A DNA stretch of 64,000 nucleotides from Puniceicoccaceae bacterium K14 (GTDB lineage: Bacteria; Verrucomicrobiota; Verrucomicrobiia; Opitutales; Opitutaceae): positions 1-64,000 of the forward strand of contig JAKYXN010000026.1 in assembly GCA_022538095.1 (NCBI GenBank). Reading direction: 5' to 3'. Position 1 is the first letter of the stretch; the number at the start of each line of letters is the position of its first letter. The translations under genes and the position numbers were made by a program. This document shows positions 1 to 64,000 of the stretch, one piece after another. The notes below the pieces were generated by a model. That model was not told where the DNA came from. It ran no database searches and was given only the letters and a program-made list of their open reading frames with translations.

Positions 1-397
1 CTTTGTTCTTTATCATCGAAAACTTGATATAACTTTTGCATCCTATTGCAAATCAATTACTTGAGAACTTACACATTTTGTCCACACGGCCTAGCTGGCT
101 ATTAAGAGAGGGTGGGGTTATTGACGATAATACCCTATAAGAAATCTGGTGAGATGCTAGTTAAATTTTCATTAGATTGAGATTCTTCATTGTTTCATTC
201 GTGTTTACCAAAGCAAAGGAGTAGCAGGGCTGCTCATTTCGATAAGCCAAGCTCTTACGAGACTAATTTGAGTAGCTTGGTCATCGTAGGGGAGGTAATG
301 AACGTTCGGGGAAATGTATAGTTTCGATCGTTTTTGAGACTTCGAAGTAAATCGGCGATATGCGAAAACTGGAAACTAACTCCCGAAGTATTTTTAA
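1..397. other. Intergenic region at window edge, no gene seen
   Basis: AT-rich stretch with stops in all frames and only very short start-to-stop runs (for example 8 codons near 154). It lies downstream of the TetR gene that reads leftward. No tRNA fold, strong terminator or repeat was recognised. It may hold the promoter or tail of a gene beyond the left edge. Confidence 0.5.
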
Positions 398-997
398 TCA
401 GCTAGGTGAAGCCTTTGCGGCTTGAATCAATGTAGTGGCTGCATTTTTGCCCAACTTCGCTGCATCAGCATTGCCGAAGGTGTGGGCCTGGATGATAGAG
501 CCTTCGAGCAACAGAAATATTTGTTGTGCGAGATTTTTAGGGTCCGGCACATCGAGTTCTTGGCAAAGGTCTATGAGGCTGGCAATGGATGCGGCTTTGT
601 GCTTTTTTACGGTTTGATTGATCGGTGAATCGTCGTCGGTGTATTCAGCAATTGCTTTCAAAAATGCACAGCCGTTGAAGTCTGGCATTCGAAACCAGAC
701 ATCCATCCAATCAAAGAGCGCCTCTATTTGCGATAGTGGCTCGGAGGATACCTTGGCGAGTGCCTTAAGTTTGTCGTCTGAGATTTCAGAGGAACGACGT
801 TCAAGGGCTGCAACGATGAGTTCATCTTTTGATTTGAAGTGATTGTAGAGCGTCATTTTGGCGACGCCCGCCTCAGCAAGAATAGTGTCTATTCCTACCG
901 CATGGTAGCCGTGAGCGTAGAAAAGGCGAAATGCAGTATCTAGGAGTAGTTCTCTTTTAGGGGAGGAGCGTGGTTTTGCTTGGCTAGATTCTGACAT
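398..997 (-). CDS. TetR/AcrR family transcriptional regulator
   Basis: 199 residues, normal for TetR. The N-terminal helix-turn-helix is clear (about residues 15-60: LLDTAFRLFYAHGYHAVGID, then VAKMTLYNHFKSKDELI). The C-terminal half is the variable ligand-binding domain, with a DWMDVWFRMP and CAFLKAIAEY pattern seen in many redox- or electrophile-linked TetR proteins. It is divergent from the DsrE-like gene at 1082 across an 85-bp gap holding a near-perfect palindrome (1035-1052). By family habit it probably represses itself and the 1082/1497 genes. Ligand unknown. Confidence 0.88.
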   Translation of the reverse strand: MSESSQAKPRSSPKRELLLDTAFRLFYAHGYHAVGIDTILAEAGVAKMTLYNHFKSKDELIVAALERRSSEISDDKLKALAKVSSEPLSQIEALFDWMDVWFRMPDFNGCAFLKAIAEYTDDDSPINQTVKKHKAASIASLIDLCQELDVPDPKNLAQQIFLLLEGSIIQAHTFGNADAAKLGKNAATTLIQAAKASPS

Positions 998-1012
998 AGT
1001 GCCGATTGGAAC

Positions 1013-1030
1013 GCATTTTATTGAAAATGC
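1013..1030. promoter_or_regulatory. Inverted repeat GCATTTT-n4-AAAATGC
   Basis: Perfect 7-bp inverted repeat with a 4-bp spacer, just upstream of the TetR start codon (997). It is one of three palindromes in the divergent promoter region and could be an operator or a small hairpin in the tetR leader. Confidence 0.4.
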
Positions 1031-1034
1031 AAAT

Positions 1035-1052
1035 ATATACAGATCTGTCTAT
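1035..1052. promoter_or_regulatory. Candidate TetR operator
   Basis: ATATACAGATCTGTCTAT is palindromic at 16 of 18 positions, with a perfect ACAGATCTGT core. It lies midway between the divergent starts at 997 and 1082. Size and symmetry fit a TetR dimer site. Assignment to the adjacent TetR is inferred from position. Confidence 0.6.
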
Positions 1053-1070
1053 TTTGAATCCTATTCAAAA
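1052..1070. promoter_or_regulatory. Inverted repeat TTTTGAA-n5-TTCAAAA
   Basis: Perfect 7-bp inverted repeat with a 5-bp spacer, immediately upstream of the ATG at 1082. It could be a second protein-binding site or a leader hairpin. Confidence 0.4.
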
Positions 1071-1081
1071 ATTAATAGATT

Positions 1082-1456
1082 ATGAAAACAGCGATTATTA
1101 TATATTCAGATCCGTTGTCCGGATCAAACGAAGCTTTGACTCGAATGCTTAATGCATTGGCGGTTGCCGATGAATGTCGTCGAGAGGGGGATGAGCTTGC
1201 CATAGGTTTCATGGGAACTGGAACGCGCTGGCCTGCTGAACTCGCGAAGTTATCGCATCCGGCTAATGGACTGTTCAATGAGCTTCGAGAGTTTGTCGTG
1301 GGAGCGTCAAGAGCATGCGCTAAACGCAATGAAGCGACTGAAGGTTTGAAAGAGATCGGGGTGGATTTAATTGACGACAATAAGGTTGAAGGAACTATTG
1401 GAATTTTGAGCATAAGGCGTTACTTGGCTGAGGGCTGGAATGTGCTTCAGTTTTAG
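1082..1456 (+). CDS. DsrE/DsrF-like family protein
   Basis: 124 residues. It opens with a beta strand and loop (KTAIIIYSDPLSGSNEALTR), followed by a helix of AL(A)VADECRREGDE type and IGFMGTGTRW. This matches the small alpha/beta DsrE-like fold used in sulfur relay or peroxiredoxin-like proteins. One cysteine lies in RACAKRNEA, near where DsrE-like proteins often carry one. It is the first gene of a rightward pair with the PPOX-like gene 40 bp downstream, opposite a TetR gene. A role in redox or electrophile stress is inference from context. Confidence 0.6.
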   Translation: MKTAIIIYSDPLSGSNEALTRMLNALAVADECRREGDELAIGFMGTGTRWPAELAKLSHPANGLFNELREFVVGASRACAKRNEATEGLKEIGVDLIDDNKVEGTIGILSIRRYLAEGWNVLQF

Positions 1457-1496
1457 CCTGTATCGATTTTTCTAAGTAGATTGAAAACCTATTCCC

Positions 1497-2096
1497 ATGA
1501 GATCACTGTATCGCCAAATATTGCAAACTCCGGCTGTTGAAAATGCTCAAAAGAACGTTTTCGGTAGGATTGGAAAAATACCAGATATGTTTGGCATGGT
1601 GACTCCGATGGGACGGTCCGAAATCGAGTATATAAGAGCTCGTGATAGTTTCTACCTCGCAACTGTTTCGGAGAGTGGCTGGCCTTACGTGCAACATCGT
1701 GGTGGACCAGCTGGGTTTTTAAAAGTAGTTGGAAATAAGAAACTTTGCTTTCTGGACAGACCTGGGAACCGGCAACTTTTTAGTATTGGAAATATAGAGT
1801 CTTCTGAAAAAGTTTCCCTATTCCTGATGGATTATGTGGCTCGCGAACGCCTTAAAATTTTGGGCAAAGCACGAGTTATTAATTGGGGAGAAGAGCCGGA
1901 AGTTGATGCGGAGTTTGATTTTGCGGACGCGGAAAAATCAACTCATAAGGTATTTGTTATCGACGTCATTGCTTTCGATTGGAATTGTCCGAAGCATATA
2001 ACTCCTCGATATGTGCAAGAAGATATTGAAGAAGCATTGAAGGAATATCGAGATCGAATTCAGGAGCTGGAGGCATTGTTGTCTGAAAAAAATTGA
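1497..2096 (+). CDS. Pyridoxamine 5'-phosphate oxidase-like flavin-binding protein
   Basis: 199 residues with the split-barrel pattern of PNPOx-like proteins: FYLATVSESGWPYVQHRGGPAGFLKVV (about residues 50-75), then LCFLDRPGNRQLFSIGNIESSEKVSLFLMDY and ERLKILGKARVI. This form is usually annotated as pyridoxamine 5'-phosphate oxidase family and binds FMN, F420 or heme; no substrate can be assigned. The C-terminal HITPRY(V) and a short coiled helix ending in EALLSEKN are typical of the subfamily. It sits 40 bp after the DsrE-like gene, so the two are probably co-transcribed and controlled by the divergent TetR. Confidence 0.8.
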   Translation: MRSLYRQILQTPAVENAQKNVFGRIGKIPDMFGMVTPMGRSEIEYIRARDSFYLATVSESGWPYVQHRGGPAGFLKVVGNKKLCFLDRPGNRQLFSIGNIESSEKVSLFLMDYVARERLKILGKARVINWGEEPEVDAEFDFADAEKSTHKVFVIDVIAFDWNCPKHITPRYVQEDIEEALKEYRDRIQELEALLSEKN

Positions 2097-2158
2097 GGGA
2101 AATTGGGATGCGAGGTTGCTGATTTTATGATTTGGCAGAGCTCCGTTTACTTTGAAAT

Positions 2159-2638
2159 TCACTCTTTAGAGGTATCTTCTTGATCTGGTAGGGTGTAGTT
2201 GAATCTGTAAGTTTTTTTACCATTTTTAGTTTCTAGAAATAATGTGCCCTCAAGGCCTGTAAGTTCGCCTGTACCCGAGCCAGGAACAACAGATATTGTA
2301 CGCTCAACTTCTGTCTCTTTCTCAACGTGCACATAATAAAGACTAAAAGACCCTTTTCTTCCATCAACAAAGCCTTCTACTCGCTCGATACCAACGTAGG
2401 TTGGTCTGCGATTATAAGGGCGGTAGAGGAGTCTTTCTCCTACCCCGATAGCTTGAATTCCTTTGTTTGGAGCTCCTTTGAATGTCGTGTTAGTTTGAAT
2501 ATTTCCAATGAAAGGTTTTGCAGATGGGCGACGGTTTGATTTAAGCACGTAAGTGCCTTCTGTAGTGAAATCAGCTGCGTGCAAAGGAGATAGTTCTGCG
2601 AGTATTAGAGCAACTATTAGGTAAATAGAGTATTTCAT
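2159..2638 (-). CDS. Secreted hypothetical protein
   Basis: I do not recognise this family. Using the ATG at 2638 gives 159 residues with a signal peptide (MKYSIYLIVALILAELSPLHA, then ADF). An in-frame GTG at 2677 would add 13 polar residues ahead of the signal, so the ATG is preferred. The mature part is beta-rich (GTYVLKSNRRPSAKPFIGNI, VERTISVVPGSGTGELTGLE, GTLFLETKNGKKTYRFNYTL), which suggests a small lipocalin-like or beta-barrel fold. DUF3224-like proteins share the GTGELxGLxGT pattern, so that is a possible family. Confidence 0.65.
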   Translation of the reverse strand: MKYSIYLIVALILAELSPLHAADFTTEGTYVLKSNRRPSAKPFIGNIQTNTTFKGAPNKGIQAIGVGERLLYRPYNRRPTYVGIERVEGFVDGRKGSFSLYYVHVEKETEVERTISVVPGSGTGELTGLEGTLFLETKNGKKTYRFNYTLPDQEDTSKE

Positions 2639-2834
2639 TATTATAAGTTTGAGCGTTAGTTTGTTTTCTTGATGCACTTCGGAAAATGGACAGCAGATTG
2701 CTCTGTGAGAGAGAGCAAATGCGTGATAAAGAGTAAGCGTTACTGGATCGATTTCAAGAATGAAGCCTGTATGGGTGATATTGAATAGTGATGCATTCGT
2801 GGATTTGAGGGGAGGAGGTGTGTACTCCGCGTTA

Positions 2835-5800
2835 CTACTGAGCTAGTCTGATACCTTGCATTTTCAGTTTTGGGTTTAAGTAAGGAGCGGTGATACTGCG
2901 TTTGCTTTTTAGAAGTTTCGTGAGGTTTCCTTGGGATAGAATTTTCCCTCCTTTGGGGCCGCCGTCGGGGCCGACTTCTACGATGTAGTCTGCTTCAGCA
3001 AGTAAATCGAGATGGTGTTCTATGACAACTACAGTGTGACCTTGGTCGACGAGTTTGTGTAACAGACGTATCAGTTTTTCACAGTCGCTCAGGTGGAGAC
3101 CGATTGTGGGTTCTTCTAGAATGTATAGATTCTGTCTTTGGATATTGCGGCTGCGTTCGGTGTAGCTTTGTAGTCCTTTGGTGAGTTCGGACACGAGCTT
3201 CATACGTTGGGCCTCGCCACCTGATAGAGTCGGACTACTTTGGCCCAGGCTGAGGTAGCCGAGACCTGTTTCGACCATGAGTTGCATGATTTGACTGAGC
3301 TGCGAATGGAAATCGAAAAAATCGACTGCTTCCTCGAATGACATCTGCAGGACGTCGGCTATGTTTTTACCTTTCCAATGGAGATCGAGAAGTTCTTGGC
3401 TGTACCGAGTGCCGTTGCAATCTTCGCAGGTTACGTAGGTATCTGGCATAAAACTCATTTCGAGCTTCACACGTCCGGCTCCAGAGCACGTATCACAACG
3501 TCCGTGAGGGGTGTTGAAAGAAAAACGACCAGGTTTGTATCCACGGATTTTCGACTCTGGTAGATTAGCGAAAAATGTTCGGATAATATCAAATGCTCCG
3601 AGATAAGTTGCTGGCGTGGAACGAGGTGTTTTTCCGATGGGCGATTGGTCTACTTCGATTACAGATCGGAAGGTACTTGCCCCCGTTAGTTTTTCGAAAA
3701 GTACGTTGCCTTCTTCACCTTCAATATTTTGACCGTTTTTGCAAAAATCTTTTCCAGTAACAGACTCCTTTTTCTTGTTGATAGAATAGGAAGCGGCGGG
3801 ACTAAGGAGATCGCGGATCAAAGATGACTTTCCAGCTCCTGAGGCACCACAGATCATGCTTAGCTTTTGGTGGGGGAGTTTGACGCTTTGCTTCTTTAAA
3901 TTCCGGAAATTTACGCCGGTTAGCTCAATCCACTGAGTTGCTTTAGGAAGTGTGCGATAGGATCCATTGAGTGGATGGGTAATGCCGTTCTTAAGGTAGG
4001 CTCCAGTTAACGAGGTATCTTTGTTTTTAAGGTCTTTAAGAGTACCTTCTCCAATCAGTTGACCGCCTTTGATGCCCGCTCCGGGACCCAGGTCAATGAT
4101 ATAATCGGCGTGTTCCATGGTGGCATCGTCGTGTTCGACTACTAGGAGAGTATTGCCTTTGTCTTTCAGGCTTTTCAAGGTCTCGATGAGACGATCGCCA
4201 TCGCGGGCGTGCAGTCCAATGCTGGGTTCGTCCAGAACGTAGAGGACACCTGCGAGATTCGATCCTAACTGAGAAGCGAGTCTAATGCGCTGTGCTTCGC
4301 CTCCAGATAGAGTCTGGGTTGGGCGATCGAGAGTGAGATACTCAAGGCCCACCTTATCCATAAACTTGAGACGTTCTTGGATTTGGGAAATAATATCGCG
4401 AGCGATGATTGCACCGCGTTTGTCGAGCTTGAGCTTGTCTAGTTTTTCTAAGAGGGCTTTGGGTTCGCTGTTGAGCAACTGGGGGAGATTGGGTGAGTCA
4501 CCGTTCTTCAAATACAACCTCACATTACGACTGACGGGATTGAGTCGTTCGCCCTGGCAGTCGTGGCAAATGACGGTCACTTCATCGTCGTCCTCATCAT
4601 TCGCCCCGATGGCTTTTGCAAGTTCCTCTTCATCTTCAAGGCGTTCGCGCATCCATGGATAGATACGTCCGTGGCCGCGACAGGTGGGGCACCAACCTTT
4701 GCTGGAGTTGAAAGAGAAATCCTTAGGGTCGAGCTCGGGCAAAGATTCTCCCGTTTCTGGGTCCATGCTTCGGGTTGAGAACCAAGAGAGTTTTTTGTTT
4801 TCTAGAAGGAAGCATGCTCCTTTGCCTCGTTGAAGAGCTTCTTTGAGGGCTGTGCTTGGGCTATCGCACTGTTTTAGGTCGGCTATAACGACTTCGATAT
4901 TGTGCTCAGAGTAGCGGTCCAATTTTTCGAAGTTTTCCGTTTTAATCAATTTGCCATCGACACGCATCCTCTCATAGCCGTGGTTCTCGATCCAAGTTGC
5001 GATTGGTTGGTGGTGTCCTTTGCGATTACGAATTAATGGGGCACATAGATAGAGTGTCTTTGATTTTTGGGCACTTGAGGATTCGAGTAGTGATTGCAGG
5101 CGTTTTAGGAGCTGCCTTTCGCTTTGCGCTACCAAGGGGTTGCCTGAGGTGATACTATGGGGGACACCCAGTCGCGAATAGAGGAGTCGCAGGTATTGAG
5201 CGACTTCGGTGATGGTGGCGACGGTGGATTTGCGACTTCCTCGAGTGATGCGTTGCTCGATTGCCACGGTAGGCTGAATCCCGGAAATGTGATCGAGGTC
5301 TGGGCGCGGAAGTTGTTCCACGAATTGTCGTGCATAGGGAGACATGGATTCCATGAATCGTCGCTGTCCTTCCCCAAACACAATATCAAACGCAAGGGTT
5401 GATTTTCCAGAGCCGGATACACCTGTCACTACGGAAAACTGATAGTGAGGGATGGATACATTTATGTTTTGTAGATTATTTTCCCGGGCTCCGATGACTG
5501 TGAGAGAATCAGTCGTTAGTTCAGAGGATGAGTGGTAAGCAGCCGGTTTTTCGGCGGCGAGCAGCTTACTGGAATCTGAAAGGTCAGATTCGTATTTTGA
5601 AGTTGGTGTTTGCTTGGCGAATTCTCCAGCGAGGTAGCGTCCTGTTTCCGTGAGTTTGGTTTCTTGACTGCATTCGCGTGGTGTTCCTTGGAAAACGAGC
5701 TTACCGCCATCCTGTCCGGCTTCAGGGCCGATTTCGATGATCCAATCGGCAGACTTCAGAACATCCATATTGTGCTCGATGACTATCAAACTGTGTCCTT

Positions 5801-8486
5801 GATCTACGATGGATTGGAGGGCGGCGAGGAGGCGTTTTACATCGTGCTTATGAAGCCCTGTCGTGGGTTCGTCCAACAAGATCAAAGATCTTGTTGAGGA
5901 GTTCGGAGTGAGTGGTGACGAGCGAAGAGTGGGCGAATTTGAGAGGTATTTGACGAGTTTGAGTCGTTGGGATTCGCCGCCCGAGAGGGTATTGAGGGGT
6001 TGGCCCATTTTCAAGTAGCCGAGTCCTATGGTTTCGAGGGATTTGAGCTTGTCTGTTATTTTGGGCTGGTCGTCGAAATGGTGGATCGCTTGCTCGATAG
6101 TGAGATCGAGGATTTGCGAGACATTGAGCGTTTTGTACTGAATCTCTAAGAGTTCGCTTTTGAATCGTTTACTGTCGCAGTGTGGGCAGGGAACGAATAC
6201 ATCGCTCAAAAACTGCATTTCGACTTTTTCGTAGCCCAATCCGTTGCAGTGGTTACAGCGGCCATCGCCGGCGTTGAATGAAAAACTTGAAGGGGTATAG
6301 CCGGAGGCCTGAGCTTCTGGGAGGGTACCGTAGAGTTTTCGAATTTGATCCCATGCGTTGATGAATACAGCGGGATTAGAGCGAGGCGTTCGACTGACCG
6401 GGCTTTGGTCTACCATGACGATTTCCTCGAATTCGACAGGGCAATTCATTGATTCGAGTTTGGCGGGTTCTTCAGCTATTTTTCCGCTGTCAGCGATTAC
6501 ATTTTGATAGAGCGCGTTGTTGAGGATTGTGCTTTTGCCGGAACCGGACACGCCGCTGAAACAGACAAATTTTCCTAATGGAATGGATACATCGAGGTTA
6601 TCGATGTTGTGCTTGCAGATGCCACGAAGCTCGATTTTGGGAGTCTTGGCGTTGATTGATCGGGTCTTGTTTGGGGGATCGAGTGCGAGTTTTCCTTTGA
6701 GGTATTGTCCGGTGATGCTTTTGGAGCTGCGGCGTAGTTGAGCGACGCTGCCTTGAAATTGTAAATAACCACCTTTAGCTCCAGGTTCGGGGCCAATTTC
6801 GATAACTTCGTCGGCCGCTTGGATCATGGCGTCGTCGTGTTCGACGACCACGACGGTGTTGCCGGCTTCGGTGAGTGTGCGCACTATGTGTATTAAGCGA
6901 TCAATGTCGCGGGCATGGAGTCCAACGGAGGGTTCGTCCAAGACAAATAGAGTATCGACCAAGGCGGAGCCGAGACAAGAGGTGAGGTTGACGCGTTCTA
7001 CTTCGCCGCCGCTGAGTGTTCTGGCTGGGCGATCGAGAGTAAGGTAGCCGAGTCCCACGTAGCTGAGATAACGTAGTCGCGAAATTATGGAGTCGTAGGC
7101 GATGGACGACCTGCGATCGGAGTTGTGAGGAGTGAGTTGTGAGTTGTGAGTTTTTTGGGAGGCTGACTCGATTAGCGGGAGGAGTTTACTGATGGGGAGT
7201 TGGTAAAGGTCTGGGAGGCGGTAGTCGTTCCATTTCCAGCAGAGTGATTCGGGTTGGAGACGGCTGGCACCGCAATCGGGGCAGGGAATGTAGGCTCGGT
7301 AGCGAGAGAGGAAGATGCGCACGTGCATCTTGTAGGTGTTTTTTTCTAACCAACGAAAGAAGCCTTTGACGCCGTACCAGGCCTTGCCATCCCAATCGTC
7401 TTCGGGTGTTTTATGGCGGTAAGCGTCTTCCCCTTCGAGAATGATTTCTTGTTGCTTGGCGCTTAGTTGGTTGAAGGGTTTTTTTATTGAAATTTTTAGC
7501 CTGCGGCAGGCACGCATTAGATCGCGCTTGCTTTCGCCGTAGACTTGGCCGTCGAATGGTTTTATAAGACCTTGTTCGATGGATAAATTTGTATCGGGAA
7601 TTGCGAGACGGTAGTCGATTTCTATGACTCTCCCGAAGCCGCGGCATTTGGGGCAGGCTCCGATGGGTGAGTTGAAGGAAAACATCGCAGGGCTCGCTGG
7701 ACGGTAGTGTTTACTTCCGTCTGAGGAACATAAACCTCGGGAGTATTGATGGAGAACCTTGCCTTCGCGATCGAAGAGGGTGAGTTTTCCTTGGCCGAAT
7801 TCGAAGGCGGTTTCGGTGGCTTCGAGGAAGCGCGCTTTGGAAGCGTCTGCTAGCTTTACTCTGTCTTGGATTATGAAAATTGAGTCGTCTGAATTTTCGT
7901 CGAGAGTGGCTTCTTCGAGCTTTGTGATTGTCCCGGTCGAGTCTATGAAGCGGGAGTAGCCCTGGGCTTTGACGTTCTTGAGGATGTCGTCCCATTTGAG
8001 CTTTTCGGGACGTTTTACTTGGAAGGCGATGATTGCGGTTTGCTCAGGCCAAGAGTGGCTGGCTTTGAGCCAAATTGTTTGGGGATTATCGTCGCGGATG
8101 ATTTCACCTGTATCCGGATCGTGGAGTTCGGCGATATGGCTGAACCACACTTTAAAGAAATCGCAGAGTTCAGTCATCGTGCCCACGGTGGAGCGGGAAG
8201 TCTTGATAGTGTTTTTTTGCTCGATGGCGATGGACGGGCGGATGTTTTCCGCGGAATCGAGATCGGGCTTCTCGAGCAGATCGAGAAATTGGCGGGTATA
8301 GCTGCTAAAGGTTTCGACGTAACGGCGTTGGCCTTCGGCGTGCAGCGTTTCGAATACAAGAGATGACTTGCCTGCCCCGCTTAGTCCGGTGACGGCGATA
8401 TATTTTCCGAGAGGAATGTCGACATCGATATTTTTGAGATTGTTTTGGCGAACACCGCGTAGGCGAATGGCGTTTGGTTGGGACAT
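2835..8486 (-). CDS. uvrA: Double-length excinuclease ABC subunit UvrA
   Basis: UvrA is the damage-recognition ATPase of nucleotide excision repair. This protein has 1,883 residues, about twice the usual 940, and is two full UvrA units in tandem. Walker A motifs occur at about residues 34 (GLSGAGKSS), 643 (GVSGSGKST), 1024 (GVSGSGKST) and 1549 (GASGAGKSS). Each pairs with an LSGGE signature and a DEP or EEP Walker B. Zinc-finger CxxC pairs are present in both halves ([32 protein letters not shown]). Double-length UvrA is known in Chlamydiae, so this fits a PVC-group organism. Three short repeat-like peptides are inserted in loops (DNA 7120-7151, 5896-5930, 3129-3174) without breaking the frame. 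The gene starts 28 bp after the glycosyltransferase stop. Confidence 0.95.
3129..3174 (-). repeat. In-frame insertion in uvrA ([13 protein letters not shown])
   Basis: Ordinary UvrA proteins have a short turn between the signature helix and Walker B strand of the last ATPase. Here [13 protein letters not shown] fills that place before NLYILEEP. The YTERSR string resembles peptides produced when small intergenic repeats insert into bacterial genes. It sits at the same structural position as the insertion at 5896-5930. Confidence 0.4.
5896..5930 (-). repeat. In-frame heptamer-like repeat in uvrA
   Basis: On the plus strand the DNA reads GAGGAGT, TCGGAGT, GAGTGGT, GACGAGC, GAAGAGT: five degenerate 7-mers. 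It encodes the [13 protein letters not shown] loop just before the LILLDEP Walker B of the second ATPase. Normal UvrA has a short turn here. Confidence 0.5.
7120..7151 (-). repeat. In-frame heptanucleotide repeat in uvrA
   Basis: On the plus strand the tract reads GAGTTGT, GAGGAGT, GAGTTGT, GAGTTGT, GAG: four 7-mers, three identical. On the coding strand it gives the [11 protein letters not shown] peptide, in a loop ahead of [20 protein letters not shown]. Three turns of a 7-mer restore the reading frame, so the insertion is tolerated. Confidence 0.65.
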
Positions 8487-8514
8487 AGCGAAATTTGTAA
8501 ATGGCTAACCATCG

Positions 8515-9585
8515 TTAAGTGACTAGCTTGGAAAAAAGTTTTTGATAGGACTGCAGTTGAGCCTGCAATGTAAAATGTAGGTGGGCATATTCCTGCGCGG
8601 CCTGGGACATTTGCAGTCTCATGGGCTCGTTTTGAGCAAGTTCTTTGATTCGGTTGAGGAAGCTCAATTGGTCGCCCATTTGAATAAGAAACCCGGAGCC
8701 GGCTTGGATGAAGCATTCGCCAACGCCGCCGGTATCGTAGGCGACGATTGGGAGGCCTGCCATTTGAGCTTCGACTAAGAAATTGGGTAGGGATTCGCGT
8801 TCCGAGGTGTGAACAGCGATGTCTGCTTGAGCGTAGAGGGATCGAGGGTCTTTGAGGAGTCCAGGGAATTCGATTCGATCAGCAATGCCAAGGGTTTGAG
8901 CTTCGCGTTGGCAGTTGACTAGGCATGGGCCGTTTCCGGCCAGGGTAAGTTTCCATTCGATCTCTGGTGGGAGTTGGCTGCAAATGCGGATGAGGTTGAT
9001 TTGTTTCTTCTCGGGGCGGAACATACTGACGCACACCATGTGAAAAGTCGGGACAGATGAACTCGGTTGTAGTGTTGGGATCGTGGTCTCAAAGTCGCGA
9101 ATACAACCGTTGTAGATGACGCTGACGTTTTGGGGGCGGTTGATTTTGTGGGTGCTATGGATGCGTCGTAGGGCTTCGTTACTATTGGCTAAAATGTGGT
9201 CACATTGGCGGAGAGCCTTGAGATAGAGAAAGGGGATTTTTTTTCCTGTGCGGAATGTGGAGATGAGTTTGTATGGGCGTGATTTGCTAGAGATGAGACC
9301 GAGCCGGCAATTAGCCATTTTTCCCATTGCGATGACGATATCTGGGGCGATGTCGTCTATCGTCTTTGCCAGTCGGGGAGCGTGCCAGTCGGTTTTGAGG
9401 AGGCCTTGTTTGAGGAAGTGGAGTGTGAACGAACTATTGGTCGCTTTATCATCTAAGACGCCACCGCGGCGAAAGACGATTAAGTGAGTATCGATGCCGG
9501 CCTTTGCTAGACTTTCGGCAGTGTGGATGGTTTGGTTTTCTGTACCTCCATTTCTGAGATGATCTTGTATAAAGGCGACCCGCAT
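8515..9585 (-). CDS. Glycosyltransferase family 4 (GT-B fold)
   Basis: Taking the ATG at 9585 gives 356 residues starting MRVAFIQDHLRNGGTENQTI, the usual first strand and glycine loop of family-4 transferases. A longer frame to 9672 adds 29 residues with no family resemblance. The C-terminal donor site is recognisable: FHMVCVSMFRPEKKQINLIR, then LTLAGNGPC and SERESLPNFLVEAQMAGLPIVAYDTGGVGE. It moves a sugar from a nucleotide donor to a lipid- or glycan-linked acceptor at the inner face of the membrane; the acceptor is unknown. It is 28 bp upstream of uvrA and may share its transcript. Confidence 0.85.
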   Translation of the reverse strand: MRVAFIQDHLRNGGTENQTIHTAESLAKAGIDTHLIVFRRGGVLDDKATNSSFTLHFLKQGLLKTDWHAPRLAKTIDDIAPDIVIAMGKMANCRLGLISSKSRPYKLISTFRTGKKIPFLYLKALRQCDHILANSNEALRRIHSTHKINRPQNVSVIYNGCIRDFETTIPTLQPSSSVPTFHMVCVSMFRPEKKQINLIRICSQLPPEIEWKLTLAGNGPCLVNCQREAQTLGIADRIEFPGLLKDPRSLYAQADIAVHTSERESLPNFLVEAQMAGLPIVAYDTGGVGECFIQAGSGFLIQMGDQLSFLNRIKELAQNEPMRLQMSQAAQEYAHLHFTLQAQLQSYQKLFSKLVT

Positions 9586-9737
9586 GAAGGGCAGATTGAA
9601 TGACAGGGATTTTCTGCGAGGCAAATGTGTTCTTTCGGTTTTCGTCGCCGGAAGATAGTTTAGGCGCAACATATGCGTGATGTTGCGTGTTTACTCATTG
9701 AGTTGAATGGTGAGGAAGCGTACTGATTAGAACAATA

Positions 9738-10193
9738 ATGACACGTATGGAAAATGGATCGATCTTGAAGCGGGCGGCTGTGACGGCTTTAGGTGTGTTT
9801 TTAGGGAGCAGCTTGATTTCTGGGATTAGCTACGACGAGCCTGCGACGCTGTTTTGGGCGGTGTTGGTTTTGTCTTTAATTTCGGCTTTTGTGAGGCCAG
9901 TGCTGGTTCTGTTCGCTTTGCCTTTCGTTGTGTTGACATTGGGCATGGGGCTTTTGGTGATAAACGCGTTTTTGTACCTGTTAGTGGGGAATCTTGTTGG
10001 TGGCTTTGAGGTGGCTGGCTTTTGGCCAGCATTCGGGGGGGCATTGGTGATATCGATTTTGAATGTGCTCTTTAGTGGATGGATGAGCAGTGAGCCGCAA
10101 ACCAAGAGTTCGAGCAAACCGGATACTCGAGCAAAGCGAAGAAGTGCCCCGCTGCGTTCTCGAAAGGCGAAGGACGATGTGATTGATATTTAG
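9738..10193 (+). CDS. Phage holin superfamily IV (YvlD-like) membrane protein
   Basis: 151 residues with about four hydrophobic helices (AAVTALGVFLGSSLISGI, ATLFWAVLVLSLISAF, VLFALPFVVLTLGMGLLVIN, FWPAFGGALVISILNVLFSG) and a basic cytoplasmic tail (SKPDTRAKRRSAPLRSRKAK). The RPVLVLFALPFVVLTLGMG motif marks the family named phage holin 4_2 / YvlD. Despite the name, chromosomal copies are small inner-membrane proteins of unclear role, and there is no phage context here. It is divergent from the glycosyltransferase. Confidence 0.8.
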   Translation: MTRMENGSILKRAAVTALGVFLGSSLISGISYDEPATLFWAVLVLSLISAFVRPVLVLFALPFVVLTLGMGLLVINAFLYLLVGNLVGGFEVAGFWPAFGGALVISILNVLFSGWMSSEPQTKSSSKPDTRAKRRSAPLRSRKAKDDVIDI

Positions 10194-10426
10194 GTTGCGG
10201 CATTCAGCGAGCTGAAGCCCTACGAGTTACGTGATGTAGTGAATGTGATTTCTAGTATGTCTTTGTTTGCGAAGAAATTGGAACATTTGCGAATTTTGTT
10301 ATACCCAGGTAGTGTTCTTTTTTGATGGATGAAATTAAATTTTCAATTGATCCGTTTGTTATGAACGAATGGAGATTATTCGCATCTGAGATAAATCTAA
10401 TTTAAAAAAATAAAAATCGTTACTTA

Positions 10427-11923
10427 ATGAACATTAAACTCCTATCCAAATTCGATATTTTGAAGAGTTCTAGATTTCTAGTCATTGCAGTACTGGCTGC
10501 TACCAACGCGTGTGCCAAGCCAGTTGCTGATGAAAAAGAGATGACGCAGATTGATCTCCCAGTAGACGAGGAGATCATTGATCGCTTGGCGCCGCAGCCA
10601 CGCAGTTTTGCGCCGATTATTGGCGATGCACAGAAAGCGGTTGTTTCGGTCTACACTGCAAACGTAGTTAAGGTGGTTAATTCTGCATCTTCTCGGGAAG
10701 AAGAAATGTTGCGCCGATTTTTTGGAATGCCTTCGCCTAGGCAACAACAGCCATCAGACGACGAGGACTACAAGGAGCAACGTGTTCCACAGGGAATTGG
10801 TTCTGGCGTGATTGTCAGAGAAGATGGATACGTTCTTACTAATAGCCACGTGATTACTAGTCAGAATAATGAGATTGCTGATGAGGTTTTGGTAATGCTT
10901 AACGACGGTCGTGAATTGCAAGCAGAGGTCATTGCGAAAGATGACAGGACCGACGTTGCGATTTTAAAGGTAGATGCGACGGATCTTCCCTATCTTTCTA
11001 TTGCAGATAGCGACAATATTGAGATTGGTGACATTGTGTTTGCCATTGGAAATCCTATGGGAGTCGGGCAAACTGTGACTCAGGGAATTGTGTCGGCGAC
11101 GGAGAGATCGATTGGTATCTATGGGCCGGGCGGATACGAGAATTTCATTCAAACGGATGCATCGATTAATCGAGGGAATTCGGGGGGAGCTTTGATAGAC
11201 GTTGATGGTCGTTTGATCGGAATCAATTCAGCGATTCTCTCACAAACTGGAGGCAGTGTCGGGATAGGGTTTGCGATTCCGAGTAATTTGGCGGTAGCGA
11301 TCACTGGACAGTTGACGAAGTTTGGCGAAGTGCGTCGCGGCTTCTTAGGTGTTCAGATTAGTGACCTAAGCCCGGAGTTAGCCGAGTCGTTTGAGTTAGA
11401 TTCAACGGATGGAGCAGTAGTCGATAAAGTGATAGAAGGCTTACCTGCAGAGGCTGCCGGTATTTTGAATGGAGATGTTATTATCTCGGTAAATGGAAAG
11501 AAAGTTAAATCACGCAACCAATTACGCATCAAGATTGGTCAAATCGTTCCAGGAACAGAGGTAGAAATTGGTTACATTCGAGATGGAGAGAAACACACGG
11601 TATTGGTGAACGTAGGAGACATGGCAGAGGCAGGATCAACTGTTAGCGGCAAGATTATGGAAGGTGTATCGACTCAGCTTGTTAATGATGAACTCCGCGA
11701 TGAATATGGAATTTCGAAGAATGTTGAGGGGATAGTTATCACCGATGTTGATCCAGGTGTGGGCTATGCTCGCAAATTGCGCGAAGGCATGGTCATAATT
11801 GAAATTAATGGTCGACCAGTCGAATCAGAAGAAGCTGCGAGAGACGCCCTTCGTTCAGGCGTGAATCGATTCTATGTCTATGATCGTGGCCAGGTTGGGT
11901 ATGTCGCGATTAGAATTCCCTAA
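10427..11923 (+). CDS. htrA: HtrA/DegP family periplasmic serine protease
   Basis: 498 residues. An N-terminal export signal (SRFLVIAVLAATNACAKP) contains a cysteine, but TNAC is a poor lipobox, so lipoprotein status is uncertain. The trypsin-like domain has the triad His141 (TNSHVIT), Asp176 (RTDVAIL) and Ser252 (GNSGGAL). Two PDZ domains follow (about residues 300-390, RRGFLGVQISDLSP; and 410-498, VEGIVITDVDPG). The family degrades or refolds damaged envelope proteins. A very strong terminator ends the gene and a 233-bp leader precedes it, so it is probably monocistronic. No Shine-Dalgarno is visible before the ATG; the leader is A-rich. Confidence 0.93.
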   Translation: MNIKLLSKFDILKSSRFLVIAVLAATNACAKPVADEKEMTQIDLPVDEEIIDRLAPQPRSFAPIIGDAQKAVVSVYTANVVKVVNSASSREEEMLRRFFGMPSPRQQQPSDDEDYKEQRVPQGIGSGVIVREDGYVLTNSHVITSQNNEIADEVLVMLNDGRELQAEVIAKDDRTDVAILKVDATDLPYLSIADSDNIEIGDIVFAIGNPMGVGQTVTQGIVSATERSIGIYGPGGYENFIQTDASINRGNSGGALIDVDGRLIGINSAILSQTGGSVGIGFAIPSNLAVAITGQLTKFGEVRRGFLGVQISDLSPELAESFELDSTDGAVVDKVIEGLPAEAAGILNGDVIISVNGKKVKSRNQLRIKIGQIVPGTEVEIGYIRDGEKHTVLVNVGDMAEAGSTVSGKIMEGVSTQLVNDELRDEYGISKNVEGIVITDVDPGVGYARKLREGMVIIEINGRPVESEEAARDALRSGVNRFYVYDRGQVGYVAIRIP

Positions 11924-11952
11924 TTAGTCGAAGACTTCACTAAAAGATTTTC

Positions 11953-11996
11953 AGAGCTCGTTTGATTGCAATTTTGCAATTGAACGAGCTCTTTTT
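11953..11996 (+). terminator. Intrinsic terminator after htrA
   Basis: AGAGCTCGTT pairs perfectly with AACGAGCTCT, and the inner TGATTGCAA / TTGCAATTG extends the stem to about 19 bp with two G-U pairs and a 2-nt loop as drawn. A T5 tract follows. Confidence 0.9.
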
Positions 11997-12113
11997 GCAA
12001 AATAGGGAAGACTCCTAGTTAGGTCATAAAAGCCTATTCCTTTGCATTTGTCCTAGACAGATTGCGATCCTCATCATATCGGGTAGAGCAATATTAATCT
12101 CTAATTCGATACT

Positions 12114-13511
12114 ATGTCTGAAACGAAATACGATTTGATTGTTATTGGTGGCGGCCCTGCTGGGTATGCTGCTGCAATTCGAGCTGGTCAGCTTGGTAAA
12201 AAGGTGGCTTGTGTGGAAATGGAACGCGCGGGTGGGACATGTTTGAATTGGGGATGTATCCCAAGTAAGGCCCTTTTAAAAAGTGCTGAATTGTACGCTT
12301 CGATGACTAAGAAGGCGGGCGATTTTGGCTTGAGTGTAGGCGAGCTAGGCTATGATTTTGATAAGATCATCGGTCGCTCGCGTGGCGTGGCAGATCAGAT
12401 GGCCAAGGGAATCGAATTTTTGTTCAAAAAGAACAAGGTTGATTACGTTGTGGGTAAGGCGACTGTTATCGCGGCTGGAATGGTAGAGATCGTCGAAGGC
12501 GATAAGAAGGGTGAGTTCCTGAAGGCAGACAAGGTCTTGATTGCGACGGGTTGTAAAGCGCGTCGTTTGCCTGATTTGGACGTAGATGGCGAAGTGGTTA
12601 TGACTTCACGTGAAGCCTTGGTGATGAAAAAGCAGCCCAAGCGCGTTGCGATCATCGGTTCAGGCGCGATCGGTGTAGAGTTTGCCTATTTCCTAAATTC
12701 CTTTGGGAGCGAGGTGACTATCCTGGAGATGATGCCTCAAATCGTCCCAGTTGAGGATGGTGAAGTTGCTACTTTGTTGGAGCGTACTTTCAAGAAACAA
12801 GGCATCAATTGCGAGACTGGGATTGAGATAAAGCAAATCAAGCAACTCAAAACGAAGGCGAAGATTACTTATGTGAGTAAGGGTAAGGAGATCGAGCTTG
12901 AGGTTGATGCGATTATCCAGGCTATCGGCGTAGTCGCGAACCTTGACGGCGTCGTTTCTGATCGCGTGAATGTTAAGACGGACCGTGGTTACATCACAGT
13001 AGACGAAAATTACGAATCAAGCGTGCAGAGCATTTATGCAGCAGGAGACATTATCGGCCCGCCGACCTTGGCTCACGTTGCTACTTTCGAAGCAATTCAA
13101 GCGGTCAACGGAATGTTCGGTCACAGCAAGCCAAAGCGTGTGACAAATTTCCCAGGGTGTACTTACTGTCAGCCGCAAATTGCTAGTACTGGAATTACTG
13201 AAAAGAAAGCGAAAGAGGACGGAATCGACTTTAAGGTCGGCAAATTCCCATTCATCGCTTCGGGCAAGGCAGTCGCTTCAAATGCCTCGGATGGTTTCGT
13301 TAAGCTTATAAGTGACGCGAAGACTGGCGAAATTTTAGGAGCTCACATTATTGGGGCTGATGCGACGGAGTTGATTACCGAGTACTGCCTAGCGATGGAA
13401 ATGGAAGGTACAATTGATGAAATTCATGGTACCATTCATGCTCACCCAACTTTGAGCGAAGCTTTGGCTGAGGCTGCGGCTGCGACACACAACGAGGCGA
13501 TTCATATTTAA
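12114..13511 (+). CDS. lpdA: Dihydrolipoyl dehydrogenase (E3)
   Basis: 465 residues, standard length. It reoxidises dihydrolipoamide on E2 subunits using FAD and passes electrons to NAD. Visible motifs: FAD-binding GGGPAGYAAA (about residues 12-21), redox disulfide GGTCLNWGCIP (Cys43 and Cys48), NAD-binding AIIGSGAIGVEFA, second FAD motif YAAGDIIGPPTLAHVA, and the C-terminal HAHPTLSEA histidine-glutamate pair. It is separate from pdhA-B-C at 33.9-37.4 kb and the only E3 in the window, so it probably also serves other 2-oxoacid complexes or glycine cleavage. It has its own terminator. Confidence 0.96.
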   Translation: MSETKYDLIVIGGGPAGYAAAIRAGQLGKKVACVEMERAGGTCLNWGCIPSKALLKSAELYASMTKKAGDFGLSVGELGYDFDKIIGRSRGVADQMAKGIEFLFKKNKVDYVVGKATVIAAGMVEIVEGDKKGEFLKADKVLIATGCKARRLPDLDVDGEVVMTSREALVMKKQPKRVAIIGSGAIGVEFAYFLNSFGSEVTILEMMPQIVPVEDGEVATLLERTFKKQGINCETGIEIKQIKQLKTKAKITYVSKGKEIELEVDAIIQAIGVVANLDGVVSDRVNVKTDRGYITVDENYESSVQSIYAAGDIIGPPTLAHVATFEAIQAVNGMFGHSKPKRVTNFPGCTYCQPQIASTGITEKKAKEDGIDFKVGKFPFIASGKAVASNASDGFVKLISDAKTGEILGAHIIGADATELITEYCLAMEMEGTIDEIHGTIHAHPTLSEALAEAAAATHNEAIHI

Positions 13512-13538
13512 CAGCTTGCGTTAGATTCTAAATTTCTT

Positions 13539-13572
13539 GGCGAAGCGACCTGAGGGTTGCTTCGCCTTTTTT
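13539..13572 (+). terminator. Intrinsic terminator after lpdA
   Basis: GGCGAAGCGACC pairs with GGTTGCTTCGCC (12 bp, one G-U) and is followed by T6. Confidence 0.9.
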
Positions 13573-13653
13573 GTTTTATAAATGCTGGACATCGTTGGTC
13601 TTGGGGTGAGAATGCGGTTCGATTTTGCCAGTAAGAGCTGGTTAGGTTGCAAG

Positions 13654-13728
13654 GTTCCCGTAGTTCAATGGATAGAGCGCTGGTCTCCGAAGCCGGAAAT
13701 AGGAGTTCGAATCTCCTCGGGAGCACCA
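13654..13728 (+). tRNA. tRNA-Arg (CCG anticodon)
   Basis: Cloverleaf read by eye: acceptor GTTCCCG pairs with CGGGAGC, discriminator A, encoded CCA. The anticodon arm is CTGGT-CTCCGAA-GCCGG (anticodon CCG, reads CGG) and the T arm GGAG-TTCGAAT-CTCC. 75 nt with CCA. No integrase or direct repeat flanks it. Confidence 0.95.
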
Positions 13729-13924
13729 CTTTTTGCCTTTTAAAGGGAAGTAGTGGCGGTACTTGATTCGCAAATTCACAAACGATTTTGCTTCACTGTT
13801 CGGTAGGTTTGGACGATTTAGTAAAACGTTTTATCGAATTTGCGTTTTTGAAGGTTTCGCCGAATGTTAACTCTTTCTGCCTGTCTAGATAAGCCGCTTT
13901 GTCATCAACGTTCTAAGCTAATTT

Positions 13925-14383
13925 ATGGATAGCCCATCAACCGAATATACCGTGCCGGACCCGGTCAGGCAGTTCTCAATATTTACAGAAAATAAGGTTG
14001 GCCAACTTAGCAGCTTGGTGAAATTTTTTGGTCGCTCAGAAATCCATGTGATGGCTTTGACGACCTTGGACACTACTGATAGCGCGATTGTCCGCACAGT
14101 TGTGGATGATCCGGATAAGGCTCGGATGATGCTGGAAGAGCACGGATATGCGTTTTCTGAAAGCCCGATTATGGCAGTTGAAATAGCAGGCGAATATGAT
14201 GTTGAGCGAGTATTGACGACGCTGTTGGAAGTCGAAGTGAATGTACATTATATGTACTCTTTTATCAGCCGTCCTAACGGGCAATGCGCTTTGGCTATGA
14301 GTATTGAAGATATGGATATAGCGACGCATATTTTGAATACGCGAAATGTTAAGATGCTAAGCCAAAGGGATATTTCCCGTTAG
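13925..14383 (+). CDS. ACT domain protein
   Basis: 152 residues carrying two ACT-like units. The first starts RQFSIFTENKVGQLSSLVKFFGRSEI; the second is MAVEIAGEYDVERVLTTLLEVEVNVHYMYSFI. Such stand-alone proteins bind an amino acid and usually act as allosteric sensors. The sequence resembles ACT proteins that begin with V(K)QFSVF.ENKVG and are common in Verrucomicrobia. No catalytic domain is attached. It follows the tRNA-Arg gene by about 200 bp. Ligand and partner cannot be read from sequence. Confidence 0.8.
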   Translation: MDSPSTEYTVPDPVRQFSIFTENKVGQLSSLVKFFGRSEIHVMALTTLDTTDSAIVRTVVDDPDKARMMLEEHGYAFSESPIMAVEIAGEYDVERVLTTLLEVEVNVHYMYSFISRPNGQCALAMSIEDMDIATHILNTRNVKMLSQRDISR

Positions 14384-14510
14384 GGAGACCGAGGTGAACT
14401 GGCATTATGAGGGTAGAAACCTGAGGTTGTAGACAAATTTTAAACTGGCATTCAGTTGCTTCGTTTGTAAATTTCCCCGTTTTATTCTACTAAGAGCCAT
14501 TGGTGGGTAC

Positions 14511-15764
14511 ATGTCGCAATGGCGTTTCCGTCCAGTTATGAGCAGTCAAACAAATCCAAAATCCGAGAAAACTGAGCCTACAGAAGAGGCGAAAAACCAT
14601 CAGGACTTAGAAGTCAAAGATGCCCAGTTGATATTCAACGCTGTTTGGGGCGAGTTGGTGGATAAATACGGATTGGAAAATCTCCGTTTCCCGAAAGAGC
14701 TTATCTTGCTGGGAGGAGCTCCTGGTGCAGGTAAAGGCACAAACACGCCGTTTATAATGGAAGCTCGCGGCCTCACGTGCGAGCCGATTGTAGTTAGCTC
14801 ATTACTGAATACGCCGGAGATGAGGAAAATTAAAGAATCGGGCGGCCTTGTTGGTGACAAAGAAGTTATCCAAATCCTGTTGGAGAAACTACTTGAGCCA
14901 CAATTCAAGGATGGAGCAATTCTTGATGGATTCCCGCGAACTTTTGTACAGGTCGAATGTATGAAGCGACTGCATGATAAAATGCTTCAACAACGCCGCG
15001 ATTTTTATAATACAGAGTACCGTAAATACTTCCGCCAGCCAATCGTTCACATCATGATGCTTTTCATCGATGAGAAGGAGAGCGTGGCACGTCAATTAAA
15101 GCGTGGTCAAGAAGCTCTGAAGCAGTTGGAGGATGACAAGGCTGCAGGGAAAGCGGTGGAAGGCGATGCCCGTAGCACGGATTTGAGTGAAAGTTCGGCT
15201 CGTGGGCGTTACCGAGTGTTTAAAGAACTTACATACGATGCTCTCCAATCGCTTAGAGAAATCTTCCACTACCATTTCATTGATGCAGGTGGTCCTTTGC
15301 GAGAGGTAAGGCAAAACATCGTGAATGAGCTTGAATACCAGAGTACGCTTGAACTCGATCCGATTACTTTTGATGCATTACGCGAAATACCTATCGCTAG
15401 TCGAATTTTGGAGCATGCCCGTCAGGACCTTGTAAACCGCTTAGATGGTTATGTTATCAATAATCCGTACTTGTTTGGCAAAGTGGTGCAGTTCATTCAG
15501 GACAGCATTATGCCGATCGTGATGAACCATGCGATTTCGGGAATCGCGCAAATCAATACGGAGAATAAGGTTTTAGAAGATCCGCTAGCGATGCACATGT
15601 TCATCGATATCTTTTCGGAGCGTGGCTATCAGGCGAATATTGACTTACATAAGATTCAAGTGCCTGACAGCGTTGATCTGAATACTGGGAAAATCACCTG
15701 TAAGATGAAAAAAGTGTGGCGACTGCAGATCCGCTTCAAAGGTTCGGTTATTCGTCGAGGCTAA
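14511..15764 (+). CDS. Adenylate kinase-like nucleoside monophosphate kinase, extended
   Basis: 417 residues, about twice a normal adenylate kinase. After a charged 60-residue lead comes the P-loop LILLGGAPGAGKGT (about residues 65-78), then the NMP-binding region with VVSSLLNTPEM and GGLVGDKEVI, and DGFPRTFVQVE, the adenylate-kinase signature. A lid region (RQLKRGQEAL) follows. The C-terminal 170 residues are not recognised; they include ITCKMKKVWRLQIRFKGSVI. It phosphorylates a nucleoside monophosphate by family inference. The start could also be the ATG at 14538. It stands alone between two untranslated gaps, so it is probably not the main housekeeping adk. Confidence 0.75.
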   Translation: MSQWRFRPVMSSQTNPKSEKTEPTEEAKNHQDLEVKDAQLIFNAVWGELVDKYGLENLRFPKELILLGGAPGAGKGTNTPFIMEARGLTCEPIVVSSLLNTPEMRKIKESGGLVGDKEVIQILLEKLLEPQFKDGAILDGFPRTFVQVECMKRLHDKMLQQRRDFYNTEYRKYFRQPIVHIMMLFIDEKESVARQLKRGQEALKQLEDDKAAGKAVEGDARSTDLSESSARGRYRVFKELTYDALQSLREIFHYHFIDAGGPLREVRQNIVNELEYQSTLELDPITFDALREIPIASRILEHARQDLVNRLDGYVINNPYLFGKVVQFIQDSIMPIVMNHAISGIAQINTENKVLEDPLAMHMFIDIFSERGYQANIDLHKIQVPDSVDLNTGKITCKMKKVWRLQIRFKGSVIRRG

Positions 15765-16098
15765 AAATATAGCTTTGAGGTATTCTAAAATTCCGGATTT
15801 TAAGTGAATTCGGTCTACTAACTGTTGGTTGTTTACCCTTTTTAAATTTTGGATAAATAAACCTATTTCAGTGGTGTTTTATGCTTAGGTATAAATATTG
15901 TATCTTAATAGATGAAATAAGATTAATACTTATCTTGCACGTATTCAGTGTGATACGATAGTTAATGCATCCTCAAAAATCCCTAACATAAATCAATTTC
16001 AGTATATCTACTGATTGGATTGGATGAAAATTTTCCGAATCAGTATATGTATTGGTAGTGTAAATCTCTGAATAGTTTCTCAAAAAATAAGATTACGA
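15765..16098. other. AT-rich intergenic region before response regulator
   Basis: 334 bp without a plausible gene. It holds two direct copies of TCAGTATAT (15999-16007 and 16040-16048), 41 bp apart, upstream of the regulator gene at 16099. They are candidate binding sites. No terminator was recognised after the gene ending at 15764. Confidence 0.5.
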
Positions 16099-16746
16099 AT
16101 GGTCGTGAAGGAAAATATAAAGATTGTAGTCGCGGAAGATGAAACTCTGTTTCGTGATTTTTTAGTTCGCATAATACGTCAGCGATTTGGGTTTGAAATC
16201 ATTGGCGAAGTTTCAACTGGTGAGGAAGCTTACGAGCTTTGTAAGAAGCATCGTCCTCAGCTCGCCTTTTTAGACCTGAGGCTACCTGGAATTTCTGGCC
16301 AGGAACTCGCTCAACGTTTGATTGAGGAGCAACCTGAAACTCGGATTCTGATTATCTCAGCGGTAGAAGATCCGAAACGTATTGGATCTTTACTTTCCAT
16401 GGGGGTGGCAGGGTTCTTGAATAAGAAAGAGGAGTTTTCGATCTTCGAGCAAGCGATTGAAGCGGTAGCAAACGGGCAAATTTTTGTGAAGGCTGCTGCG
16501 CAAAGCAATTCTGAGACTCCAGACGTTCTAGATCAAAAGGAGCTTCTCGCGACTTTGAGTGAGCGTGAAAAGCAGGTTGTGACTTTCGTCGCGTCTGGAA
16601 TGACTAACAAGGAAATCGCTGCTAATCTCGGTTTAAGTATTAAAACAGTGGAATCACACAGAAGTAATATTTCAAAGAAACTTAAGATTTTCGATATTGC
16701 GGGTGTGACGTTGTTTGCAGTCAGGACAGGGCTAGTCTCTCTCTAA
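16099..16746 (+). CDS. NarL/LuxR-type response regulator
   Basis: 215 residues. The receiver domain (about residues 7-125) has the acidic pair VAEDE, phospho-acceptor Asp59 in LAFLDLRLPG, and a switch Ser in ILIISAVED. The C-terminal LuxR helix-turn-helix runs from LSEREKQVVTFVASGMTNKE through TVESHRSNISKKL (about residues 153-200). It is a DNA-binding output protein controlled by phosphorylation. The next gene encodes a PAS/pseudo-kinase/REC/HPT protein and is a natural partner, but a terminator lies between them. Confidence 0.92.
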   Translation: MVVKENIKIVVAEDETLFRDFLVRIIRQRFGFEIIGEVSTGEEAYELCKKHRPQLAFLDLRLPGISGQELAQRLIEEQPETRILIISAVEDPKRIGSLLSMGVAGFLNKKEEFSIFEQAIEAVANGQIFVKAAAQSNSETPDVLDQKELLATLSEREKQVVTFVASGMTNKEIAANLGLSIKTVESHRSNISKKLKIFDIAGVTLFAVRTGLVSL

Positions 16747-16779
16747 ACGTAGAGCTATTTAAATCTCTATTTTTTCCAT

Positions 16780-16805
16780 AAGCCGCTTACTCAGGCGGCT
16801 TTTTT
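16780..16805 (+). terminator. Intrinsic terminator between response regulator and sensor-like gene
   Basis: AAGCCGC pairs with GCGGCTT across an 8-nt loop, followed by T6. The next ATG is only 22 bp further on, so the sensor-like gene needs read-through or its own promoter. Confidence 0.8.
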
Positions 16806-16826
16806 ATAGTTAGCTTACTCAAATAT

Positions 16827-18554
16827 ATGCTTGGCTACATAATCTTCGATACGACGGGGCAAATCAACTTTGTTTCTAAGGGCACCGAGCGTAGGCTCGG
16901 ATTTGAACCTGGAAGCTTATGTAGCGAAAATATCCAAGATTTATTTGACGAGAAGCATTTACCAAACTTCCTCAAAGAGGGAATTGTATGGGGACGTGTG
17001 AATGGGGTAGACCCAAGTTTAGGACCGGTTGAGGTGAATATCCAAAATTTGGAATCGAATGATGAGGCTGGCAGGGGGCTACAATTAGCAAGCATTAGCC
17101 GCTTTAATGGCGATTCGATTTTGGCTAAGTCTTCAAAGAGTGGAAAAGTTACCGGACTCTCGGAGTTTCGGTTTTTGTTCAAAGAGCAGTCTCGCTTTTC
17201 CAAAGAATTATATGATCATACCCCAGAAGGGGTAGTGCAGGAGGGGATTGCTTTTATAAGTGAACTAGGCGAAACAGCCTGTGAGATAATCAACGATTTA
17301 GACATTGGAAATGAGCCCGAGGAATTCAATGCGAAGTCGACGAATATAGCTGTCTTGATTGAAAGTGTTTTCGGTCTCTATGAGCCATATTTTACGTCAA
17401 AAAAAATTGAATACACGTATGAGGTTGAGGTCTTGGATGAGGTTGTGGGTATGTGTGGAGCGCGTGTGTCGAGGGCTTTAGCTGCTCTATTGGCGACGGC
17501 GCTTAGTGGACGTGAAATTGGTAAAATTATTATTAAGGCTACTAGCGATGAAGTAGATGACTCCGAAGCTATTTCCTTTACTCTGAGTTTTGAGGAGGGG
17601 TCTGGAGCGAGAGAATTAAATACGCTTTCTAAGGATTATAAATATTTCGATACACGCAAGACTATCGGCTCGTCTTTAGTCGATTCGCTTGGTGGAAGTC
17701 TTCGCTTCCGTCCTGATGAAGGTAACAATTTTTCGTTTATCGTCGGTGTGCCGGTGGAGAAGACTAAAGAGGAAATTGAGGAGCGAAATCAGTCTATGAA
17801 ACGGATTCTGGTTGTTGAAGATAATCAGCTAAACATTGATATCTTAACCCATTTCTTGAGAGATTATGGTAGCCCATACGACGTCGTTAAAAATGGCAAG
17901 CTTGCTGTTGATATGTATGAGGACGGCAAATACGATTTGATTTTGATGGATATAATGTTGCCCGTAATGAATGGGTACGAGGCCACGGAAAAAATCTTAG
18001 AAAAAGGGAAGAATGTGCCTCCCATAATTGGGGTAACAGCAAAGGTTTTTCGAGATGATAAAGACCTCTGTCTCGAGTGTGGTATGTTGGAAGTGATCAA
18101 CAAGCCGATTGACTTCACTAGACTGAAGAAATCCCTGGATAAGGTGTTTGGGGGAGAAGAAGCGAAGGTAGAGAAAACTGAGTCAGTCTCGAATGACTCC
18201 AGTGTAGAAAAGATGTTCGATTGGAGAACGGCAGAGAATTACCTCGGAAGGATGGAAAGTGCCGAGAATTCACGAAAGGACCTGATCGATCGCTATTTAG
18301 CCGAAATTCGATTGTTGCTTGATCAAATAAAATTGGCAGCTCTGCAAGATTCAGGATTCGAAGAGATTCAGAGACACGCCCATTCACTCAAAGGGAACTT
18401 GGGGTTAGTCGGCGCTAACAATATGCAGGATTTAGCTCTCGGTTTGGAAATGACCGCAAGAAAGAGTAATGTTCATTTCAAGCCTGAACATTGGCTCAAT
18501 TTGTTAACCGCAGCTTTTGTGGATCTCGAGCGCTCGATGCGAAGTTTGGCTTAG
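16827..18554 (+). CDS. PAS / degenerate kinase / REC / HPT signalling protein
   Basis: 575 residues. Order: PAS-like segment (residues 1-60, YIIFDTTGQINFVSKGTERR); a middle region resembling a histidine kinase in which I see no H-box His and no clear N-box; a weak G-box-like end (GSSLVDSLGGSLRFRPDEGN); a receiver domain from residue 324 (MKRILVVEDNQLN) with phospho-acceptor Asp375 (LILMDIMLPV); and a C-terminal HPT domain with His519 (HAHSLKGN). It therefore looks like a phosphorelay intermediate rather than an active kinase. Phosphate would have to come from another kinase and may pass via the HPT to the adjacent NarL-type regulator. It is cytoplasmic with no membrane helix. Confidence 0.8.
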   Translation: MLGYIIFDTTGQINFVSKGTERRLGFEPGSLCSENIQDLFDEKHLPNFLKEGIVWGRVNGVDPSLGPVEVNIQNLESNDEAGRGLQLASISRFNGDSILAKSSKSGKVTGLSEFRFLFKEQSRFSKELYDHTPEGVVQEGIAFISELGETACEIINDLDIGNEPEEFNAKSTNIAVLIESVFGLYEPYFTSKKIEYTYEVEVLDEVVGMCGARVSRALAALLATALSGREIGKIIIKATSDEVDDSEAISFTLSFEEGSGARELNTLSKDYKYFDTRKTIGSSLVDSLGGSLRFRPDEGNNFSFIVGVPVEKTKEEIEERNQSMKRILVVEDNQLNIDILTHFLRDYGSPYDVVKNGKLAVDMYEDGKYDLILMDIMLPVMNGYEATEKILEKGKNVPPIIGVTAKVFRDDKDLCLECGMLEVINKPIDFTRLKKSLDKVFGGEEAKVEKTESVSNDSSVEKMFDWRTAENYLGRMESAENSRKDLIDRYLAEIRLLLDQIKLAALQDSGFEEIQRHAHSLKGNLGLVGANNMQDLALGLEMTARKSNVHFKPEHWLNLLTAAFVDLERSMRSLA

Positions 18555-18568
18555 GCGATAAGTGAAAT

Positions 18569-19192
18569 CTAGCGGGAATCGAGTGATATTTCCGTGAAGC
18601 GATCCAAGTAGATCTCTAGAGATTCAAGTACGCATGTTTGGCAAGTCGTATCGATTTTGATTTCGGCTAAGGGTGTGTTTATAATTGTCTTTGCCCAGCG
18701 AGAGTCGTCGGTTGGTAATGTAGAATACCAATCTTCTTTCACAGGAAAGCCTTCGTCTCGGCTATACCGATAGAGGACTTTTATAAGAATGCATATCGCA
18801 TTCGTTGGATGCGAAATGAGGGAGTCGAGGCTGGTATTGGATAAGCTATAAACGGAATGGTTGTTTAGCTCATGTATAGGGTTGGATTGGAGGAAGAAGC
18901 TTATTCGAGCGGCTATCTCCAGGGATCTATAGTGAGTGCCAATTTTTGTGCGACGCTTTATTAGCTCGTAGTCTTTTAAAAAGGACAGATCATTTCCATC
19001 TGTTTTTTCTAAATTACAATCGGCTTCGTCATAGAGATCGAGCGGGGACAGGGAGTCTCTTCGTTTACTTTTCCGTTGCATGGCGTGGACCATGCCTCGG
19101 TCTAGACTCAGCAATGTGAGGTGTATGAAATTTTCGCCGGAAAGCTTTTTGTTTAGAACAATGACTCGGGCTTTGTAGATTTCTTTAGCCAA
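18569..19192 (-). CDS. recO: RecO-like DNA repair protein
   Basis: 207 residues, slightly short for RecO (about 240). The N-terminus has the OB-fold pattern YKARVIVLNKKLSGENFIHL then LLSLDRGMVHAMQRKSKRR, matching 'T.GIVL....Y.E.D.....LT...G.....A.GAR' of RecO. The C-terminal part is helical with one CxxC (CQTC). RecO helps load RecA on gapped DNA. The start is TTG, overlapping the DUF502 stop by 8 bp, which implies translational coupling. The match is distant, so the name is likely but not certain. Confidence 0.6.
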   Translation of the reverse strand: MAKEIYKARVIVLNKKLSGENFIHLTLLSLDRGMVHAMQRKSKRRDSLSPLDLYDEADCNLEKTDGNDLSFLKDYELIKRRTKIGTHYRSLEIAARISFFLQSNPIHELNNHSVYSLSNTSLDSLISHPTNAICILIKVLYRYSRDEGFPVKEDWYSTLPTDDSRWAKTIINTPLAEIKIDTTCQTCVLESLEIYLDRFTEISLDSR

Positions 19193-19847
19193 GTTCTTGG
19201 GCTTGTTGTTCTTTCAATTCGCTTTGGTTTACCCAATTTGGCGCTACCGCTCCACCTGAAATAATAAGTTTCATTCCGTCGCCAACAGTCATGTCCAAAA
19301 CTTTGATTTCGCTTCTAGGCAGCATTACGAGGAAGCCGCTGGTAGGGTTTGGAGTTGTCGGAACGAATATATTCCAGAGCTCGGCCTCAGTGCGTGCCTG
19401 AGCTTCCCCTTTGGTCATTCCGGTGTAAAAGCCAAGAGCTTTGCAACCTTTACGCGGAAATTCAATTAAGACGACTTTTTCGAAGACCGCTTTTTTCTGT
19501 GAGCTGAAGGTATCAACGATTTGCTTTACCGACTTATAGACTGTGTTGATGAGTGGCAAACGGTTGAGGAATTTCTCACCCAATGTCCAAAGGTATTTTG
19601 CGACAAAGTAGCGTGACAGGAAACCCAACAAGGTGATGAGAATGAGAACCATGAAGGTAGCTGTCACATTCCAAAACATCTCTAGGTTTTGCTGGTTAAT
19701 CAGTTCTGTTGGGATGAAAAAGAGAACTTTGCCTTTGAAGCTTCCCCCAATTCGAATGACGAGCCAGTTGAAAACAAATAGCGTGATTCCGAGTGGAGCT
19801 AAGAGAACGATCCCTGCTAAAAAAGCTTTTCTAAGAGAGTTGAACAT
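19185..19847 (-). CDS. DUF502 family inner-membrane protein
   Basis: 220 residues. Two N-terminal membrane helices (AFLAGIVLLAPLGITLFVFNW and FWNVTATFMVLILITLLGFL) are followed by the family block LPLINTVYKSVKQIVDTFSS, IEFPRKGCKALGFYTG and IFVPTTPNPTSGFLVMLPRS. The function of DUF502 proteins is unknown; they are widespread in bacteria and plants. The gene precedes and overlaps the RecO-like gene. Its ATG at 19847 is divergent from the SNF2 gene. Confidence 0.9.
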   Translation of the reverse strand: MFNSLRKAFLAGIVLLAPLGITLFVFNWLVIRIGGSFKGKVLFFIPTELINQQNLEMFWNVTATFMVLILITLLGFLSRYFVAKYLWTLGEKFLNRLPLINTVYKSVKQIVDTFSSQKKAVFEKVVLIEFPRKGCKALGFYTGMTKGEAQARTEAELWNIFVPTTPNPTSGFLVMLPRSEIKVLDMTVGDGMKLIISGGAVAPNWVNQSELKEQQAQELG

Positions 19848-19998
19848 TATTTGTGTCTATAACTAATTCAGCCTATTAGCCGTTTGCAATGGCGATATTG
19901 GACATTTTTTAGATTGAGACAACGATATTGGGAAAGGTTTCATTGGGCGTTAAAAAGGTTTGCCGATTCAAAGTTAGGATTTTTAGTATCAATCTTTT

Positions 19999-22491
19999 AT
20001 GCAGTGGAAGAACGCTAATCGGCTCTATTCAAAGACGTCACTCGAGTTGTGGAGTAAACGGCTTGAATTGTCTTGGGAGGCAAATTTTTGTTCAGAGGCT
20101 TTGTCTCTAGGGAGGCGGTATTATAAGAAAGGCACTGTTAAAGAAATATCTATAGGGGAGAGTGATGCGATTACGACTTGTCGTTTTGGCAAAGAAGAGC
20201 GTTATTCCGTGGTCGAATGGGAAGAAGGCGATTTGAGTGTACGATCTTCTACGAATGACGATATCTGCGCTGGAGCTATGGCGGTTGCCGGTTTGTTGGA
20301 AATTGAGGAATTGATCGCTGATGAAGACTTAGCGTTGCTTGAAGATTTCAAAATGGAGGTGCAGCAGCCAAAGGAATCTCCGACGCATTTTAAGAAGAAA
20401 AACAGAATCAAGACTCCATCTAGAATACTCCACCTAGTATTGGATACGCACTATAAGGGGCTGATATGCGAGGCTTATTGGGTTTCTGAGGATGGCATTC
20501 GAAATCCAGCTTTGCGAATCGATACAGGAGCCCCGAATGCGGAAAGCGCTGAAGAGCGTGGGCGTCTGATTGCATTGGCTACCAAGGCCCGCAAATCACA
20601 CTTTAAATATTCTGCTGAATTCAACGGGTACCTTCTAGAGAATTTGCATGAAATACCATTTTTTATCCACCGTGTCTGGCCTTCGTGGAAAGCCGTTTTT
20701 TCGTGGGAGGAAAGAGAAAATGTATCCAATATTCGTGAGACAGTAACGATGCTGAAGGTGCAGGCCCGCGCGGACGTCACTGACACCGGGAAACTCGATC
20801 TGGATTGGGTCTTTCGGACGGGGCAAGGACTATTGGGAGAAGAAGCGACGAATCGCTTGTTGGAGTCCGGAGGGAAGCCATCTTTGGTTCCGGAGCTCGG
20901 GATTGTGCAAGTTGATGCTGAATCCCGCAAGATGATGGAGGAGTGGAGGCAAAAAGAGGAGAGCGAAGAAGTACTAGCATTCGAGCCATACCATTTGTTC
21001 TCCCTTTTTCCTGCAGATAGTCAAAATTTGATCCTATCTGAAGAAATTGAAAAATGGCGAAATCGGCTTCTGTCTCCGGACCAAGAGAAAATTGATTTGT
21101 TGGAGTGCTTGCGACCGTATCAACGATATGGGGTTAAGTGGATGGCTCGTTTGTTAGACAACGAATGTAATTGCTTGCTCGCAGATGAAATGGGTTTGGG
21201 TAAGACGGTTCAGGTAATCGCCTATGTGAAGGAGCGGATTCTTGAGAAATGTTCGGTGGTTATCCTTTGCCCGGCGAGCGTGGTTCCGGTTTGGATTTCA
21301 GAGTTTAAGAAATTCGCTCCGCAGAAAAAAGCGGTGAAATACGAAGGTGGACCAATCAAAAAATTAGGTGAAGACTGGGACGTTATGGTTACGAGCTTCT
21401 CCCAGATGAGAAACCATATCGATAAGCTGGAAGTGCACCCATTTGAACTCGCTATTATTGATGAGGCTCAATTTATCAAGAACCCAACCGCCAAAATTAC
21501 TCAATCAACTTTTAGGATTAAGGCTCCCAAGCGTATTGCTTTAACGGGTACGCCAATCGAAAATAAACCATTGGATATCTGGCCAGCATTTCGATTCTTG
21601 ATGCCAGGTTTGTTGGGGACAAAGAAAGATTTTGAAAGTCGCTTTGCAGAGAATCCAGGAGCGTTTAAGGCACGTTTGAAGACTCAGATTGAACCCTTTA
21701 TGCTCAGAAGGACGAAAGCTGAGGTTGCGAAAGATTTACCTGAAAAAATCATTATAGATCATCACTGCGACTTAACGAAAAAGCAGGTCGATGAGTATTC
21801 TCGATTGTGCTCGGAGGGAATGGAAAGGCTTTCAAACGATAAGGGTAAGGCTATGAATAAAAATCGCTTCGCTATCTTCAGTCTTCTTACTCGATTGAGA
21901 CAAGTCAGTTGCGATCCGGATTTATTGCCTTGGATGGAGGCCAAGTTGGAGGACAGTGGTAAGCTCATGATGCTGCTGGAGAAACTTATCGAAGTTTTGG
22001 GTACAGGTCATAAGGTTGTGATTTTTAGTCAATTTACAGGGTTCTTAGCTCGAGTGAATGAAATGATTCGAGAGTCTTTCCCTGGGTTGCCGATTTTTCA
22101 GCTTACCGGTTCTACCAAAGATCGGGAGGTGCCCGTTAACGGTTTTCAGCAGTGCGAAGAGACTGCTGCGATGCTCGTGAGTTTGAAAGCTGCGGGAACT
22201 GGGATCACCTTGCACTCGGCTGACTATGTCTTTGTTCTGGATCCTTGGTGGAACCCTGCGGTTGAGAATCAAGCGATAGACCGTGTGCACCGTATTGGTC
22301 AGAAGAAGACCGTGTTTGTTTATCGCTTTATCGCAAAACGCTCGATCGAAGAGCGTATCCAAAACCTTCAAGGCGAAAAAATGGAGCTGTTTAATAGCCT
22401 AATTAGCGATTCTAAAACCGAAGGAGCGGAATTCTCCTCGCAGATGAAGTCGCTGGAAGCGTTGTTAGTCCTGGCCCAAGAAGATCACTAA
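19999..22491 (+). CDS. SNF2-family DNA-dependent ATPase/helicase
   Basis: 830 residues. The N-terminal third is the less conserved bacterial SNF2 region and may hold a degenerate SWIM segment (SVRSSTNDDICAGAMAVAGL). The ATPase core starts near residue 370: LRPYQRYGVKWM, Walker A LADEMGLGKTVQ, Walker B IIDEAQFIKN, motif III ALTGTPIENKP, and the C-terminal lobe VVIFSQFTGF, VSLKAAGTGITL, DPWWNPAVENQAIDRVHRIGQ. It translocates on double-stranded DNA; bacterial members act in transcription recycling or repair. It is convergent with plsC, sharing 4 bp (22488-22491). Confidence 0.93.
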   Translation: MQWKNANRLYSKTSLELWSKRLELSWEANFCSEALSLGRRYYKKGTVKEISIGESDAITTCRFGKEERYSVVEWEEGDLSVRSSTNDDICAGAMAVAGLLEIEELIADEDLALLEDFKMEVQQPKESPTHFKKKNRIKTPSRILHLVLDTHYKGLICEAYWVSEDGIRNPALRIDTGAPNAESAEERGRLIALATKARKSHFKYSAEFNGYLLENLHEIPFFIHRVWPSWKAVFSWEERENVSNIRETVTMLKVQARADVTDTGKLDLDWVFRTGQGLLGEEATNRLLESGGKPSLVPELGIVQVDAESRKMMEEWRQKEESEEVLAFEPYHLFSLFPADSQNLILSEEIEKWRNRLLSPDQEKIDLLECLRPYQRYGVKWMARLLDNECNCLLADEMGLGKTVQVIAYVKERILEKCSVVILCPASVVPVWISEFKKFAPQKKAVKYEGGPIKKLGEDWDVMVTSFSQMRNHIDKLEVHPFELAIIDEAQFIKNPTAKITQSTFRIKAPKRIALTGTPIENKPLDIWPAFRFLMPGLLGTKKDFESRFAENPGAFKARLKTQIEPFMLRRTKAEVAKDLPEKIIIDHHCDLTKKQVDEYSRLCSEGMERLSNDKGKAMNKNRFAIFSLLTRLRQVSCDPDLLPWMEAKLEDSGKLMMLLEKLIEVLGTGHKVVIFSQFTGFLARVNEMIRESFPGLPIFQLTGSTKDREVPVNGFQQCEETAAMLVSLKAAGTGITLHSADYVFVLDPWWNPAVENQAIDRVHRIGQKKTVFVYRFIAKRSIEERIQNLQGEKMELFNSLISDSKTEGAEFSSQMKSLEALLVLAQEDH

Positions 22492-23135
22492 ATGATAACG
22501 GCTTTGGGTTTGGGGATTTTAGCGATCGCTTCCATAATCTTATCAGCGATTATTTGGTAGCGTGCTTTGCCGGCGGCTTTGCCAGGGTCCAGTTCGTGAA
22601 TATCAAGCGGTTTTCCGTAGTTTATGTGTATCCGATTGTTTAAGTTCGGTAGTTTGGATTCCTTTGATAGAACTGGGTGTGAATTGAAAATTCGGCATGG
22701 GACGATTCGAGCTTTTGACTTTGCGGCGATCAACCCGATTCCTGGTTTAGCCGTTTGCAAATTACCGTCCGGGGAGCGAGTGCCCTCTGGAAATAGAGTT
22801 AGAAGGCCACCACTTTTAAGCGTTTTGAGAGTATTCTTGAGCGCATTGACGTCGGATTCACCGTCCCTGTCAACGGGTATTGCTCCGACAGTATCGAGCC
22901 ACCAAGAAGCGATGCCAGGCTTCCACAGGGTTTTGCGAGCAAAGAATGTGACTTTGCGCTTAAGCTGTGAGCCGATGAGCGGGGGATCTAGGTGGCTTGC
23001 GTGGTTTGCAGCTAAAATGCATGCGCCTTCTTGAGGAATGTTCTTTGTTCCGCTTATCTCACCACTAATGAGTTGTTGGTAGGTTGTTTGAATTAAACTG
23101 TGGGATGTCCAGTAAATCAGATCGGATAGTTTCAT
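22488..23135 (-). CDS. plsC: 1-acyl-glycerol-3-phosphate acyltransferase
   Basis: 215 residues. It has motif I NHASHLDPP with the catalytic His and Asp (about residue 44), the FARKTLWKPG region, and motif III FPEGTRSPDG. It adds the second acyl chain to lysophosphatidate at the inner membrane, making phosphatidic acid. The start codon overlaps the cmk stop (TAATG), so plsC is translated with cmk, a pairing seen in many genomes. It is the last gene of the tyrA-aroA-cmk-plsC run. Confidence 0.92.
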   Translation of the reverse strand: MKLSDLIYWTSHSLIQTTYQQLISGEISGTKNIPQEGACILAANHASHLDPPLIGSQLKRKVTFFARKTLWKPGIASWWLDTVGAIPVDRDGESDVNALKNTLKTLKSGGLLTLFPEGTRSPDGNLQTAKPGIGLIAAKSKARIVPCRIFNSHPVLSKESKLPNLNNRIHINYGKPLDIHELDPGKAAGKARYQIIADKIMEAIAKIPKPKAVII

Positions 23136-23809
23136 TAATCGATTGTTTTGATCGTTTTTTCTACCAACGTAGATGCGTGTTGGATTACTTCTTCGAGCGT
23201 CATTTCCGAACTATCAATTAATATGGACCCATCCGGTCGAGTGAGTGGAGCGCTCTTTCTTTGAGAATCTTGCGCATCACGTTTTTCAATACTGTCCACG
23301 ATACCTTCTTTGGCCCGTCGTGCAGCCCGTTTTTCCGGGTCCGCAAAGAGAAATAGCTTTAAGTGAGCATCAGGGAAAATAATGGACCCAATATCGCGAC
23401 CTTCCATGACAAGCCCGTCGAAATCATATTTTTTAGCAACTATCGCTTGCTCTCTTTGGTAATCGAGGAGGAATTTTCTTAGCGTAGGCAGAGCGGCGTA
23501 TTGTGAGACATTTTTGTTCACTCGCTCGCTACGAATTGATTGATCAGGTATCCAATCATTAATGGAAATAGATGCCTTTTTGTCTTCGATGGCAGTGCCC
23601 AATTTGAGCGATTCGAGACCGATCTCTAATTGCGATCCTTCGATTGCTGGCACCTGAGTATCGAGTAGTTTCAGCGTTACGGCTCGATAAAAAGAGCCTG
23701 TGTCAACGTGCATCAAATTGAATCGTTTGCTTAATCCGTTTGAAGTTGAAGACTTGCCTGCGGCGGCACCGCCGTCGATCGCGATGATGATGAAAGGTGT
23801 ATTACCCAT
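23135..23809 (-). CDS. cmk: Cytidylate kinase
   Basis: 224 residues, usual length. P-loop IDGGAAAGKSSTS (about residues 11-21), DTGSFYRAVT NMP-binding segment, GLVMEGRDIGSIIFPDA, and a lid with RAARRAKEG. It phosphorylates CMP and dCMP with ATP. It overlaps aroA by 8 bp upstream and plsC by one base downstream. The start matches the family N-terminus. Confidence 0.94.
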   Translation of the reverse strand: MGNTPFIIIAIDGGAAAGKSSTSNGLSKRFNLMHVDTGSFYRAVTLKLLDTQVPAIEGSQLEIGLESLKLGTAIEDKKASISINDWIPDQSIRSERVNKNVSQYAALPTLRKFLLDYQREQAIVAKKYDFDGLVMEGRDIGSIIFPDAHLKLFLFADPEKRAARRAKEGIVDSIEKRDAQDSQRKSAPLTRPDGSILIDSSEMTLEEVIQHASTLVEKTIKTID

Positions 23810-25148
23810 GATATGTGGTGGCTGCTGATTCGCTCTCGATTCTGGCGTTTTCTAAGACTTCAAAGAAATCGGGAAAGGTCTTTTTGCAGCAGGTGGGATC
23901 TTCAATATTCAGCCAAGGAGACCCGTCGCCGTTTTTGTTGAAGCACCCAAGGATGCCAAAGCTCATAGCGACACGATGGTCGTGGTAGGTGGCAATTGAT
24001 GCATTTTGTAGGGGTTGGGGGCTTACTGAAAGGGAACCTTCCTCTTGGCTAATTGATTGGCCGACACGGTCCAAGCCGTTTGCCATGGCTTCTATTCGAT
24101 CGCACTCTTGGTGTCTTGTATGAGCGATTCCCTCGATCTTGCTTGGACCATTGAGTAAAGGAGTGATTGCGGCACCAGTTAAAAAAGTATCCGAAAACTT
24201 GTAGAAACTAGAATTGAGTGCAGTTGGTTTTTCGCCTTTCTCATAGCGGCAAATTGCTGAGTTATCTTTCCATTCAATTTGGGCACCGGCTGCAATTATT
24301 TGAGTGGTGAATTCTGTGTCGCCTTGTAAGGAGTTTTGGGTAACGCCATCAATCTCAATGGATCCTCCCACTACGAGCGGAAGGGCAAAGAAGTAACTTG
24401 CGGCAGAGGCGTCTCCTTCGACTTTGTATCCTTCTGGTTTTGAAGAGTAGGGCTTTTGTGGCTGGATGACGTAGTTGGAGTCGCTCGCAATGATGTTTTT
24501 ACTTTGGATACCAAATTGTTTTAACATCTCGATTGTCATATCGATGTAACTACGACGCAAGCTTGTGTCTTCTAGCTGGAGCGTTAACGCTTCTTTGCCA
24601 TAAGGCGCAGCCATAACAATGGCTGAGATGAATTGAGAACTGCTCATGGAGTTTATGGAGACGATTCCTCCTTTAAGCCCATGTGGCTTTATGGTGATCG
24701 GCATGAAGTCGCCAGTCGTTTCGATTTCTGCTCCTTGTTGAATGAGGCAATCAACGAGGCTTTTGATCGGGCGTTTTCTCATTTGCGGAACGCCATCGAG
24801 AGTGTACTCGCCACCTTCTTGGAGACAGCAAAAAGCGGTTAGAAAGCGAGCGGAGGTACCAGAGTTGCCAACGAAGAGGGATGCTTCTTTGTTAGGGATT
24901 TTTCCTCCTAGTCCCAAAACGGTGATTCTCTTTTCATTTGCGTTGGCGTCGATTTCGAAGCCGAGCGCGGTGAGTGCGTTCACCATTATTTCCGTATCCT
25001 CGCTGAAAAGACAATTTTCGAGGATTGTTTTACCATCGGCTAAGGCAGCGACAATCAGAGCGCGGTTTGTGATGCTCTTCGAACCAGGAAGGCTTACACG
25101 AGCGTTTACTGGATGCGTGAATGGTTTGATTGGAAGTGGATCTATCAT
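23802..25148 (-). CDS. aroA: 3-phosphoshikimate 1-carboxyvinyltransferase (EPSP synthase)
   Basis: 448 residues. Family marks: LPGSKSITNRALIVAALADG near the N-terminus, GNSGTSARFLTAF, DGVPQMRKRP, SSQFISAIVMAAP, the Asp of SDTFLTGAAITPL, and HTRHQECDRIEAMANGL. It joins PEP to shikimate 3-phosphate in the chorismate pathway. The next gene upstream is tyrA, so two aromatic-pathway genes are adjacent. The 8-bp overlap with cmk indicates coupled translation. Confidence 0.96.
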   Translation of the reverse strand: MIDPLPIKPFTHPVNARVSLPGSKSITNRALIVAALADGKTILENCLFSEDTEIMVNALTALGFEIDANANEKRITVLGLGGKIPNKEASLFVGNSGTSARFLTAFCCLQEGGEYTLDGVPQMRKRPIKSLVDCLIQQGAEIETTGDFMPITIKPHGLKGGIVSINSMSSSQFISAIVMAAPYGKEALTLQLEDTSLRRSYIDMTIEMLKQFGIQSKNIIASDSNYVIQPQKPYSSKPEGYKVEGDASAASYFFALPLVVGGSIEIDGVTQNSLQGDTEFTTQIIAAGAQIEWKDNSAICRYEKGEKPTALNSSFYKFSDTFLTGAAITPLLNGPSKIEGIAHTRHQECDRIEAMANGLDRVGQSISQEEGSLSVSPQPLQNASIATYHDHRVAMSFGILGCFNKNGDGSPWLNIEDPTCCKKTFPDFFEVLENARIESESAATTYHG

Positions 25149-25168
25149 GGAAAATATCTCGATGGAAG

Positions 25169-26011
25169 TTAGAGTGAATCTCTAAATTTTTTACCTTTCG
25201 CGAGGAGTGATTTCGTCATTTCTGGGTCGTTCTTGGCGATCGCTTCACGGTATTTTTCGATTTCAATTTGGAAATCGGACAAGCTTTTAAGAATTTCTTC
25301 TCGATTCTGAAAAATGATTTCTGTCCAGAGGCCAGGATCACCTGCGGCTATACGAGTGGTGTCGCGGAGCCCATTGCCGCAAAAATCCACTGCGTTGGGA
25401 CAGCTTTCGTCGAGGTAACTCGCGAGTGCCGCGGAGATAATATGAGGGCTGTGGCTTCCTTTGGCAGTGAGTTCATCATGCTTTTCAGGAGTCTCGACAA
25501 TCACTTTGGACCCAAGGTCCTCCCAAAACTTGCTCACCTTCTGCACATTTTCTACTGAAGATTTTTCGCTGGGGGTTACGAAACATACTTTCCCGTTGAA
25601 AAGTGTAGATTGGGCATTTTCCATTCCTGTTTTTTCCGAGCCTGCCATTGGGTGGGATCCGATGAAGCAGGCTTGGTCACTGAGTATCGCAGTGCATTCT
25701 TTAACAATATTGGTCTTAGCGCTACCAACATCGGTGACAATCGTTTCGGTGGAAAGGAAGGGGCTTATTGTGCTGGTTAACTCGATTATGCGATTAACCG
25801 GAGCACAAATGATCACTAAATCCGCTCCTTCACAAACCGTTTTCAAGTCGATGCTCGCTTGATTACACCAGTCCTTTTGATTCAGGGCATCAACTGCTTC
25901 GTGCCTTCTAGCCCAGATTCGAATGTTCTCAGCAGCGGCTGTGTCTTTCGTAGCCATTGCTATGGAAGCACCTAAGAGGCCGGGGGCGAGTATTGTCAAA
26001 TTTTTGATCAC
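25169..26011 (-). CDS. tyrA: Prephenate/arogenate dehydrogenase
   Basis: 280 residues. Rossmann dinucleotide motif LAPGLLGASIAMA (residues 8-20), VIICAPVNRIIEL, TDVGSAKTNI, FIGSHPMAGSEKTG (the prephenate-binding His), and FCGNGLRDTTRIAAGDPGLW. It oxidises prephenate (or arogenate) on the way to tyrosine, using NAD(P). No ACT or chorismate-mutase domain is fused. Start is GTG at 26011. It is the first gene of the aromatic run, 20 bp before aroA. Confidence 0.94.
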   Translation of the reverse strand: MIKNLTILAPGLLGASIAMATKDTAAAENIRIWARRHEAVDALNQKDWCNQASIDLKTVCEGADLVIICAPVNRIIELTSTISPFLSTETIVTDVGSAKTNIVKECTAILSDQACFIGSHPMAGSEKTGMENAQSTLFNGKVCFVTPSEKSSVENVQKVSKFWEDLGSKVIVETPEKHDELTAKGSHSPHIISAALASYLDESCPNAVDFCGNGLRDTTRIAAGDPGLWTEIIFQNREEILKSLSDFQIEIEKYREAIAKNDPEMTKSLLAKGKKFRDSL

Positions 26012-26164
26012 AGTGGAACTCTATCTACCTTAAATACTTATGTAATTGGTTGGAAATGATATGTAGTCAATCTCTGGTAGAGGCTGAGAATAAGCGATTC
26101 GTTCTTTACGGTAGAATGCAGCATAGTGTTTGATTGATTTGTTAGTGTAAAATCCGAGGCAACA

Positions 26165-26287
26165 ATGGACGAATCTCCCGAAGAAATACAAGCAAGCAGA
26201 CGTGCCAAACGAATATTATTCACCGTTATGGCGATTTTTATTATTTTTCCAGTAGCGATTTTGGTCTGGCAGACGATTAAAGGGTAG
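26165..26287 (+). CDS. Small single-pass membrane protein (40 aa)
   Basis: Starts MDESPEEIQASRRAKRILF and continues into one hydrophobic helix (VMAIFIIFPVAILVW) ending QTIKG. A good Shine-Dalgarno (CGAGG) lies 6 nt before the ATG, which is rare in this window. The charged N-terminus with basic RRAKR before the helix gives a cytoplasmic-N topology. It ends 64 bp before the PIN-TRAM gene on the same strand. I do not recognise the family. Confidence 0.6.
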   Translation: MDESPEEIQASRRAKRILFTVMAIFIIFPVAILVWQTIKG

Positions 26288-26351
26288 GTGGCGGTTGATC
26301 CGCTACTGTATGTGTACAAGACGTTTTTTAAACTTCCAGCAGCGATTTTCG

Positions 26352-27353
26352 ATGAACCAATCTATCCTCTTTGTCCGGATCTTTTTGATGCTCCTGTGTG
26401 TCGCCGGAGGGGCATTGGTGTCGTACATTTTTCATGTGAGTCAACCGCTTTGGATAGCTATGTTGATCGGTGCTTTGCTGGGGTCGCTTCTCGTTTTGAT
26501 CGATCTTTTGATGAAGGGGTTTTCGCTTCGGGCTCTATCAGCCTTGGTTTTTGGCCTTTTTATGGGGATGTTGGGGGCGAACTTTATAGCGAACTCTCCG
26601 CTGTTTGAAGGCGGTGATCCTGAGGTTGTTTATATTTCGAGGTTGGCGGTGTTTGTGACCGGAACCTATTTAGCGACTGTCATCGCTTTGCGAGGTCGGG
26701 ACGAATTCAATTTGGTGATTCCGTATGTGAAATTTGAACAGCAAAATATCGAGAAGCAGCTTATGGTGTTGGACTCAAGCGCGTTGGTAGACGGGCGAAT
26801 TGCTAAACTCTGTGAGGCAAAACTGGTACGCGATGAATTGATTGTGCCTCGTTTCGTGATGAATGAGTTGTTTGAGCAATCAGCGTCGCATAACGAGGAG
26901 TTGATGCATCGCGGCAAGCGTGGCCTGGAAATTTTCGATCGCTTGCAGAGTATAGAGGGGCTTTATATTTCTATTCACGATAGTGAATTGCCCAGCAGGG
27001 ATTCACGCGATGACAAACTTTTGTATATTGTGACTTCGCTAAAGGGTCGGCTTTTTTCCGCTAATGAATTGCTCTTAAATAAAGCAAGACACGCTAATGT
27101 TTCGTACGTAGATGTAAACTATCTTCAGAAGTTGCTGGTAAGCGATATCGCGGTTGGCGAATCGCTAAAGGTGAGCCTAGTAAAAGAGGGAAGAGAAGAT
27201 GGCCAGGCAATTGGTTACCTGTCCGACGGTTCGATGGTGGTTGTGGCATCGGGTGCCAACTATCTGGATTCTAAGGTAATGGCAGAAATTACTAGCATCG
27301 TACCAATCAATGGTGGGAGGATGATTTTTTCTCGATTTTTGGATGTAGTGTAG
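26352..27353 (+). CDS. PIN-TRAM membrane protein (YacL-like)
   Basis: 333 residues from the ATG at 26352; a TTG at 26295 would add 19 residues that do not look like a signal. Four hydrophobic segments (RIFLMLLCVAGGALVSYIF, WIAMLIGALLGSLLVLIDL, LSALVFGLFMGMLGANF, SRLAVFVTGTYLATVIAL) precede a PIN nuclease domain (LMVLDSSALVDGRI, FVMNELFEQSAS, SRDDKLLYIVT) and a C-terminal TRAM domain (EGREDGQAIGYLSDGSMVVV). B. subtilis YacL has this layout. Membrane-anchored RNA-binding nuclease by family, substrate unknown. Confidence 0.9.
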   Translation: MNQSILFVRIFLMLLCVAGGALVSYIFHVSQPLWIAMLIGALLGSLLVLIDLLMKGFSLRALSALVFGLFMGMLGANFIANSPLFEGGDPEVVYISRLAVFVTGTYLATVIALRGRDEFNLVIPYVKFEQQNIEKQLMVLDSSALVDGRIAKLCEAKLVRDELIVPRFVMNELFEQSASHNEELMHRGKRGLEIFDRLQSIEGLYISIHDSELPSRDSRDDKLLYIVTSLKGRLFSANELLLNKARHANVSYVDVNYLQKLLVSDIAVGESLKVSLVKEGREDGQAIGYLSDGSMVVVASGANYLDSKVMAEITSIVPINGGRMIFSRFLDVV

Positions 27354-27364
27354 TGTTTTTATTA

Positions 27365-28924
27365 CTACCGAGTCCATCGAAATTGGTCAATGATTGATAT
27401 CCCGACATCGTTATTATAAGTATGGATTCCATCTGCGATTGGGTGATCTGCCGCGTCGATACGCTTCAGTCTTCTTTCTTCGAACTCAGTTGTCGAAAGT
27501 GTCACAATTTCGTTTAGATTCAATCCTCGCCCGTAGTAAGCAGAGCAATCTTGCGATGGGCGGATAATCCGATTGCGTGGATCAATAAAAATTTTCCCGG
27601 CCGGTCGAGCGCAGCGAACGTCGCGAATGATCGGATTTAAAGGGTGAGGCGTCCAAACATGACTGTCGTGACTATCGGCATAAAATAAGAAAAGTTCGTC
27701 GTCGTTTGACCCCCTAGAGCCAGTATCCATTGTTGTGAACATCCACCATTTTGAGTCGTGGAAAAAAAGTGTGGTATCGGCTGCTACAACATCCTTCATT
27801 AAGGTTTTCTGAAAGACCCATTTTTCAGGAAACGATTCGCAGCGGTAAAGATCGATCGTCTTGTTTTCGCTCGTCTCAGGAACCATGAAGTACGTTTCGT
27901 TTACTTTGAATATAAAAGGGTACGACAGGTGATAATCCTTCTCCAAGATTTTCTGGCAGGGACCGATGCGTCCATCCTTTTCAACAATGAAATGCGCGAG
28001 GTCACCTTTCGCTTTTGAGTATTCGAGTTCCTCCAAAAAAACGTGAACTTTGCTTCCGTCTCGAATTATAAAGGGATCGGCCCAAAATCGATCCATGGGC
28101 TGTTCGAGTTCCGCATAGTTTGCCATGGAGTCGGGAAGTATGTCTGTTCTTTCTAGAGCCAAACTCCAATGAGAGGTCAAAAATTTCTTTTTCCAAGCTA
28201 ACCGAGCGATTTCGAATGCGTATCCAAAAATCGAGAATATTGAAGCCGGTCGGGATGATTTATACATACCGTTGGTAGCTAAGCTTGACCTAGGGATGGT
28301 ATCGAAAAGAAGGCCAACGGAACGCCAAAGAAGATAGTTGCGTGTTTTGCTGAGTGAAGCTGGAAAAAGTTTATAACACGCTTTACTTCGTATTTTGTTT
28401 TTGGAGCTAGAGTTACTTTCAGTAACAAAAACTTCTATCTCTGAATCGTGTTTGACGATTTCGTTATAGCCGACAAGGTCGCTCGTTTTGGGGGAAGAAT
28501 TGCCGAATTCGAGGCGGATTAGAGTTAAGGACGGGAGTTCCTTTAGGGCTGACTCGATAGCTACTGAGTGAGTGAAGTCGATAAGTAGGGTGCCATCACT
28601 GGGTTCGAGGTTTTTTAGTTCCTGAATGAGTCCTTCCTCCGAAAATGCTGTTTTGTGTAAGAAAGATGCGGGGGAGCTTTTATCCATCAGCCCATCAAAG
28701 CAAATTACTTGGTTCGCCTCTTGGTGGCGTTTGTAGAAAATCTTATCAAGTGTGATGTGAGTTTTTTTGATTAAATTGAAATAAATTTTGCGAGGCCGGT
28801 GGCAGCTAATTACGGCTTTGACTTCGATTTCTTCGCATTGAATACATTTTTTCAATACAGAGAGTTGCCACTTTTCAAAACGGTTTGGAATGGCAAATAC
28901 AACGTTTTGTATGGCTGTGGTCAT
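27365..28924 (-). CDS. Glucosamine inositolphosphorylceramide transferase-like beta-propeller protein
   Basis: 519 residues from the ATG at 28924 (GGAG 9 nt upstream); a GTG at 28939 is less likely. The N-terminal 200 residues resemble a formyltransferase-like Rossmann region (VVFAIPNRFEKWQLSVLKKC, EGLIQELKNLEPSDGTLLID). The C-terminal half matches the GINT1 N-terminal propeller: MDRFWADPFIIRDGSKVHVF, LEELEYSKAKGDLAHFIV, YPFIFKVNETYFMVPETSEN, GRLNP-type pattern NPIIRDVRCARPAGKIF, and RIIRPSQDCSAYYGRGL. Such proteins sit in polysaccharide loci, probably building a surface glycan. It follows the GT4 gene by 24 bp. Confidence 0.7.
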   Translation of the reverse strand: MTTAIQNVVFAIPNRFEKWQLSVLKKCIQCEEIEVKAVISCHRPRKIYFNLIKKTHITLDKIFYKRHQEANQVICFDGLMDKSSPASFLHKTAFSEEGLIQELKNLEPSDGTLLIDFTHSVAIESALKELPSLTLIRLEFGNSSPKTSDLVGYNEIVKHDSEIEVFVTESNSSSKNKIRSKACYKLFPASLSKTRNYLLWRSVGLLFDTIPRSSLATNGMYKSSRPASIFSIFGYAFEIARLAWKKKFLTSHWSLALERTDILPDSMANYAELEQPMDRFWADPFIIRDGSKVHVFLEELEYSKAKGDLAHFIVEKDGRIGPCQKILEKDYHLSYPFIFKVNETYFMVPETSENKTIDLYRCESFPEKWVFQKTLMKDVVAADTTLFFHDSKWWMFTTMDTGSRGSNDDELFLFYADSHDSHVWTPHPLNPIIRDVRCARPAGKIFIDPRNRIIRPSQDCSAYYGRGLNLNEIVTLSTTEFEERRLKRIDAADHPIADGIHTYNNDVGISIIDQFRWTR

Positions 28925-28948
28925 TTCTTTGTTCTCCACGTGGCAATT

Positions 28949-30097
28949 CTATATTTCGACTGTTAGCTGGTTTTTGCTAGAACCCGTTTTTTCTAGCTCA
29001 GCAAAGGTCGGAGCGAAGTATTTTTGGTAGAACGTCAAATTACTTTTCGCTACGGATTCGGGACTGAATTCGCGAATGGCTATTTTGTGACAACGGTCAG
29101 ATGTTTCTTTAATGGCTCGTGGGTTGTTTAGAAAATCGACGATTTTCCGAGCAGAGACGGCATAGTCTGTGTTGACTGTTATTCCTAAATCCTCCTCTTC
29201 GACTAAACTGGAGATGTTCATTATCTCATTTGTTACTACTGGAATTCCGAGTACCATCGCCTCGGCAATAGAGCGTCCAAAGGAATCCCAGCGCGAAGTT
29301 TGGATGTATAGGTTCGTATCGCGTATCACATCCATTTTTTCGGTTCCGTAAACAGGTTGCTTAATGGATACATTTTTGAGTCCGAGTTCTTCTTTGAGTT
29401 CAAACAAGTCGCCTTTTCGGGCGGCATCACCGTGAAGGTTTAATGAGACTTCAGGGTCGATTTCTTGGACTTCCTTAAAGATTTTAAATAATATATCGAG
29501 GCCTTTGCATTCAATATCGTAGCGTCCTAAGTAAAGAAGCTTTTTGTTGTTGGGCACCTCTACTCGTTTGGCTGGTTTAATAGGGTCCCAGACCGGATAA
29601 ATGGGACCCTTATATTTAAGCCTTCTGAGGTCGCGTATCTCGCTTTGTCCGCCACAGGTTAGGGCGGCGGTGGCACCGTGGAGGCAAGGCTTGTCAAAGA
29701 GGTGGTAACAAATAAATTTCTTTAAGCGTCCTCGTTGAAAAATTTGTGGATCGTAGCCTCCATGAATGCTTATAGCGTATTTATGTTTGTACTTCTTTAA
29801 GTAATAAGAAGCGAACCAGTTTTCTGGGCGAAAAACGCTACGAATGTGAAACACATCTATGTTGTCTGGATTTTCGCGTAACAACTTTATGAAGGCTTTG
29901 GTTCCAGCTCCGAAGAACCCCGACTGGAATTCACGAACTGTGACGCGCCCTTGCTTGTAAGAAGCGTTCTTAGTCCCAAATCCGTAGAAACATACATTAT
30001 GGCCTTGCTTAGCGACTTCGTTGGCTGTGCAGCAAGTCGTCGCATTGACGCCGTTGACTGTTTGTTCGTCGTATAATCCTATATGAGCGATGTTCAT
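28949..30097 (-). CDS. Glycosyltransferase family 4
   Basis: 382 residues, GT-B fold. N-terminal acceptor domain: HIGLYDEQTVNGVNATTCCT, then GHNVCFYGFG and ISIHGGYDPQIF. Donor site: KLLYLGRYDIECKGLDILFK, LNLHGDAARKGDLFELKEEL, and RWDSFGRSIAEAMVLGIPVV, the family E-x7-E region. It lies 24 bp upstream of the propeller-domain gene on the same strand, so both probably act on the same surface glycan. Donor and acceptor are unknown. Confidence 0.88.
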   Translation of the reverse strand: MNIAHIGLYDEQTVNGVNATTCCTANEVAKQGHNVCFYGFGTKNASYKQGRVTVREFQSGFFGAGTKAFIKLLRENPDNIDVFHIRSVFRPENWFASYYLKKYKHKYAISIHGGYDPQIFQRGRLKKFICYHLFDKPCLHGATAALTCGGQSEIRDLRRLKYKGPIYPVWDPIKPAKRVEVPNNKKLLYLGRYDIECKGLDILFKIFKEVQEIDPEVSLNLHGDAARKGDLFELKEELGLKNVSIKQPVYGTEKMDVIRDTNLYIQTSRWDSFGRSIAEAMVLGIPVVTNEIMNISSLVEEEDLGITVNTDYAVSARKIVDFLNNPRAIKETSDRCHKIAIREFSPESVAKSNLTFYQKYFAPTFAELEKTGSSKNQLTVEI

Positions 30098-30273
30098 GAG
30101 TGATTAACAAAGATTACAGCCTGAGCGCAGTTATCAAGAGCAATGCATTTAAGTGAGGCCCGTTTGGGAAATGGAATTCTCCCTTGAGTATCTTTACGCT
30201 TTAACGGCTAGAGGCCCTTTCAATATTAGTGCTTAAAGTGTCTTGATTTTGAAGCTTTAATGGCTGTAATTGA

Positions 30274-31116
30274 GTGATTAATATATTAGACGAAGATGTA
30301 GAAAAGCTACGTTCCATGGGAGAACGTATCACAGAATTCATGATTTCCAACGCTCCTAATTTGATTGGAGCTCTTGTGATTATGTGTGTTGGAGTTTTTC
30401 TGTCTCGGATCCTCTCTAAGCTTATCGCCAAGGTCTGTGAGGCGCGTAAGATTGATGTAACGCTGTCTCGTTTTTTCACGAGTACTGCTAAGGTTGTCGT
30501 TGTAATAATGTTTGGCGTTATAGCAATAAACCGAGTCGGGATTGAGATAACCCCATTTATCGCTCTTCTGGGTGCGAGTGCCTTCGGTGTTAGTTTGGCT
30601 GTTCAAGGTCCTATTTCAAATTACGGGGCAGGTATCGTTCTAATCATTACTCGGCCATTCAAGGTTGACGACACCTTAAATGTTCAAGGGCGCACAGGAA
30701 TCGTGCAGGAAGTTAATCTCGGTACGACGCAATTAGTGACCGAGGATGGCGAGGAAATCACTATTCCAAATCGCAAAGTCCTAGGGGAGATTTTGACGAA
30801 CTCTTTTAGCTACATGGTGGTTGAGGGAGTCGTAGGAATTAGCTACAATTCGGACCCGGAAAAAGCGATTGAAGCCGTGACAGTCGCAGTGCTCTCGGTT
30901 GAGGCGGTTGCCCAGGAAAAAGAACCGCAGGTGGGGATCCAAGGCTTTGGCGATTCTTCAATTGACATCGGTTATCGTTATTGGGTGCCGACGCAGAATT
31001 ATTACAAGATTCAATACGCGGTTAACCTGGCGATTTTTAAGAAGCTTGCAGCATCTAAGATCGAGATTCCTTTCCCACAACGCGATGTGCATATTGTGAG
31101 CAAAGAGAGTGTTTGA
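30274..31116 (+). CDS. mscS: Small-conductance mechanosensitive channel (MscS type)
   Basis: 280 residues, near the E. coli length. Three membrane helices: LIGALVIMCVGVFLSRILSK, TAKVVVVIMFGVIAINRVGI and the pore helix IALLGASAFGVSLAVQGPIS. Then the beta domain RPFKVDDTLNVQGRTGIVQE, TIPNRKVLGEILTNSF, and the alpha/beta cytoplasmic cage. It releases solutes when membrane tension rises after osmotic downshift. Start GTG at 30274; an ATG at 30316 is possible but would trim the N-terminal helix. A hairpin at 31212 may end the transcript. Confidence 0.93.
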   Translation: MINILDEDVEKLRSMGERITEFMISNAPNLIGALVIMCVGVFLSRILSKLIAKVCEARKIDVTLSRFFTSTAKVVVVIMFGVIAINRVGIEITPFIALLGASAFGVSLAVQGPISNYGAGIVLIITRPFKVDDTLNVQGRTGIVQEVNLGTTQLVTEDGEEITIPNRKVLGEILTNSFSYMVVEGVVGISYNSDPEKAIEAVTVAVLSVEAVAQEKEPQVGIQGFGDSSIDIGYRYWVPTQNYYKIQYAVNLAIFKKLAASKIEIPFPQRDVHIVSKESV

Positions 31117-31643
31117 CTCAAATCGAATACTAATACGTCGCCCGTTGACACTTCAGTTTCGAATCACTGGAGATGCCAAGCGAGTGAGAATGGGGAAGTG
31201 CGTATAGTATGCAGTAACTTGCTTCAGGCCAAGTCTTTGGAGGCCGAGTTACTGATTTTTAGCCGGCTCGCGTTGACCATATCCCGCAATTTCCGCGAGG
31301 TTCGGTATCACTTTGAAGGCCTCCTATCGTCTTAGACTTCAAGTCTTTTGCATGGGGGCGGAAGCTAGTGTCGAATTCCTAAGGGTGCTGTTCAATTTTG
31401 ACAGCTAGGTGAATTTTCCGAGGGTTTGGGGTTTCTATCCTTGAACTCGGTGAGCTTTTTTAACATCCGTTGTATCGAAATGATACTAGTCTAGCGGCTG
31501 CATGTTGTGGTTTTATACCTAACTTGCTGTTAAATATTAACCAAATGATGAATTTGTTTTCATAAATTCGTAAAAAATAATTTGATGAGTTGTATGAGTT
31601 GAATATTTGGCAACGTAAGTGCTAGTACCTACCAAAAATCGAA
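31117..31643. other. 527-bp intergenic region upstream of the EPS gene
   Basis: No reading frame of credible length on either strand. It contains the hairpin at 31212-31254. The last 150 bp are AT-rich and probably carry the promoter and a long leader for the sugar-transferase gene at 31644. No tRNA-like fold was found. Confidence 0.5.
31212..31260 (+). terminator. Hairpin, possible terminator after mscS
   Basis: CAGTAACT pairs perfectly with AGTTACTG (8 bp, 27-nt spacer), with an inner GGCC/GGCC pairing, then ATTTTT. It lies about 95 bp after the mscS stop. The large loop makes it weaker than a classic terminator, so it may be regulatory instead. Confidence 0.4.
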
Positions 31644-33062
31644 ATGAATGAATCCACACTCAATCGGAAGGCTACACAGGACAAGTTAGTGACAGTCCAA
31701 TTCTTGGGCGATATTACGCTAGTGGTCCTTTCTATGGTTCTAGGTCACGTGCTGAGGTTTCAGTATTTGCGGGAATTTGGCCAATTTAGCGAAGCGTCCT
31801 CATTAAATTCGTACTCGATTCAAATAGCTTTTGGTTTACTACTTTTTCTTCTGATCGCCAAGAATCAGATCCTTTACGATTACAATCGGGTAGTCGTGAT
31901 TAGACACCGATCAGTTTTTCATGCAGTTAAAGTGGTGATTGCTTGGTCTTTTATTTTTCTGGGGGCGTCTTTAGTGCTCAAACTATCGCCCGGCATATCA
32001 AGACTGTTCGTTGGCTGCTCTGCTTTGATGATGATTGTGCTGTTAACGGCTTGGCGGATTTTTCTCTATGGAGCTTTGATGAATTCAAAGTGGATGCAAG
32101 GCGCTTACCAGCGTGTGGCTGTTATAGGAGCGAATAAAAACGCGGAGCAGCTTGTGAGTCGGATCAGTAAGGGAGAAAGTGGTCCGTACCAAGTGGCCGG
32201 AATTATCACGACGTCGACAGCGAACGAAAGCTCATTTGAGTCATCGCATATCGGAGATTTAAAAGATTTTGAATCGTTGGTAAACGAAGGACACTTCGAT
32301 GCAGTCGCAGTCGCAGATATGTTTCTATCAAAAGATGAAGTTTTGAGGGTGGCACGAATCTGTGAGCGTAACTACATCGATTTCAAAATGATGTCGGGCT
32401 ATTTCGAAGTGTTTACTTCTTGCCTTCAGCTGCAGCAGTTTGGTGGGTTCCCTGTTATGGGGCTCAATCAGTTGCCGCAAACGCAAATGTTTAATCGGAT
32501 ACTTAAGCGTGCTGTCGATTTTGCCGGCGGTATGTTCGGCTTGTTTATATCGCTCCCAATATTTGCTGTTTTAATTCCATTGATAAAAATGGAAAGCCGC
32601 GGCCCGATTCTGTACCGCCAAATTAGAACAGGACAACACGGTAAGGAATTTTATATACTCAAGCTTCGTTCTATGAAGACCGATGCTGAAGCAAATGGGA
32701 AAGCTGGATGGAGTACGCTGGAGGATCCGCGTCGTACGAAGATTGGCACCTTTATGAGGAAGTATAATTTAGATGAACTTCCTCAGTTTTGGAACGTCGT
32801 TAAGGGAGAGATGAGCCTAGTAGGTCCTCGTCCAGAACGTCCAGAACTTATCGAAAATTTCGTATTGGAAATTCCATACTATCAAAGTCGACATTCTGTG
32901 AAACCTGGCATGACGGGTTGGGCACAGGTACACGGTTTGCGAGGGGACACTAGCATTTCAGAACGAATTCGCTATGATCTAGATTATATTGAGAATTGGT
33001 CTTTGTGGAAAGATTTTACTATTAAATTTAGGACGGTTTTGCAGAACAAAAATGCATGCTGA
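31644..33062 (+). CDS. Undecaprenyl-phosphate sugar phosphotransferase (WcaJ-type)
   Basis: 472 residues. About four N-terminal membrane helices (FLGDITLVVLSMVLGHVL, SIQIAFGLLLFLLIA, VKVVIAWSFIFLGASLVL, LFVGCSALMMIVLLTAW), a Rossmann-like middle (RVAVIGANKNAEQLVSRISK), one more helix, then the sugar-transferase domain: KMESRGPILYRQIRTGQHGK, FYILKLRSMKTDAE, KIGTFMRKYNLDELPQFWNV, GEMSLVGPRPERPELI. It transfers a sugar-1-phosphate to undecaprenyl phosphate, starting exopolysaccharide repeat-unit synthesis. The PEP-CTERM gene follows directly. No Shine-Dalgarno is seen. Confidence 0.92.
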   Translation: MNESTLNRKATQDKLVTVQFLGDITLVVLSMVLGHVLRFQYLREFGQFSEASSLNSYSIQIAFGLLLFLLIAKNQILYDYNRVVVIRHRSVFHAVKVVIAWSFIFLGASLVLKLSPGISRLFVGCSALMMIVLLTAWRIFLYGALMNSKWMQGAYQRVAVIGANKNAEQLVSRISKGESGPYQVAGIITTSTANESSFESSHIGDLKDFESLVNEGHFDAVAVADMFLSKDEVLRVARICERNYIDFKMMSGYFEVFTSCLQLQQFGGFPVMGLNQLPQTQMFNRILKRAVDFAGGMFGLFISLPIFAVLIPLIKMESRGPILYRQIRTGQHGKEFYILKLRSMKTDAEANGKAGWSTLEDPRRTKIGTFMRKYNLDELPQFWNVVKGEMSLVGPRPERPELIENFVLEIPYYQSRHSVKPGMTGWAQVHGLRGDTSISERIRYDLDYIENWSLWKDFTIKFRTVLQNKNAC

Positions 33063-33072
33063 TCAAATACTT

Positions 33073-33094
33073 ACACATTGAAAAATGTGTTTTC
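33073..33094 (+). terminator. Short terminator-like hairpin after the sugar transferase
   Basis: ACACATT-GAAA-AATGTGT forms a 7-bp stem with a GAAA tetraloop, followed by TTTCT. It lies 10 bp after the stop at 33062 and 17 bp before the PEP-CTERM ATG, so it could end the EPS transcript or cap the leader of the next gene. TTTTCTAGAAAA just downstream is also palindromic. Confidence 0.5.
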
Positions 33095-33110
33095 TAGAAA
33101 ACAAAATACA

Positions 33111-33794
33111 ATGAAAAAACAAATACTAAGCAGCTTGGCGTTGATCGCGTCAGTTGCAGCAACCTTGAATGTATCAGCAGACGGCATTGATAGTGTCTCT
33201 GGTGGTATATTTGAGTTAGATCCTATACTTCCGGATCTATCTGAAAGCGGTTCATTGGAGTCTGATGACATCACATTTTTGATGTTTGAAGGAACTTCAA
33301 TGATCGGCCCAGGTGGGTTGGAAGTGTTTACGGATGTTGGCAGTAGCACTACAACCTTCCTCGCGGAAGGCACTTTGGTTAACTCGTATATATTCCACTT
33401 TGACCCTAGGGACAATGGTGGAAGTGTAGTGGAGTTTTCTGGAGGTTCAGCTACGTTCGAAAATAACATTCTCGGTTTGGTAGCTTCTGGGTCAGGTCTA
33501 GATGCTACTGATTATCTTGGGAATGCTGGTACAATCTACGATACAGGTGTTGCACAGCGTAATGCAGGTTTCGGCAACGAGTGGGATAGCTTCGATTCAG
33601 ATTTCGATTACTATTCTTTCTCAGGCGATACATTCACTATCGATAGCTTGACAGTGAAGAATACCCGCATCGACCAAATTCGTGTTTTGACTGCGGTTCC
33701 AGAACCGTCGACGATTGCAGGAATTGGAATCGGTGTTTTGGCTCTTGGGTTCTTGACTTACAAGCGCCGCAAGAACGCTACAGTTGAAGCGTAG
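33111..33794 (+). CDS. PEP-CTERM sorting domain protein
   Basis: 228 residues from the ATG at 33111; a TTG at 33078 adds residues before the signal and falls in a hairpin. Signal peptide KKQILSSLALIASVAATLNV then SADG. The middle is acidic and beta-rich (FDPRDNGGSVVEFSGGSATF, DATDYLGNAGTIYDTGVAQR). The C-terminus is a textbook sorting signal: VPEPST, a hydrophobic helix (IAGIGIGVLALGFLTY) and basic KRRKN. Exosortase would cleave it and release or anchor the protein in the EPS matrix. No exosortase is in the window. The neighbouring EPS initiator agrees with the known PEP-CTERM/EPS association. A strong terminator follows. Confidence 0.93.
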   Translation: MKKQILSSLALIASVAATLNVSADGIDSVSGGIFELDPILPDLSESGSLESDDITFLMFEGTSMIGPGGLEVFTDVGSSTTTFLAEGTLVNSYIFHFDPRDNGGSVVEFSGGSATFENNILGLVASGSGLDATDYLGNAGTIYDTGVAQRNAGFGNEWDSFDSDFDYYSFSGDTFTIDSLTVKNTRIDQIRVLTAVPEPSTIAGIGIGVLALGFLTYKRRKNATVEA

Positions 33795-33824
33795 TTTCTG
33801 ACCAATAACCTTAAGAGGGATTTC

Positions 33825-33856
33825 AGAGGCACCCTTTAGGGGGTGTCTCTTTTTTT
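33825..33856 (+). terminator. Intrinsic terminator after the PEP-CTERM gene
   Basis: AGAGGCACCC pairs with GGGTGTCTCT (one G-U) across a short loop and runs into a T9 tract. Confidence 0.9.
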
Positions 33857-33869
33857 GTGGTTGTTTATG

Positions 33870-33895
33870 AAAAACGCACTCTGGTCAGGAGTGCG
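33870..33895 (-). terminator. Intrinsic terminator after pdhC
   Basis: On the minus strand CGCACTC-n7-GAGTGCG is followed by TTTTT. It ends the leftward pdhA-pdhB-pdhC transcript 25 bp past the pdhC stop and is back-to-back with the PEP-CTERM terminator. Confidence 0.85.
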
Positions 33896-33919
33896 CTAAG
33901 AGGAGAATTGTGTCTAAAA

Positions 33920-35212
33920 TTACACCAGGATCAGCGATGGTGTTTCGATGATCTTTTTGAGTTCGGCGAGGAACTGGGCTCCTACAGCTCCGTCGATTGC
34001 TCTGTGGTCGCAGCTAAGTCCAATTTTCATTACTTTACCTGGAACGATTTCGCCTGCCTTGTTTACCACAGGTTTGTCGATCGTAGCGCCAACAGAAAGA
34101 ATGCCAGCGTTTGGCGTATTGATAATTCCGTAGAAGCTTGAGACGCCGAACATACCGAGGTTAGTGACCGTGAAGGTGCTGCCTGACATTTCATTTGGCG
34201 TAAGTTTCTTGCTACGGGCTTTGCCAATAAGGGACTTTGCTTCTAAAGCCACTTGTTTCAAACTCTTCGACTCTGCGTCGCGTACGACTGGCGTGAGGAG
34301 TCCGTCTTCAATGGCTACACCAAACGCGAGGTGAACGGATCCGTTTTGCTTGATCGTGGTTCCGTTCCAAGAACGATTGATTGCCGGGACGCGGCGAATC
34401 GCTTCGGTTGTGGCCTTTAGAATAAAGTCGTTAACTGTAAACTTAATGCCACCTTTTTCTGGTGGGAGCTCGGCGAGTTCTTTGTTCAAGTTAGCACGGA
34501 GCTTGAGAAGTGGAGCGGAATCCATCTCGATTTCCAAGTAGAAGTGGGGAGCGGTTGTCTTGCTTTCGGTCAATCGTTGAGCGATGACAGAACGCATCTT
34601 CGAAACTGGGATTTCTTCGTCTACTGCGATTTGTTGCCCAGGAAGGACTGGAGCTGCTACTGCCGGTGCGGCTGCAGCTGCTGCAGGGGCTGGACCTGCT
34701 TTTTGCGCTTCCAGGACGTCCTTTTTTACGACGCGACCATTTGGGCCAGATCCTTTGATTGTAGATAAATCAATTCCAGCTTCTTGAGCGAGTTTCTTGG
34801 CCAATGGGGAGGCTTTTACTGGGCCACTTGCTGTTACGGGTGCTGCTGCAGGTGCAGCTGGCTCAGATACAGCAGGTGTAGGAGCTGGTGCTGTGGGTGC
34901 TGCAGGAGCAGGTTCTTCTTTTGCGGGAGCCTCTGTTGCTGGAGCGGCAGCAGCAGGGATGTCTACTGTTTCACCTGCTTCACCGATCGCGGCGATAGGA
35001 GATCCGACTGGTGCGGAACCACCAACGCCAATGATTTGTTTTAGGAGAACGCCATCTTCGAAGGCTTCCAATTCCATGGTCGCCTTGTCTGTTTCGATTT
35101 CCGCAATAACGTCACCAGAAGCAACGGCATCGCCTTCGTTCTTCAACCAGTTTGCGACCGTGCCTTCCGTCATCGTGTCGCTAAGTTTTGGCATATCTAT
35201 AATTGTCGCCAT
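33920..35212 (-). CDS. pdhC: Pyruvate dehydrogenase E2, dihydrolipoamide acetyltransferase
   Basis: 430 residues. One lipoyl domain with the lipoylated Lys in EIETDKATMELEAFEDG (Lys about 43), a long Ala/Pro-rich linker (about residues 80-140), an E3/E1-binding domain (VKASPLAKKLAQEAGIDLST, GPNGRVVKKDV), a second Ala-rich linker, and the catalytic domain ending in SCDHRAIDGAVGAQFLAEL with the active-site His. It moves the acetyl group from E1 to CoA. It is last in pdhA-pdhB-pdhC, 52 bp after pdhB. E3 is encoded separately at 12114. Confidence 0.96.
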   Translation of the reverse strand: MATIIDMPKLSDTMTEGTVANWLKNEGDAVASGDVIAEIETDKATMELEAFEDGVLLKQIIGVGGSAPVGSPIAAIGEAGETVDIPAAAAPATEAPAKEEPAPAAPTAPAPTPAVSEPAAPAAAPVTASGPVKASPLAKKLAQEAGIDLSTIKGSGPNGRVVKKDVLEAQKAGPAPAAAAAAPAVAAPVLPGQQIAVDEEIPVSKMRSVIAQRLTESKTTAPHFYLEIEMDSAPLLKLRANLNKELAELPPEKGGIKFTVNDFILKATTEAIRRVPAINRSWNGTTIKQNGSVHLAFGVAIEDGLLTPVVRDAESKSLKQVALEAKSLIGKARSKKLTPNEMSGSTFTVTNLGMFGVSSFYGIINTPNAGILSVGATIDKPVVNKAGEIVPGKVMKIGLSCDHRAIDGAVGAQFLAELKKIIETPSLILV

Positions 35213-35264
35213 GTCTGTGTATTAAATATTTGGATTGTTTTCGGGTTAGATCGGGACTGGTTTG

Positions 35265-36239
35265 TTAGCAAATTTTCAATACCTTTTTTACGATCACGTC
35301 TGCTTCTGGAAGCTGGAGTTTTTCCAACGGAGGAGAGTAAATCGCGGGTGCATCGATTGCTGAAATACGTTGCACTGGAGCATCGAGATAATCAAAGGCT
35401 CGGTTTTGTATCAGGTAAGCGATCTGGGCATCGACTCCGCAGAAAGGTTTGTTTTCTTCAACAAGTACCGCACGACCAGTTTTCTTTACTGACTCGATGA
35501 TCGTTTCTTCATCGAGTGGGCGGATAGAGCGCAGGTCGATGACTTCGCAGTCGATGCCGTGTTCGTTCTCAAGAATCTCTGCAGCTTGAAGGCTCATAAT
35601 AACAGAGCGTCCATGGGCGATGAGAGAAACGTCGGCTCCGGTGCGTTTGACGTCTGCTTTTCCGATTGGGACGATGTAGTCTTCTTCGGGTACTTCGCCT
35701 TTGTTGCCGTAGAGAACGGTGCTCTCCATAACGTATACTGGGTCATTGTCGCGAATAGCGGCTTTCATAAGACCCTTGGCGTCGTATGGAGTTGCTGGGC
35801 ACACAACCTTTAAACCTGGTGTGTTTGCTATGAAATTTTCTGGCGTGTGCGAGTGAGTCGCTCCAACGCTAGTTCCGCCATTAGCGGGGCCGCGAATAAC
35901 GATTGGTACGTTGATGAGACCGCCAGACATGTAGCGAAGGCTAGCGGCGTTGTTAATCATTTGATCCCAAGCAACGTAGGCGAAGCTCCAGAACATGAGT
36001 TCCATTACTGGGCGAATGCCGAGCATTGATGCTCCGACACCCATGCCGATAAACCCAGCTTCACTGATGGGTGCATCGACGACGCGTTTTGGGCCGTGCT
36101 TAGCGAGGAGTCCCTCTGTTACTTTATAGGCACCATTGTATTGGGCGACTTCTTCGCCGATGATGACTACGTTTTCGTCGCGCTCGATTTCTTCGCTGAG
36201 CGCTTCTTTGACTGCTTGTCTGTAGGTGATTTCAGGCAT
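35265..36239 (-). CDS. pdhB: Pyruvate dehydrogenase E1 component, beta subunit
   Basis: 324 residues. MPEITYRQAVKEALSEEIER at the N-terminus, VVIIGEEVAQYNGAYKVTEG, RVVDAPISEAGFIGMGVGAS, the GGTSVGATHSHTPE loop, and ALLVEENKP-type AVLVEENKPFCGVDAQIAYL at the C-terminus. With PdhA it forms the thiamine-diphosphate E1 that decarboxylates pyruvate. It lies 38 bp after pdhA and 52 bp before pdhC. Confidence 0.96.
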   Translation of the reverse strand: MPEITYRQAVKEALSEEIERDENVVIIGEEVAQYNGAYKVTEGLLAKHGPKRVVDAPISEAGFIGMGVGASMLGIRPVMELMFWSFAYVAWDQMINNAASLRYMSGGLINVPIVIRGPANGGTSVGATHSHTPENFIANTPGLKVVCPATPYDAKGLMKAAIRDNDPVYVMESTVLYGNKGEVPEEDYIVPIGKADVKRTGADVSLIAHGRSVIMSLQAAEILENEHGIDCEVIDLRSIRPLDEETIIESVKKTGRAVLVEENKPFCGVDAQIAYLIQNRAFDYLDAPVQRISAIDAPAIYSPPLEKLQLPEADVIVKKVLKIC

Positions 36240-36277
36240 CTTGCAAATTTTCCTATTTTTTGTGTGTTTGCTATGGC

Positions 36278-37447
36278 CTAGTCGTTAAAGAAGTGGCGAC
36301 CGGTCGAGGTGGATTCGTCGTTGTTGTCCGTAGACCAGTAAATGTCATCCATTATTTCGGAAGGCTGAGGGAAGGGGCTTTCGTCAGCAAACTTAGCTGA
36401 GGCTTCCGCTTCGTCGCGCGCTTCTTGATCGATTTGCTTATTTAGCTCCTCGGTTATGATGCCTTGGTCGAGAAGGTACTGTCGGTACAGGTTAATAGGA
36501 TCTCGGTTTTGGCGGTAGTCCTCGATTTCTTCTTTCGTGCGATACTTCTTGTGGTTCGCATCCGCTATTGAGTGACCTTGATAGCGGTAAGTGTGAATTT
36601 CGAGAAGAGTTGGCTTGGACTCGTTGTGAGCTCGTTCCATAGCACGATGTACACCGTCGCGAACTGCAAAGAGAGATTCGCCATTGATGACTTCCCAATC
36701 CATGTTGTAGCCTTCTGCCCGGGCTGCGAGGCCTTCTGCGGGGTGAGAGCTTGAACGTTCTTGGGAGGTTCCCATTGAGTAACCGTTGTTCTCAATGATG
36801 TAGATGACTGGCAGATCCCAAAGAGCAGCCAAATTGAGAGATTCGTGGAAGGCGCCTTGATTGATCGCTCCATCACCAAGGAAACACATACAGCAACCTT
36901 TGAGTCCCTTATATTTCAGAGCATAGGCGATGCCGGCTCCAAGTGGTGTTTGACCGCCTACAATTCCGTGTCCACCCCAGTAATTTTTGTCTGGTGCGAA
37001 GTAGTGCATAGAACCGCCTTTTCCTTTGGAACAGCCAGTCGCTTTTCCGAGGAGTTCAGCCATACACTCGTTCATAGTCATACCAACGCCTAAACCGTGC
37101 GCGTGGTCGCGGTAAGCCGTGATGACATGATCGTTCTCTCCCATGAGAGATACACAACCGGTTGCTAGCGATTCTTGGCCAATATAAAGGTGGAGAAATC
37201 CTCCAATTTTTCCTTGTTGGTAAACGCGAAGAGAACGCTCTTCAAAGCGGCGTATGCGCACCATTTGGCGAAGAAAGCCAATTTTTTCTTCGTCGGTGAG
37301 GTTCTTGTTAATAGGAAGCTTAGCTTCCTTAACAAGATCTGCCTTGTTCGGATTCTTCGTTTTACGAGGAGTTGTTTTTTTTGTACTGCTCACTTCTTCT
37401 GATTCAACGTTTCGGATAAGGAACTCCGAAGAATTTATAGAATTCAC
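36278..37447 (-). CDS. pdhA: Pyruvate dehydrogenase E1 component, alpha subunit
   Basis: 389 residues. The thiamine-diphosphate motif starts at GDGAINQGAFHESLNLAALW and ends with IYIIENNGYSMGTS. The family N-terminus MVRIRRFEERSLRVYQQGKI begins near residue 62, so about 50 charged residues (TKKTTPRKTKNPNKADLVKE) precede the usual start. The start is GTG at 37447; no ribosome-binding site is visible, and a GTG at 37393 is an alternative. First gene of the pdh operon. The basic leader may be an extension rather than an annotation error, since it is in frame and unbroken. Confidence 0.94.
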   Translation of the reverse strand: MNSINSSEFLIRNVESEEVSSTKKTTPRKTKNPNKADLVKEAKLPINKNLTDEEKIGFLRQMVRIRRFEERSLRVYQQGKIGGFLHLYIGQESLATGCVSLMGENDHVITAYRDHAHGLGVGMTMNECMAELLGKATGCSKGKGGSMHYFAPDKNYWGGHGIVGGQTPLGAGIAYALKYKGLKGCCMCFLGDGAINQGAFHESLNLAALWDLPVIYIIENNGYSMGTSQERSSSHPAEGLAARAEGYNMDWEVINGESLFAVRDGVHRAMERAHNESKPTLLEIHTYRYQGHSIADANHKKYRTKEEIEDYRQNRDPINLYRQYLLDQGIITEELNKQIDQEARDEAEASAKFADESPFPQPSEIMDDIYWSTDNNDESTSTGRHFFND

Positions 37448-37512
37448 TAAAGATCAAGTCGATAGCCTGATCTTTGCTAGCAAAAAGGCTTAAAGCGGCT
37501 CAACTGTAAAGG

Positions 37513-38007
37513 TTAAGAGCTCTTTATGACCTGCTCGATTTCAAATTCGAGCGGTTTCCCGGGGGTGCAGTCGGCTTTCAAAGCGACGAAATCTTTGTGG
37601 TATTTATCGTAAATTTCCCAAAGTCCGGTTTTGTCTGTTTCGGGAATCGGCAGGGTGTTGATTTCCTCACGGGAGAAGAACTCGAAATTCCCTTCGTCAA
37701 TTTCCGGCGGAATATCGTTGATTGGTTTATCGCAAGTGAAGAGAAACATGAGCCAATGTCCGCTTCCTTCGTAGGCTTTCTCGGCAGCCATGCAAAAGAG
37801 GTGTAAATCCTTATTGGATATATGAATACCGACTTCTTCGTGTGTTTCTCTGATGGCGCATTCGAAGGGGGATTCCCCGGTAGTCATTTCTAGTTTGCCG
37901 CCGATTGGGCTCCAGAGGCCTTTGTTGGGCACTTTCTTGCGTTGCAAAAGGAGGAACTTTCCTTGCGAGTTTTTGAGAAAAATCAATACGCTAATCTTGT
38001 ATTGCAT
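37513..38007 (-). CDS. Nudix hydrolase
   Basis: 164 residues from the ATG at 38007 (MQYKISVLIFLKNSQGKFLL), where the Nudix fold begins. ATG 38073 and TTG 38094 would add residues without family resemblance. The Nudix box is GGKLEMTTGESPFECAIRET then HEEVGI, keeping the REx2EE glutamates that bind magnesium. It hydrolyses a nucleoside diphosphate linked to another group; the sequence resembles MutT/8-oxo-dGTPase types but the substrate cannot be fixed. It reads leftward toward pdhA's upstream side and is divergent from the pilus locus. Confidence 0.85.
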   Translation of the reverse strand: MQYKISVLIFLKNSQGKFLLLQRKKVPNKGLWSPIGGKLEMTTGESPFECAIRETHEEVGIHISNKDLHLFCMAAEKAYEGSGHWLMFLFTCDKPINDIPPEIDEGNFEFFSREEINTLPIPETDKTGLWEIYDKYHKDFVALKADCTPGKPLEFEIEQVIKSS

Positions 38008-38127
38008 CGTGGTTGGAATTAGGCACTTTAAGCGGGGTTTCTCGTCAAGAGTATTCGAGAGACAATTTCCCATCGTTATTTGCCAAACTCCCAACTCACG
38101 TTTAACCTTCGGCCTTTTATTGCACCC

Positions 38128-38730
38128 ATGAATGCGACTTTGAATCGAATTTGCACTGCTGTTTCCCTTTTTTTTATTGGTTCATGCATCGTTGTCGCTG
38201 AATCCATCGAAGTGCGGGAATTAGAGTATTCACTGATCAAATATGAATCGAGCGATGAATGGTATGAGCTGAGTATCGAATTAGAAGCGTTTCGCGATAG
38301 TCAGGATGAAGAGCGACGTGATCCAAGTTTCATAGACAATATTCGAGTCGAGGTTTTCGTGGCTACTGAAATTCGAGCGACTGGGCGAAAAAAACCGTTT
38401 GAGTTCTATAGATCAGGGGTCGAGTTGGTTTCGATTGAACAAGGCAGGACATTTGTCCGATTTTATTTGCCGCCGGAGATTGTTAAGCGTGATCGAGTGC
38501 GAGGGGAGCCACACTCCTTTATAGTGCGTGTGTATCGCGGTGAAGAATTATTGAATCAGTCACTTTCTCGTTCGCTCAATCGAGAGTCGGTTCTGGCTAA
38601 TTTCGAAAAGCGCCTTGCTGAAAATATCGCAGCCAACGATGGGATATTACTTCCTCAGAAGGGCACCCCGTTTTTCAACGAGTATTCGGGTGCTTCAACA
38701 ACAGGGAAGGGTGCCCCTTTTTCTAATTAG
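38128..38730 (+). CDS. Amuc_1102-family pilus-like protein
   Basis: 200 residues from the ATG at 38128, the first residue of a signal peptide (MNATLNRICTAVSLFFIGSC, IVVAES). The mature domain is all-beta: EVRELEYSLIKYESSDEWYE, FIDNIRVEVFVATEIRATGR, EFYRSGVELVSIEQGRTFVR, FYLPPEIVKRDR. This fits the immunoglobulin-like Amuc_1102 protein. It is the first of five genes in the same order as Akkermansia Amuc_1102-1098. The C-terminus carries two KG(T/A)PF motifs (QKGTPFFNEYSG, GKGAPFSN), and its DNA forms a hairpin at 38661-38722. Name rests on synteny plus general fold. Confidence 0.75.
   Translation: MNATLNRICTAVSLFFIGSCIVVAESIEVRELEYSLIKYESSDEWYELSIELEAFRDSQDEERRDPSFIDNIRVEVFVATEIRATGRKKPFEFYRSGVELVSIEQGRTFVRFYLPPEIVKRDRVRGEPHSFIVRVYRGEELLNQSLSRSLNRESVLANFEKRLAENIAANDGILLPQKGTPFFNEYSGASTTGKGAPFSN
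38661..38722 (+). terminator. Hairpin overlapping the end of the Amuc_1102-like gene
   Basis: GGGCACCC (38661-38668) pairs perfectly with GGGTGCCC (38709-38716), followed by T5. A third copy GGGTGC (38688-38693) could compete for the first arm. It lies inside the last codons. It may terminate or attenuate transcription before the pilM gene 128 bp downstream. Confidence 0.4.
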
Positions 38731-38858
38731 ATTGCTGAAACAAATTCGCTCCTTAGACAACCGATAATGAATTTTGTATCGCCTTTTGGTGGAATCTCTT
38801 AGGCATTTATCGTTTTTCCTTGTCGTAAGGGTCAGGTTTTCAAAAATTGGTAAACTGA

Positions 38859-40556
38859 ATGAGTTCCTCAAGATATCTAGTTATTAGCTGTGGTTCCTGC
38901 CATCTGGTCGCCGCTCATCTTGAGATGAACCCAAATGGTCGTTGTAGTCTGATCGAATACCATGTAGAAGACGTTTCGTTTAATACGACGGACCCTCTTC
39001 TCTGGCTGAAGGCTGCTTCGCGCTGTTTTCGTGATGTTAGGAGAAAATTTTCTTCCGAATTACCTGTCGGCTTTGTCGTGCCGGGGCATTTGATATTAAG
39101 TAAGTATCTAAAGATTCCTCAAGTACCGGCTGCTAGACGTGCGAAAATCATAGCGTACGAGGCAAAGCAGAATATTCCGTATCCACTCGGGGAAGTCACT
39201 TGGGGAAGCCATGTGATCGGCGAGGACGACCTCGATTTCGAAAGTGTGATAGCCGCATGTAAGACTGACTTCGTGGAAGCGCTTTCACGCTATGGAAAAG
39301 AGGCTAAGATGGATCCGGACTCGATCGGTCCGGCTTTTGTCGCCTTGTTAAACGGCTTTCGTTACAATTATCCGGAACAAACAGAGCCAGTTTTGATTAT
39401 GTCGATTGGTGCAAAATCGACTGATTTGATTTATCTCGATGGCACTGGTTTTTTCTCGAGAAATATCTCCATAGGCGGTGACTCGGTAACGCATGACATT
39501 GAGGAGCGGTTAGATACGGACTTTGATAATGCGGAAGCCGTCAAGCTTGCTGCGATTGATGGTACAGCTATTCCAGACATGGAAAAAGATGCCTTTGCGG
39601 CGGCTAGTGCAGAGTTTCGTCAACGAATCGCAACAGAAGTGGTGAGAACCAAAGCGATTTGTAAGATGCAAGGATTGGAAAAGGACCCAAGTGTTTGTTT
39701 TGTAACAGGCGGAGGGGCTTTGCTTCCTGATTTGTTAAGTGTCTTAAGTGAATCCCTGTCTATTAAGGTTCAAGAGTACAATCCCCTGCGAAAAATCAAG
39801 TTGGATTGGGTGCAGGATAAGCCAAACCTCGAAACGGAGGTCGCATTGTTGGCTAACTGCGTTGGGGCGGCAATAGGGCATTTTGTTCCGGACGCTGTGG
39901 AAGTAGACTTGGTTCCTAAGAGCATTGTCTGGCAGAGAAAGTTTAGCAGGCAACAGCCTTACTTTATTGCTGCTGCGCTTTTCGCCTGCGCTGCAGTTGC
40001 GTTGCCTCTAATAAATTCGACTGTCGCTATTCATGCTCACGAGCAAGAGATCCAGAATTTGGATGCGCAAATTGCTCCAATAAAAAATGTGAATAGCAGG
40101 ATTCTAAACAAAATTGAGGAGATTGAAGAGCTTCAGTCCGCGATTGAAAAATCCTCCACGATTGTGTCGTCGCGTTTGAATTGGGTTCGTTTTTTATCAG
40201 ATATGCAGCAACGATTGCTAGGCGTCGAAGATGTTTGGCTCGATAAGCTAGAATTTAGTAGGGAGTCGGACGTGACTTCACGTTTGGCGGGATCTCGCCT
40301 CGCTCGCAAAAACGAATCGGCGGAAAAAAGCGAAGACGCTCCGCTTAAACTGGAGTTGGAAGGACGTTTGATCGATGCGAAGAATCCGTTATCAACGGTG
40401 AGTGAAGATTCTTACGCTCGGGTGAAATCTCTCTTGGAAAATATTGAAGCGTCTGGCTTTGTTCAATCCTTGGATGGTGAACGGTTTGATAATAGTGTAC
40501 CTGGAATCCTGAAGTTTAGTTTTACTTTAACAATCAACCCTGAGCTACCCTTATAG
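38859..40556 (+). CDS. pilM: PilM-type ATPase fused to a PilN-like domain (Amuc_1101 family)
   Basis: 565 residues. Residues 1-345 have the actin-like PilM pattern: FVVPGHLILSKYLKIPQVPA, RRAKIIAYEAKQNIPYPLGE, VLIMSIGAKSTDLIYLDG, FFSRNISIGGDSVTHDIEER, VCFVTGGGALLPDLLSVLSE. A membrane helix follows (YFIAAALFACAAVALPLI), then a coiled coil (EIQNLDAQIAPIKNVNSRIL) and a PilN-like periplasmic part (RFLSDMQQRLLGVEDVWLDK). So the cytoplasmic ring protein and its membrane partner are one polypeptide. It would link the inner-membrane platform to the downstream Amuc_1100/1099-like proteins. The next gene starts after one spacer base. Confidence 0.85.
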   Translation: MSSSRYLVISCGSCHLVAAHLEMNPNGRCSLIEYHVEDVSFNTTDPLLWLKAASRCFRDVRRKFSSELPVGFVVPGHLILSKYLKIPQVPAARRAKIIAYEAKQNIPYPLGEVTWGSHVIGEDDLDFESVIAACKTDFVEALSRYGKEAKMDPDSIGPAFVALLNGFRYNYPEQTEPVLIMSIGAKSTDLIYLDGTGFFSRNISIGGDSVTHDIEERLDTDFDNAEAVKLAAIDGTAIPDMEKDAFAAASAEFRQRIATEVVRTKAICKMQGLEKDPSVCFVTGGGALLPDLLSVLSESLSIKVQEYNPLRKIKLDWVQDKPNLETEVALLANCVGAAIGHFVPDAVEVDLVPKSIVWQRKFSRQQPYFIAAALFACAAVALPLINSTVAIHAHEQEIQNLDAQIAPIKNVNSRILNKIEEIEELQSAIEKSSTIVSSRLNWVRFLSDMQQRLLGVEDVWLDKLEFSRESDVTSRLAGSRLARKNESAEKSEDAPLKLELEGRLIDAKNPLSTVSEDSYARVKSLLENIEASGFVQSLDGERFDNSVPGILKFSFTLTINPELPL

Positions 40557-40557
40557 T

Positions 40558-41523
40558 ATGGATTGGATGAAGAAAAATCCATTATTCTACGGTGCCTTGA
40601 TTGTTATATTGGCAACTATTTTAGTGAGTCTCTGGTACATGTCTAAGCAAGCAGCATTGCTGGCAAATCTGGAATCTGAATATGAAACAAAAAGTCGAGC
40701 GTTCGAGCTTTATCTTAAGCGAAGTCCCGCTCCGACTAGAGCGAATTTGGAAGCTCTTGAGGGTAATTATGCTGAATTGTATTCACTTTATGAGCGCACG
40801 CAAGTGGCTCTCAATTTGAACACATTCGACAAGGAATTATTTTTTGGTGAAGTTCCAAGTTCGAAGACTGACTCGTTTTTCGAAATTGCGAGGTATGTGG
40901 AAAGCGCTAGAAGTTTAGCGGGGAAAGAAGAAGTTGAAGTTTTTGAAGGCGAGCGTTTTGGGTTTGATACCTATACAAATTTTGGACCGGATTTGGAAGA
41001 CATCGAAACGGTGCATCACCAAGTAAAGATCATGGAGTTTCTTGTGCACTCAGCTTTGAAGGCGGGAATTCGTGAGTTTGTTTCAATCCAGAGGGAGCTG
41101 CCTCAAGAGGGAGGAAATGCATCTGTAGTGGATCATTATTCTGTTAGCGATTTGTTTAAATTGGATGCGATGGATGCTACGCGCATCGATGGCGTAATCG
41201 ATTCAGATGCTTTTCGAATAAAGTTTAGCAGCCAATCTTATGGTTTGCGCAATTTTCTCAACCAGGTTGTGAATTCGTCGCTGCCATTTGTGGTTTGTAA
41301 GATTGAGGTGGGGACAACAGTGACTCCAGACGAAAGCGCTAAGCGCGATGTCATAATTGATAGCCCATTCTTGAACCCCGATGAGGGGAGTCGCGTTATG
41401 GAAGCTGCTCAGATCCCGATTATTGCGGAAAATGAGTCGGAATTTACGATCACGATTGAATTTTTGAAAAACGCTAAGACGTTCGAATTGCCTGAGAGTT
41501 GGAAGGGGGAAACGGGTGCTTAA
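40558..41523 (+). CDS. Amuc_1100-family pilus-like protein
   Basis: 321 residues. Short cytoplasmic start, one membrane helix (LFYGALIVILATILVSLWYM, residues 9-28), a coiled coil (ALLANLESEYETKSRAFELY), then an alpha/beta periplasmic domain with SQSYGLRNFLNQVVNSSLPF resembling PilO-like proteins. In Akkermansia the matching protein (Amuc_1100) is exposed at the outer surface and signals to host receptors. Here it stands in the same position, between PilM-like and Amuc_1099-like genes, in what looks like a free-living organism. It starts one base after the pilM stop and overlaps the next gene by 8 bp. Confidence 0.82.
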   Translation: MDWMKKNPLFYGALIVILATILVSLWYMSKQAALLANLESEYETKSRAFELYLKRSPAPTRANLEALEGNYAELYSLYERTQVALNLNTFDKELFFGEVPSSKTDSFFEIARYVESARSLAGKEEVEVFEGERFGFDTYTNFGPDLEDIETVHHQVKIMEFLVHSALKAGIREFVSIQRELPQEGGNASVVDHYSVSDLFKLDAMDATRIDGVIDSDAFRIKFSSQSYGLRNFLNQVVNSSLPFVVCKIEVGTTVTPDESAKRDVIIDSPFLNPDEGSRVMEAAQIPIIAENESEFTITIEFLKNAKTFELPESWKGETGA

Positions 41524-42460
41524 GTTCAAACTATTCGATTTTTTGGATAAGCTTCTTTTGCTTTTGGCAATGGGAATATTTCTTTTTGTAGGTTTCTTTG
41601 GGATACGCCAAGCAAGGAACTTAACTGCAATGTCTTCGCAGTCGCGCCAAATGTTGTCTGACAGCAAAGTGGATTGCGAATATTATGAAGCAAAATTAGA
41701 ACGCCCTGAATTACTCGAATGGAAGCGGCCGAGAGGTCAAAGCAAAGGGGAAGACTGGGTCTTCGATGTTTTCACTCCACCCGTGATTTATTATAATCCA
41801 GTGACCGCTGAGTTTACCGTGACGCCGCCCAGTTTTGAGGCGAAGACGATCGTTGAAGCGCCAAAATTGAGATTTGATCTTGAATTGCTCGAAGTCAGGC
41901 AACGTCCATATCGGTTGCAGCTTTTGGGGTATGCAGGTGACGAGGGGGATTATGTTGCATATTTCGAGTACGAGCCGACGGGCGATATGCTGCTAGCCCG
42001 AGCGGATGAATTGATTGTTGAAGCAGGGGTTAAAGTCCTTTCGATTGGGGTGCAACGCATGCAAGTTGACCAAGAAGGCCTTACGCCTGTGTATCAGAAT
42101 GTCGGGGTAGCTCGTGTATTAGATTATGATAGCGGCGAGGAAATATTCTTAACCAACATGGAAACTAAGATTTTTTCTGATTTAGAAGCAAAAGTACGCT
42201 CGACTGTAAATGGCGAGACCTTTGTTGTTCGCGAAGGAGGGCAGATTGAACACAACAACGGTTACTACATTGTGGGGGACCTTTCTTCAGATCCGGAAGA
42301 GGCGATGATCACTCGTATCTCTGAGGAAGGTGATCGACGTCAATCAAAGTTGCTAATGCCGATTTCTTCTCAACGAGATACTTCAAGCGATTTTACAGAA
42401 GAGATTGAAAATAGTCCTTTTTCAATTCGACCTTCACTTAATTCTCGTCCTAATAGTTAA
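41516..42460 (+). CDS. Amuc_1099-family pilus-system protein
   Basis: 314 residues. One N-terminal membrane helix (LFDFLDKLLLLLAMGIFLFV, then GFFGI) followed by a periplasmic region with KLRFDLELLEVRQRPYRLQL, LLGYAGDEGDYVAYFEYEPT and FVVREGGQIEHNNGYYIVGD. I see no catalytic motif; the beta-rich segment may be PilP-like and contact the secretin. The start codon overlaps the Amuc_1100-like gene by 8 bp, indicating coupled translation. The secretin gene begins 34 bp downstream. Name rests on gene order and size. Confidence 0.72.
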   Translation: MLKFKLFDFLDKLLLLLAMGIFLFVGFFGIRQARNLTAMSSQSRQMLSDSKVDCEYYEAKLERPELLEWKRPRGQSKGEDWVFDVFTPPVIYYNPVTAEFTVTPPSFEAKTIVEAPKLRFDLELLEVRQRPYRLQLLGYAGDEGDYVAYFEYEPTGDMLLARADELIVEAGVKVLSIGVQRMQVDQEGLTPVYQNVGVARVLDYDSGEEIFLTNMETKIFSDLEAKVRSTVNGETFVVREGGQIEHNNGYYIVGDLSSDPEEAMITRISEEGDRRQSKLLMPISSQRDTSSDFTEEIENSPFSIRPSLNSRPNS

Positions 42461-42494
42461 CCACGGCTCAAATCTCTAAACAACACCCCAACCT

Positions 42495-45068
42495 ATGAAA
42501 AATCCACTACAACTTATACATCGCTTATTACGAGCTAGCGTTGTGTTGGCTCTCTTGGCGACGTGTAGCTTTACATACGCTCAAAGCGACACTGAAACAA
42601 AAATTAAGCTCATGTCAGAAGCTCTTCAAGCGAGAGACGATGGTGATTTGGAAACATCACGCACAAGGCTTGAAGAACTTCTCAAGATCGTGCCTAATGA
42701 TGCTTCGGTGAAGCGGATTTTGCAGGATGTGGAGACGATGATTGCAGAGAAGAAGCGTCGTCCTAATTCAGATCCAGTTTCCCAAGATACACCGGAAAGA
42801 AGAGCAGCCTTGTTAAATGAGGCAAAATATATGGCCGAGCTCGAAGCAGAGCGTATTGATAAAAGCATGTCCGATGCGCGTGAAATTCGGGATGTAGCGT
42901 TGAGACAAGCAAAGCGAGGCGATTACGATACGGCGTTAATCAATATTGAAAAGGCGTTGAATACGGTAGAATTGAACCCGCTAACGAAAACGTTGGTAGA
43001 CGAACTAAAGCGGGATCAACGAGAAATAATGCGCGATAAATCGCAATACGGTGCGAGTTCAACGTCAACCGCTAGTAGTGGCAAAAAGGGGCGAGGTAAA
43101 AATGCGAAACTCCCAATTGATCAAATTAGCCCAGATTACGTAAGTTTACAGGAGGAGATCTCTGCTCTAGAGCTTCGTGCTCGATCTCAGTTTTTTGCAG
43201 GAGATATCGATGGCGCTGAAGCGACTTTCAAGCAAATCGAAGTTTTGGATCCAAATAATGATAAAGCAAAGAGCTTCCTTATTCGGATTTCCCGTGAGCG
43301 TGAATCGATGGCTTTCCTAAACAAGCTTAAGACGCGTGAGCAACTTTTAGAAGAAGTATCCAGCGCTTGGCAACGCCCTGGTATTTATGAAGAGCGTCCC
43401 GATTTGAGTCCGACTGTGATGGGACCGGCGCCTTTGCAGCAGAAGCTGAATAATATAATAATCCCAACGGTTAATTTTACTAATGTGGACCTTACTCGTG
43501 TTGTGAATACATTGAGTGCAATTTCGGAGGAATTTGATAATACGGATGTAGGAACTCGCGGAGTGAATCTCGTGTTAATAGACCCAGACCGTACGAATCC
43601 CTTGGTTAATATCACACTTAGAAATCTATCAATTAAGCGTATCTTGGACTTTATCGTTGATTCTGTTGGCTTTCAATATGAAGTACAGCAGGACGCCGTC
43701 GTTCTACGCCCGGGTGGAGAGCGTAGAAATCTGAATACAGAAGTATTCCCTGTATCTCGATCAACTGTGATTCGCATGACAGGTCTTAGTGGCAGTGGTC
43801 AATCCGACTATGAGAACGATCCGTTTGCGAATGGGGCGACATCGCCCGCTAGGGGCTTTGCAGATGACGCGAATACGATTCGTACTTTCTTGCAACAAGC
43901 GGGTGTCGATTTCACGGGTGTTGAAGGCAGTACAATGGCTTACGATGGATCCGCGATGATAGTGACTCAGTCGTCTAGAAACCTAGAGCGTATCCGAAAT
44001 ATTCTGAATCGCTATACAGACGTAAAACAGGTGGAAATCGAAGCGAAGTTTTTGGAAGTGGAAGAAGGAGCTCTTGATGAGCTTGGCTTTGATTGGTTTG
44101 TTTCAGAAGATGGTGCCCTAGGGGGTGATGGAGTGGCAACTGGAGACGATGAAATTTACCAATCTTCGATGAGAACATTAGCTGATACTGCTCCGCAGGC
44201 CCTTTCAGGGGCTATTGTGATCACTAATGAAGATGGTGGTAAAATTGAGTCTCCACTTACTGCTCCTTCGTTGCCAGGTGGACTTCAGCTTGGAGTTGGA
44301 ACTAATCCATTCACTGAGGTTTTTGGCAGGATAGATGATGTTGCATTGAATGTAACCATTCGGGCCCTTTCGCAAAAATCAGGTTCTGATCTGCTGAGTG
44401 CCCCTAAAGTGACTGTGCTTTCGGGAAACCAAGCTGAAATTAGCGTAGGCCAAGAGTTTCGCTATCCGACAAGTTACAGTGACACAGAAAGCAATGTTGG
44501 CAGTTCGAGTGAGAATACGTCTGGAGCAGGTGTAACAATCACACCTGGTACGCCTGAAGATTTCGAAACGCGAAACGTCGGTGTTGAGTTGTCGGTTACG
44601 CCGATTGTCGAAGAAGATGATTACAGTATCACTTTGGAGATGAACCCGAAGGTAACCGAATTTGAAGGATTTGTTGAATACGGAGGAGCGAGCGTTGCGA
44701 TAGCAGGAGGTCGAACGGTAACAGCTCCGTCTGGTTTCTATCAGCCAATTTTCTCTGTACGGGAAGTCTCCACAAAGGTAACGATTTGGGATGGCGCGAC
44801 TGTTGTCATGGGTGGCTTGACTCGAGAAGAAGTCGTGACCGTTTCTGATAAGGTACCATTTCTTGGCGACATTCCTTTGTTTGGCCGTTTCTTCCGTTCG
44901 GAAGGAGAAAGCTCGGCGAAGCGCAATTTGCTAATTTTTGTTACAGCAAACCTCGTCAGTCCTGGTGGTTCGCCGAAGCGCCAAACTTTAAGAGGAGTGA
45001 GCCCTGGTTCAATGTTCCAAAATCCAACGATCGTGACTCCAGGTGGCAGTGAGTCGCGTAGCCAGTAG
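42495..45068 (+). CDS. Amuc_1098-family secretin, outer-membrane pore
   Basis: 857 residues. Signal peptide (LLRASVVLALLATCSFTYAQ), then TPR-like helical repeats (residues 30-280; ALQARDDGDLETSRTRLEEL, ALRQAKRGDYDTALINIEKA), STN-like and secretin N domains (IPTVNFTNVDLTRVVNTLSA, RILDFIVDSVGFQYEVQQDA, MIVTQSSRNLERIRNILNRY), and the secretin core (VEIEAKFLEVEEGALDELGF, ISVGQEFRYPTSYSD, VVMGGLTREEVVTVSDKVPF, LGDIPLFGRFFR). It forms the outer-membrane ring for the pilus-like machine. The N-terminal TPR may replace a separate pilotin. Last gene of the locus. Confidence 0.93.
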   Translation: MKNPLQLIHRLLRASVVLALLATCSFTYAQSDTETKIKLMSEALQARDDGDLETSRTRLEELLKIVPNDASVKRILQDVETMIAEKKRRPNSDPVSQDTPERRAALLNEAKYMAELEAERIDKSMSDAREIRDVALRQAKRGDYDTALINIEKALNTVELNPLTKTLVDELKRDQREIMRDKSQYGASSTSTASSGKKGRGKNAKLPIDQISPDYVSLQEEISALELRARSQFFAGDIDGAEATFKQIEVLDPNNDKAKSFLIRISRERESMAFLNKLKTREQLLEEVSSAWQRPGIYEERPDLSPTVMGPAPLQQKLNNIIIPTVNFTNVDLTRVVNTLSAISEEFDNTDVGTRGVNLVLIDPDRTNPLVNITLRNLSIKRILDFIVDSVGFQYEVQQDAVVLRPGGERRNLNTEVFPVSRSTVIRMTGLSGSGQSDYENDPFANGATSPARGFADDANTIRTFLQQAGVDFTGVEGSTMAYDGSAMIVTQSSRNLERIRNILNRYTDVKQVEIEAKFLEVEEGALDELGFDWFVSEDGALGGDGVATGDDEIYQSSMRTLADTAPQALSGAIVITNEDGGKIESPLTAPSLPGGLQLGVGTNPFTEVFGRIDDVALNVTIRALSQKSGSDLLSAPKVTVLSGNQAEISVGQEFRYPTSYSDTESNVGSSSENTSGAGVTITPGTPEDFETRNVGVELSVTPIVEEDDYSITLEMNPKVTEFEGFVEYGGASVAIAGGRTVTAPSGFYQPIFSVREVSTKVTIWDGATVVMGGLTREEVVTVSDKVPFLGDIPLFGRFFRSEGESSAKRNLLIFVTANLVSPGGSPKRQTLRGVSPGSMFQNPTIVTPGGSESRSQ

Positions 45069-45099
45069 GGATTTGATTATTAGCTAATTAATTTGAGTG

Positions 45100-45123
45100 C
45101 CCTCGTGCAAGCTTGCGTGGGGG
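45100..45123 (+). terminator. Weak hairpin after the secretin gene
   Basis: CCCTCGTGCAA pairs with TTGCGTGGGGG (11 bp, three G-U). It is followed by TATTAAAA rather than a T tract, so termination would be inefficient. Confidence 0.35.
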
Positions 45124-45233
45124 TATTAAAACAATGTTATGGGGTTTTAAAGTACTGTTTTGTATTTAGGTAAAATAAACTAAGTGTAATTATTATTGAC
45201 TAGGTATTTGTAGCATTTACTTCAGTAAGTCGT

Positions 45234-45983
45234 ATGAAAAAAATACTAACTCTCTTATGTTTATCTCTTATTGCTGTCGGTGCCTTTGCTGGACCTGACA
45301 TTGATTTCCCCGTTCTTGTCAAAAGAGTGACTCACCTTGGTCATGATGTTGGAGGAAAAACCTATACAATTGAGTATGGAACACTTAATTCTAATGGGTC
45401 CTTTACTACATCATTTAAGGATCTTGGAACGACGAGTAATGTTGGTCCAGTTCCTGGCACAAGTTATTTTGGGGTGCCTGTTGTTAGCACTGGCATCTGG
45501 AACAATGTTATAGCAGCGAACCCATCCATTGCTAATATTTTTTCTGTGTTTGATGCTGGAAACAATTATAAAGTGATTTTTGGAATATCTGAAATTCCAA
45601 GATTGTTTAACGTTTCAACTAGAGGAGATGTTACAAATAGCCCAATTATAGGGGGGATTGTGGTAGTAGGAGATGAACCTCTGAAGGTCTTATTAAGGGG
45701 AGTTGGTCCTGGGCTTTCACAGTTTGGAGTGGCTGGGTCTAGCAATCCTACAATGGCTGTTTACAGCGGGAGCACAAATCTTGTTACAAATACTAAATGG
45801 GGAACAGGTAGTTATTCCTCTTCTTCGGAAATTATAGCAGCGAGTGCTAGTTCAGGTGCATTTTCGCTTTCGAATGGAAGCAATGATTGTGCCGTTGTGA
45901 TGACACTTCAACCTGGAGCGTACACTGTGATTATTTCTGGTCCTCCTGGAGAAGTAATTTTTGAAGCTTATGAAGTGAACTAA
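45234..45983 (+). CDS. Secreted protein with Opitutus-type NISTRG/RGVGP domain
   Basis: 249 residues. Signal peptide MKKILTLLCLSLIAVGAFAG. The N-terminal half is beta-rich and not recognised. The C-terminal half (from about residue 125) has PRLFNVSTRGDVTNSPIIGG, IVVVGDEPLKVLLRGVGPGL, SQFGVAGSSNPTMAVYSGST and PGAYTVIISGPPGEVIFEAY, a domain that recurs in many secreted Opitutus-group proteins, often at the C-terminus of large repeat proteins. Its role is unknown; surface or matrix display is plausible. It follows the secretin by 165 bp and ends in a strong terminator, so it may or may not belong to the pilus locus. Confidence 0.75.
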   Translation: MKKILTLLCLSLIAVGAFAGPDIDFPVLVKRVTHLGHDVGGKTYTIEYGTLNSNGSFTTSFKDLGTTSNVGPVPGTSYFGVPVVSTGIWNNVIAANPSIANIFSVFDAGNNYKVIFGISEIPRLFNVSTRGDVTNSPIIGGIVVVGDEPLKVLLRGVGPGLSQFGVAGSSNPTMAVYSGSTNLVTNTKWGTGSYSSSSEIIAASASSGAFSLSNGSNDCAVVMTLQPGAYTVIISGPPGEVIFEAYEVN

Positions 45984-46011
45984 TTGTATTAAAATAGCTA
46001 TTTAATATTTG

Positions 46012-46044
46012 AGAACCCTCATGCAATGCGTGAGGGTTCTTTTT
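46012..46044 (+). terminator. Terminator with an embedded Shine-Dalgarno
   Basis: AGAACCCTCA pairs perfectly with TGAGGGTTCT across a 9-nt loop, followed by T5. The ATG of the exonuclease gene begins at the very next base. GAGG in the right arm (46032-46035) is the only Shine-Dalgarno for that ATG. Confidence 0.85.
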
Positions 46045-46935
46045 ATGCCCAAATATCTGCTAGTAGATGGATTCAATATGGCATTCCGTGCCTTTTACGC
46101 TGTTCGTGAGCTGACACGGTCTGATGGTTTTCCCACCAATGCCTTATATGGTTGGGTTCGCTCAATGTGGAAGCTGGCGGACGAACATCAACCAAATGAG
46201 ACGATCGTCTTTTTTGATCTTGGTGGCGCTCAGAATAAACTAGCTCTGTTGCCAGATTATAAGGCGAATCGAGGTGAAACTCCTGAGGAATTTGAAAAGC
46301 AGATTCCCATAATTAAGAAGCTGACCCGAGCTATGGGCTTTGGTGTTTATGAAGAGGATGGTGTGGAGTCAGATGACTTGCTTGCTTCGTACGCTAATCG
46401 GATAGTCGGAAGGGAGGAGGATGCGTTGATTTATATCGTGTCTGCTGACAAAGACTTTGCCCAAAGCGTGACTGATCAAATTCATATGCTTTTACCTCCG
46501 CCAACAGCTAATCCAAGACTCGGCTGGCGTGAGCTCGACCCAGAGGGGGTAGCTAAAAAATTTGGCATAGGGCCGGATAAAATTTCTGACTACCTCTCTC
46601 TTATTGGTGACACATCGGATAATATCCCCGGGATTCCAGGAGTAGGACCGAAAACTGCGGTGAAATGGTTAGTTGAACATGGTGATATTGAGACGATCGT
46701 GGAAAATGCGGAGACTCTAAAACCTCCTCGTTTTCGCGAAATCGTACCGACCTTGGTGGATCGCCTAAAGATCAACCAACAAATCATTACCTTCGATAAT
46801 GAATGTTCTCCTGAAATGATTGAGAAAGGGCAATTGGATATAGGAGGGCTATTGGGAATTTTAGAAGAAATGGAAATGAAGACTCACCTTGAAGAGGCAC
46901 GAAAGCGGTACCAGCAAGGAGAGTTGGCATTTTAG
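46045..46935 (+). CDS. 5'-3' exonuclease (Pol I N-terminal type)
   Basis: 296 residues from the ATG at 46045 (MPKYLLVDGFNMAFRAFYAV). An upstream frame start at 46009 runs through the terminator and is rejected. The PIN-like core keeps metal-binding acids: FFDLGGAQNK, EEDGVESDDLLAS, YIVSADKDFAQSV, then the helix-hairpin-helix SDNIPGIPGVGPKTAVKWLV. It is a stand-alone 5' nuclease for flap or RNA-primer removal; the polymerase domain is absent. The start codon abuts the previous gene's terminator, so translation depends on the GAGG inside its stem. Confidence 0.9.
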   Translation: MPKYLLVDGFNMAFRAFYAVRELTRSDGFPTNALYGWVRSMWKLADEHQPNETIVFFDLGGAQNKLALLPDYKANRGETPEEFEKQIPIIKKLTRAMGFGVYEEDGVESDDLLASYANRIVGREEDALIYIVSADKDFAQSVTDQIHMLLPPPTANPRLGWRELDPEGVAKKFGIGPDKISDYLSLIGDTSDNIPGIPGVGPKTAVKWLVEHGDIETIVENAETLKPPRFREIVPTLVDRLKINQQIITFDNECSPEMIEKGQLDIGGLLGILEEMEMKTHLEEARKRYQQGELAF

Positions 46936-47032
46936 AGATGATAATTTTTCTCAAAATTTAGCAAAATCATTGCGATTCCAGACTTGACTTGGATTGGAGC
47001 AGATACACATTCACACATCTTTTTTGAGGAGT

Positions 47033-47107
47033 GTCAGGGTAGCTCAGTGGTAGAGCAGGAGACTCATAAGCTCTTGGTCGGCAGTTCAAATCTGCCCCTT
47101 GACACCA
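47033..47107 (+). tRNA. tRNA with CAT anticodon (tRNA-Ile2 or elongator tRNA-Met)
   Basis: Acceptor GTCAGGG pairs with CCTTGAC (one G-U), discriminator A, encoded CCA. D arm GCTC/GAGC; anticodon arm GGAGA-CTCATAA-GCTCT; T arm GGCAG-TTCAAAT-CTGCC. The anticodon is CAT. The region around the anticodon arm (GAGCAGG-GACTCATAA...CTTGGTC) resembles E. coli tRNA-Ile2 more than elongator Met, but position 31-39 is an A-G mismatch. 75 nt with CCA. Confidence 0.88.
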
Positions 47108-47111
47108 CTTC

Positions 47112-47149
47112 AAAAAAAAGGCCGAATTCTAAGGAGTTCGGCCTTTTTT
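47112..47149 (+). terminator. Terminator after the CAT-anticodon tRNA
   Basis: AAAAAAGGCCGAA pairs with TTCGGCCTTTTTT across a 10-nt loop. A and T tracts flank the stem on both sides, so it could act in either direction and also serve the leftward gene ending at 47219. Confidence 0.9.
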
Positions 47150-47218
47150 ATGCGAAATTGACTCATTTATTAGATGAGGAGGCTAGTTTTGCTGGCGATG
47201 GACCCTATCTGTGAATGC

Positions 47219-47935
47219 TTAGTAAATGACTGGCTCCATTTTCTTTGATAACGTTTTGTCGTAATCGTAGAATTCTTCGAGTGAAAGGGCTTTTTCCGAG
47301 AGACGTGTCCACTCCGCTTTTGAAGCGTGTTCGTAGATGATTTCGCCTTCGTAGTTTTGGAGGATAAGGATGTATCCATCGACAGAATACCCGTAGGGAT
47401 CATTATCGGAATTGTTGTGTATCTGAAATGGATCGCCTTCCCATTTTTCCGATGATTTTCGAGGAAGGTCTAGAGTAAATTCTTGGCGATTGAGGACTTG
47501 GCGAAAAGAAGGAGTGTCTAAGCGTTTGCCAATGAATATTAAGGTTCCTTTTACCTCCTGATAGCTCTGTTGTATGTCTTGATTCAGAATTTGAACGCTT
47601 GGATTAAAGAGGGTGATCGATTCACTTTCTTCGATCTCTTTATTGTAGGATACGGACACACGAAGTTTTTCTCCATTTGTGATGAGTGGGCCCAGTCGAG
47701 AACGTTTCTCCTGCCAGGTACGAATGATTTCTTGGCTTTCATTCGAAAATCGATCGATTGGGACGGTGAAATGTTTTCCGTCTTCGCGGATTAAGTAAAG
47801 GTTTTCGCCTTTTAAGTAGACGAGCTCTGCATGGATGGTTTTCCCTTCAGTGTCCGTTAGTTCGTGTTGAATAGCAAACGAGATGGTTTGGGACTGAATA
47901 GCGAGTAGTAAGAATAGCAAAAATTTGGATCTCAT
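47219..47935 (-). CDS. Secreted SHD1-like domain protein, paralogue 1
   Basis: 238 residues. Signal peptide (FLLFLLLAIQSQTISFAIQH). An SHD1-like segment follows: ELTDTEGKTIHAELVYLKGE, NLYLIREDGKHFTVPIDRFS, then SQEIIRTWQEKR. The rest has STVLN-like beta strands and a conserved end YGYSVDGYILILQNYEGEII, WTRLSEKALSLEEFYDYDKT. The same layout occurs in the 237-residue protein at 53951-54664. The cellular role is unknown. The gene is divergent in orientation from the exonuclease/tRNA strand and lies 16 bp downstream of the rhombosortase gene. Confidence 0.7.
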   Translation of the reverse strand: MRSKFLLFLLLAIQSQTISFAIQHELTDTEGKTIHAELVYLKGENLYLIREDGKHFTVPIDRFSNESQEIIRTWQEKRSRLGPLITNGEKLRVSVSYNKEIEESESITLFNPSVQILNQDIQQSYQEVKGTLIFIGKRLDTPSFRQVLNRQEFTLDLPRKSSEKWEGDPFQIHNNSDNDPYGYSVDGYILILQNYEGEIIYEHASKAEWTRLSEKALSLEEFYDYDKTLSKKMEPVIY

Positions 47936-47950
47936 AGTTTCTTTTCTCTT

Positions 47951-48556
47951 CTAGACGAAAGGTTGGAATCGTTTATTCAGAAAAAGTGTCGGGGTTTTTC
48001 TAAATTGGATTAGTATGGCACTCGATAGACCTGCAATATGCGTTATTGTTGCGACGTTGATGCCTTGCCCTAAGCTGCTCGAAAAAATGGGATCAGGGTG
48101 ACGGAGCTCAATTATTGTTTTTAAGATCATTCCTATAAAAGCAATTAGAGAAAGGGTTCCGCTCGCGATATTTCTGCTTCGGAATGAATGGCTTGCCCAA
48201 AGTAAAAGTCCGTGAGCGAAAAAGGCGGTGTCAATGGCAGACAGACCACGGTAGTGGATATACTCAGAAAAGTAGGAGAGAGCTATATGCGATAGAGCGA
48301 TAGTTGTTAGGGTGGAAAGAATGAGTGTTTTTCGAGATCGTTGCTCGAGAATTAATCCTAGAATTATGAATACGATTAGATCCCATGCGAAATGAGATGG
48401 GGTCCAGTGTGATAGGTGGCCGGTGACGATTCGCCAGATTTCACCTTCTGCTATTGCTGTTCGATCCCACTGGAAAAGGTGTTGGAACGCTGGAAATATT
48501 TGGATCAACGTTGATAGGCCTGCGAGTCCGAGAGTGAAGTAAGGCAGTTTTTTCAT
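47951..48556 (-). CDS. rrtA: Rhombosortase
   Basis: 201 residues, a rhomboid-type intramembrane serine protease with about six helices. WRIVTGHLSHWTPSHFAWDL is the L1/TM2 signature, the nucleophile is Ser106 in YRGLSAID, and the base is His173 in ITHIAGL. The family cleaves GlyGly-CTERM proteins for export or anchoring. The upstream gene on the same strand encodes a VIT/VWA protein bearing a GlyGly-CTERM-like segment, its likely substrate. There are 107 bp between them and 15 bp to the SHD1-like gene downstream. The CTERM partner needs a tripartite signal, seen at residues 643-669 of that protein. Confidence 0.85.
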   Translation of the reverse strand: MKKLPYFTLGLAGLSTLIQIFPAFQHLFQWDRTAIAEGEIWRIVTGHLSHWTPSHFAWDLIVFIILGLILEQRSRKTLILSTLTTIALSHIALSYFSEYIHYRGLSAIDTAFFAHGLLLWASHSFRSRNIASGTLSLIAFIGMILKTIIELRHPDPIFSSSLGQGINVATITHIAGLSSAILIQFRKTPTLFLNKRFQPFV

Positions 48557-48629
48557 GGGTTTGTACTATGGTACTCAGCTAGCTGAGGCCCTACGCTTAG
48601 CGAAAGGTTTAGCGCAAATGCAAATTGGA

Positions 48630-48660
48630 AGACTGGCTCGATAGGAACCAGTCTCCTTTT
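48630..48660. other. Hairpin between the VIT/VWA gene and rhombosortase
   Basis: AGACTGG pairs with CCAGTCT (7 bp, 11-nt loop). A T5 tract lies on the plus-strand side only, although the genes read leftward, so it is a poor terminator for them. It might reduce read-through or stabilise the upstream message. Confidence 0.3.
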
Positions 48661-48663
48661 TAT

Positions 48664-51024
48664 CTATCGTTTTACTGTGCCTTCGTATTTGTTTTCTTGG
48701 GACTCTGCCTGGTCTCCCCATACGAATTCGAATAAAGAGAATGACCCAAATAAGTTGAAGCCGAAGTGTCCATTATTCTTATTAGCGGTCTCATTCTGCT
48801 TTACTGTGTGTTTATCTGGCAAAGGCTGTAGAGGGGCTTGTGATCGGCCAGTTTGTTCGTTTTGAGGTTCTTTTGGACCTGGTTTTCGGTAGAGATTCGC
48901 TTCTGATTCGCTCACTTCCCAGAAATTTGAAATGGAATCATGGACACTGGCGTGAGATGAGCTTTGATGCGATAGTGCCAATGCGACCGTGCAGAGCCCA
49001 ATTTTCGATAGTATCCATTTTTTTCGGTTAACTGACAAATAGATGGCTACGGATGAAGCAATTAGAAGGGCGAGCCAAGGTTCGATTGCTCCTCCTCCGC
49101 TATGGCTAGGTGTGTTGTTGGTGTACATGGGGCGTTGTGAATCAACTCGCTGAGCTCCTGAATTTTGGACTCTTTGAGTTTGGGCCATCCGCTCTGTGTT
49201 CAGGCGTTGTTGGTTTTTTCGCTCGATGCCATGACGCATAAACCCTTCATCGTCTAAGGCTATCATAGATGTACCCTCGGTTACGATTTGATAGGCGATA
49301 CCAATATCTGCGATTGCCTGTTCCGATTCGGAGACCTCTACGAGTCCTGCCATTTTAGCGACCTGGATTTTCTGAACTTGGTCTAATGCCCACATACGTT
49401 CGATTTCTGGATAGTCTGCCGCGGCACTGGGAAATTCGACCTGAGTGGTGTAGGTTTTTTCGTGTCCGCTTATTTTGGCTTTTAGTTCGATATTTGCCTG
49501 GCCCGCCTCGTTATATTTTCCGAAGAAAATCAGTTGTTCTCCACGGTGAATTTTTCCGATCCTAAAGTCGGATACATCGAAGGTGTCGACTCCTTTAATC
49601 TTTAATGAGGCTTCGTGCATACTTTGGTAAGCTACCTTGTTTTTTGCCAAAAGAATTTCGCCGATAATGTCATTGCTATTGGATACAGATTTGTAGTATC
49701 CACCACTGGCTTCGCACATCAAACGCATGAGTGGCCAATTACTGCTATTGCCAAGGAGAAAGCCAAAGAAGCGTACGTCTTTTGCGTGAAGTAGTTTGTA
49801 GAATTCTTTGTCGTTCACGATGCCTTGATTGGCGACACCATCGGTAACGAGAATGAGGCTGGATACTCGGTCGCTATCAAGGTTTCGAATTCCCGCTGAG
49901 ATAGCATTGTAGAGATTGGTACCATTGTTGGCTTGAAGTTGATGAATTTTTTCGAGCGATCTATGGATGTTTTCGGGGGTCGCGTTTAGCCACCCCTTGT
50001 GGATGTCCCAAGCTCGGTTGTTGAAGGGAATGATCCGATAGCGATCCTCTGGGCGAAGTTTTTCGATCGCTTTAGATACGCCGTTTGCGAGTGTGTGAAG
50101 TTTTCCATTCATGCTACCAGAGACGTCGACTACGAAAACGTAATCGGATCCATTCTTGAGCGGTTCGAGGTCGTCACCCGGCGTCATTAAAAGCATGAAT
50201 GTGCCAGGCTTTTCTTCTATGGGGCGGTAAGTTATCATTTCTAAGCGGCCTGGTAGATTTTCTTGTAGTTTATAGTAAAATACGAAGTCTTGGTTTAGAT
50301 TTTGTCCGCCTGATTTCGTGTAACTGTAGCGAACGTTTTTTTCATTAATGTGTTGAATATTTCCATTGAAGTGAGGCGTACGTACATGAGTGACTGGCCA
50401 TACGCTGTTGAGTGTGACGTCTAGCGAGAATTGAGATTCAACAAGCTCGTTTGTCGACCAGAATGCCGATGCTTGTTCGTCGGTGCCACCTTCTTCTATA
50501 CGGTAAGCATAACGACCGATGCCTGTATCCAGTTTGAGTGCTTCGTAGTAAGAATAGAACATTCGAACGGTGCCGTTGGCTGGGACGCGAGACACATTGA
50601 ACTCAAAATTTTGGTAGGAGTTTTGGGTAGCTTTTCCCGCGTCGTTGCCTTGTTTTTTTTCTTCTTCGTAGATGCGATCGGCGTCTTCTTTGCGGATGAC
50701 TTCGCCATGAATCGTTTTTTCGTCCAATTCGATGCGTAGCTCAGATAAGGCGGCTTGTTCTGGTATTGGTGTTTGGTAGATCGCTTCTAGATCGACTGTA
50801 TTCGGATTACGAAATACTTGTTCGACCTCCGTATGGGCAAAGCCATTATTTATGACGACTCGTACATGGTGTTCGTCTAGTTTGAGCGGAATATCGGGCG
50901 ACCCAACAGGAGTAAGAATACCGGATGCATAGGACGATGCCGCTGCTATTGAGCAAAGAGCGATCGTGTTAAAAGCGTTTTTTGAAACGCGAAATAATGA
51001 AGATAATAGATTTTTATTTTCCAT
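48664..51024 (-). CDS. VIT and VWA domain protein with internal GlyGly-CTERM-like segment
   Basis: 786 residues. Signal peptide (AFNTIALCSIAAASSYASGI), VIT domain (about 40-170; VRVVINNGFAHTEVEQVFRN, GEVIRKEDADRIYEEEKKQG), VWA domain with MIDAS (VFVVDVSGSMNGK, NNGTNLYNAISAGI, SLILVTDGVANQG; about 300-480), and a helical linker. At 643-669 lies GGG, a hydrophobic helix (WLALLIASSVAIYL) and NRKK, the form of a GlyGly-CTERM signal. Instead of ending there, it continues 116 residues: a second hydrophobic helix (IGLCTVALALSHQSSSHA) and a polar tail ending EGTVKR. Rhombosortase lies downstream. An A7 run encodes RKK. Inter-alpha-trypsin-inhibitor-like surface protein by family. Confidence 0.88.
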   Translation of the reverse strand: MENKNLLSSLFRVSKNAFNTIALCSIAAASSYASGILTPVGSPDIPLKLDEHHVRVVINNGFAHTEVEQVFRNPNTVDLEAIYQTPIPEQAALSELRIELDEKTIHGEVIRKEDADRIYEEEKKQGNDAGKATQNSYQNFEFNVSRVPANGTVRMFYSYYEALKLDTGIGRYAYRIEEGGTDEQASAFWSTNELVESQFSLDVTLNSVWPVTHVRTPHFNGNIQHINEKNVRYSYTKSGGQNLNQDFVFYYKLQENLPGRLEMITYRPIEEKPGTFMLLMTPGDDLEPLKNGSDYVFVVDVSGSMNGKLHTLANGVSKAIEKLRPEDRYRIIPFNNRAWDIHKGWLNATPENIHRSLEKIHQLQANNGTNLYNAISAGIRNLDSDRVSSLILVTDGVANQGIVNDKEFYKLLHAKDVRFFGFLLGNSSNWPLMRLMCEASGGYYKSVSNSNDIIGEILLAKNKVAYQSMHEASLKIKGVDTFDVSDFRIGKIHRGEQLIFFGKYNEAGQANIELKAKISGHEKTYTTQVEFPSAAADYPEIERMWALDQVQKIQVAKMAGLVEVSESEQAIADIGIAYQIVTEGTSMIALDDEGFMRHGIERKNQQRLNTERMAQTQRVQNSGAQRVDSQRPMYTNNTPSHSGGGAIEPWLALLIASSVAIYLSVNRKKWILSKIGLCTVALALSHQSSSHASVHDSISNFWEVSESEANLYRKPGPKEPQNEQTGRSQAPLQPLPDKHTVKQNETANKNNGHFGFNLFGSFSLFEFVWGDQAESQENKYEGTVKR

Positions 51025-51140
51025 AACGATAGATGTTGAGCTCTCTATCGCATGCTTAATGCCAGGCGTCTCTAAAAGATTGTAATTTACTGAATATCAA
51101 AAAGATAAGATTTCTGAATTTGAAAATAAGTTTTTGTAAG

Positions 51141-51177
51141 TTCATTTTATGTATATGCAATGTGTACATAAAATGAA
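51141..51177. promoter_or_regulatory. 13-bp perfect inverted repeat upstream of the VIT/VWA gene
   Basis: TTCATTTTATGTA pairs with TACATAAAATGAA across an 11-bp spacer. It lies 117 bp upstream of the ATG at 51024 and 62 bp downstream of the DUF6515-type stop. The symmetry fits a dimeric regulator site with 24-bp spacing between arm centres, or an RNA hairpin. It partly overlaps the T tract of the neighbouring terminator. Confidence 0.5.
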
Positions 51178-51204
51178 AACCGCTGCCTAATGATTTAGGC
51201 AACG
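51172..51204 (-). terminator. Intrinsic terminator after the DUF6515-like gene
   Basis: On the minus strand CGTTGCCTAA pairs with TTAGGCAGCG (one G-U) across a 4-nt loop, followed by GTTTT. It ends the gene at 51239. Confidence 0.75.
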
Positions 51205-51238
51205 CTTTGAGTATTTGATTGCTTTTGAGAAAATAGAA

Positions 51239-51928
51239 TTACTCGACGAATTCTTCTTCTGGATTACTTTCTGGTAGATCGTTTCCATCCCAAGGTTTTT
51301 CGACGATTTTGTATCCGTTAGGTGTTTTGCGGTAGATAGCACCGTCAGATTCGAAATATTCGATTTCGTTGTGCCAGATCGTAGTGAAACCGCTTGGAAG
51401 ACTGTTTATAGTGACGCCTATTGGCGTTTCAACCCACACGAGTCCTTCCGGGCTTTCTCTAAAAAACTGTCCATCCTTAAAGAGGAGTTTACGCTCACCG
51501 ACCCAAACGGTTTCGTAGGCCTCTTCTGCGTCTTCTATGGTTTCTTTTTCAGCCACGGCCGGCGTTTCTACGACTACATAGCCATTGGAGATTTTTCGAT
51601 AATACACGTCGTCATAACGGTAGTACACGGCTCCGCTGAGAACTAATCTTGAATAACCACGTGGCAGAGATCGGATTCTAGCTCCTCGCGGAGCTCTGAC
51701 GACAGAGTAGCCTTGCTTGCCTTTACTATAGTACTTTCCTCCGTGGTGGTAATAGCGATTTTTGCCCACGTTTATTCGGACGGCAGTTTTGGGCAGACGG
51801 AGGACGGTTCCGATGCTAACATCTATGTCTGATCTAGGCCTGGCTTCGGCGCTGGGTAGCATGGAGGGTGAAAACGTGGCGATTGCGATGGCTGAGGCGG
51901 CGATGATTGAGTATTTTTTTATATTCAT
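51239..51928 (-). CDS. Secreted DUF6515-like repeat protein
   Basis: 229 residues. Signal peptide (YSIIAASAIAIATFSPSMLP, then SAEA). Three repeats of the 'YYYxxGxYYxxxxxGYxVVxxPxGAxIxxLPxGY' type: YYHHGGKYYSKGKQGYSVVR then APRGARIRSLPRGY; YYRYDDVYYRKISNGYVVVE; LFKDGQFFRESPEGLVWVE then TPIGVTINSLPSGF; and a last partial one (YFESDGAIYRKTPNGYKIVE). The acidic C-terminus ends NPEEEFVE. Proteins of this kind are exported and of unknown function. It reads toward the VIT/VWA gene but is separated by a terminator and the inverted repeat at 51141. Confidence 0.75.
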   Translation of the reverse strand: MNIKKYSIIAASAIAIATFSPSMLPSAEARPRSDIDVSIGTVLRLPKTAVRINVGKNRYYHHGGKYYSKGKQGYSVVRAPRGARIRSLPRGYSRLVLSGAVYYRYDDVYYRKISNGYVVVETPAVAEKETIEDAEEAYETVWVGERKLLFKDGQFFRESPEGLVWVETPIGVTINSLPSGFTTIWHNEIEYFESDGAIYRKTPNGYKIVEKPWDGNDLPESNPEEEFVE

Positions 51929-52052
51929 GGCTTTATTAGTTTATGCTCTAGCTTAGCACTAAAGACTAACCGATTGGCCATCAGTTGCATTACAAGATTG
52001 TAATTTTAAAGGGATTGCGAAATCGACGATACTCACCTGATTTTGCGATACT

Positions 52053-52901
52053 ATGTTTATTCGAAATTTGTTGTTTTTTCTTGTTGGGTGGGGGTTGAGT
52101 TCGCTGCAGTTATCGGCTTCTGAAGCCGAAGAATCATTTGAAGGCCGAGTAGAGTACGAGATCATCAACGCAGGCGCTAAGTGGTCTTATACGCTTTGGC
52201 TAAAGGATACCCGCTGGCGCACAGAATTAAAATTGGGTGACACGCTCTATGAATTGCGTATGGGCGACTTGGAAGATCGCTCGGGATACCTCGTCAATGA
52301 TGGCGGGAAAAATTATCGTTCACTTGCAAGACGGGGACCTTGGAGCGATAGTGGTCCACGTGGTGAGGGAGGTCCTGAAGGAGGTGGTAAATCTGGAGGA
52401 CAGAAACCTTCAAAAGGAGGGGATAAGAAGAAGCCCGGAAAGATAGATCCTGAAAAATTCGAAAAATGGGTACAGACGAAGGATGAGGTATTTGCGGTGG
52501 ATGGGTTTACTTCGAATCTCGTAGTATTGAAGGGGAGTGGCAAAGCTTTTAGCCTTTACCCGAGTGAAGGCATAGGGATGTTTTCGCCGTATGCGGTGCC
52601 TAACTTTAAAGCGACTCAAGAGAAAGGTCCGTTACTTGGGCAGTTTTTTAGAACGTATTCAGATATTCCCTTGAAAATTGTGGAATCGGGCAATGAGAAA
52701 AAATCCTTTTCTATGGTGGCGAAGTCGATTTTGACTGAGCCCATAGATGATTCTTTGCTCACTATTCCAGAAGATTATAAAGAAGATCACTCAATGATGG
52801 GTGGCGGGCGTCCGGGTGCTGGTGGTGGATCAGGTAAAAGAGGCGGCGGTGGCGGTCGAGGTGGCAAAGGGGGCGGTGGAGGCGGTGGCCCTCCGCGATA
52901 G
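52053..52901 (+). CDS. Secreted DUF4412-like protein with Gly-rich tail
   Basis: 282 residues. Signal peptide (LLFFLVGWGLSSLQLSASEA). Beta-rich body: FEGRVEYEIINAGAKWSYTL, WLKDTRWRTELKLGDTLYEL, and a low-complexity Gly/Lys/Pro segment (about 95-125). After the body (TEPIDDSLLTIPEDYKED) comes a long Gly/Arg tail ending PPR. The GRVEYEI start and later PLKIVESG resemble DUF4412-type proteins. The tail looks disordered and could bind nucleic acid or polyanionic matrix; that is inference. A perfect 14-bp terminator is shared with the convergent DUF4097 gene. Confidence 0.65.
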   Translation: MFIRNLLFFLVGWGLSSLQLSASEAEESFEGRVEYEIINAGAKWSYTLWLKDTRWRTELKLGDTLYELRMGDLEDRSGYLVNDGGKNYRSLARRGPWSDSGPRGEGGPEGGGKSGGQKPSKGGDKKKPGKIDPEKFEKWVQTKDEVFAVDGFTSNLVVLKGSGKAFSLYPSEGIGMFSPYAVPNFKATQEKGPLLGQFFRTYSDIPLKIVESGNEKKSFSMVAKSILTEPIDDSLLTIPEDYKEDHSMMGGGRPGAGGGSGKRGGGGGRGGKGGGGGGGPPR

Positions 52902-52927
52902 GTATTGGTTTGTTGAATTCAGATACA

Positions 52928-52959
52928 AAAATGGCCCCGGTGAAAACCGGGGCCATTTT
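52928..52959. terminator. Bidirectional terminator
   Basis: AAAATGGCCCCGGT pairs perfectly with ACCGGGGCCATTTT (14 bp) across a GAAA loop. The A and T tracts serve both the rightward gene ending at 52901 and the leftward gene ending at 53006. Confidence 0.93.
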
Positions 52960-53005
52960 ATTACCCTTACCAATACTAATATTTATATGAAAGTTATTTT
53001 CTAGC

Positions 53006-53869
53006 TTAGAGAGCGATGATGTGTATGTTCCCACCAGATGTCTTTAATTCGAGGTCCGGCCCTCCGCCATTAACGTTTCCCTCAATGGAGCGACTTTTAT
53101 CATCGACTTGAGAATCTACTTTGAAATCGGAGTGAATTCTACCACCGGTCGCTTGGGCGGCTAAATGAAAGGCACTGTCTTCAACCAATTTTAGCTTAAT
53201 ATTCCCGCCGGATGTTTTAAAACTAGAGTTCTTTGTTATAGGGTTGAGTATTTCTGCCTCTATGTAACCGCCACTTGTCTTTGCGGTTACGTTTCCATTT
53301 AAGTTTTTGAGAGATAGGTTCCCACCTGAGGTGTGGATGTTTGCATCCATGGAAACGTTATCGACTTTGATATCTCCACCACTGGTTCGAGCGGTGAGGT
53401 TCGCTTTTATTTGATTGAAGGTCATGTTTCCGCCTGAAGTTTTTGCCGTAACATCAGCGTCCATATCCTCAACTCTGATCGATCCGCCAGAAGTCTTTAG
53501 ATGTGTAACAATATTTTGGGGGAGACGAAGCTCAAGGGAGATTGATATGGAGGAAGGCTTGTCTTCTAATTGGTAGCTTATAGCGAGAGTTTCGCCGTCT
53601 ATGGTTGTTTCGGTTTCGATATTTTCGAGGTATGCTTTCGCTCTTGATTCGCGAACGTTTCTAACAGTCGCTTTCCTTGTGATCGAAATGTCTTCGCGTT
53701 CTTCTCCAAATACTTTGATATAGCCCGCAATTGTTTTGATTTCGAGGTTTCGAATCGCTGCAGCGTCGAAAGACTTTTCAGTGACTTCAGTGTACTCGCT
53801 AGCCGTTATCTGGCTGGTTGCGAATATGGAAAGTAGGATGCTTAGAGAAAGTGTTTTGATTGCCTTCAT
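53006..53869 (-). CDS. DUF4097-type secreted beta-helix protein
   Basis: 287 residues from the ATG at 53869, where the signal peptide starts (MKAIKTLSLSILLSIFATSQ). An ATG at 53902 adds 11 polar residues. The body is a ladder of 'TSGGxI' turns: LKTSGGSIRVEDMDADVTAK, TSGGNMTFNQIKANLTARTS, GGDIKVDNVSMDANIHTSGG, NLSLKNLNGNVTAKTSGG, consistent with a right-handed beta-helix (DUF4097/putative auto-transporter adhesin). No catalytic site is visible. It may be an envelope sensor or adhesive. It shares a terminator with its convergent neighbour. Confidence 0.85.
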   Translation of the reverse strand: MKAIKTLSLSILLSIFATSQITASEYTEVTEKSFDAAAIRNLEIKTIAGYIKVFGEEREDISITRKATVRNVRESRAKAYLENIETETTIDGETLAISYQLEDKPSSISISLELRLPQNIVTHLKTSGGSIRVEDMDADVTAKTSGGNMTFNQIKANLTARTSGGDIKVDNVSMDANIHTSGGNLSLKNLNGNVTAKTSGGYIEAEILNPITKNSSFKTSGGNIKLKLVEDSAFHLAAQATGGRIHSDFKVDSQVDDKSRSIEGNVNGGGPDLELKTSGGNIHIIAL

Positions 53870-53950
53870 GCGTTTTGCCCTGGTTCGAAATGGTATACAC
53901 AAACCGCATGAAAGAGGTTACAGAATTTTTTTAAAATGTGAGTTTACTGA

Positions 53951-54664
53951 TCATTGCAGATCAGACAGGCTGCGATCGTAGTCTGCCAGTTCGATTAGGT
54001 TCATGTATTTATCAATCGGATCTATCCAAAGCGGACTGCTAGCGTAGGCGTGGATTGTTTTCCCGTCACTGTTTTGGATCGTAAGAATATAGCCGAAGAG
54101 AGTGAATCCCAAATCCCGATTTGTGGCATTCCTAGGGATCGTAAACGAATCGCCTCCGTAGATGGTTGTTTGTTTACTTGGGAGGCTTATTGAAAATTTC
54201 TGTTTATTCAGAACTCGCAGTAACTTTTTGGAGCCATTGCTGATTCCGATAATTGTGAGATAGCCTTTTGCCTCTTGGAGGCTGTGTTTCGGGTCTGGAT
54301 TTTGTATCTTTATTGTTGGTACGTAAATTGGGGGAGATTGGCTGTCGCCCGCATTGCTTGCGTTTGCAGGGGAAAAATCTACGGTAGACAGGAGTGGGAG
54401 TGTTTTATTCGTTAGACGTATTTCGATCTCCTTTTGTTTAGCCCACAGTTCGACTAATAGTTTTGATTCGGTAGCTAGGCGATCAAGCTCGATATCAAAT
54501 TTACTCCCGTCTTCTTGTTGAATAGCGACCATTGTTCGGCTAGCTCCAATAATTTCCACGTTTATAATACGTCCATTAACGTCTTTCAGTGTGACGCTGT
54601 CGGCGTGAGCAAGCTGCAACATCAGGAGAACGCTAATCAGGAGAATACAAGGGTTGAAGGGCAT
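53951..54664 (-). CDS. Secreted SHD1-like domain protein, paralogue 2
   Basis: 237 residues. Signal peptide (CILLISVLLMLQLAHADSVT). SHD1-like region: TLKDVNGRIINVEIIGASRT, MVAIQQEDGSKFDIELDRLA, LLVELWAKQKE. The C-terminal half matches the protein at 47219-47935: KHSLQEAKGYLTIIGISNGS, RVLNKQKFSISLPSKQTTIY, LGFTLFGYILTIQNSDGKTI, YMNLIELADYDRSLSD. Thus two diverged copies lie 6.5 kb apart. Function unknown. The gene starts 61 bp after the alkA stop. Confidence 0.7.
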   Translation of the reverse strand: MPFNPCILLISVLLMLQLAHADSVTLKDVNGRIINVEIIGASRTMVAIQQEDGSKFDIELDRLATESKLLVELWAKQKEIEIRLTNKTLPLLSTVDFSPANASNAGDSQSPPIYVPTIKIQNPDPKHSLQEAKGYLTIIGISNGSKKLLRVLNKQKFSISLPSKQTTIYGGDSFTIPRNATNRDLGFTLFGYILTIQNSDGKTIHAYASSPLWIDPIDKYMNLIELADYDRSLSDLQ

Positions 54665-54725
54665 CTAGTCATGTTAAAAATCTGGGAAGATAGCTGTCAA
54701 TTCGTGAAATGGCTTGATGATGCGT

Positions 54726-55511
54726 TCAAGCCCAGAGATAAACAGCGGCTAGGGCTCGGTGAGGCTTCCATTTTTCCGCTAGTTGTTCGAGCTCGTATTT
54801 GTTTTGCGCGTTTGTGGCTCGGAGGAGCCCTATATCACTTGACGGAAATGCATCTGGGTCGCGCCCCATTCGGATGCCGAGGTAATTGACTGTCCAAGGG
54901 CCGATTCCTTTTTGCATTAACAGACGAGGTCGTAGCGTATCCCAATCGGAGCTAAGGTTGATTTCTCCGTTGGCTACGTTTTCGGCAAGGCACTGAAGTG
55001 TCCGCACTCGGCCTCCAGGCATTCCAACACCTTCTAGATTTGCTTTAACCAGATTGTCGGCTGTTATCTCGCCGTGACAGCGGTCGACTACCCGTTGCAT
55101 AATCGTTTGAGCGGCGGCGACAGTGACTTGTTGTCCGATAATCGTTCGGACAGAGAGTTCGAATCTGTCCCAAGCGCCTAGAGGGCGAAATCCTGGAATT
55201 GATTCGACTTTTGAACAAAGAATTGGGTCGTCCTTCAATTGAGGAGCCGGTTTCCAATCAAGAGTATACTGGAAGAGGAAGCGGATGCGGTCCAAGTAAT
55301 CTTTGCTGTTTGGGCTATCGGGCGTGGAGACTATTAGGTGTTTCTCAGAGTGTATGTATCTTACCGTGACGTTTCCTTCTTCTGTGATTCTTCGATAGAC
55401 AAGGCCGTCGACGAATTCGCAGTGAGGGATTAGCCGGGAATTCAAATAGCTTAGTAAGGGAGCCCAAGGAAATGGCTCTATAACTTTTTCTATGTACTCA
55501 ATTGAGGACAT
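54726..55511 (-). CDS. alkA: AlkA-type DNA-3-methyladenine glycosylase
   Basis: 261 residues from the ATG at 55511; a longer frame to 55610 lies inside ada and is rejected. It has the AlkA N-terminal domain (PFPWAPLLSYLNSRLIPHCE, FVDGLVYRRI), then the HhH-GPD fold: PGFRPLGAWDRFELSVRTII, GQQVTVAAAQTIMQRVVDR, helix-hairpin-helix LLMQKGIGPWTVNYLGIRMG and the catalytic Asp in FPSSDIGLLRA. It removes alkylated bases. It starts 2 bp after the ada stop, so the two are co-translated as an adaptive-response pair. Confidence 0.93.
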   Translation of the reverse strand: MSSIEYIEKVIEPFPWAPLLSYLNSRLIPHCEFVDGLVYRRITEEGNVTVRYIHSEKHLIVSTPDSPNSKDYLDRIRFLFQYTLDWKPAPQLKDDPILCSKVESIPGFRPLGAWDRFELSVRTIIGQQVTVAAAQTIMQRVVDRCHGEITADNLVKANLEGVGMPGGRVRTLQCLAENVANGEINLSSDWDTLRPRLLMQKGIGPWTVNYLGIRMGRDPDAFPSSDIGLLRATNAQNKYELEQLAEKWKPHRALAAVYLWA

Positions 55512-55513
55512 GA

Positions 55514-56608
55514 TCACTTTTTGAGTTCCAACTCTAGCAGTTTTGCTTTGCGTTCGATTCCCCAGCGATATCCAGAAAGTGAGCCATCTCCTCGAATAAC
55601 TCGATGACACGGTATCGCGATCGCGATTGTGTTAGCTGCGCAAGCCGTGGCGACTGCTCTATGACCTTGCGGTTTTCCGATTGCTTGAGCCACTTCAGAA
55701 TAAGAATATGTTTTCCCTGATGGGATGGATTGCAAGTAGTTCCAAACGAGCCTTTGAAAAACAGTTCCCCGAATATCCAATGGTAAACTGCGCAAGTTGT
55801 CCTTTCCTTCGAGGTAGTGGTTTAAGCTTTGTATCCATAATCTAAATGAGTCGGATTTTTGGTTGGGAGAACGAAGAATTTGGGCCTTAGGGAATTCAAG
55901 TGACAACGCTTGAATTAGTTTGGATTCGTTATCATCAAATTGAAGGAAGCAGATTCCTTTATTGGTGGCTGCTATGAGAGCGTAGCCTAATTTCGTAACG
56001 GCAGTGGCATAAGAAATTTCTTCACTCGAACCGCCTTTCCTAAAATTCTTAGGATTCATTGCAAGGGTCGTATCAAATTTTTCATACGCTCGCGATGAAG
56101 AGCCATATCCCGCTGCGTAGATCGCCTCGGTAATGCTTTTAGCGTCCTTGATTTGTCGTTTGAGGATGACTTCTCGACAGGCGCTTTGAAACTGTTTTGG
56201 TGTCAGACCGATGGTAGCTTTGAATTTCTTCTGGAAGTGATGAGGATTTAGTTTTGCTAACTGGGCGAGTTCTTTGAGTGGGAGTGGCTTTGGGGCGTTT
56301 CTTGCGATGTAAAGCGCAAGGGATTCTATACTTTCGTTTTGTTTTTGATCGGTCGGGCGACATCGCTTACAGGGGCGTAGTTTAGCAACTATGGCCTTTT
56401 GTGGCGAATCGTAGAAACGGACGTTCTTGCGTAGAGGCTCTCTAGATGAGCAAGACGGCTTACAAAAAACACCAGTCGTTAAAACGCCATAGAAGAAGAG
56501 GTTATCGTACTTTGAATTTCGCTCCAAGACGGCTTTCCATTTCTCGTCGTTTGAAATCGATGCTATATCTTTTCTCATGTGATTGGGGCGAGCATAGCAG
56601 TTTTCCAT
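55514..56608 (-). CDS. ada: Ada, methyltransferase and AraC-type regulator
   Basis: 364 residues. Zinc/methyl-acceptor domain with FCKPSC (Cys49, Cys53) and CKRC (Cys80, Cys83); AraC-type helix-turn-helix (LAQLAKLNPHHFQKKFKATI, GLTPKQFQ; about 105-190); O6-alkylguanine transferase domain with IPCHRVIRGDGSLSGYRWG (Cys334). It repairs methyl-phosphotriesters and O6-methylguanine and, once methylated, activates repair genes. Start is ATG 56608 or 56578 (MRKDIASIS); the first has GGAG 10-11 nt upstream. It is followed immediately by alkA and preceded 52 bp upstream by a TetR gene on the same strand. Confidence 0.94.
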   Translation of the reverse strand: MENCYARPNHMRKDIASISNDEKWKAVLERNSKYDNLFFYGVLTTGVFCKPSCSSREPLRKNVRFYDSPQKAIVAKLRPCKRCRPTDQKQNESIESLALYIARNAPKPLPLKELAQLAKLNPHHFQKKFKATIGLTPKQFQSACREVILKRQIKDAKSITEAIYAAGYGSSSRAYEKFDTTLAMNPKNFRKGGSSEEISYATAVTKLGYALIAATNKGICFLQFDDNESKLIQALSLEFPKAQILRSPNQKSDSFRLWIQSLNHYLEGKDNLRSLPLDIRGTVFQRLVWNYLQSIPSGKTYSYSEVAQAIGKPQGHRAVATACAANTIAIAIPCHRVIRGDGSLSGYRWGIERKAKLLELELKK

Positions 56609-56660
56609 TCGAGAAAAACTCCGATTCTTGTGATTGAATCCTTAAAGATGTGTGGGAAGG

Positions 56661-57275
56661 CTATTTTATGGGCTGCCAACCTGCTTTAAAATATGACAGA
56701 GCGGTTTTAAGAATTTGCTCATGGGAGAGTTCGGAGAAAGGTCCTCCTGCAAGTACACCGTCAATGATCAACATCGCTACACCGTGTACTAGTGCCCACG
56801 ACGAGAGCGCGAGCGCGTGTGAGTCTGTTTTTGCGATTTCTTTTTTGGCGATGCCTGAATCGATTGTGTTTGCCAAGGCTAGAAAAGCGTTTGAGCCAGC
56901 ATCCTTAAGGCTCTCGTCCAAGTTTTCATCGCACATGACATTGTGAGTGAACATAAGTCGGTAGACTTCCGGGTTCTTGATGGCGAATTGGACATAAGCC
57001 AAACCGGATGCATTGAGATCTCCCGGCGAAGCTTCGTTCGATTCATCAAGCATAGAGCGCAATTGACGAAACCCCTGTTCTGATATCGCAGCTAGTAGAG
57101 CTTGTTTGTCCTTAAAATGGCGGTAAGGTGCAGCGGGACTGACTGATGCTTCGCGTGCAACGCGTCTAAGAGAAAGAGCGTCTAGACCATCTTCCTTGAG
57201 CACTCGATAGCCTGCAGTGAGAAGGGCTTGGCGAAGGTCGCCATGGTGATAGGACGTTTTGCTGGTTTTCGGCAT
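56661..57275 (-). CDS. TetR/AcrR regulator with WHG domain
   Basis: 204 residues from the ATG at 57275 (MPKTSKTSYHHGDLRQALLT). The YHHGDLR start and helix-turn-helix LDALSLRRVAREASVSPAAP then YRHFKDKQALLAAI place it in the TetR_C_33/WHG group. The C-terminus includes SWALVHGVAMLIIDGVLA, the WHG pattern. It lies 69 bp downstream of the membrane-protein gene (58283) whose promoter carries paired 19-bp sites, so self-regulation of this pair is likely. The ada gene follows after 52 bp. Confidence 0.9.
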   Translation of the reverse strand: MPKTSKTSYHHGDLRQALLTAGYRVLKEDGLDALSLRRVAREASVSPAAPYRHFKDKQALLAAISEQGFRQLRSMLDESNEASPGDLNASGLAYVQFAIKNPEVYRLMFTHNVMCDENLDESLKDAGSNAFLALANTIDSGIAKKEIAKTDSHALALSSWALVHGVAMLIIDGVLAGGPFSELSHEQILKTALSYFKAGWQPIK

Positions 57276-57344
57276 CTGAGGGGTGTCTTCATTTTTAGGT
57301 AAATAGACTCTTCTCCTATAGATCAAATGCGAATTTTGCGTTCT

Positions 57345-58283
57345 TTAGATTTCAATTCGATTTTTTGCGGGGCCTTGGTTGAGTATTTTTCCGGTTACGA
57401 AAGTAACACTTGCGTAGATATTCGGGACTAAGAGCAGAAATAGACAGCCCCAAGCGATTACGGCGCTAAATGTATCTAATTGATGGATGAGTTTTCCTTT
57501 GTAAGCTTGAACTTGCGCTAGAACGACTAACCCCAAAAATCCTACTGCATTGATCCATATAAGTAACTTGGAAGGCGTGTTTTTTAATTCGATACGATTT
57601 AAGGTTAGTCCTAGGAGGGGAATCACCTGGATTGCGTGAAGTGAGAGAGCGTGGGGAAGCTTTAAATTGCCTCCTTCACCAAAGGTTGTGCTCTTGGCAA
57701 TGTTTTCGTAGATGAACTGACCCTCTTGAAATACTACACTAAGACCGTGGATCACTATCAGTTGGCCTGAAATTTGACTAAGAAAAAACACAAGCATGCT
57801 TAAGCGTATCGCAATTTTCATGGCAGGTGATGCCTTTAGTTTTCCGAATGAGAGAATTGTTTGGATTGTGGCTAGTAGGGCAAAGGAAAGAATTGAAATT
57901 CCCATTATACTCCAAAGGACTGAGTCGAGGGGAGTCGCCATATTGAAGTGTGAGTACACGCCTCGATGACGTTGTAAGTCGATGATAATTATCTCGATTA
58001 TCATTGTGGCACTCATTCCTACCATCATTGATGTATGGAGCTTGGGTTTCGCAGGGAAATAGCTGAGTAACCAAGATAGTGTTACGAGGGTGAATCCTCC
58101 TGATAGTCCAAAGACGATTGACTTGCGAAACCCTGTAGGGCCGCTCCAGGTGGCATCGTTAATAAGCGGAAAAGCCATAAGGTGGGCAATCCCTGTGAGC
58201 ATAATCACAAAGCCCGATGCGTAAGCGATTCGTTGAAAAGCAGGCAGTCTTGTCCAGTAGCGTACAAATTGTATCGTTCTCAT
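57345..58283 (-). CDS. Multi-pass membrane protein, unrecognised
   Basis: 312 residues from the ATG at 58283 (MRTIQFVRYWTRLPAFQRIA). In-frame ATG 58322 and TTG 58325 lie inside the operator-like repeats and are rejected. About seven helices: AYASGFVIMLTGIAHLMAF, SIVFGLSGGFTLVTLSWLLS, MMVGMSATMIIEIIIIDLQR, VLWSIMGISILSFALLATIQ, IAIRLSMLVFFLSQISGQLI, LLIWINAVGFLGLVVLAQVQ, DTFSAVIAWGCLFLLLVPNI. I do not recognise the family or a transport motif. It is first in an apparent unit with the TetR gene, so it may handle a compound sensed by that regulator. Confidence 0.75.
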   Translation of the reverse strand: MRTIQFVRYWTRLPAFQRIAYASGFVIMLTGIAHLMAFPLINDATWSGPTGFRKSIVFGLSGGFTLVTLSWLLSYFPAKPKLHTSMMVGMSATMIIEIIIIDLQRHRGVYSHFNMATPLDSVLWSIMGISILSFALLATIQTILSFGKLKASPAMKIAIRLSMLVFFLSQISGQLIVIHGLSVVFQEGQFIYENIAKSTTFGEGGNLKLPHALSLHAIQVIPLLGLTLNRIELKNTPSKLLIWINAVGFLGLVVLAQVQAYKGKLIHQLDTFSAVIAWGCLFLLLVPNIYASVTFVTGKILNQGPAKNRIEI

Positions 58284-58300
58284 GTAAACACTGAAAACAT
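58282..58300. promoter_or_regulatory. Operator-like site A
   Basis: ATGTAAACACTGAAAACAT. With its reverse-complement partner (site B) it shares the pattern ATGTnnACACTGnnnnCAT. It overlaps the start codon of the membrane-protein gene. By position it is a candidate site for the TetR protein encoded two genes away. Confidence 0.55.
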
Positions 58301-58303
58301 CCA

Positions 58304-58322
58304 ATGAGAACAGTGTAAACAT
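58304..58322. promoter_or_regulatory. Operator-like site B
   Basis: On the minus strand it reads ATGTTTACACTGTTCTCAT. It is head-to-head with site A, separated by 3 bp. Together the ACACTG cores form an inverted repeat with a 17-bp spacer. Confidence 0.55.
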
Positions 58323-58389
58323 CAAAATTCGAAAACTCGCTTTTTTGAAGAATCAGCTTGTTCTTTATTCTTGAGCTAGGGGAAGGGGG

Positions 58390-59325
58390 CTAGCCTATCG
58401 TAAACACGTGACGAATATCGTTGAATTCAATATCGAACAATAAACCACGGGGTTCAACAGGGTGTCGCGTCAGGCTATATTTTACCTTAATTCGCTGTCC
58501 CTCTTCAACAACCACTGTAGGCATAGGGAAGTAGGTTTGTTCCCAATGAGTACGTGGATTATGTGGGCCCGTATCCAAAACAACCGAAGGAGAGAGTTGG
58601 GCTGAGAACCACCCAGCAAAGCCGTTGAGTTGGCCATCTCGCTTCATCACGAATTCGACTTCGCCAGACTGCCAAGGAGATTCCTTTGTCGCCGTTGCGA
58701 GATCGAGAGCAATGATTGGCTTACCATCATCGAGAAGGTCATCCGGCAAAACCATTGTTTTAACGGCGATTGATTGATCTAGCTCAACTTTTTCGAGGAG
58801 TGAAAAATCTATGCTTTGAACGGGCTCGGACCAAAATCCTGGGCCTTGCTCATCGTACAATATTTCCGAGTCAATTGGGGCGAGTGAAATTTCGACGCCG
58901 GAGGGAAGCATAGTGCCTCCTGGTTTTAGGTTTACATCACGGCAAGTAATCACGTCGTCTAGCATGGTCTCAGCAAAAGCAAAGTGCCCCAGCCATTCAC
59001 TCACAAGCAGATCGACTGGTTCGTCGAGTTTTAGTTGGTTTGCATTGCTGTTAATAACCTTGATTCGGTCATTCAGTTTGTTTGCCGCTACTAACTTCTC
59101 GGCGGCTCCTGCAATGCCAGCTTGGTCTACTGCAAATACTTTTTGAGCTCCTGCTTTGGCAGATAGCATTGCTAAAAGTCCAGTTCCAGTTCCGAGGTCA
59201 AGAACCTTGTCGCCTGATTTAACCACTTCTCGAATCGCTTCGGCGAAAGCTCCTGTGCGTGGTCGGTCGGAGACCATGATACGTTGTAGTGAAACTTCGC
59301 TGTAGCTATCGAAATAAAAATCCAT
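58390..59325 (-). CDS. Protein arginine methyltransferase-like SAM methyltransferase
   Basis: 311 residues. It carries marks of class I protein arginine methyltransferases: YFDSY at residues 4-8, SAM-binding VLDLGTGTGLLAM (41-53), an acidic residue at the end of strand 2 (Asp66), a two-glutamate loop SEWLGHFAFAE (Glu109 and Glu118), and a THW loop at 259-261 (RTHWEQTYFP) followed by the beta-barrel. Canonical PRMTs are mainly eukaryotic; bacterial homologues are few and little studied. Substrate is unknown, and SAM-dependent methylation of a small molecule cannot be excluded. It is monocistronic. Confidence 0.8.
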   Translation of the reverse strand: MDFYFDSYSEVSLQRIMVSDRPRTGAFAEAIREVVKSGDKVLDLGTGTGLLAMLSAKAGAQKVFAVDQAGIAGAAEKLVAANKLNDRIKVINSNANQLKLDEPVDLLVSEWLGHFAFAETMLDDVITCRDVNLKPGGTMLPSGVEISLAPIDSEILYDEQGPGFWSEPVQSIDFSLLEKVELDQSIAVKTMVLPDDLLDDGKPIIALDLATATKESPWQSGEVEFVMKRDGQLNGFAGWFSAQLSPSVVLDTGPHNPRTHWEQTYFPMPTVVVEEGQRIKVKYSLTRHPVEPRGLLFDIEFNDIRHVFTIG

Positions 59326-59484
59326 TGGAGATCAACTGATTGGACGGGGAGGAGAGCGCAACTAATAAAATGATTCGTTGAACCCTGATTATTAAGTTTC
59401 AAAAGGAGAATTATGGCTCAAGCATTGTTAATAATACGTATTAGTCTGCGGCTTGACTCTCTTTGGATACGGGATTCCTTCTAA

Positions 59485-59916
59485 ATGTGTATGGTGGGCG
59501 TTAGAGAGGCGGACTGGATTGCTTACAACGAAGATTTGGATGCTTTGATTGTAACGCTTCGTGGTGATATGACCGCAGAGCGCTTTATTCCTATATTCTA
59601 TCGAACATTAGAGCACCCAGAGTTTCACAAAGGAATCCACATGATTTGGGATGCGACTCGAGCGCATATTTTTCGTATGCCGTTATCTGAGTTTAAAGAG
59701 ATCACTGAGCACGTTAAGAAAACGAGCTCATTGCGTGGAAAGTGCAATTCGGCTTGGTTGTTCCGCAACCTAGAGGACTATCGCTTGGCCTGCATGGTAA
59801 ATGTGCTGTTCGGAAGCTTGGTTCCTATCAATTACGAAGTGTTTCAATCGCTTGTTGAAGCGGAAGACTGGTTACGCACGCTGAATAAAACTACCAGGTA
59901 CCGAGAGTTAACTTAG
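59485..59916 (+). CDS. STAS/SpoIIAA-like hypothetical protein
   Basis: 143 residues. The pattern is alternating strands and helices: DALIVTLRGDMTAERFIPIF, GIHMIWDATRAHIFRMPLSE, then NSAWLFRNLEDYRLACMVNV. This resembles the STAS-like fold of bacterial 'SpoIIAA-like' proteins, in which a strand-Asp pair lies near IWDATRA. No catalytic site is visible. It is divergent from the methyltransferase and convergent with the CinA/NMNAT fusion, so there is no operon clue. Function unknown. Confidence 0.55.
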   Translation: MCMVGVREADWIAYNEDLDALIVTLRGDMTAERFIPIFYRTLEHPEFHKGIHMIWDATRAHIFRMPLSEFKEITEHVKKTSSLRGKCNSAWLFRNLEDYRLACMVNVLFGSLVPINYEVFQSLVEAEDWLRTLNKTTRYRELT

Positions 59917-59923
59917 GAAGTCC

Positions 59924-61021
59924 TTATTTTCCAATCTCGGCTCGGAGTTGGGTGCTACTTATGTCGTGTTGCCCGTCCAGGTGAATGAAAAGATGGCGGA
60001 AGCGACTATTAATTTCTAAGTCGTGTACAGTTACGAAGTTGGCTCCATCGTGACGTCCAAGCACAAAGAATTTTGTATTCAAATCGTCGAGTTCTGCTAG
60101 CATGTGGTCTACGACGTAGCCCCAATTGGGTTCGAGAAGACGAGAGACTGCGTCGGCCCCAGCAATGAAGTGACTACCCGGACGCTTGCGAGCTTTGTCG
60201 ATATAGTTAGGTTCACCTTGGGTTACTGTGATAGGGCGTTGCGTTTCGACTGGCTCTTTGTCTTGCAATGATGCGATTCGTCGCAGGAGGTCTGCAATCG
60301 ATAGCGCTTGTTTGTTGGGTGGAGTGGCTTCGATATGAAAAACTGCCTTCAAACCTGTGATGCGTTCGGCTTCAAGGCAGGCATGCCGATGACCATCGTG
60401 CATTGGATTGAAATTTGCAGGAAAATACAAACCAGTGGAAGGGGACTCTTTTAGCCGACTGCCGTCGGGCATGAATGTTGAATGATGGGCGATACGTTTG
60501 AGGGCCGTTTCATCCGATTCGCTCTGAATTTCTTCACTGATGATGTCTGTCAGCAATTGCTCCATGGTATCGGCGATCAAATTGTCGTGCGCTTGACGCG
60601 CGTCTTGGCCGGTATTTTTTTCGAACACAATTTCGTGGTGGAAGACGCCGCCTTCGCAAATGATCGCAATGTGGGCTCGTTGTTTACCTCTTGGTAGTTG
60701 TGACGTGGCTACAGCAGCCGTCACCGCAGCTCCAATCGGTTTTCTTGCTTCCGTCGCATCGGCCGCGATTGTTTGGCAGGCACGGATGTAGGCGGTGATG
60801 GCCATATCTATGGCGACATCTCGATTGCAATATTTATGATCATCGGGCTCGAAACCGATAAACCTGTCTAGTTTATTCCGAGCTTGGATGAGCGTACTGC
60901 CTGTCAAGTACTGGCTGCTACCAGGTGTCTGCCATAAACGAGTGGCAAAGGCAGGACCTGCGCCGGCGGCGGCAAAGTGCAGCATTACTTTAGCGTCGAT
61001 CAGTATTTGGTGGAGATTCAT
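59924..61021 (-). CDS. CinA-like domain fused to an NMNAT-like nucleotidyltransferase
   Basis: 365 residues. Residues 5-165 resemble the CinA C-terminal (PncC, NMN amidase-like) fold: FAAAGAGPAFATRLWQTPGS, SQYLTGSTLIQARNKLDRFI, GAAVTAAVATSQLPRGKQRA. Residues 197-365 resemble the nicotinate/nicotinamide mononucleotide adenylyltransferase fold: GLYFPANFNPMHDGHRHACL with HxGH at 208-211, HFIAGADAVSRLLEPNWGY, and the C-terminal ISSTQLR (354-360). PncC turns NMN into nicotinate mononucleotide, the substrate of NadD, so a fused two-step NAD-recycling enzyme would make sense; the activities are inferred. It stands alone. Confidence 0.7.
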   Translation of the reverse strand: MNLHQILIDAKVMLHFAAAGAGPAFATRLWQTPGSSQYLTGSTLIQARNKLDRFIGFEPDDHKYCNRDVAIDMAITAYIRACQTIAADATEARKPIGAAVTAAVATSQLPRGKQRAHIAIICEGGVFHHEIVFEKNTGQDARQAHDNLIADTMEQLLTDIISEEIQSESDETALKRIAHHSTFMPDGSRLKESPSTGLYFPANFNPMHDGHRHACLEAERITGLKAVFHIEATPPNKQALSIADLLRRIASLQDKEPVETQRPITVTQGEPNYIDKARKRPGSHFIAGADAVSRLLEPNWGYVVDHMLAELDDLNTKFFVLGRHDGANFVTVHDLEINSRFRHLFIHLDGQHDISSTQLRAEIGK

Positions 61022-61055
61022 AGATCATCGAAAGTCGAGTTGACTTTTGACGAAG

Positions 61056-61478
61056 CTACATCTCCCGTTTTTTCGTGTCCAGCTTTAGCTTGGGGAAGTC
61101 CGTATCGACCTCCTGGCGGAGTTCGGCTAGCTTTTTATCCGAAAGTCCATGAGAAATAACGTACCCGAGTTGTTCTGTGAAAAAATCCTCTAGAGAGACC
61201 CATTTTCCATGCGTTTTGACTCGGTGTGTCCAAGCGCAGATTACAAGCATGTCTCGCATGGAGTTTGACTTGTTGATATAATACCAAGTGAGCCAGATAC
61301 TGATAGTGCCTACTAAGGCGATTAGACAAGCGCCCAGGTAGGCGGTGCTTTTAGCGTATTCTGAATCGGCCTTTAGATACAGACCAATAAATTGGTACTC
61401 TGCATTCGCGAAGATGAAGATTACCATCAGAACGTAGACAAGCACTTGAGCCAATAGAATAGCAAAATGCTTACGCAT
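61056..61478 (-). CDS. Small two-helix membrane protein
   Basis: 140 residues from the ATG at 61478; GTG at 61508 is possible but has no ribosome-binding site. Two helices (FAILLAQVLVYVLMVIFIFA and STAYLGACLIALVGTISIWL) and a cytoplasmic part with MRDMLVICAWTHRVKTHGKW, VSLEDFFTEQLGYVISHGLS. I do not recognise the family. It lies 34 bp upstream of the CinA/NMNAT fusion on the same strand and could be co-transcribed. Confidence 0.65.
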   Translation of the reverse strand: MRKHFAILLAQVLVYVLMVIFIFANAEYQFIGLYLKADSEYAKSTAYLGACLIALVGTISIWLTWYYINKSNSMRDMLVICAWTHRVKTHGKWVSLEDFFTEQLGYVISHGLSDKKLAELRQEVDTDFPKLKLDTKKREM

Positions 61479-61714
61479 TCTGGGATTGTATGAATTATCA
61501 GTTTTCACAACGGTTATAAGTAGAGATTAGAATTGGATTCTCGTTTTCTCTACGAAGATAAAAGTGATTTGGATACACTTTTCTAATACATTGAACTAAG
61601 ATCTCTATGCCCTTAATCACTAGCTGAATTGCGAATGGAGGAAGGCAGGGATGCGGCATTAGTATGCGTTCCCACTTTATGGTAAGGAAATCAGCTAGGA
61701 AACGCCTTTAATCG

Positions 61715-62968
61715 CTAATTTCCGTTTTGCAAACGGCGCTTTAAGAGACTTCGGATGGCTGGAGTAGGTGCAGTCTTTAAGGCTTTGGTGCGATAAGTTG
61801 TTGCTAGCTCTGTGTTTCCGTTTCGTTTGTGTAAATCACTCAACACTGCTGCCCACTGATAAGATCCAATGAGCCAAGAGGGCGGCTCGAGGTCCTCGAG
61901 CAAATCGAGAGCCGCTTGGGGACCTTTGAACTCAGCAACCGCGACGGCCCGATTCAAGGTATGAATTGCGGACGGACTAATCTTGTCTAGCAACGCATAA
62001 CATTCTTCGATTTTGCACCAACGTGTTGTGTTAAAACTAGGAGCGAGACAGTGTTCGGCCGCGATTCCCGCTTCAGCGTGGTAGCGAGAAAAGAGATTCC
62101 CCTCAGCAGACCGAGCAAGCCAGTGCAATCCGTGTTTGATCGATAACTGATCCCAAAGCTCTCGATCTTGTTCTTCGAGCAGTATGAGGCTTCCTGAAGA
62201 GGAATCTTGGCGGGCTCCGATGCGAGAGTAATGCAGATGCATAAGAGCGAGGAGAGCGTAGGTTTCTGGTCCTCGACCGATTGGGTGTTCTGCAAGCAGG
62301 GTCGTTAAGCGAATCGCTTCGTTACACAGTTCTCGACGAATAGCTGTTTCTGTGTGGGAGGAGAGATAACCTTCTGTGAATAAAATATAGAGCGTCTTTC
62401 TGACCGATGAAAGTCGCGCTGTGAAGTCTCTTTCAGTCAGATTCGTTAGCCGACTTGAATTTTCCCGTAGCTTTTTACGGGCTCGAGTGAGTCGTTTGTA
62501 TGTATTCGCTTCGCTGATAAATAGCCTCAGAGAAATCTCTCGGACGTCGAATCCGCAAAGCGTTTTCAATGCGAGGACGAGCTGAGATTCAATAGGAATT
62601 ATGTCATCGCAGCAGACGAACAACATTCGAAGAAGGTCGTCTTTGATTTCCTCTTCGAGAAATACATTTGGGTCGAGGCTCTCATTCTCTGAATAGATAC
62701 TTAGTGTGTTTTCTTCTAGAATACGGTCGCGATTGGCTCGCTTTCGGAATTCGCCGAACAGATTGTTGCTGGCTACTCTGTAAAGCCAGGCAGAGGGGGT
62801 ATCTGGTTCTCCTGAGACCGGCCAAGATTCAATGGCAGTTGCCAATGCGGTTTGAACCGCATCTTCAATATCTGCGAGGTATTGCACTCCTACACGACGC
62901 GATAAGGCAGAAACGAGTCTGCCATATTCGTGTCGGAAGAAGTGGTCAATACGTGTTGAGTTAGGCAA
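61715..62968 (-). CDS. ECF42-type RNA polymerase sigma factor
   Basis: 417 residues, long for an ECF factor. Region 2 spans IDHFFRHEYGRLVSALSRRV, DIEDAVQTALATAIESWPVS, TPSAWLYRVASNNLFGEFRK; region 4 has IPIESQLVLALKTLCGFDVR, EISLRLFISEANTYKRLTRA. The C-terminal 240 residues are the DUF6596/TPR-like extension typical of ECF42 (LHYSRIGARQDSSSGSLILL, ALYLLD-type CYALLDKISPSAIHTLNRAVA, RNGNTELATTYRTKALK). The start is TTG; TAA-TTC just before it leaves no alternative. It follows the DGPF/YciI gene by 3 bp, the classic ECF42 partner. Confidence 0.9.
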   Translation of the reverse strand: MPNSTRIDHFFRHEYGRLVSALSRRVGVQYLADIEDAVQTALATAIESWPVSGEPDTPSAWLYRVASNNLFGEFRKRANRDRILEENTLSIYSENESLDPNVFLEEEIKDDLLRMLFVCCDDIIPIESQLVLALKTLCGFDVREISLRLFISEANTYKRLTRARKKLRENSSRLTNLTERDFTARLSSVRKTLYILFTEGYLSSHTETAIRRELCNEAIRLTTLLAEHPIGRGPETYALLALMHLHYSRIGARQDSSSGSLILLEEQDRELWDQLSIKHGLHWLARSAEGNLFSRYHAEAGIAAEHCLAPSFNTTRWCKIEECYALLDKISPSAIHTLNRAVAVAEFKGPQAALDLLEDLEPPSWLIGSYQWAAVLSDLHKRNGNTELATTYRTKALKTAPTPAIRSLLKRRLQNGN

Positions 62969-62971
62969 GAA

Positions 62972-63313
62972 TTAACCAATCTCTCGAATTTCGACACTAG
63001 AGCCTGGCATTCCGATTCCTGGGCTCTCCAAAGCGATGTTAGCCGCTTCCTCTAGGCTATCGGCTTGTACGATCATGTAGCCGCCGATGATTTCTTTTGA
63101 TTCAACGAAAGGACCGTCAACGACTCCTTCTGATGTTACGATTTTGCCACCGCTTTCGAGTTTGCCACCGAGGTCAACTAGGTTGTCTTGGAACTTTTCT
63201 TTCCAGGCATGGAATTTAGCGTACATTTCCTCCATCTGTGAAGGAGACGGAGCTTGATCGTCGCATTTGCCTGATTCACTTCTTTGAACGCATAGGAATT
63301 TCTTTTGAGACAT
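62972..63313 (-). CDS. YciI-like DGPF domain protein
   Basis: 113 residues. MSQKKFLCVQRSESGKCDDQ, then a helix (QMEEMYAKFHAWKEKFQDNL) and the signature VVDGPFVESKEIIGGYMIVQ. DGPF proteins belong to the YCII family and nearly always sit beside ECF42 sigma factors, as here. The role is not settled. It is first in the two-gene unit and probably depends on the sigma factor for its promoter. Confidence 0.9.
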   Translation of the reverse strand: MSQKKFLCVQRSESGKCDDQAPSPSQMEEMYAKFHAWKEKFQDNLVDLGGKLESGGKIVTSEGVVDGPFVESKEIIGGYMIVQADSLEEAANIALESPGIGMPGSSVEIREIG

Positions 63314-63571
63314 AATTAGTAATGATTTTTGTTTAGATTAATGATGGTTTATTAGCTTGTTCGATTGTGTGATGCGTAAAGGAAGCTTTTTTGGACACTC
63401 ATACCAAAAAAAAGTTAAAATGGCAGCTAATGCTCGTCCAATTTGAAAAGAATTGGTTGTCGTACTCGATGCGACCTGGCTTCTGGCAAAAACAGTATTC
63501 CCAATGCAAGGGCTAATGTTTTGATAGTTGGAGACATTTGGGGAGTTATCTAATTAGGGCATTTATGTGTT

Positions 63572-64000
63572 TTAGTTTGGATTTCCCAACTTGTCGTTCA
63601 ACCCAGTGGCTCGTTTGACTTGAGTTGAGAGGCCTTTGATCAAGGCTAACTTATCGCCTCGAATTTCTAGTGTATCGCGGGCGCGGCTGAATGCTGTGTA
63701 GATGAGTTCTTTGCTGAGGTGAGCTTCATGGCGTTCGCTTAGGAAGATGGAAACATGGGAAAATTCGGATCCTTGGCTTTTGTGAATGCTTAGTGCAAAT
63801 GCGGCTTCGTGGCGAGGAAGGCTAGATATGGGAAACTGACGGATGTCGACTCCATCAGTGTTGGAGAAGCAAGCTTTTAGCTTGCCGTCGATTTCCCAAA
63901 TGAGACCGAGGTCGCCATTGTAGAGTTCCGAGTCGTAATTGTTTTCCAATACGATGATTGGAAGACCGTGAAAAAGTTCGTCGCTTTCACTTGCGCCCCC
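63572..64000 (-). CDS. recD: Exodeoxyribonuclease V alpha subunit (RecD), C-terminal part
   Basis: Partial: 142 codons to the stop at 63572, open at the right edge of the window. The visible part has the RecD C-terminal block: LPIIVLENNYDSELYNGDLG, then the UvrD-like motif FALSIHKSQGSEFSHVSIFL and LIYTAFSRARDTLEIRG. RecD is the 5'-3' helicase of RecBCD or a RecD-like helicase; the distinction needs the N-terminus. Gene symbol is tentative for that reason. Confidence 0.85.
   Translation of the reverse strand, partial: GGASESDELFHGLPIIVLENNYDSELYNGDLGLIWEIDGKLKACFSNTDGVDIRQFPISSLPRHEAAFALSIHKSQGSEFSHVSIFLSERHEAHLSKELIYTAFSRARDTLEIRGDKLALIKGLSTQVKRATGLNDKLGNPN

What the first reader, a model, noticed from the sequence alone, without database searches (positions are those of the whole stretch)
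48664..51024. GlyGly-CTERM-like sorting signal placed internally, with a 116-residue tail
Residues 643-669 have the GGG, hydrophobic helix and NRKK parts of a rhombosortase sorting signal. In known substrates this ends the protein. Here it continues through a second hydrophobic helix (IGLCTVALALSHQSSSHA) and a long polar tail. With the rhombosortase gene just downstream, cleavage could split one polypeptide into a surface VIT/VWA protein and a separate membrane-tethered or released C-terminal product.
Basis: partly seen in the sequence, partly recalled or inferred. Interest (0 to 1): 0.72.

Follow-up and report, generated by a model that had tools for sequence, protein, structure and literature searches.

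The report
Fused two-in-one exported protein precursor
A bacterial surface protein with a rhombosortase-type cutting signal has been fused, in one reading frame, to a small exported protein that related bacteria make from a separate neighbouring gene, so one long chain is probably cut by two membrane proteases into two products.

Summary
On the minus strand a 786-aa VIT/VWA protein has GGG, a hydrophobic helix and NRKK at 643-669, then a second helix and a long tail; a rhombosortase gene lies 107 nt downstream. It is not a sequencing error: six of eight genomes of genus g19 (Pelagicoccus) carry the same in-frame tail. In nine other Opitutales genomes the tail is a separate small gene with its own signal peptide, overlapping the rhombosortase start. 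So the second helix is a former signal peptide. Best reading: an exported polyprotein, cut by rhombosortase at the glycines and by signal peptidase I near A692|S693. The fusion is firm; both cuts are inferred, and an internal translation start is not excluded. The small protein matches no Pfam or NCBIfam family; its role is unknown and accessory, since 21 of 32 orthologue-bearing genomes lack it. One fused genome, Verrucomicrobiae bacterium DG1235, was listed in 2011 as having a rhombosortase but no GlyGly-CTERM protein; its signal is present but internal. The nearest precedent is an internal MYXO-CTERM in Myxococcus.

The parts
48664..51024 (-). fused ORF: VIT/VWA - internal GlyGly-CTERM-like signal - internal signal peptide - small protein, 786 aa plus stop
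50926..51024 (-). N-terminal signal peptide, residues 1-33 (site YA|SG read by eye)
   Evidence: homologous N-termini printed
50560..50877 (-). VIT domain, residues 50-155
   Evidence: PF08487, E 3.2e-27
49669..50139 (-). VWA domain, about residues 296-452
   Evidence: PF13768, PF00092
49090..49098 (-). GGG of the GlyGly-CTERM-like signal, residues 643-645; predicted rhombosortase site
   Evidence: G643 and G645 invariant in 22 aligned orthologues
49030..49080 (-). first hydrophobic helix (TM1), residues 649-665
   Evidence: helix 649-669 in the model
49003..49029 (-). positive loop NRKKWILSK, residues 666-674; former n-region of the small protein's signal peptide
48973..49002 (-). second hydrophobic stretch IGLCTVALAL, residues 675-684; former signal-peptide h-region
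48946..48951 (-). proposed signal peptidase I site SHA|S between A692 and S693 (chosen by eye)
48667..48948 (-). mature small protein, residues 693-786; product of a separate gene in nine Opitutales genomes
47951..48556 (-). rhombosortase, 201 aa, with serine motif GLSAID (S106) and a histidine in THIAGL

Best explanation
An exported polyprotein. Shown: relatives hold three separate neighbouring genes (VIT/VWA protein ending in a GlyGly-CTERM-like signal; small protein with its own signal peptide; rhombosortase), and in the window genome and in six Pelagicoccus genomes the first two are fused in one frame. Inferred: the chain enters Sec by its N-terminal signal peptide; TM1 stops transfer and leaves NRKK in the cytoplasm; the former signal peptide of the small protein acts as an internal export signal. 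Rhombosortase cuts at the glycines, freeing the VIT/VWA protein for lipid attachment and onward sorting, and signal peptidase I cuts near A692, releasing the 94-residue small protein. A TM1-loop-TM2 hairpin is left over. The two products would be made one to one.
For: Tail fused in frame without a stop in six further species; the fused ORF is intact in the named records of DG1235 and P. mobilis. Separate small gene with a signal peptide (read by eye) whose end overlaps the mechanical rhombosortase ORF in nine of nine genomes. The fused group plus G018 is split from the other 14 sequences with ultrafast bootstrap 100 in a 22-sequence tree. A positive loop (net +3 to +5) and a hydrophobic stretch are kept in 7 of 7 fusions, and an Ala-ending site can be placed after it in 7 of 7; in the four fusions that keep a WTDR/WTER motif the site is 7 residues before it, in the separate proteins 7-12. 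In six pairs of four Pelagicoccus genomes, loop+TM2 changes fast (pN 0.41-0.63), the mature tail less (0.26-0.36), VWA least (0.10-0.13), pS 0.63-0.84: a signal-peptide-like pattern. All seven fused genomes keep a rhombosortase above cut-off. Precedents: VesB is cut by rhombosortase to expose its second glycine, with a glycerophosphoethanolamine modification (PMC6219818, abstract and passages); signal peptidase SpsB separates the LtaS domain from its transmembrane domains (PMC11898559, passages).
Against: No cleavage was measured. The signal-peptidase sites were chosen by eye; shuffled segments give such a site with chance 0.25-0.64 each, product 0.0022, and the sequences are related. The window, G082 and G163 lack the WTDR/WTER motif, so their site is less certain. 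In G146 and G129 a TTG inside TM1 has a Shine-Dalgarno-like run a few bases upstream, so separate translation is possible there. TIGR03501 does not recognise the window's signal, and Haft 2011 suggested that C-terminal location helps specificity (passages). The tail has no confident fold (pLDDT mostly below 50 in the full-length model, mean 56 alone). G018 lacks the tail and in G082 the rhombosortase lies about 11 kb away.
Confidence: 0.63

Rival explanations
1. Rhombosortase cuts at the glycines but signal peptidase does not cut, so the small protein stays tethered to the inner membrane by the TM1-loop-TM2 hairpin.
For: The former signal peptide is now internal, the window's second hydrophobic stretch is short, and the site test is weak.
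Against: An Ala-ending site can be placed in 7 of 7 fusions although the neighbouring sequence changes fast; the homologous protein has an ordinary-looking signal peptide in nine genomes.
Confidence: 0.19
2. The GlyGly signal no longer works after the fusion; the protein is an uncut two-helix membrane protein with two periplasmic parts.
For: Known signals are terminal and C-terminal location was suggested to matter; weak match to signal models.
Against: Glycine run and basic residues are kept in all seven fusions, and all seven genomes keep a rhombosortase above cut-off, whereas G191, the g19 genome without this VIT/VWA gene, has none above it. Sorting tags are stated to work in the middle of a protein (PMC11980579, passage).
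Confidence: 0.09
3. The small protein is made from an internal start codon, not (or not only) from the long chain.
For: ATG, GTG or TTG codons lie inside TM1 in five of seven fusions; in G146 (TTG, codon 663) and G129 (TTG, codon 656) a Shine-Dalgarno-like run stands a few bases upstream and the product would begin as a well-shaped signal peptide. Separate genes elsewhere start within a few bases of the VIT/VWA stop.
Against: No ATG lies between TM1 and the second hydrophobic stretch in any of the seven; the window's TTG at codon 663 has no evident ribosome-binding site; such runs also arise because Gly-Gly is encoded there (inference).
Confidence: 0.08
4. Sequencing or assembly error in the window.
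For: All 23 unfused orthologues without the small gene that were inspected stop soon after the basic residues.
Against: Six other genomes carry the same fusion, three on contigs above 450 kb.
Confidence: 0.01

Closest known systems
Dedicated GlyGly-CTERM/rhombosortase pairs (Haft 2011, PMC3237569; sections 12, 14, 20 read, other passages seen)
   Same: VIT/VWA protein with glycine motif, helix and basic residues beside its rhombosortase; section 12 and the Figure 3C legend describe this family, and Opitutus terrae is in the table of adjacent pairs.
   Different: There the signal ends the protein; here it is internal, followed by a signal peptide and a second exported protein. DG1235 is listed there as rhombosortase without GlyGly-CTERM.
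Internal MYXO-CTERM in MXAN_5598 (PMC11980579, passages)
   Same: A sorting signal inside a protein, which the authors say may result from fusion of two genes.
   Different: Other signal (invariant Cys) and other enzyme (myxosortase); the downstream part is an outer-membrane barrel with OmpA domains; no unfused state is mentioned in the passages seen.
VesB of Vibrio cholerae (PMC6219818, PMC11389362, PMC13393428; abstracts and passages)
   Same: Model rhombosortase substrate: cut at the second glycine, modified, sent to the surface.
   Different: Terminal signal, protease passenger, one of six GlyGly-CTERM proteins of that species.
Proteobacterial sortase target TIGR03788
   Same: Same VIT/VWA architecture (209.2 bits).
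   Different: Below its cut-off of 551.65; homologues use LPXTG and a sortase (section 12 of PMC3237569).
FbcH cytochrome b/c1 precursor of Bradyrhizobium
   Same: Recalled from memory: one bacterial chain split at an internal signal peptide.
   Different: Respiratory proteins, one protease. The library search returned no paper on it.

Membership tests
GlyGly-CTERM | signature motif with Gly and no Cys, hydrophobic stretch, then at least one basic residue | tested here: met
   SGGGAIEP, TM1, NRKK; definition read
GlyGly-CTERM | location at the C-terminus | tested here: not met
   117 residues follow NRKK; hence called GlyGly-CTERM-like and internal
GlyGly-CTERM | match to model TIGR03501 | tested here: not met
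   not listed for the window protein at E<=10; 2 of 22 orthologues at E<=10, best 0.098; none in the genome at E<=10, a search that rings in 11 of 14 control genomes
GlyGly-CTERM | rhombosortase in the same genome | tested here: met
   93.2 bits, cut-off 84; 107 nt downstream
GlyGly-CTERM | cleavage at the glycines | not testable with these tools
   needs protein chemistry
Rhombosortase TIGR03902 | score above the curated cut-off | tested here: met
   92.9 bits against 84; GLSAID motif seen
Signal peptidase I substrate (second site) | positive n-region, hydrophobic h-region, small or aliphatic residue at -3 and Ala at -1 | tested here: inconclusive
   pattern present in 7 of 7 fusions, but sites were chosen by eye and the chance product is 0.0022 with related sequences; no signal-peptide predictor was run
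TIGR03788 sortase target | score above 551.65 bits | tested here: not met
   209.2 bits
MYXO-CTERM | invariant Cys in the motif | tested here: not met
   no Cys in the motif
Any Pfam or NCBIfam family for the small protein | model match | tested here: not met
   0 families for the window tail; over 14 members only hits at E 0.067 or worse

The most novel reading that the evidence does not exclude
A naturally fused bacterial exported polyprotein in which an intramembrane sorting protease (rhombosortase) and signal peptidase I together cut one chain into a surface-anchored VIT/VWA protein and an unnamed small exported partner, showing that rhombosortase can act on a signal inside a protein and that some dedicated systems have a third component.
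Probability: 0.52. Interest if true: 0.74.

Novelty: new variant of a known kind. Interest (0 to 1): 0.62.

Why it matters
It accounts for a named loose end of the founding rhombosortase paper (DG1235: rhombosortase without a recognised target). It offers a natural test of whether rhombosortase needs a C-terminal signal. It defines an accessory third component, a small protein family without a database entry in the libraries searched, in some Opitutales rhombosortase systems. And it shows that searches which require a sorting signal at the very end of a protein miss fused substrates.

Tried and rejected
Sequencing error: rejected. Internal translation start: not excluded. Fold of the tail: mean pLDDT 56 alone, mostly below 50 in the full-length model, so no fold search was run. 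Pfam and NCBIfam for the tail: nothing. TIGR03501 in the own genome: nothing, but the search is unspecific. Two weak tail hits (G077 at 5.6e-4, G143 at 0.00695) were dropped: no VIT/VWA or rhombosortase was found in the fetched stretches and neither genome is among the matches of the family profile search. DUF6515 as a constant neighbour: rejected; beyond the window it was found in 1 of 25 loci tested, L044. Type II secretion: a GspD-like secretin is in G000 at 332.7 bits, below the cut-off of 351.35, so inconclusive. Literature listings for internal signal peptides and FbcH gave no direct precedent; only brought back the myxosortase paper. Rows dropped: G025 (cut by its contig end) from alignments and tree; G861, G862, G177's extra stretch L122 and the 14 orthologues are not in the tree; the C-terminus of G368 was not inspected. 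In one search my pattern for the rhombosortase serine motif picked evident misreads in several rows, so only the window's motif is used.

Full report
OBSERVATION. The ORF is on the minus strand (51024 to 48664), 786 aa. It has a VIT and a VWA domain, GGG at 643-645, a hydrophobic stretch, NRKK at 666-669, a second hydrophobic stretch at 675-684 and a polar tail. The next gene, 107 nt on, is a rhombosortase above the curated cut-off (92.9 bits against 84). The GlyGly-CTERM model itself does not list the window protein; the signal is named by architecture and homology. Among solved structures the profile of 22 orthologues is nearest to inter-alpha-trypsin inhibitor heavy chains and PARP4, through the VIT/VWA part.

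ORTHOLOGUES. The first search matched 14 of 57 genomes, the window's own included, at E<=1e-20; some of these are distant paralogues. Nine orthologues (G018, G044, G004, G028, G033, G019, G002, G005, G009; in G009 the N-terminal part lies in another frame) end soon after the glycine-helix-basic signal. In an order-wide sample 32 of 372 genomes, the window's own included, have an orthologue at E<=1e-100 (at most two candidates per genome were scored). Of the 32, six carry the fused tail (G000, G082, G108, G129, G146, G163) and five the separate small gene (G243, G260, G271, G273, G303). The other 21 gave no tail match in the profile search of an order sample of the same size (at most 11 candidates per genome were scored). 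C-termini of 20 of these 21 were inspected and end at the signal (six, 14); G368 was not. In all 14 a rhombosortase follows on the same strand, at most 801 nt away.

THE TAIL IS A FUSED GENE. The tail searched in 200 family genomes gave ten matches: the window, six genomes of genus g19 with open frames of 801-850 aa, one small separate ORF (G186) and two that did not stand up. A profile search of 252 family genomes gave ten: seven fused and three separate. In the order sample it gave 12 of 372: six fused and six separate. In a phylum sample it gave 1 of 387, the window alone; that sample evidently held none of the other carriers, so it speaks only for distant lineages. Named records show g19 to be Pelagicoccus (four of its eight genomes by name, plus DG1235). 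Of its eight genomes six are fused, G018 has the VIT/VWA gene without the tail, and G191 has no VIT/VWA match at E<=1e-60 and no rhombosortase above cut-off (best 47.9 bits). The separate gene was read in nine genomes (G303, G230, G273, G260, G243, G271, G186; G861, G862). Its end overlaps the rhombosortase ORF, taken from the first start codon, in nine of nine. It follows the VIT/VWA gene within 28 nt in seven; in G273 there are 662 nt between; G230 has no VIT/VWA match at E<=1e-10. In three of eight measurable cases the two genes are in the same frame, 3-18 nt apart, so stop-codon loss could make the fusion.

HISTORY. In a tree of 22 VIT/VWA proteins (7 fused, 6 with a separate gene, 9 with neither) the fused ones plus G018 are split from the rest with ultrafast bootstrap 100, and G018 sits inside them (its clade with four fused species has 100), so G018 most likely lost the tail. 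G018 has no tail match elsewhere in its genome.

THE SECOND HELIX IS A FORMER SIGNAL PEPTIDE. In the separate genes the small protein begins with what reads by eye as a signal peptide ending A|Q, A|T, A|S or A|E (in my alignment G186 was cut one residue later). No signal-peptide predictor was available. In all seven fusions a loop of net +3 to +5, a hydrophobic stretch and an Ala-ending site follow TM1. The sites were chosen by eye. In the four fusions that keep a WTDR/WTER motif the site stands 7 residues before it, in the separate proteins 7-12; the window, G082 and G163 lack the motif. Over six pairs of four Pelagicoccus genomes (G146, G129, G108, G177), loop+TM2 has pN 0.41-0.63, GG-TM1 0.22-0.38, the mature tail 0.26-0.36 and VWA 0.10-0.13, with pS 0.63-0.84 for loop+TM2, tail and VWA. 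So in loop+TM2 the sequence is nearly free while its character is kept, as in signal peptides, and the mature tail is under constraint. pS is near saturation, so no rate ratio is claimed, and the window is not in this test. The site test by itself is weak: chance 0.25-0.64 per sequence, product 0.0022, related sequences.

MECHANISM. Shown: fusion, gene order, conservation, presence of rhombosortase. Inferred: the N-terminal signal peptide starts export, TM1 stops it, the internal signal peptide restarts it; rhombosortase cuts at the glycines and signal peptidase I near A692. Support from the literature: VesB (PMC6219818, abstract and passages); SpsB and LtaS (PMC11898559, passages); the statement that sorting tags work inside a protein (PMC11980579, passage). 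In the passages I saw I found no experiment on a GlyGly-CTERM with a C-terminal extension. In the library no paper holds both rhombosortase and Pelagicoccus, or both rhombosortase and 'VIT domain'. Against a strict polyprotein: in G146 and G129 a TTG inside TM1 is preceded by a Shine-Dalgarno-like run, so the small protein could be made from an internal start there; the window's TTG has none.

WHAT THE SMALL PROTEIN DOES. Unknown. It has two conserved patches, around SIDxSIxxFW and GxFGxNLFNxIPxxDxVxG, no Pfam or NCBIfam family and no confident fold or placement against the VIT/VWA part. In 15 of the 16 genomes read it lies directly before a rhombosortase gene; in G082 the enzyme is about 11 kb away. 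Most systems lack it, so it is accessory. G230 keeps it with a rhombosortase but has no VIT/VWA gene; a truncated neighbour there suggests a recent deletion, so this says little about its partner. My guess, untested, is a periplasmic helper of VIT/VWA sorting.

DG1235. Haft 2011 lists Verrucomicrobiae bacterium DG1235 among three genomes with rhombosortase but no GlyGly-CTERM protein (section 14); genes next to the rhomboid protease had been inspected for C-terminal regions of that architecture (section 20). G129 is this genome: contig length agrees and the fused ORF lies intact in record DS990592.1. Its rhombosortase scores 100.3 bits, the only match there over the cut-off, and the glycine run starts at residue 636 of 812. 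The target was there but internal.

NOVELTY. A new variant of the GlyGly-CTERM/rhombosortase system. MXAN_5598 with its internal MYXO-CTERM is a parallel. What I did not find in print, within the searches, are the rhombosortase case, the unfused relatives, the internal signal peptide and the explanation of DG1235.

Noticed in passing
L029:4575-6563 (contig C26 of the window genome): A second, distant VIT/VWA protein ends in a PEP-CTERM-like signal (TPEPSTVALMITALLFAGIVAGKRYIKR), so one genome may sort two VIT/VWA proteins by two systems.
   Followed up: partly
window 47219-47935 and 53951-54664, minus strand: Two similar-looking secreted proteins of 238 and 237 aa lie on either side; probably paralogues, by eye.
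   Followed up: no
window 51239-51928 and L044:9211-9897: A DUF6515 gene lies beside the fused gene here and beside the rhombosortase in DG1235; found in 1 of 25 other loci tested.
   Followed up: partly
L043 and L089 (G082): About 11 kb with other ORFs lie between the fused gene and the rhombosortase.
   Followed up: partly
L085:6573-7283 and L084:6028-6255: An extra ORF of up to 236 aa lies between the VIT/VWA gene and the small gene in G273; a 75-aa ORF with the same ending remains in G230.
   Followed up: partly
window 42495-45068, plus strand: Secretin like Amuc_1098 type IV pilus proteins (405.6 bits, cut-off 750).
   Followed up: no
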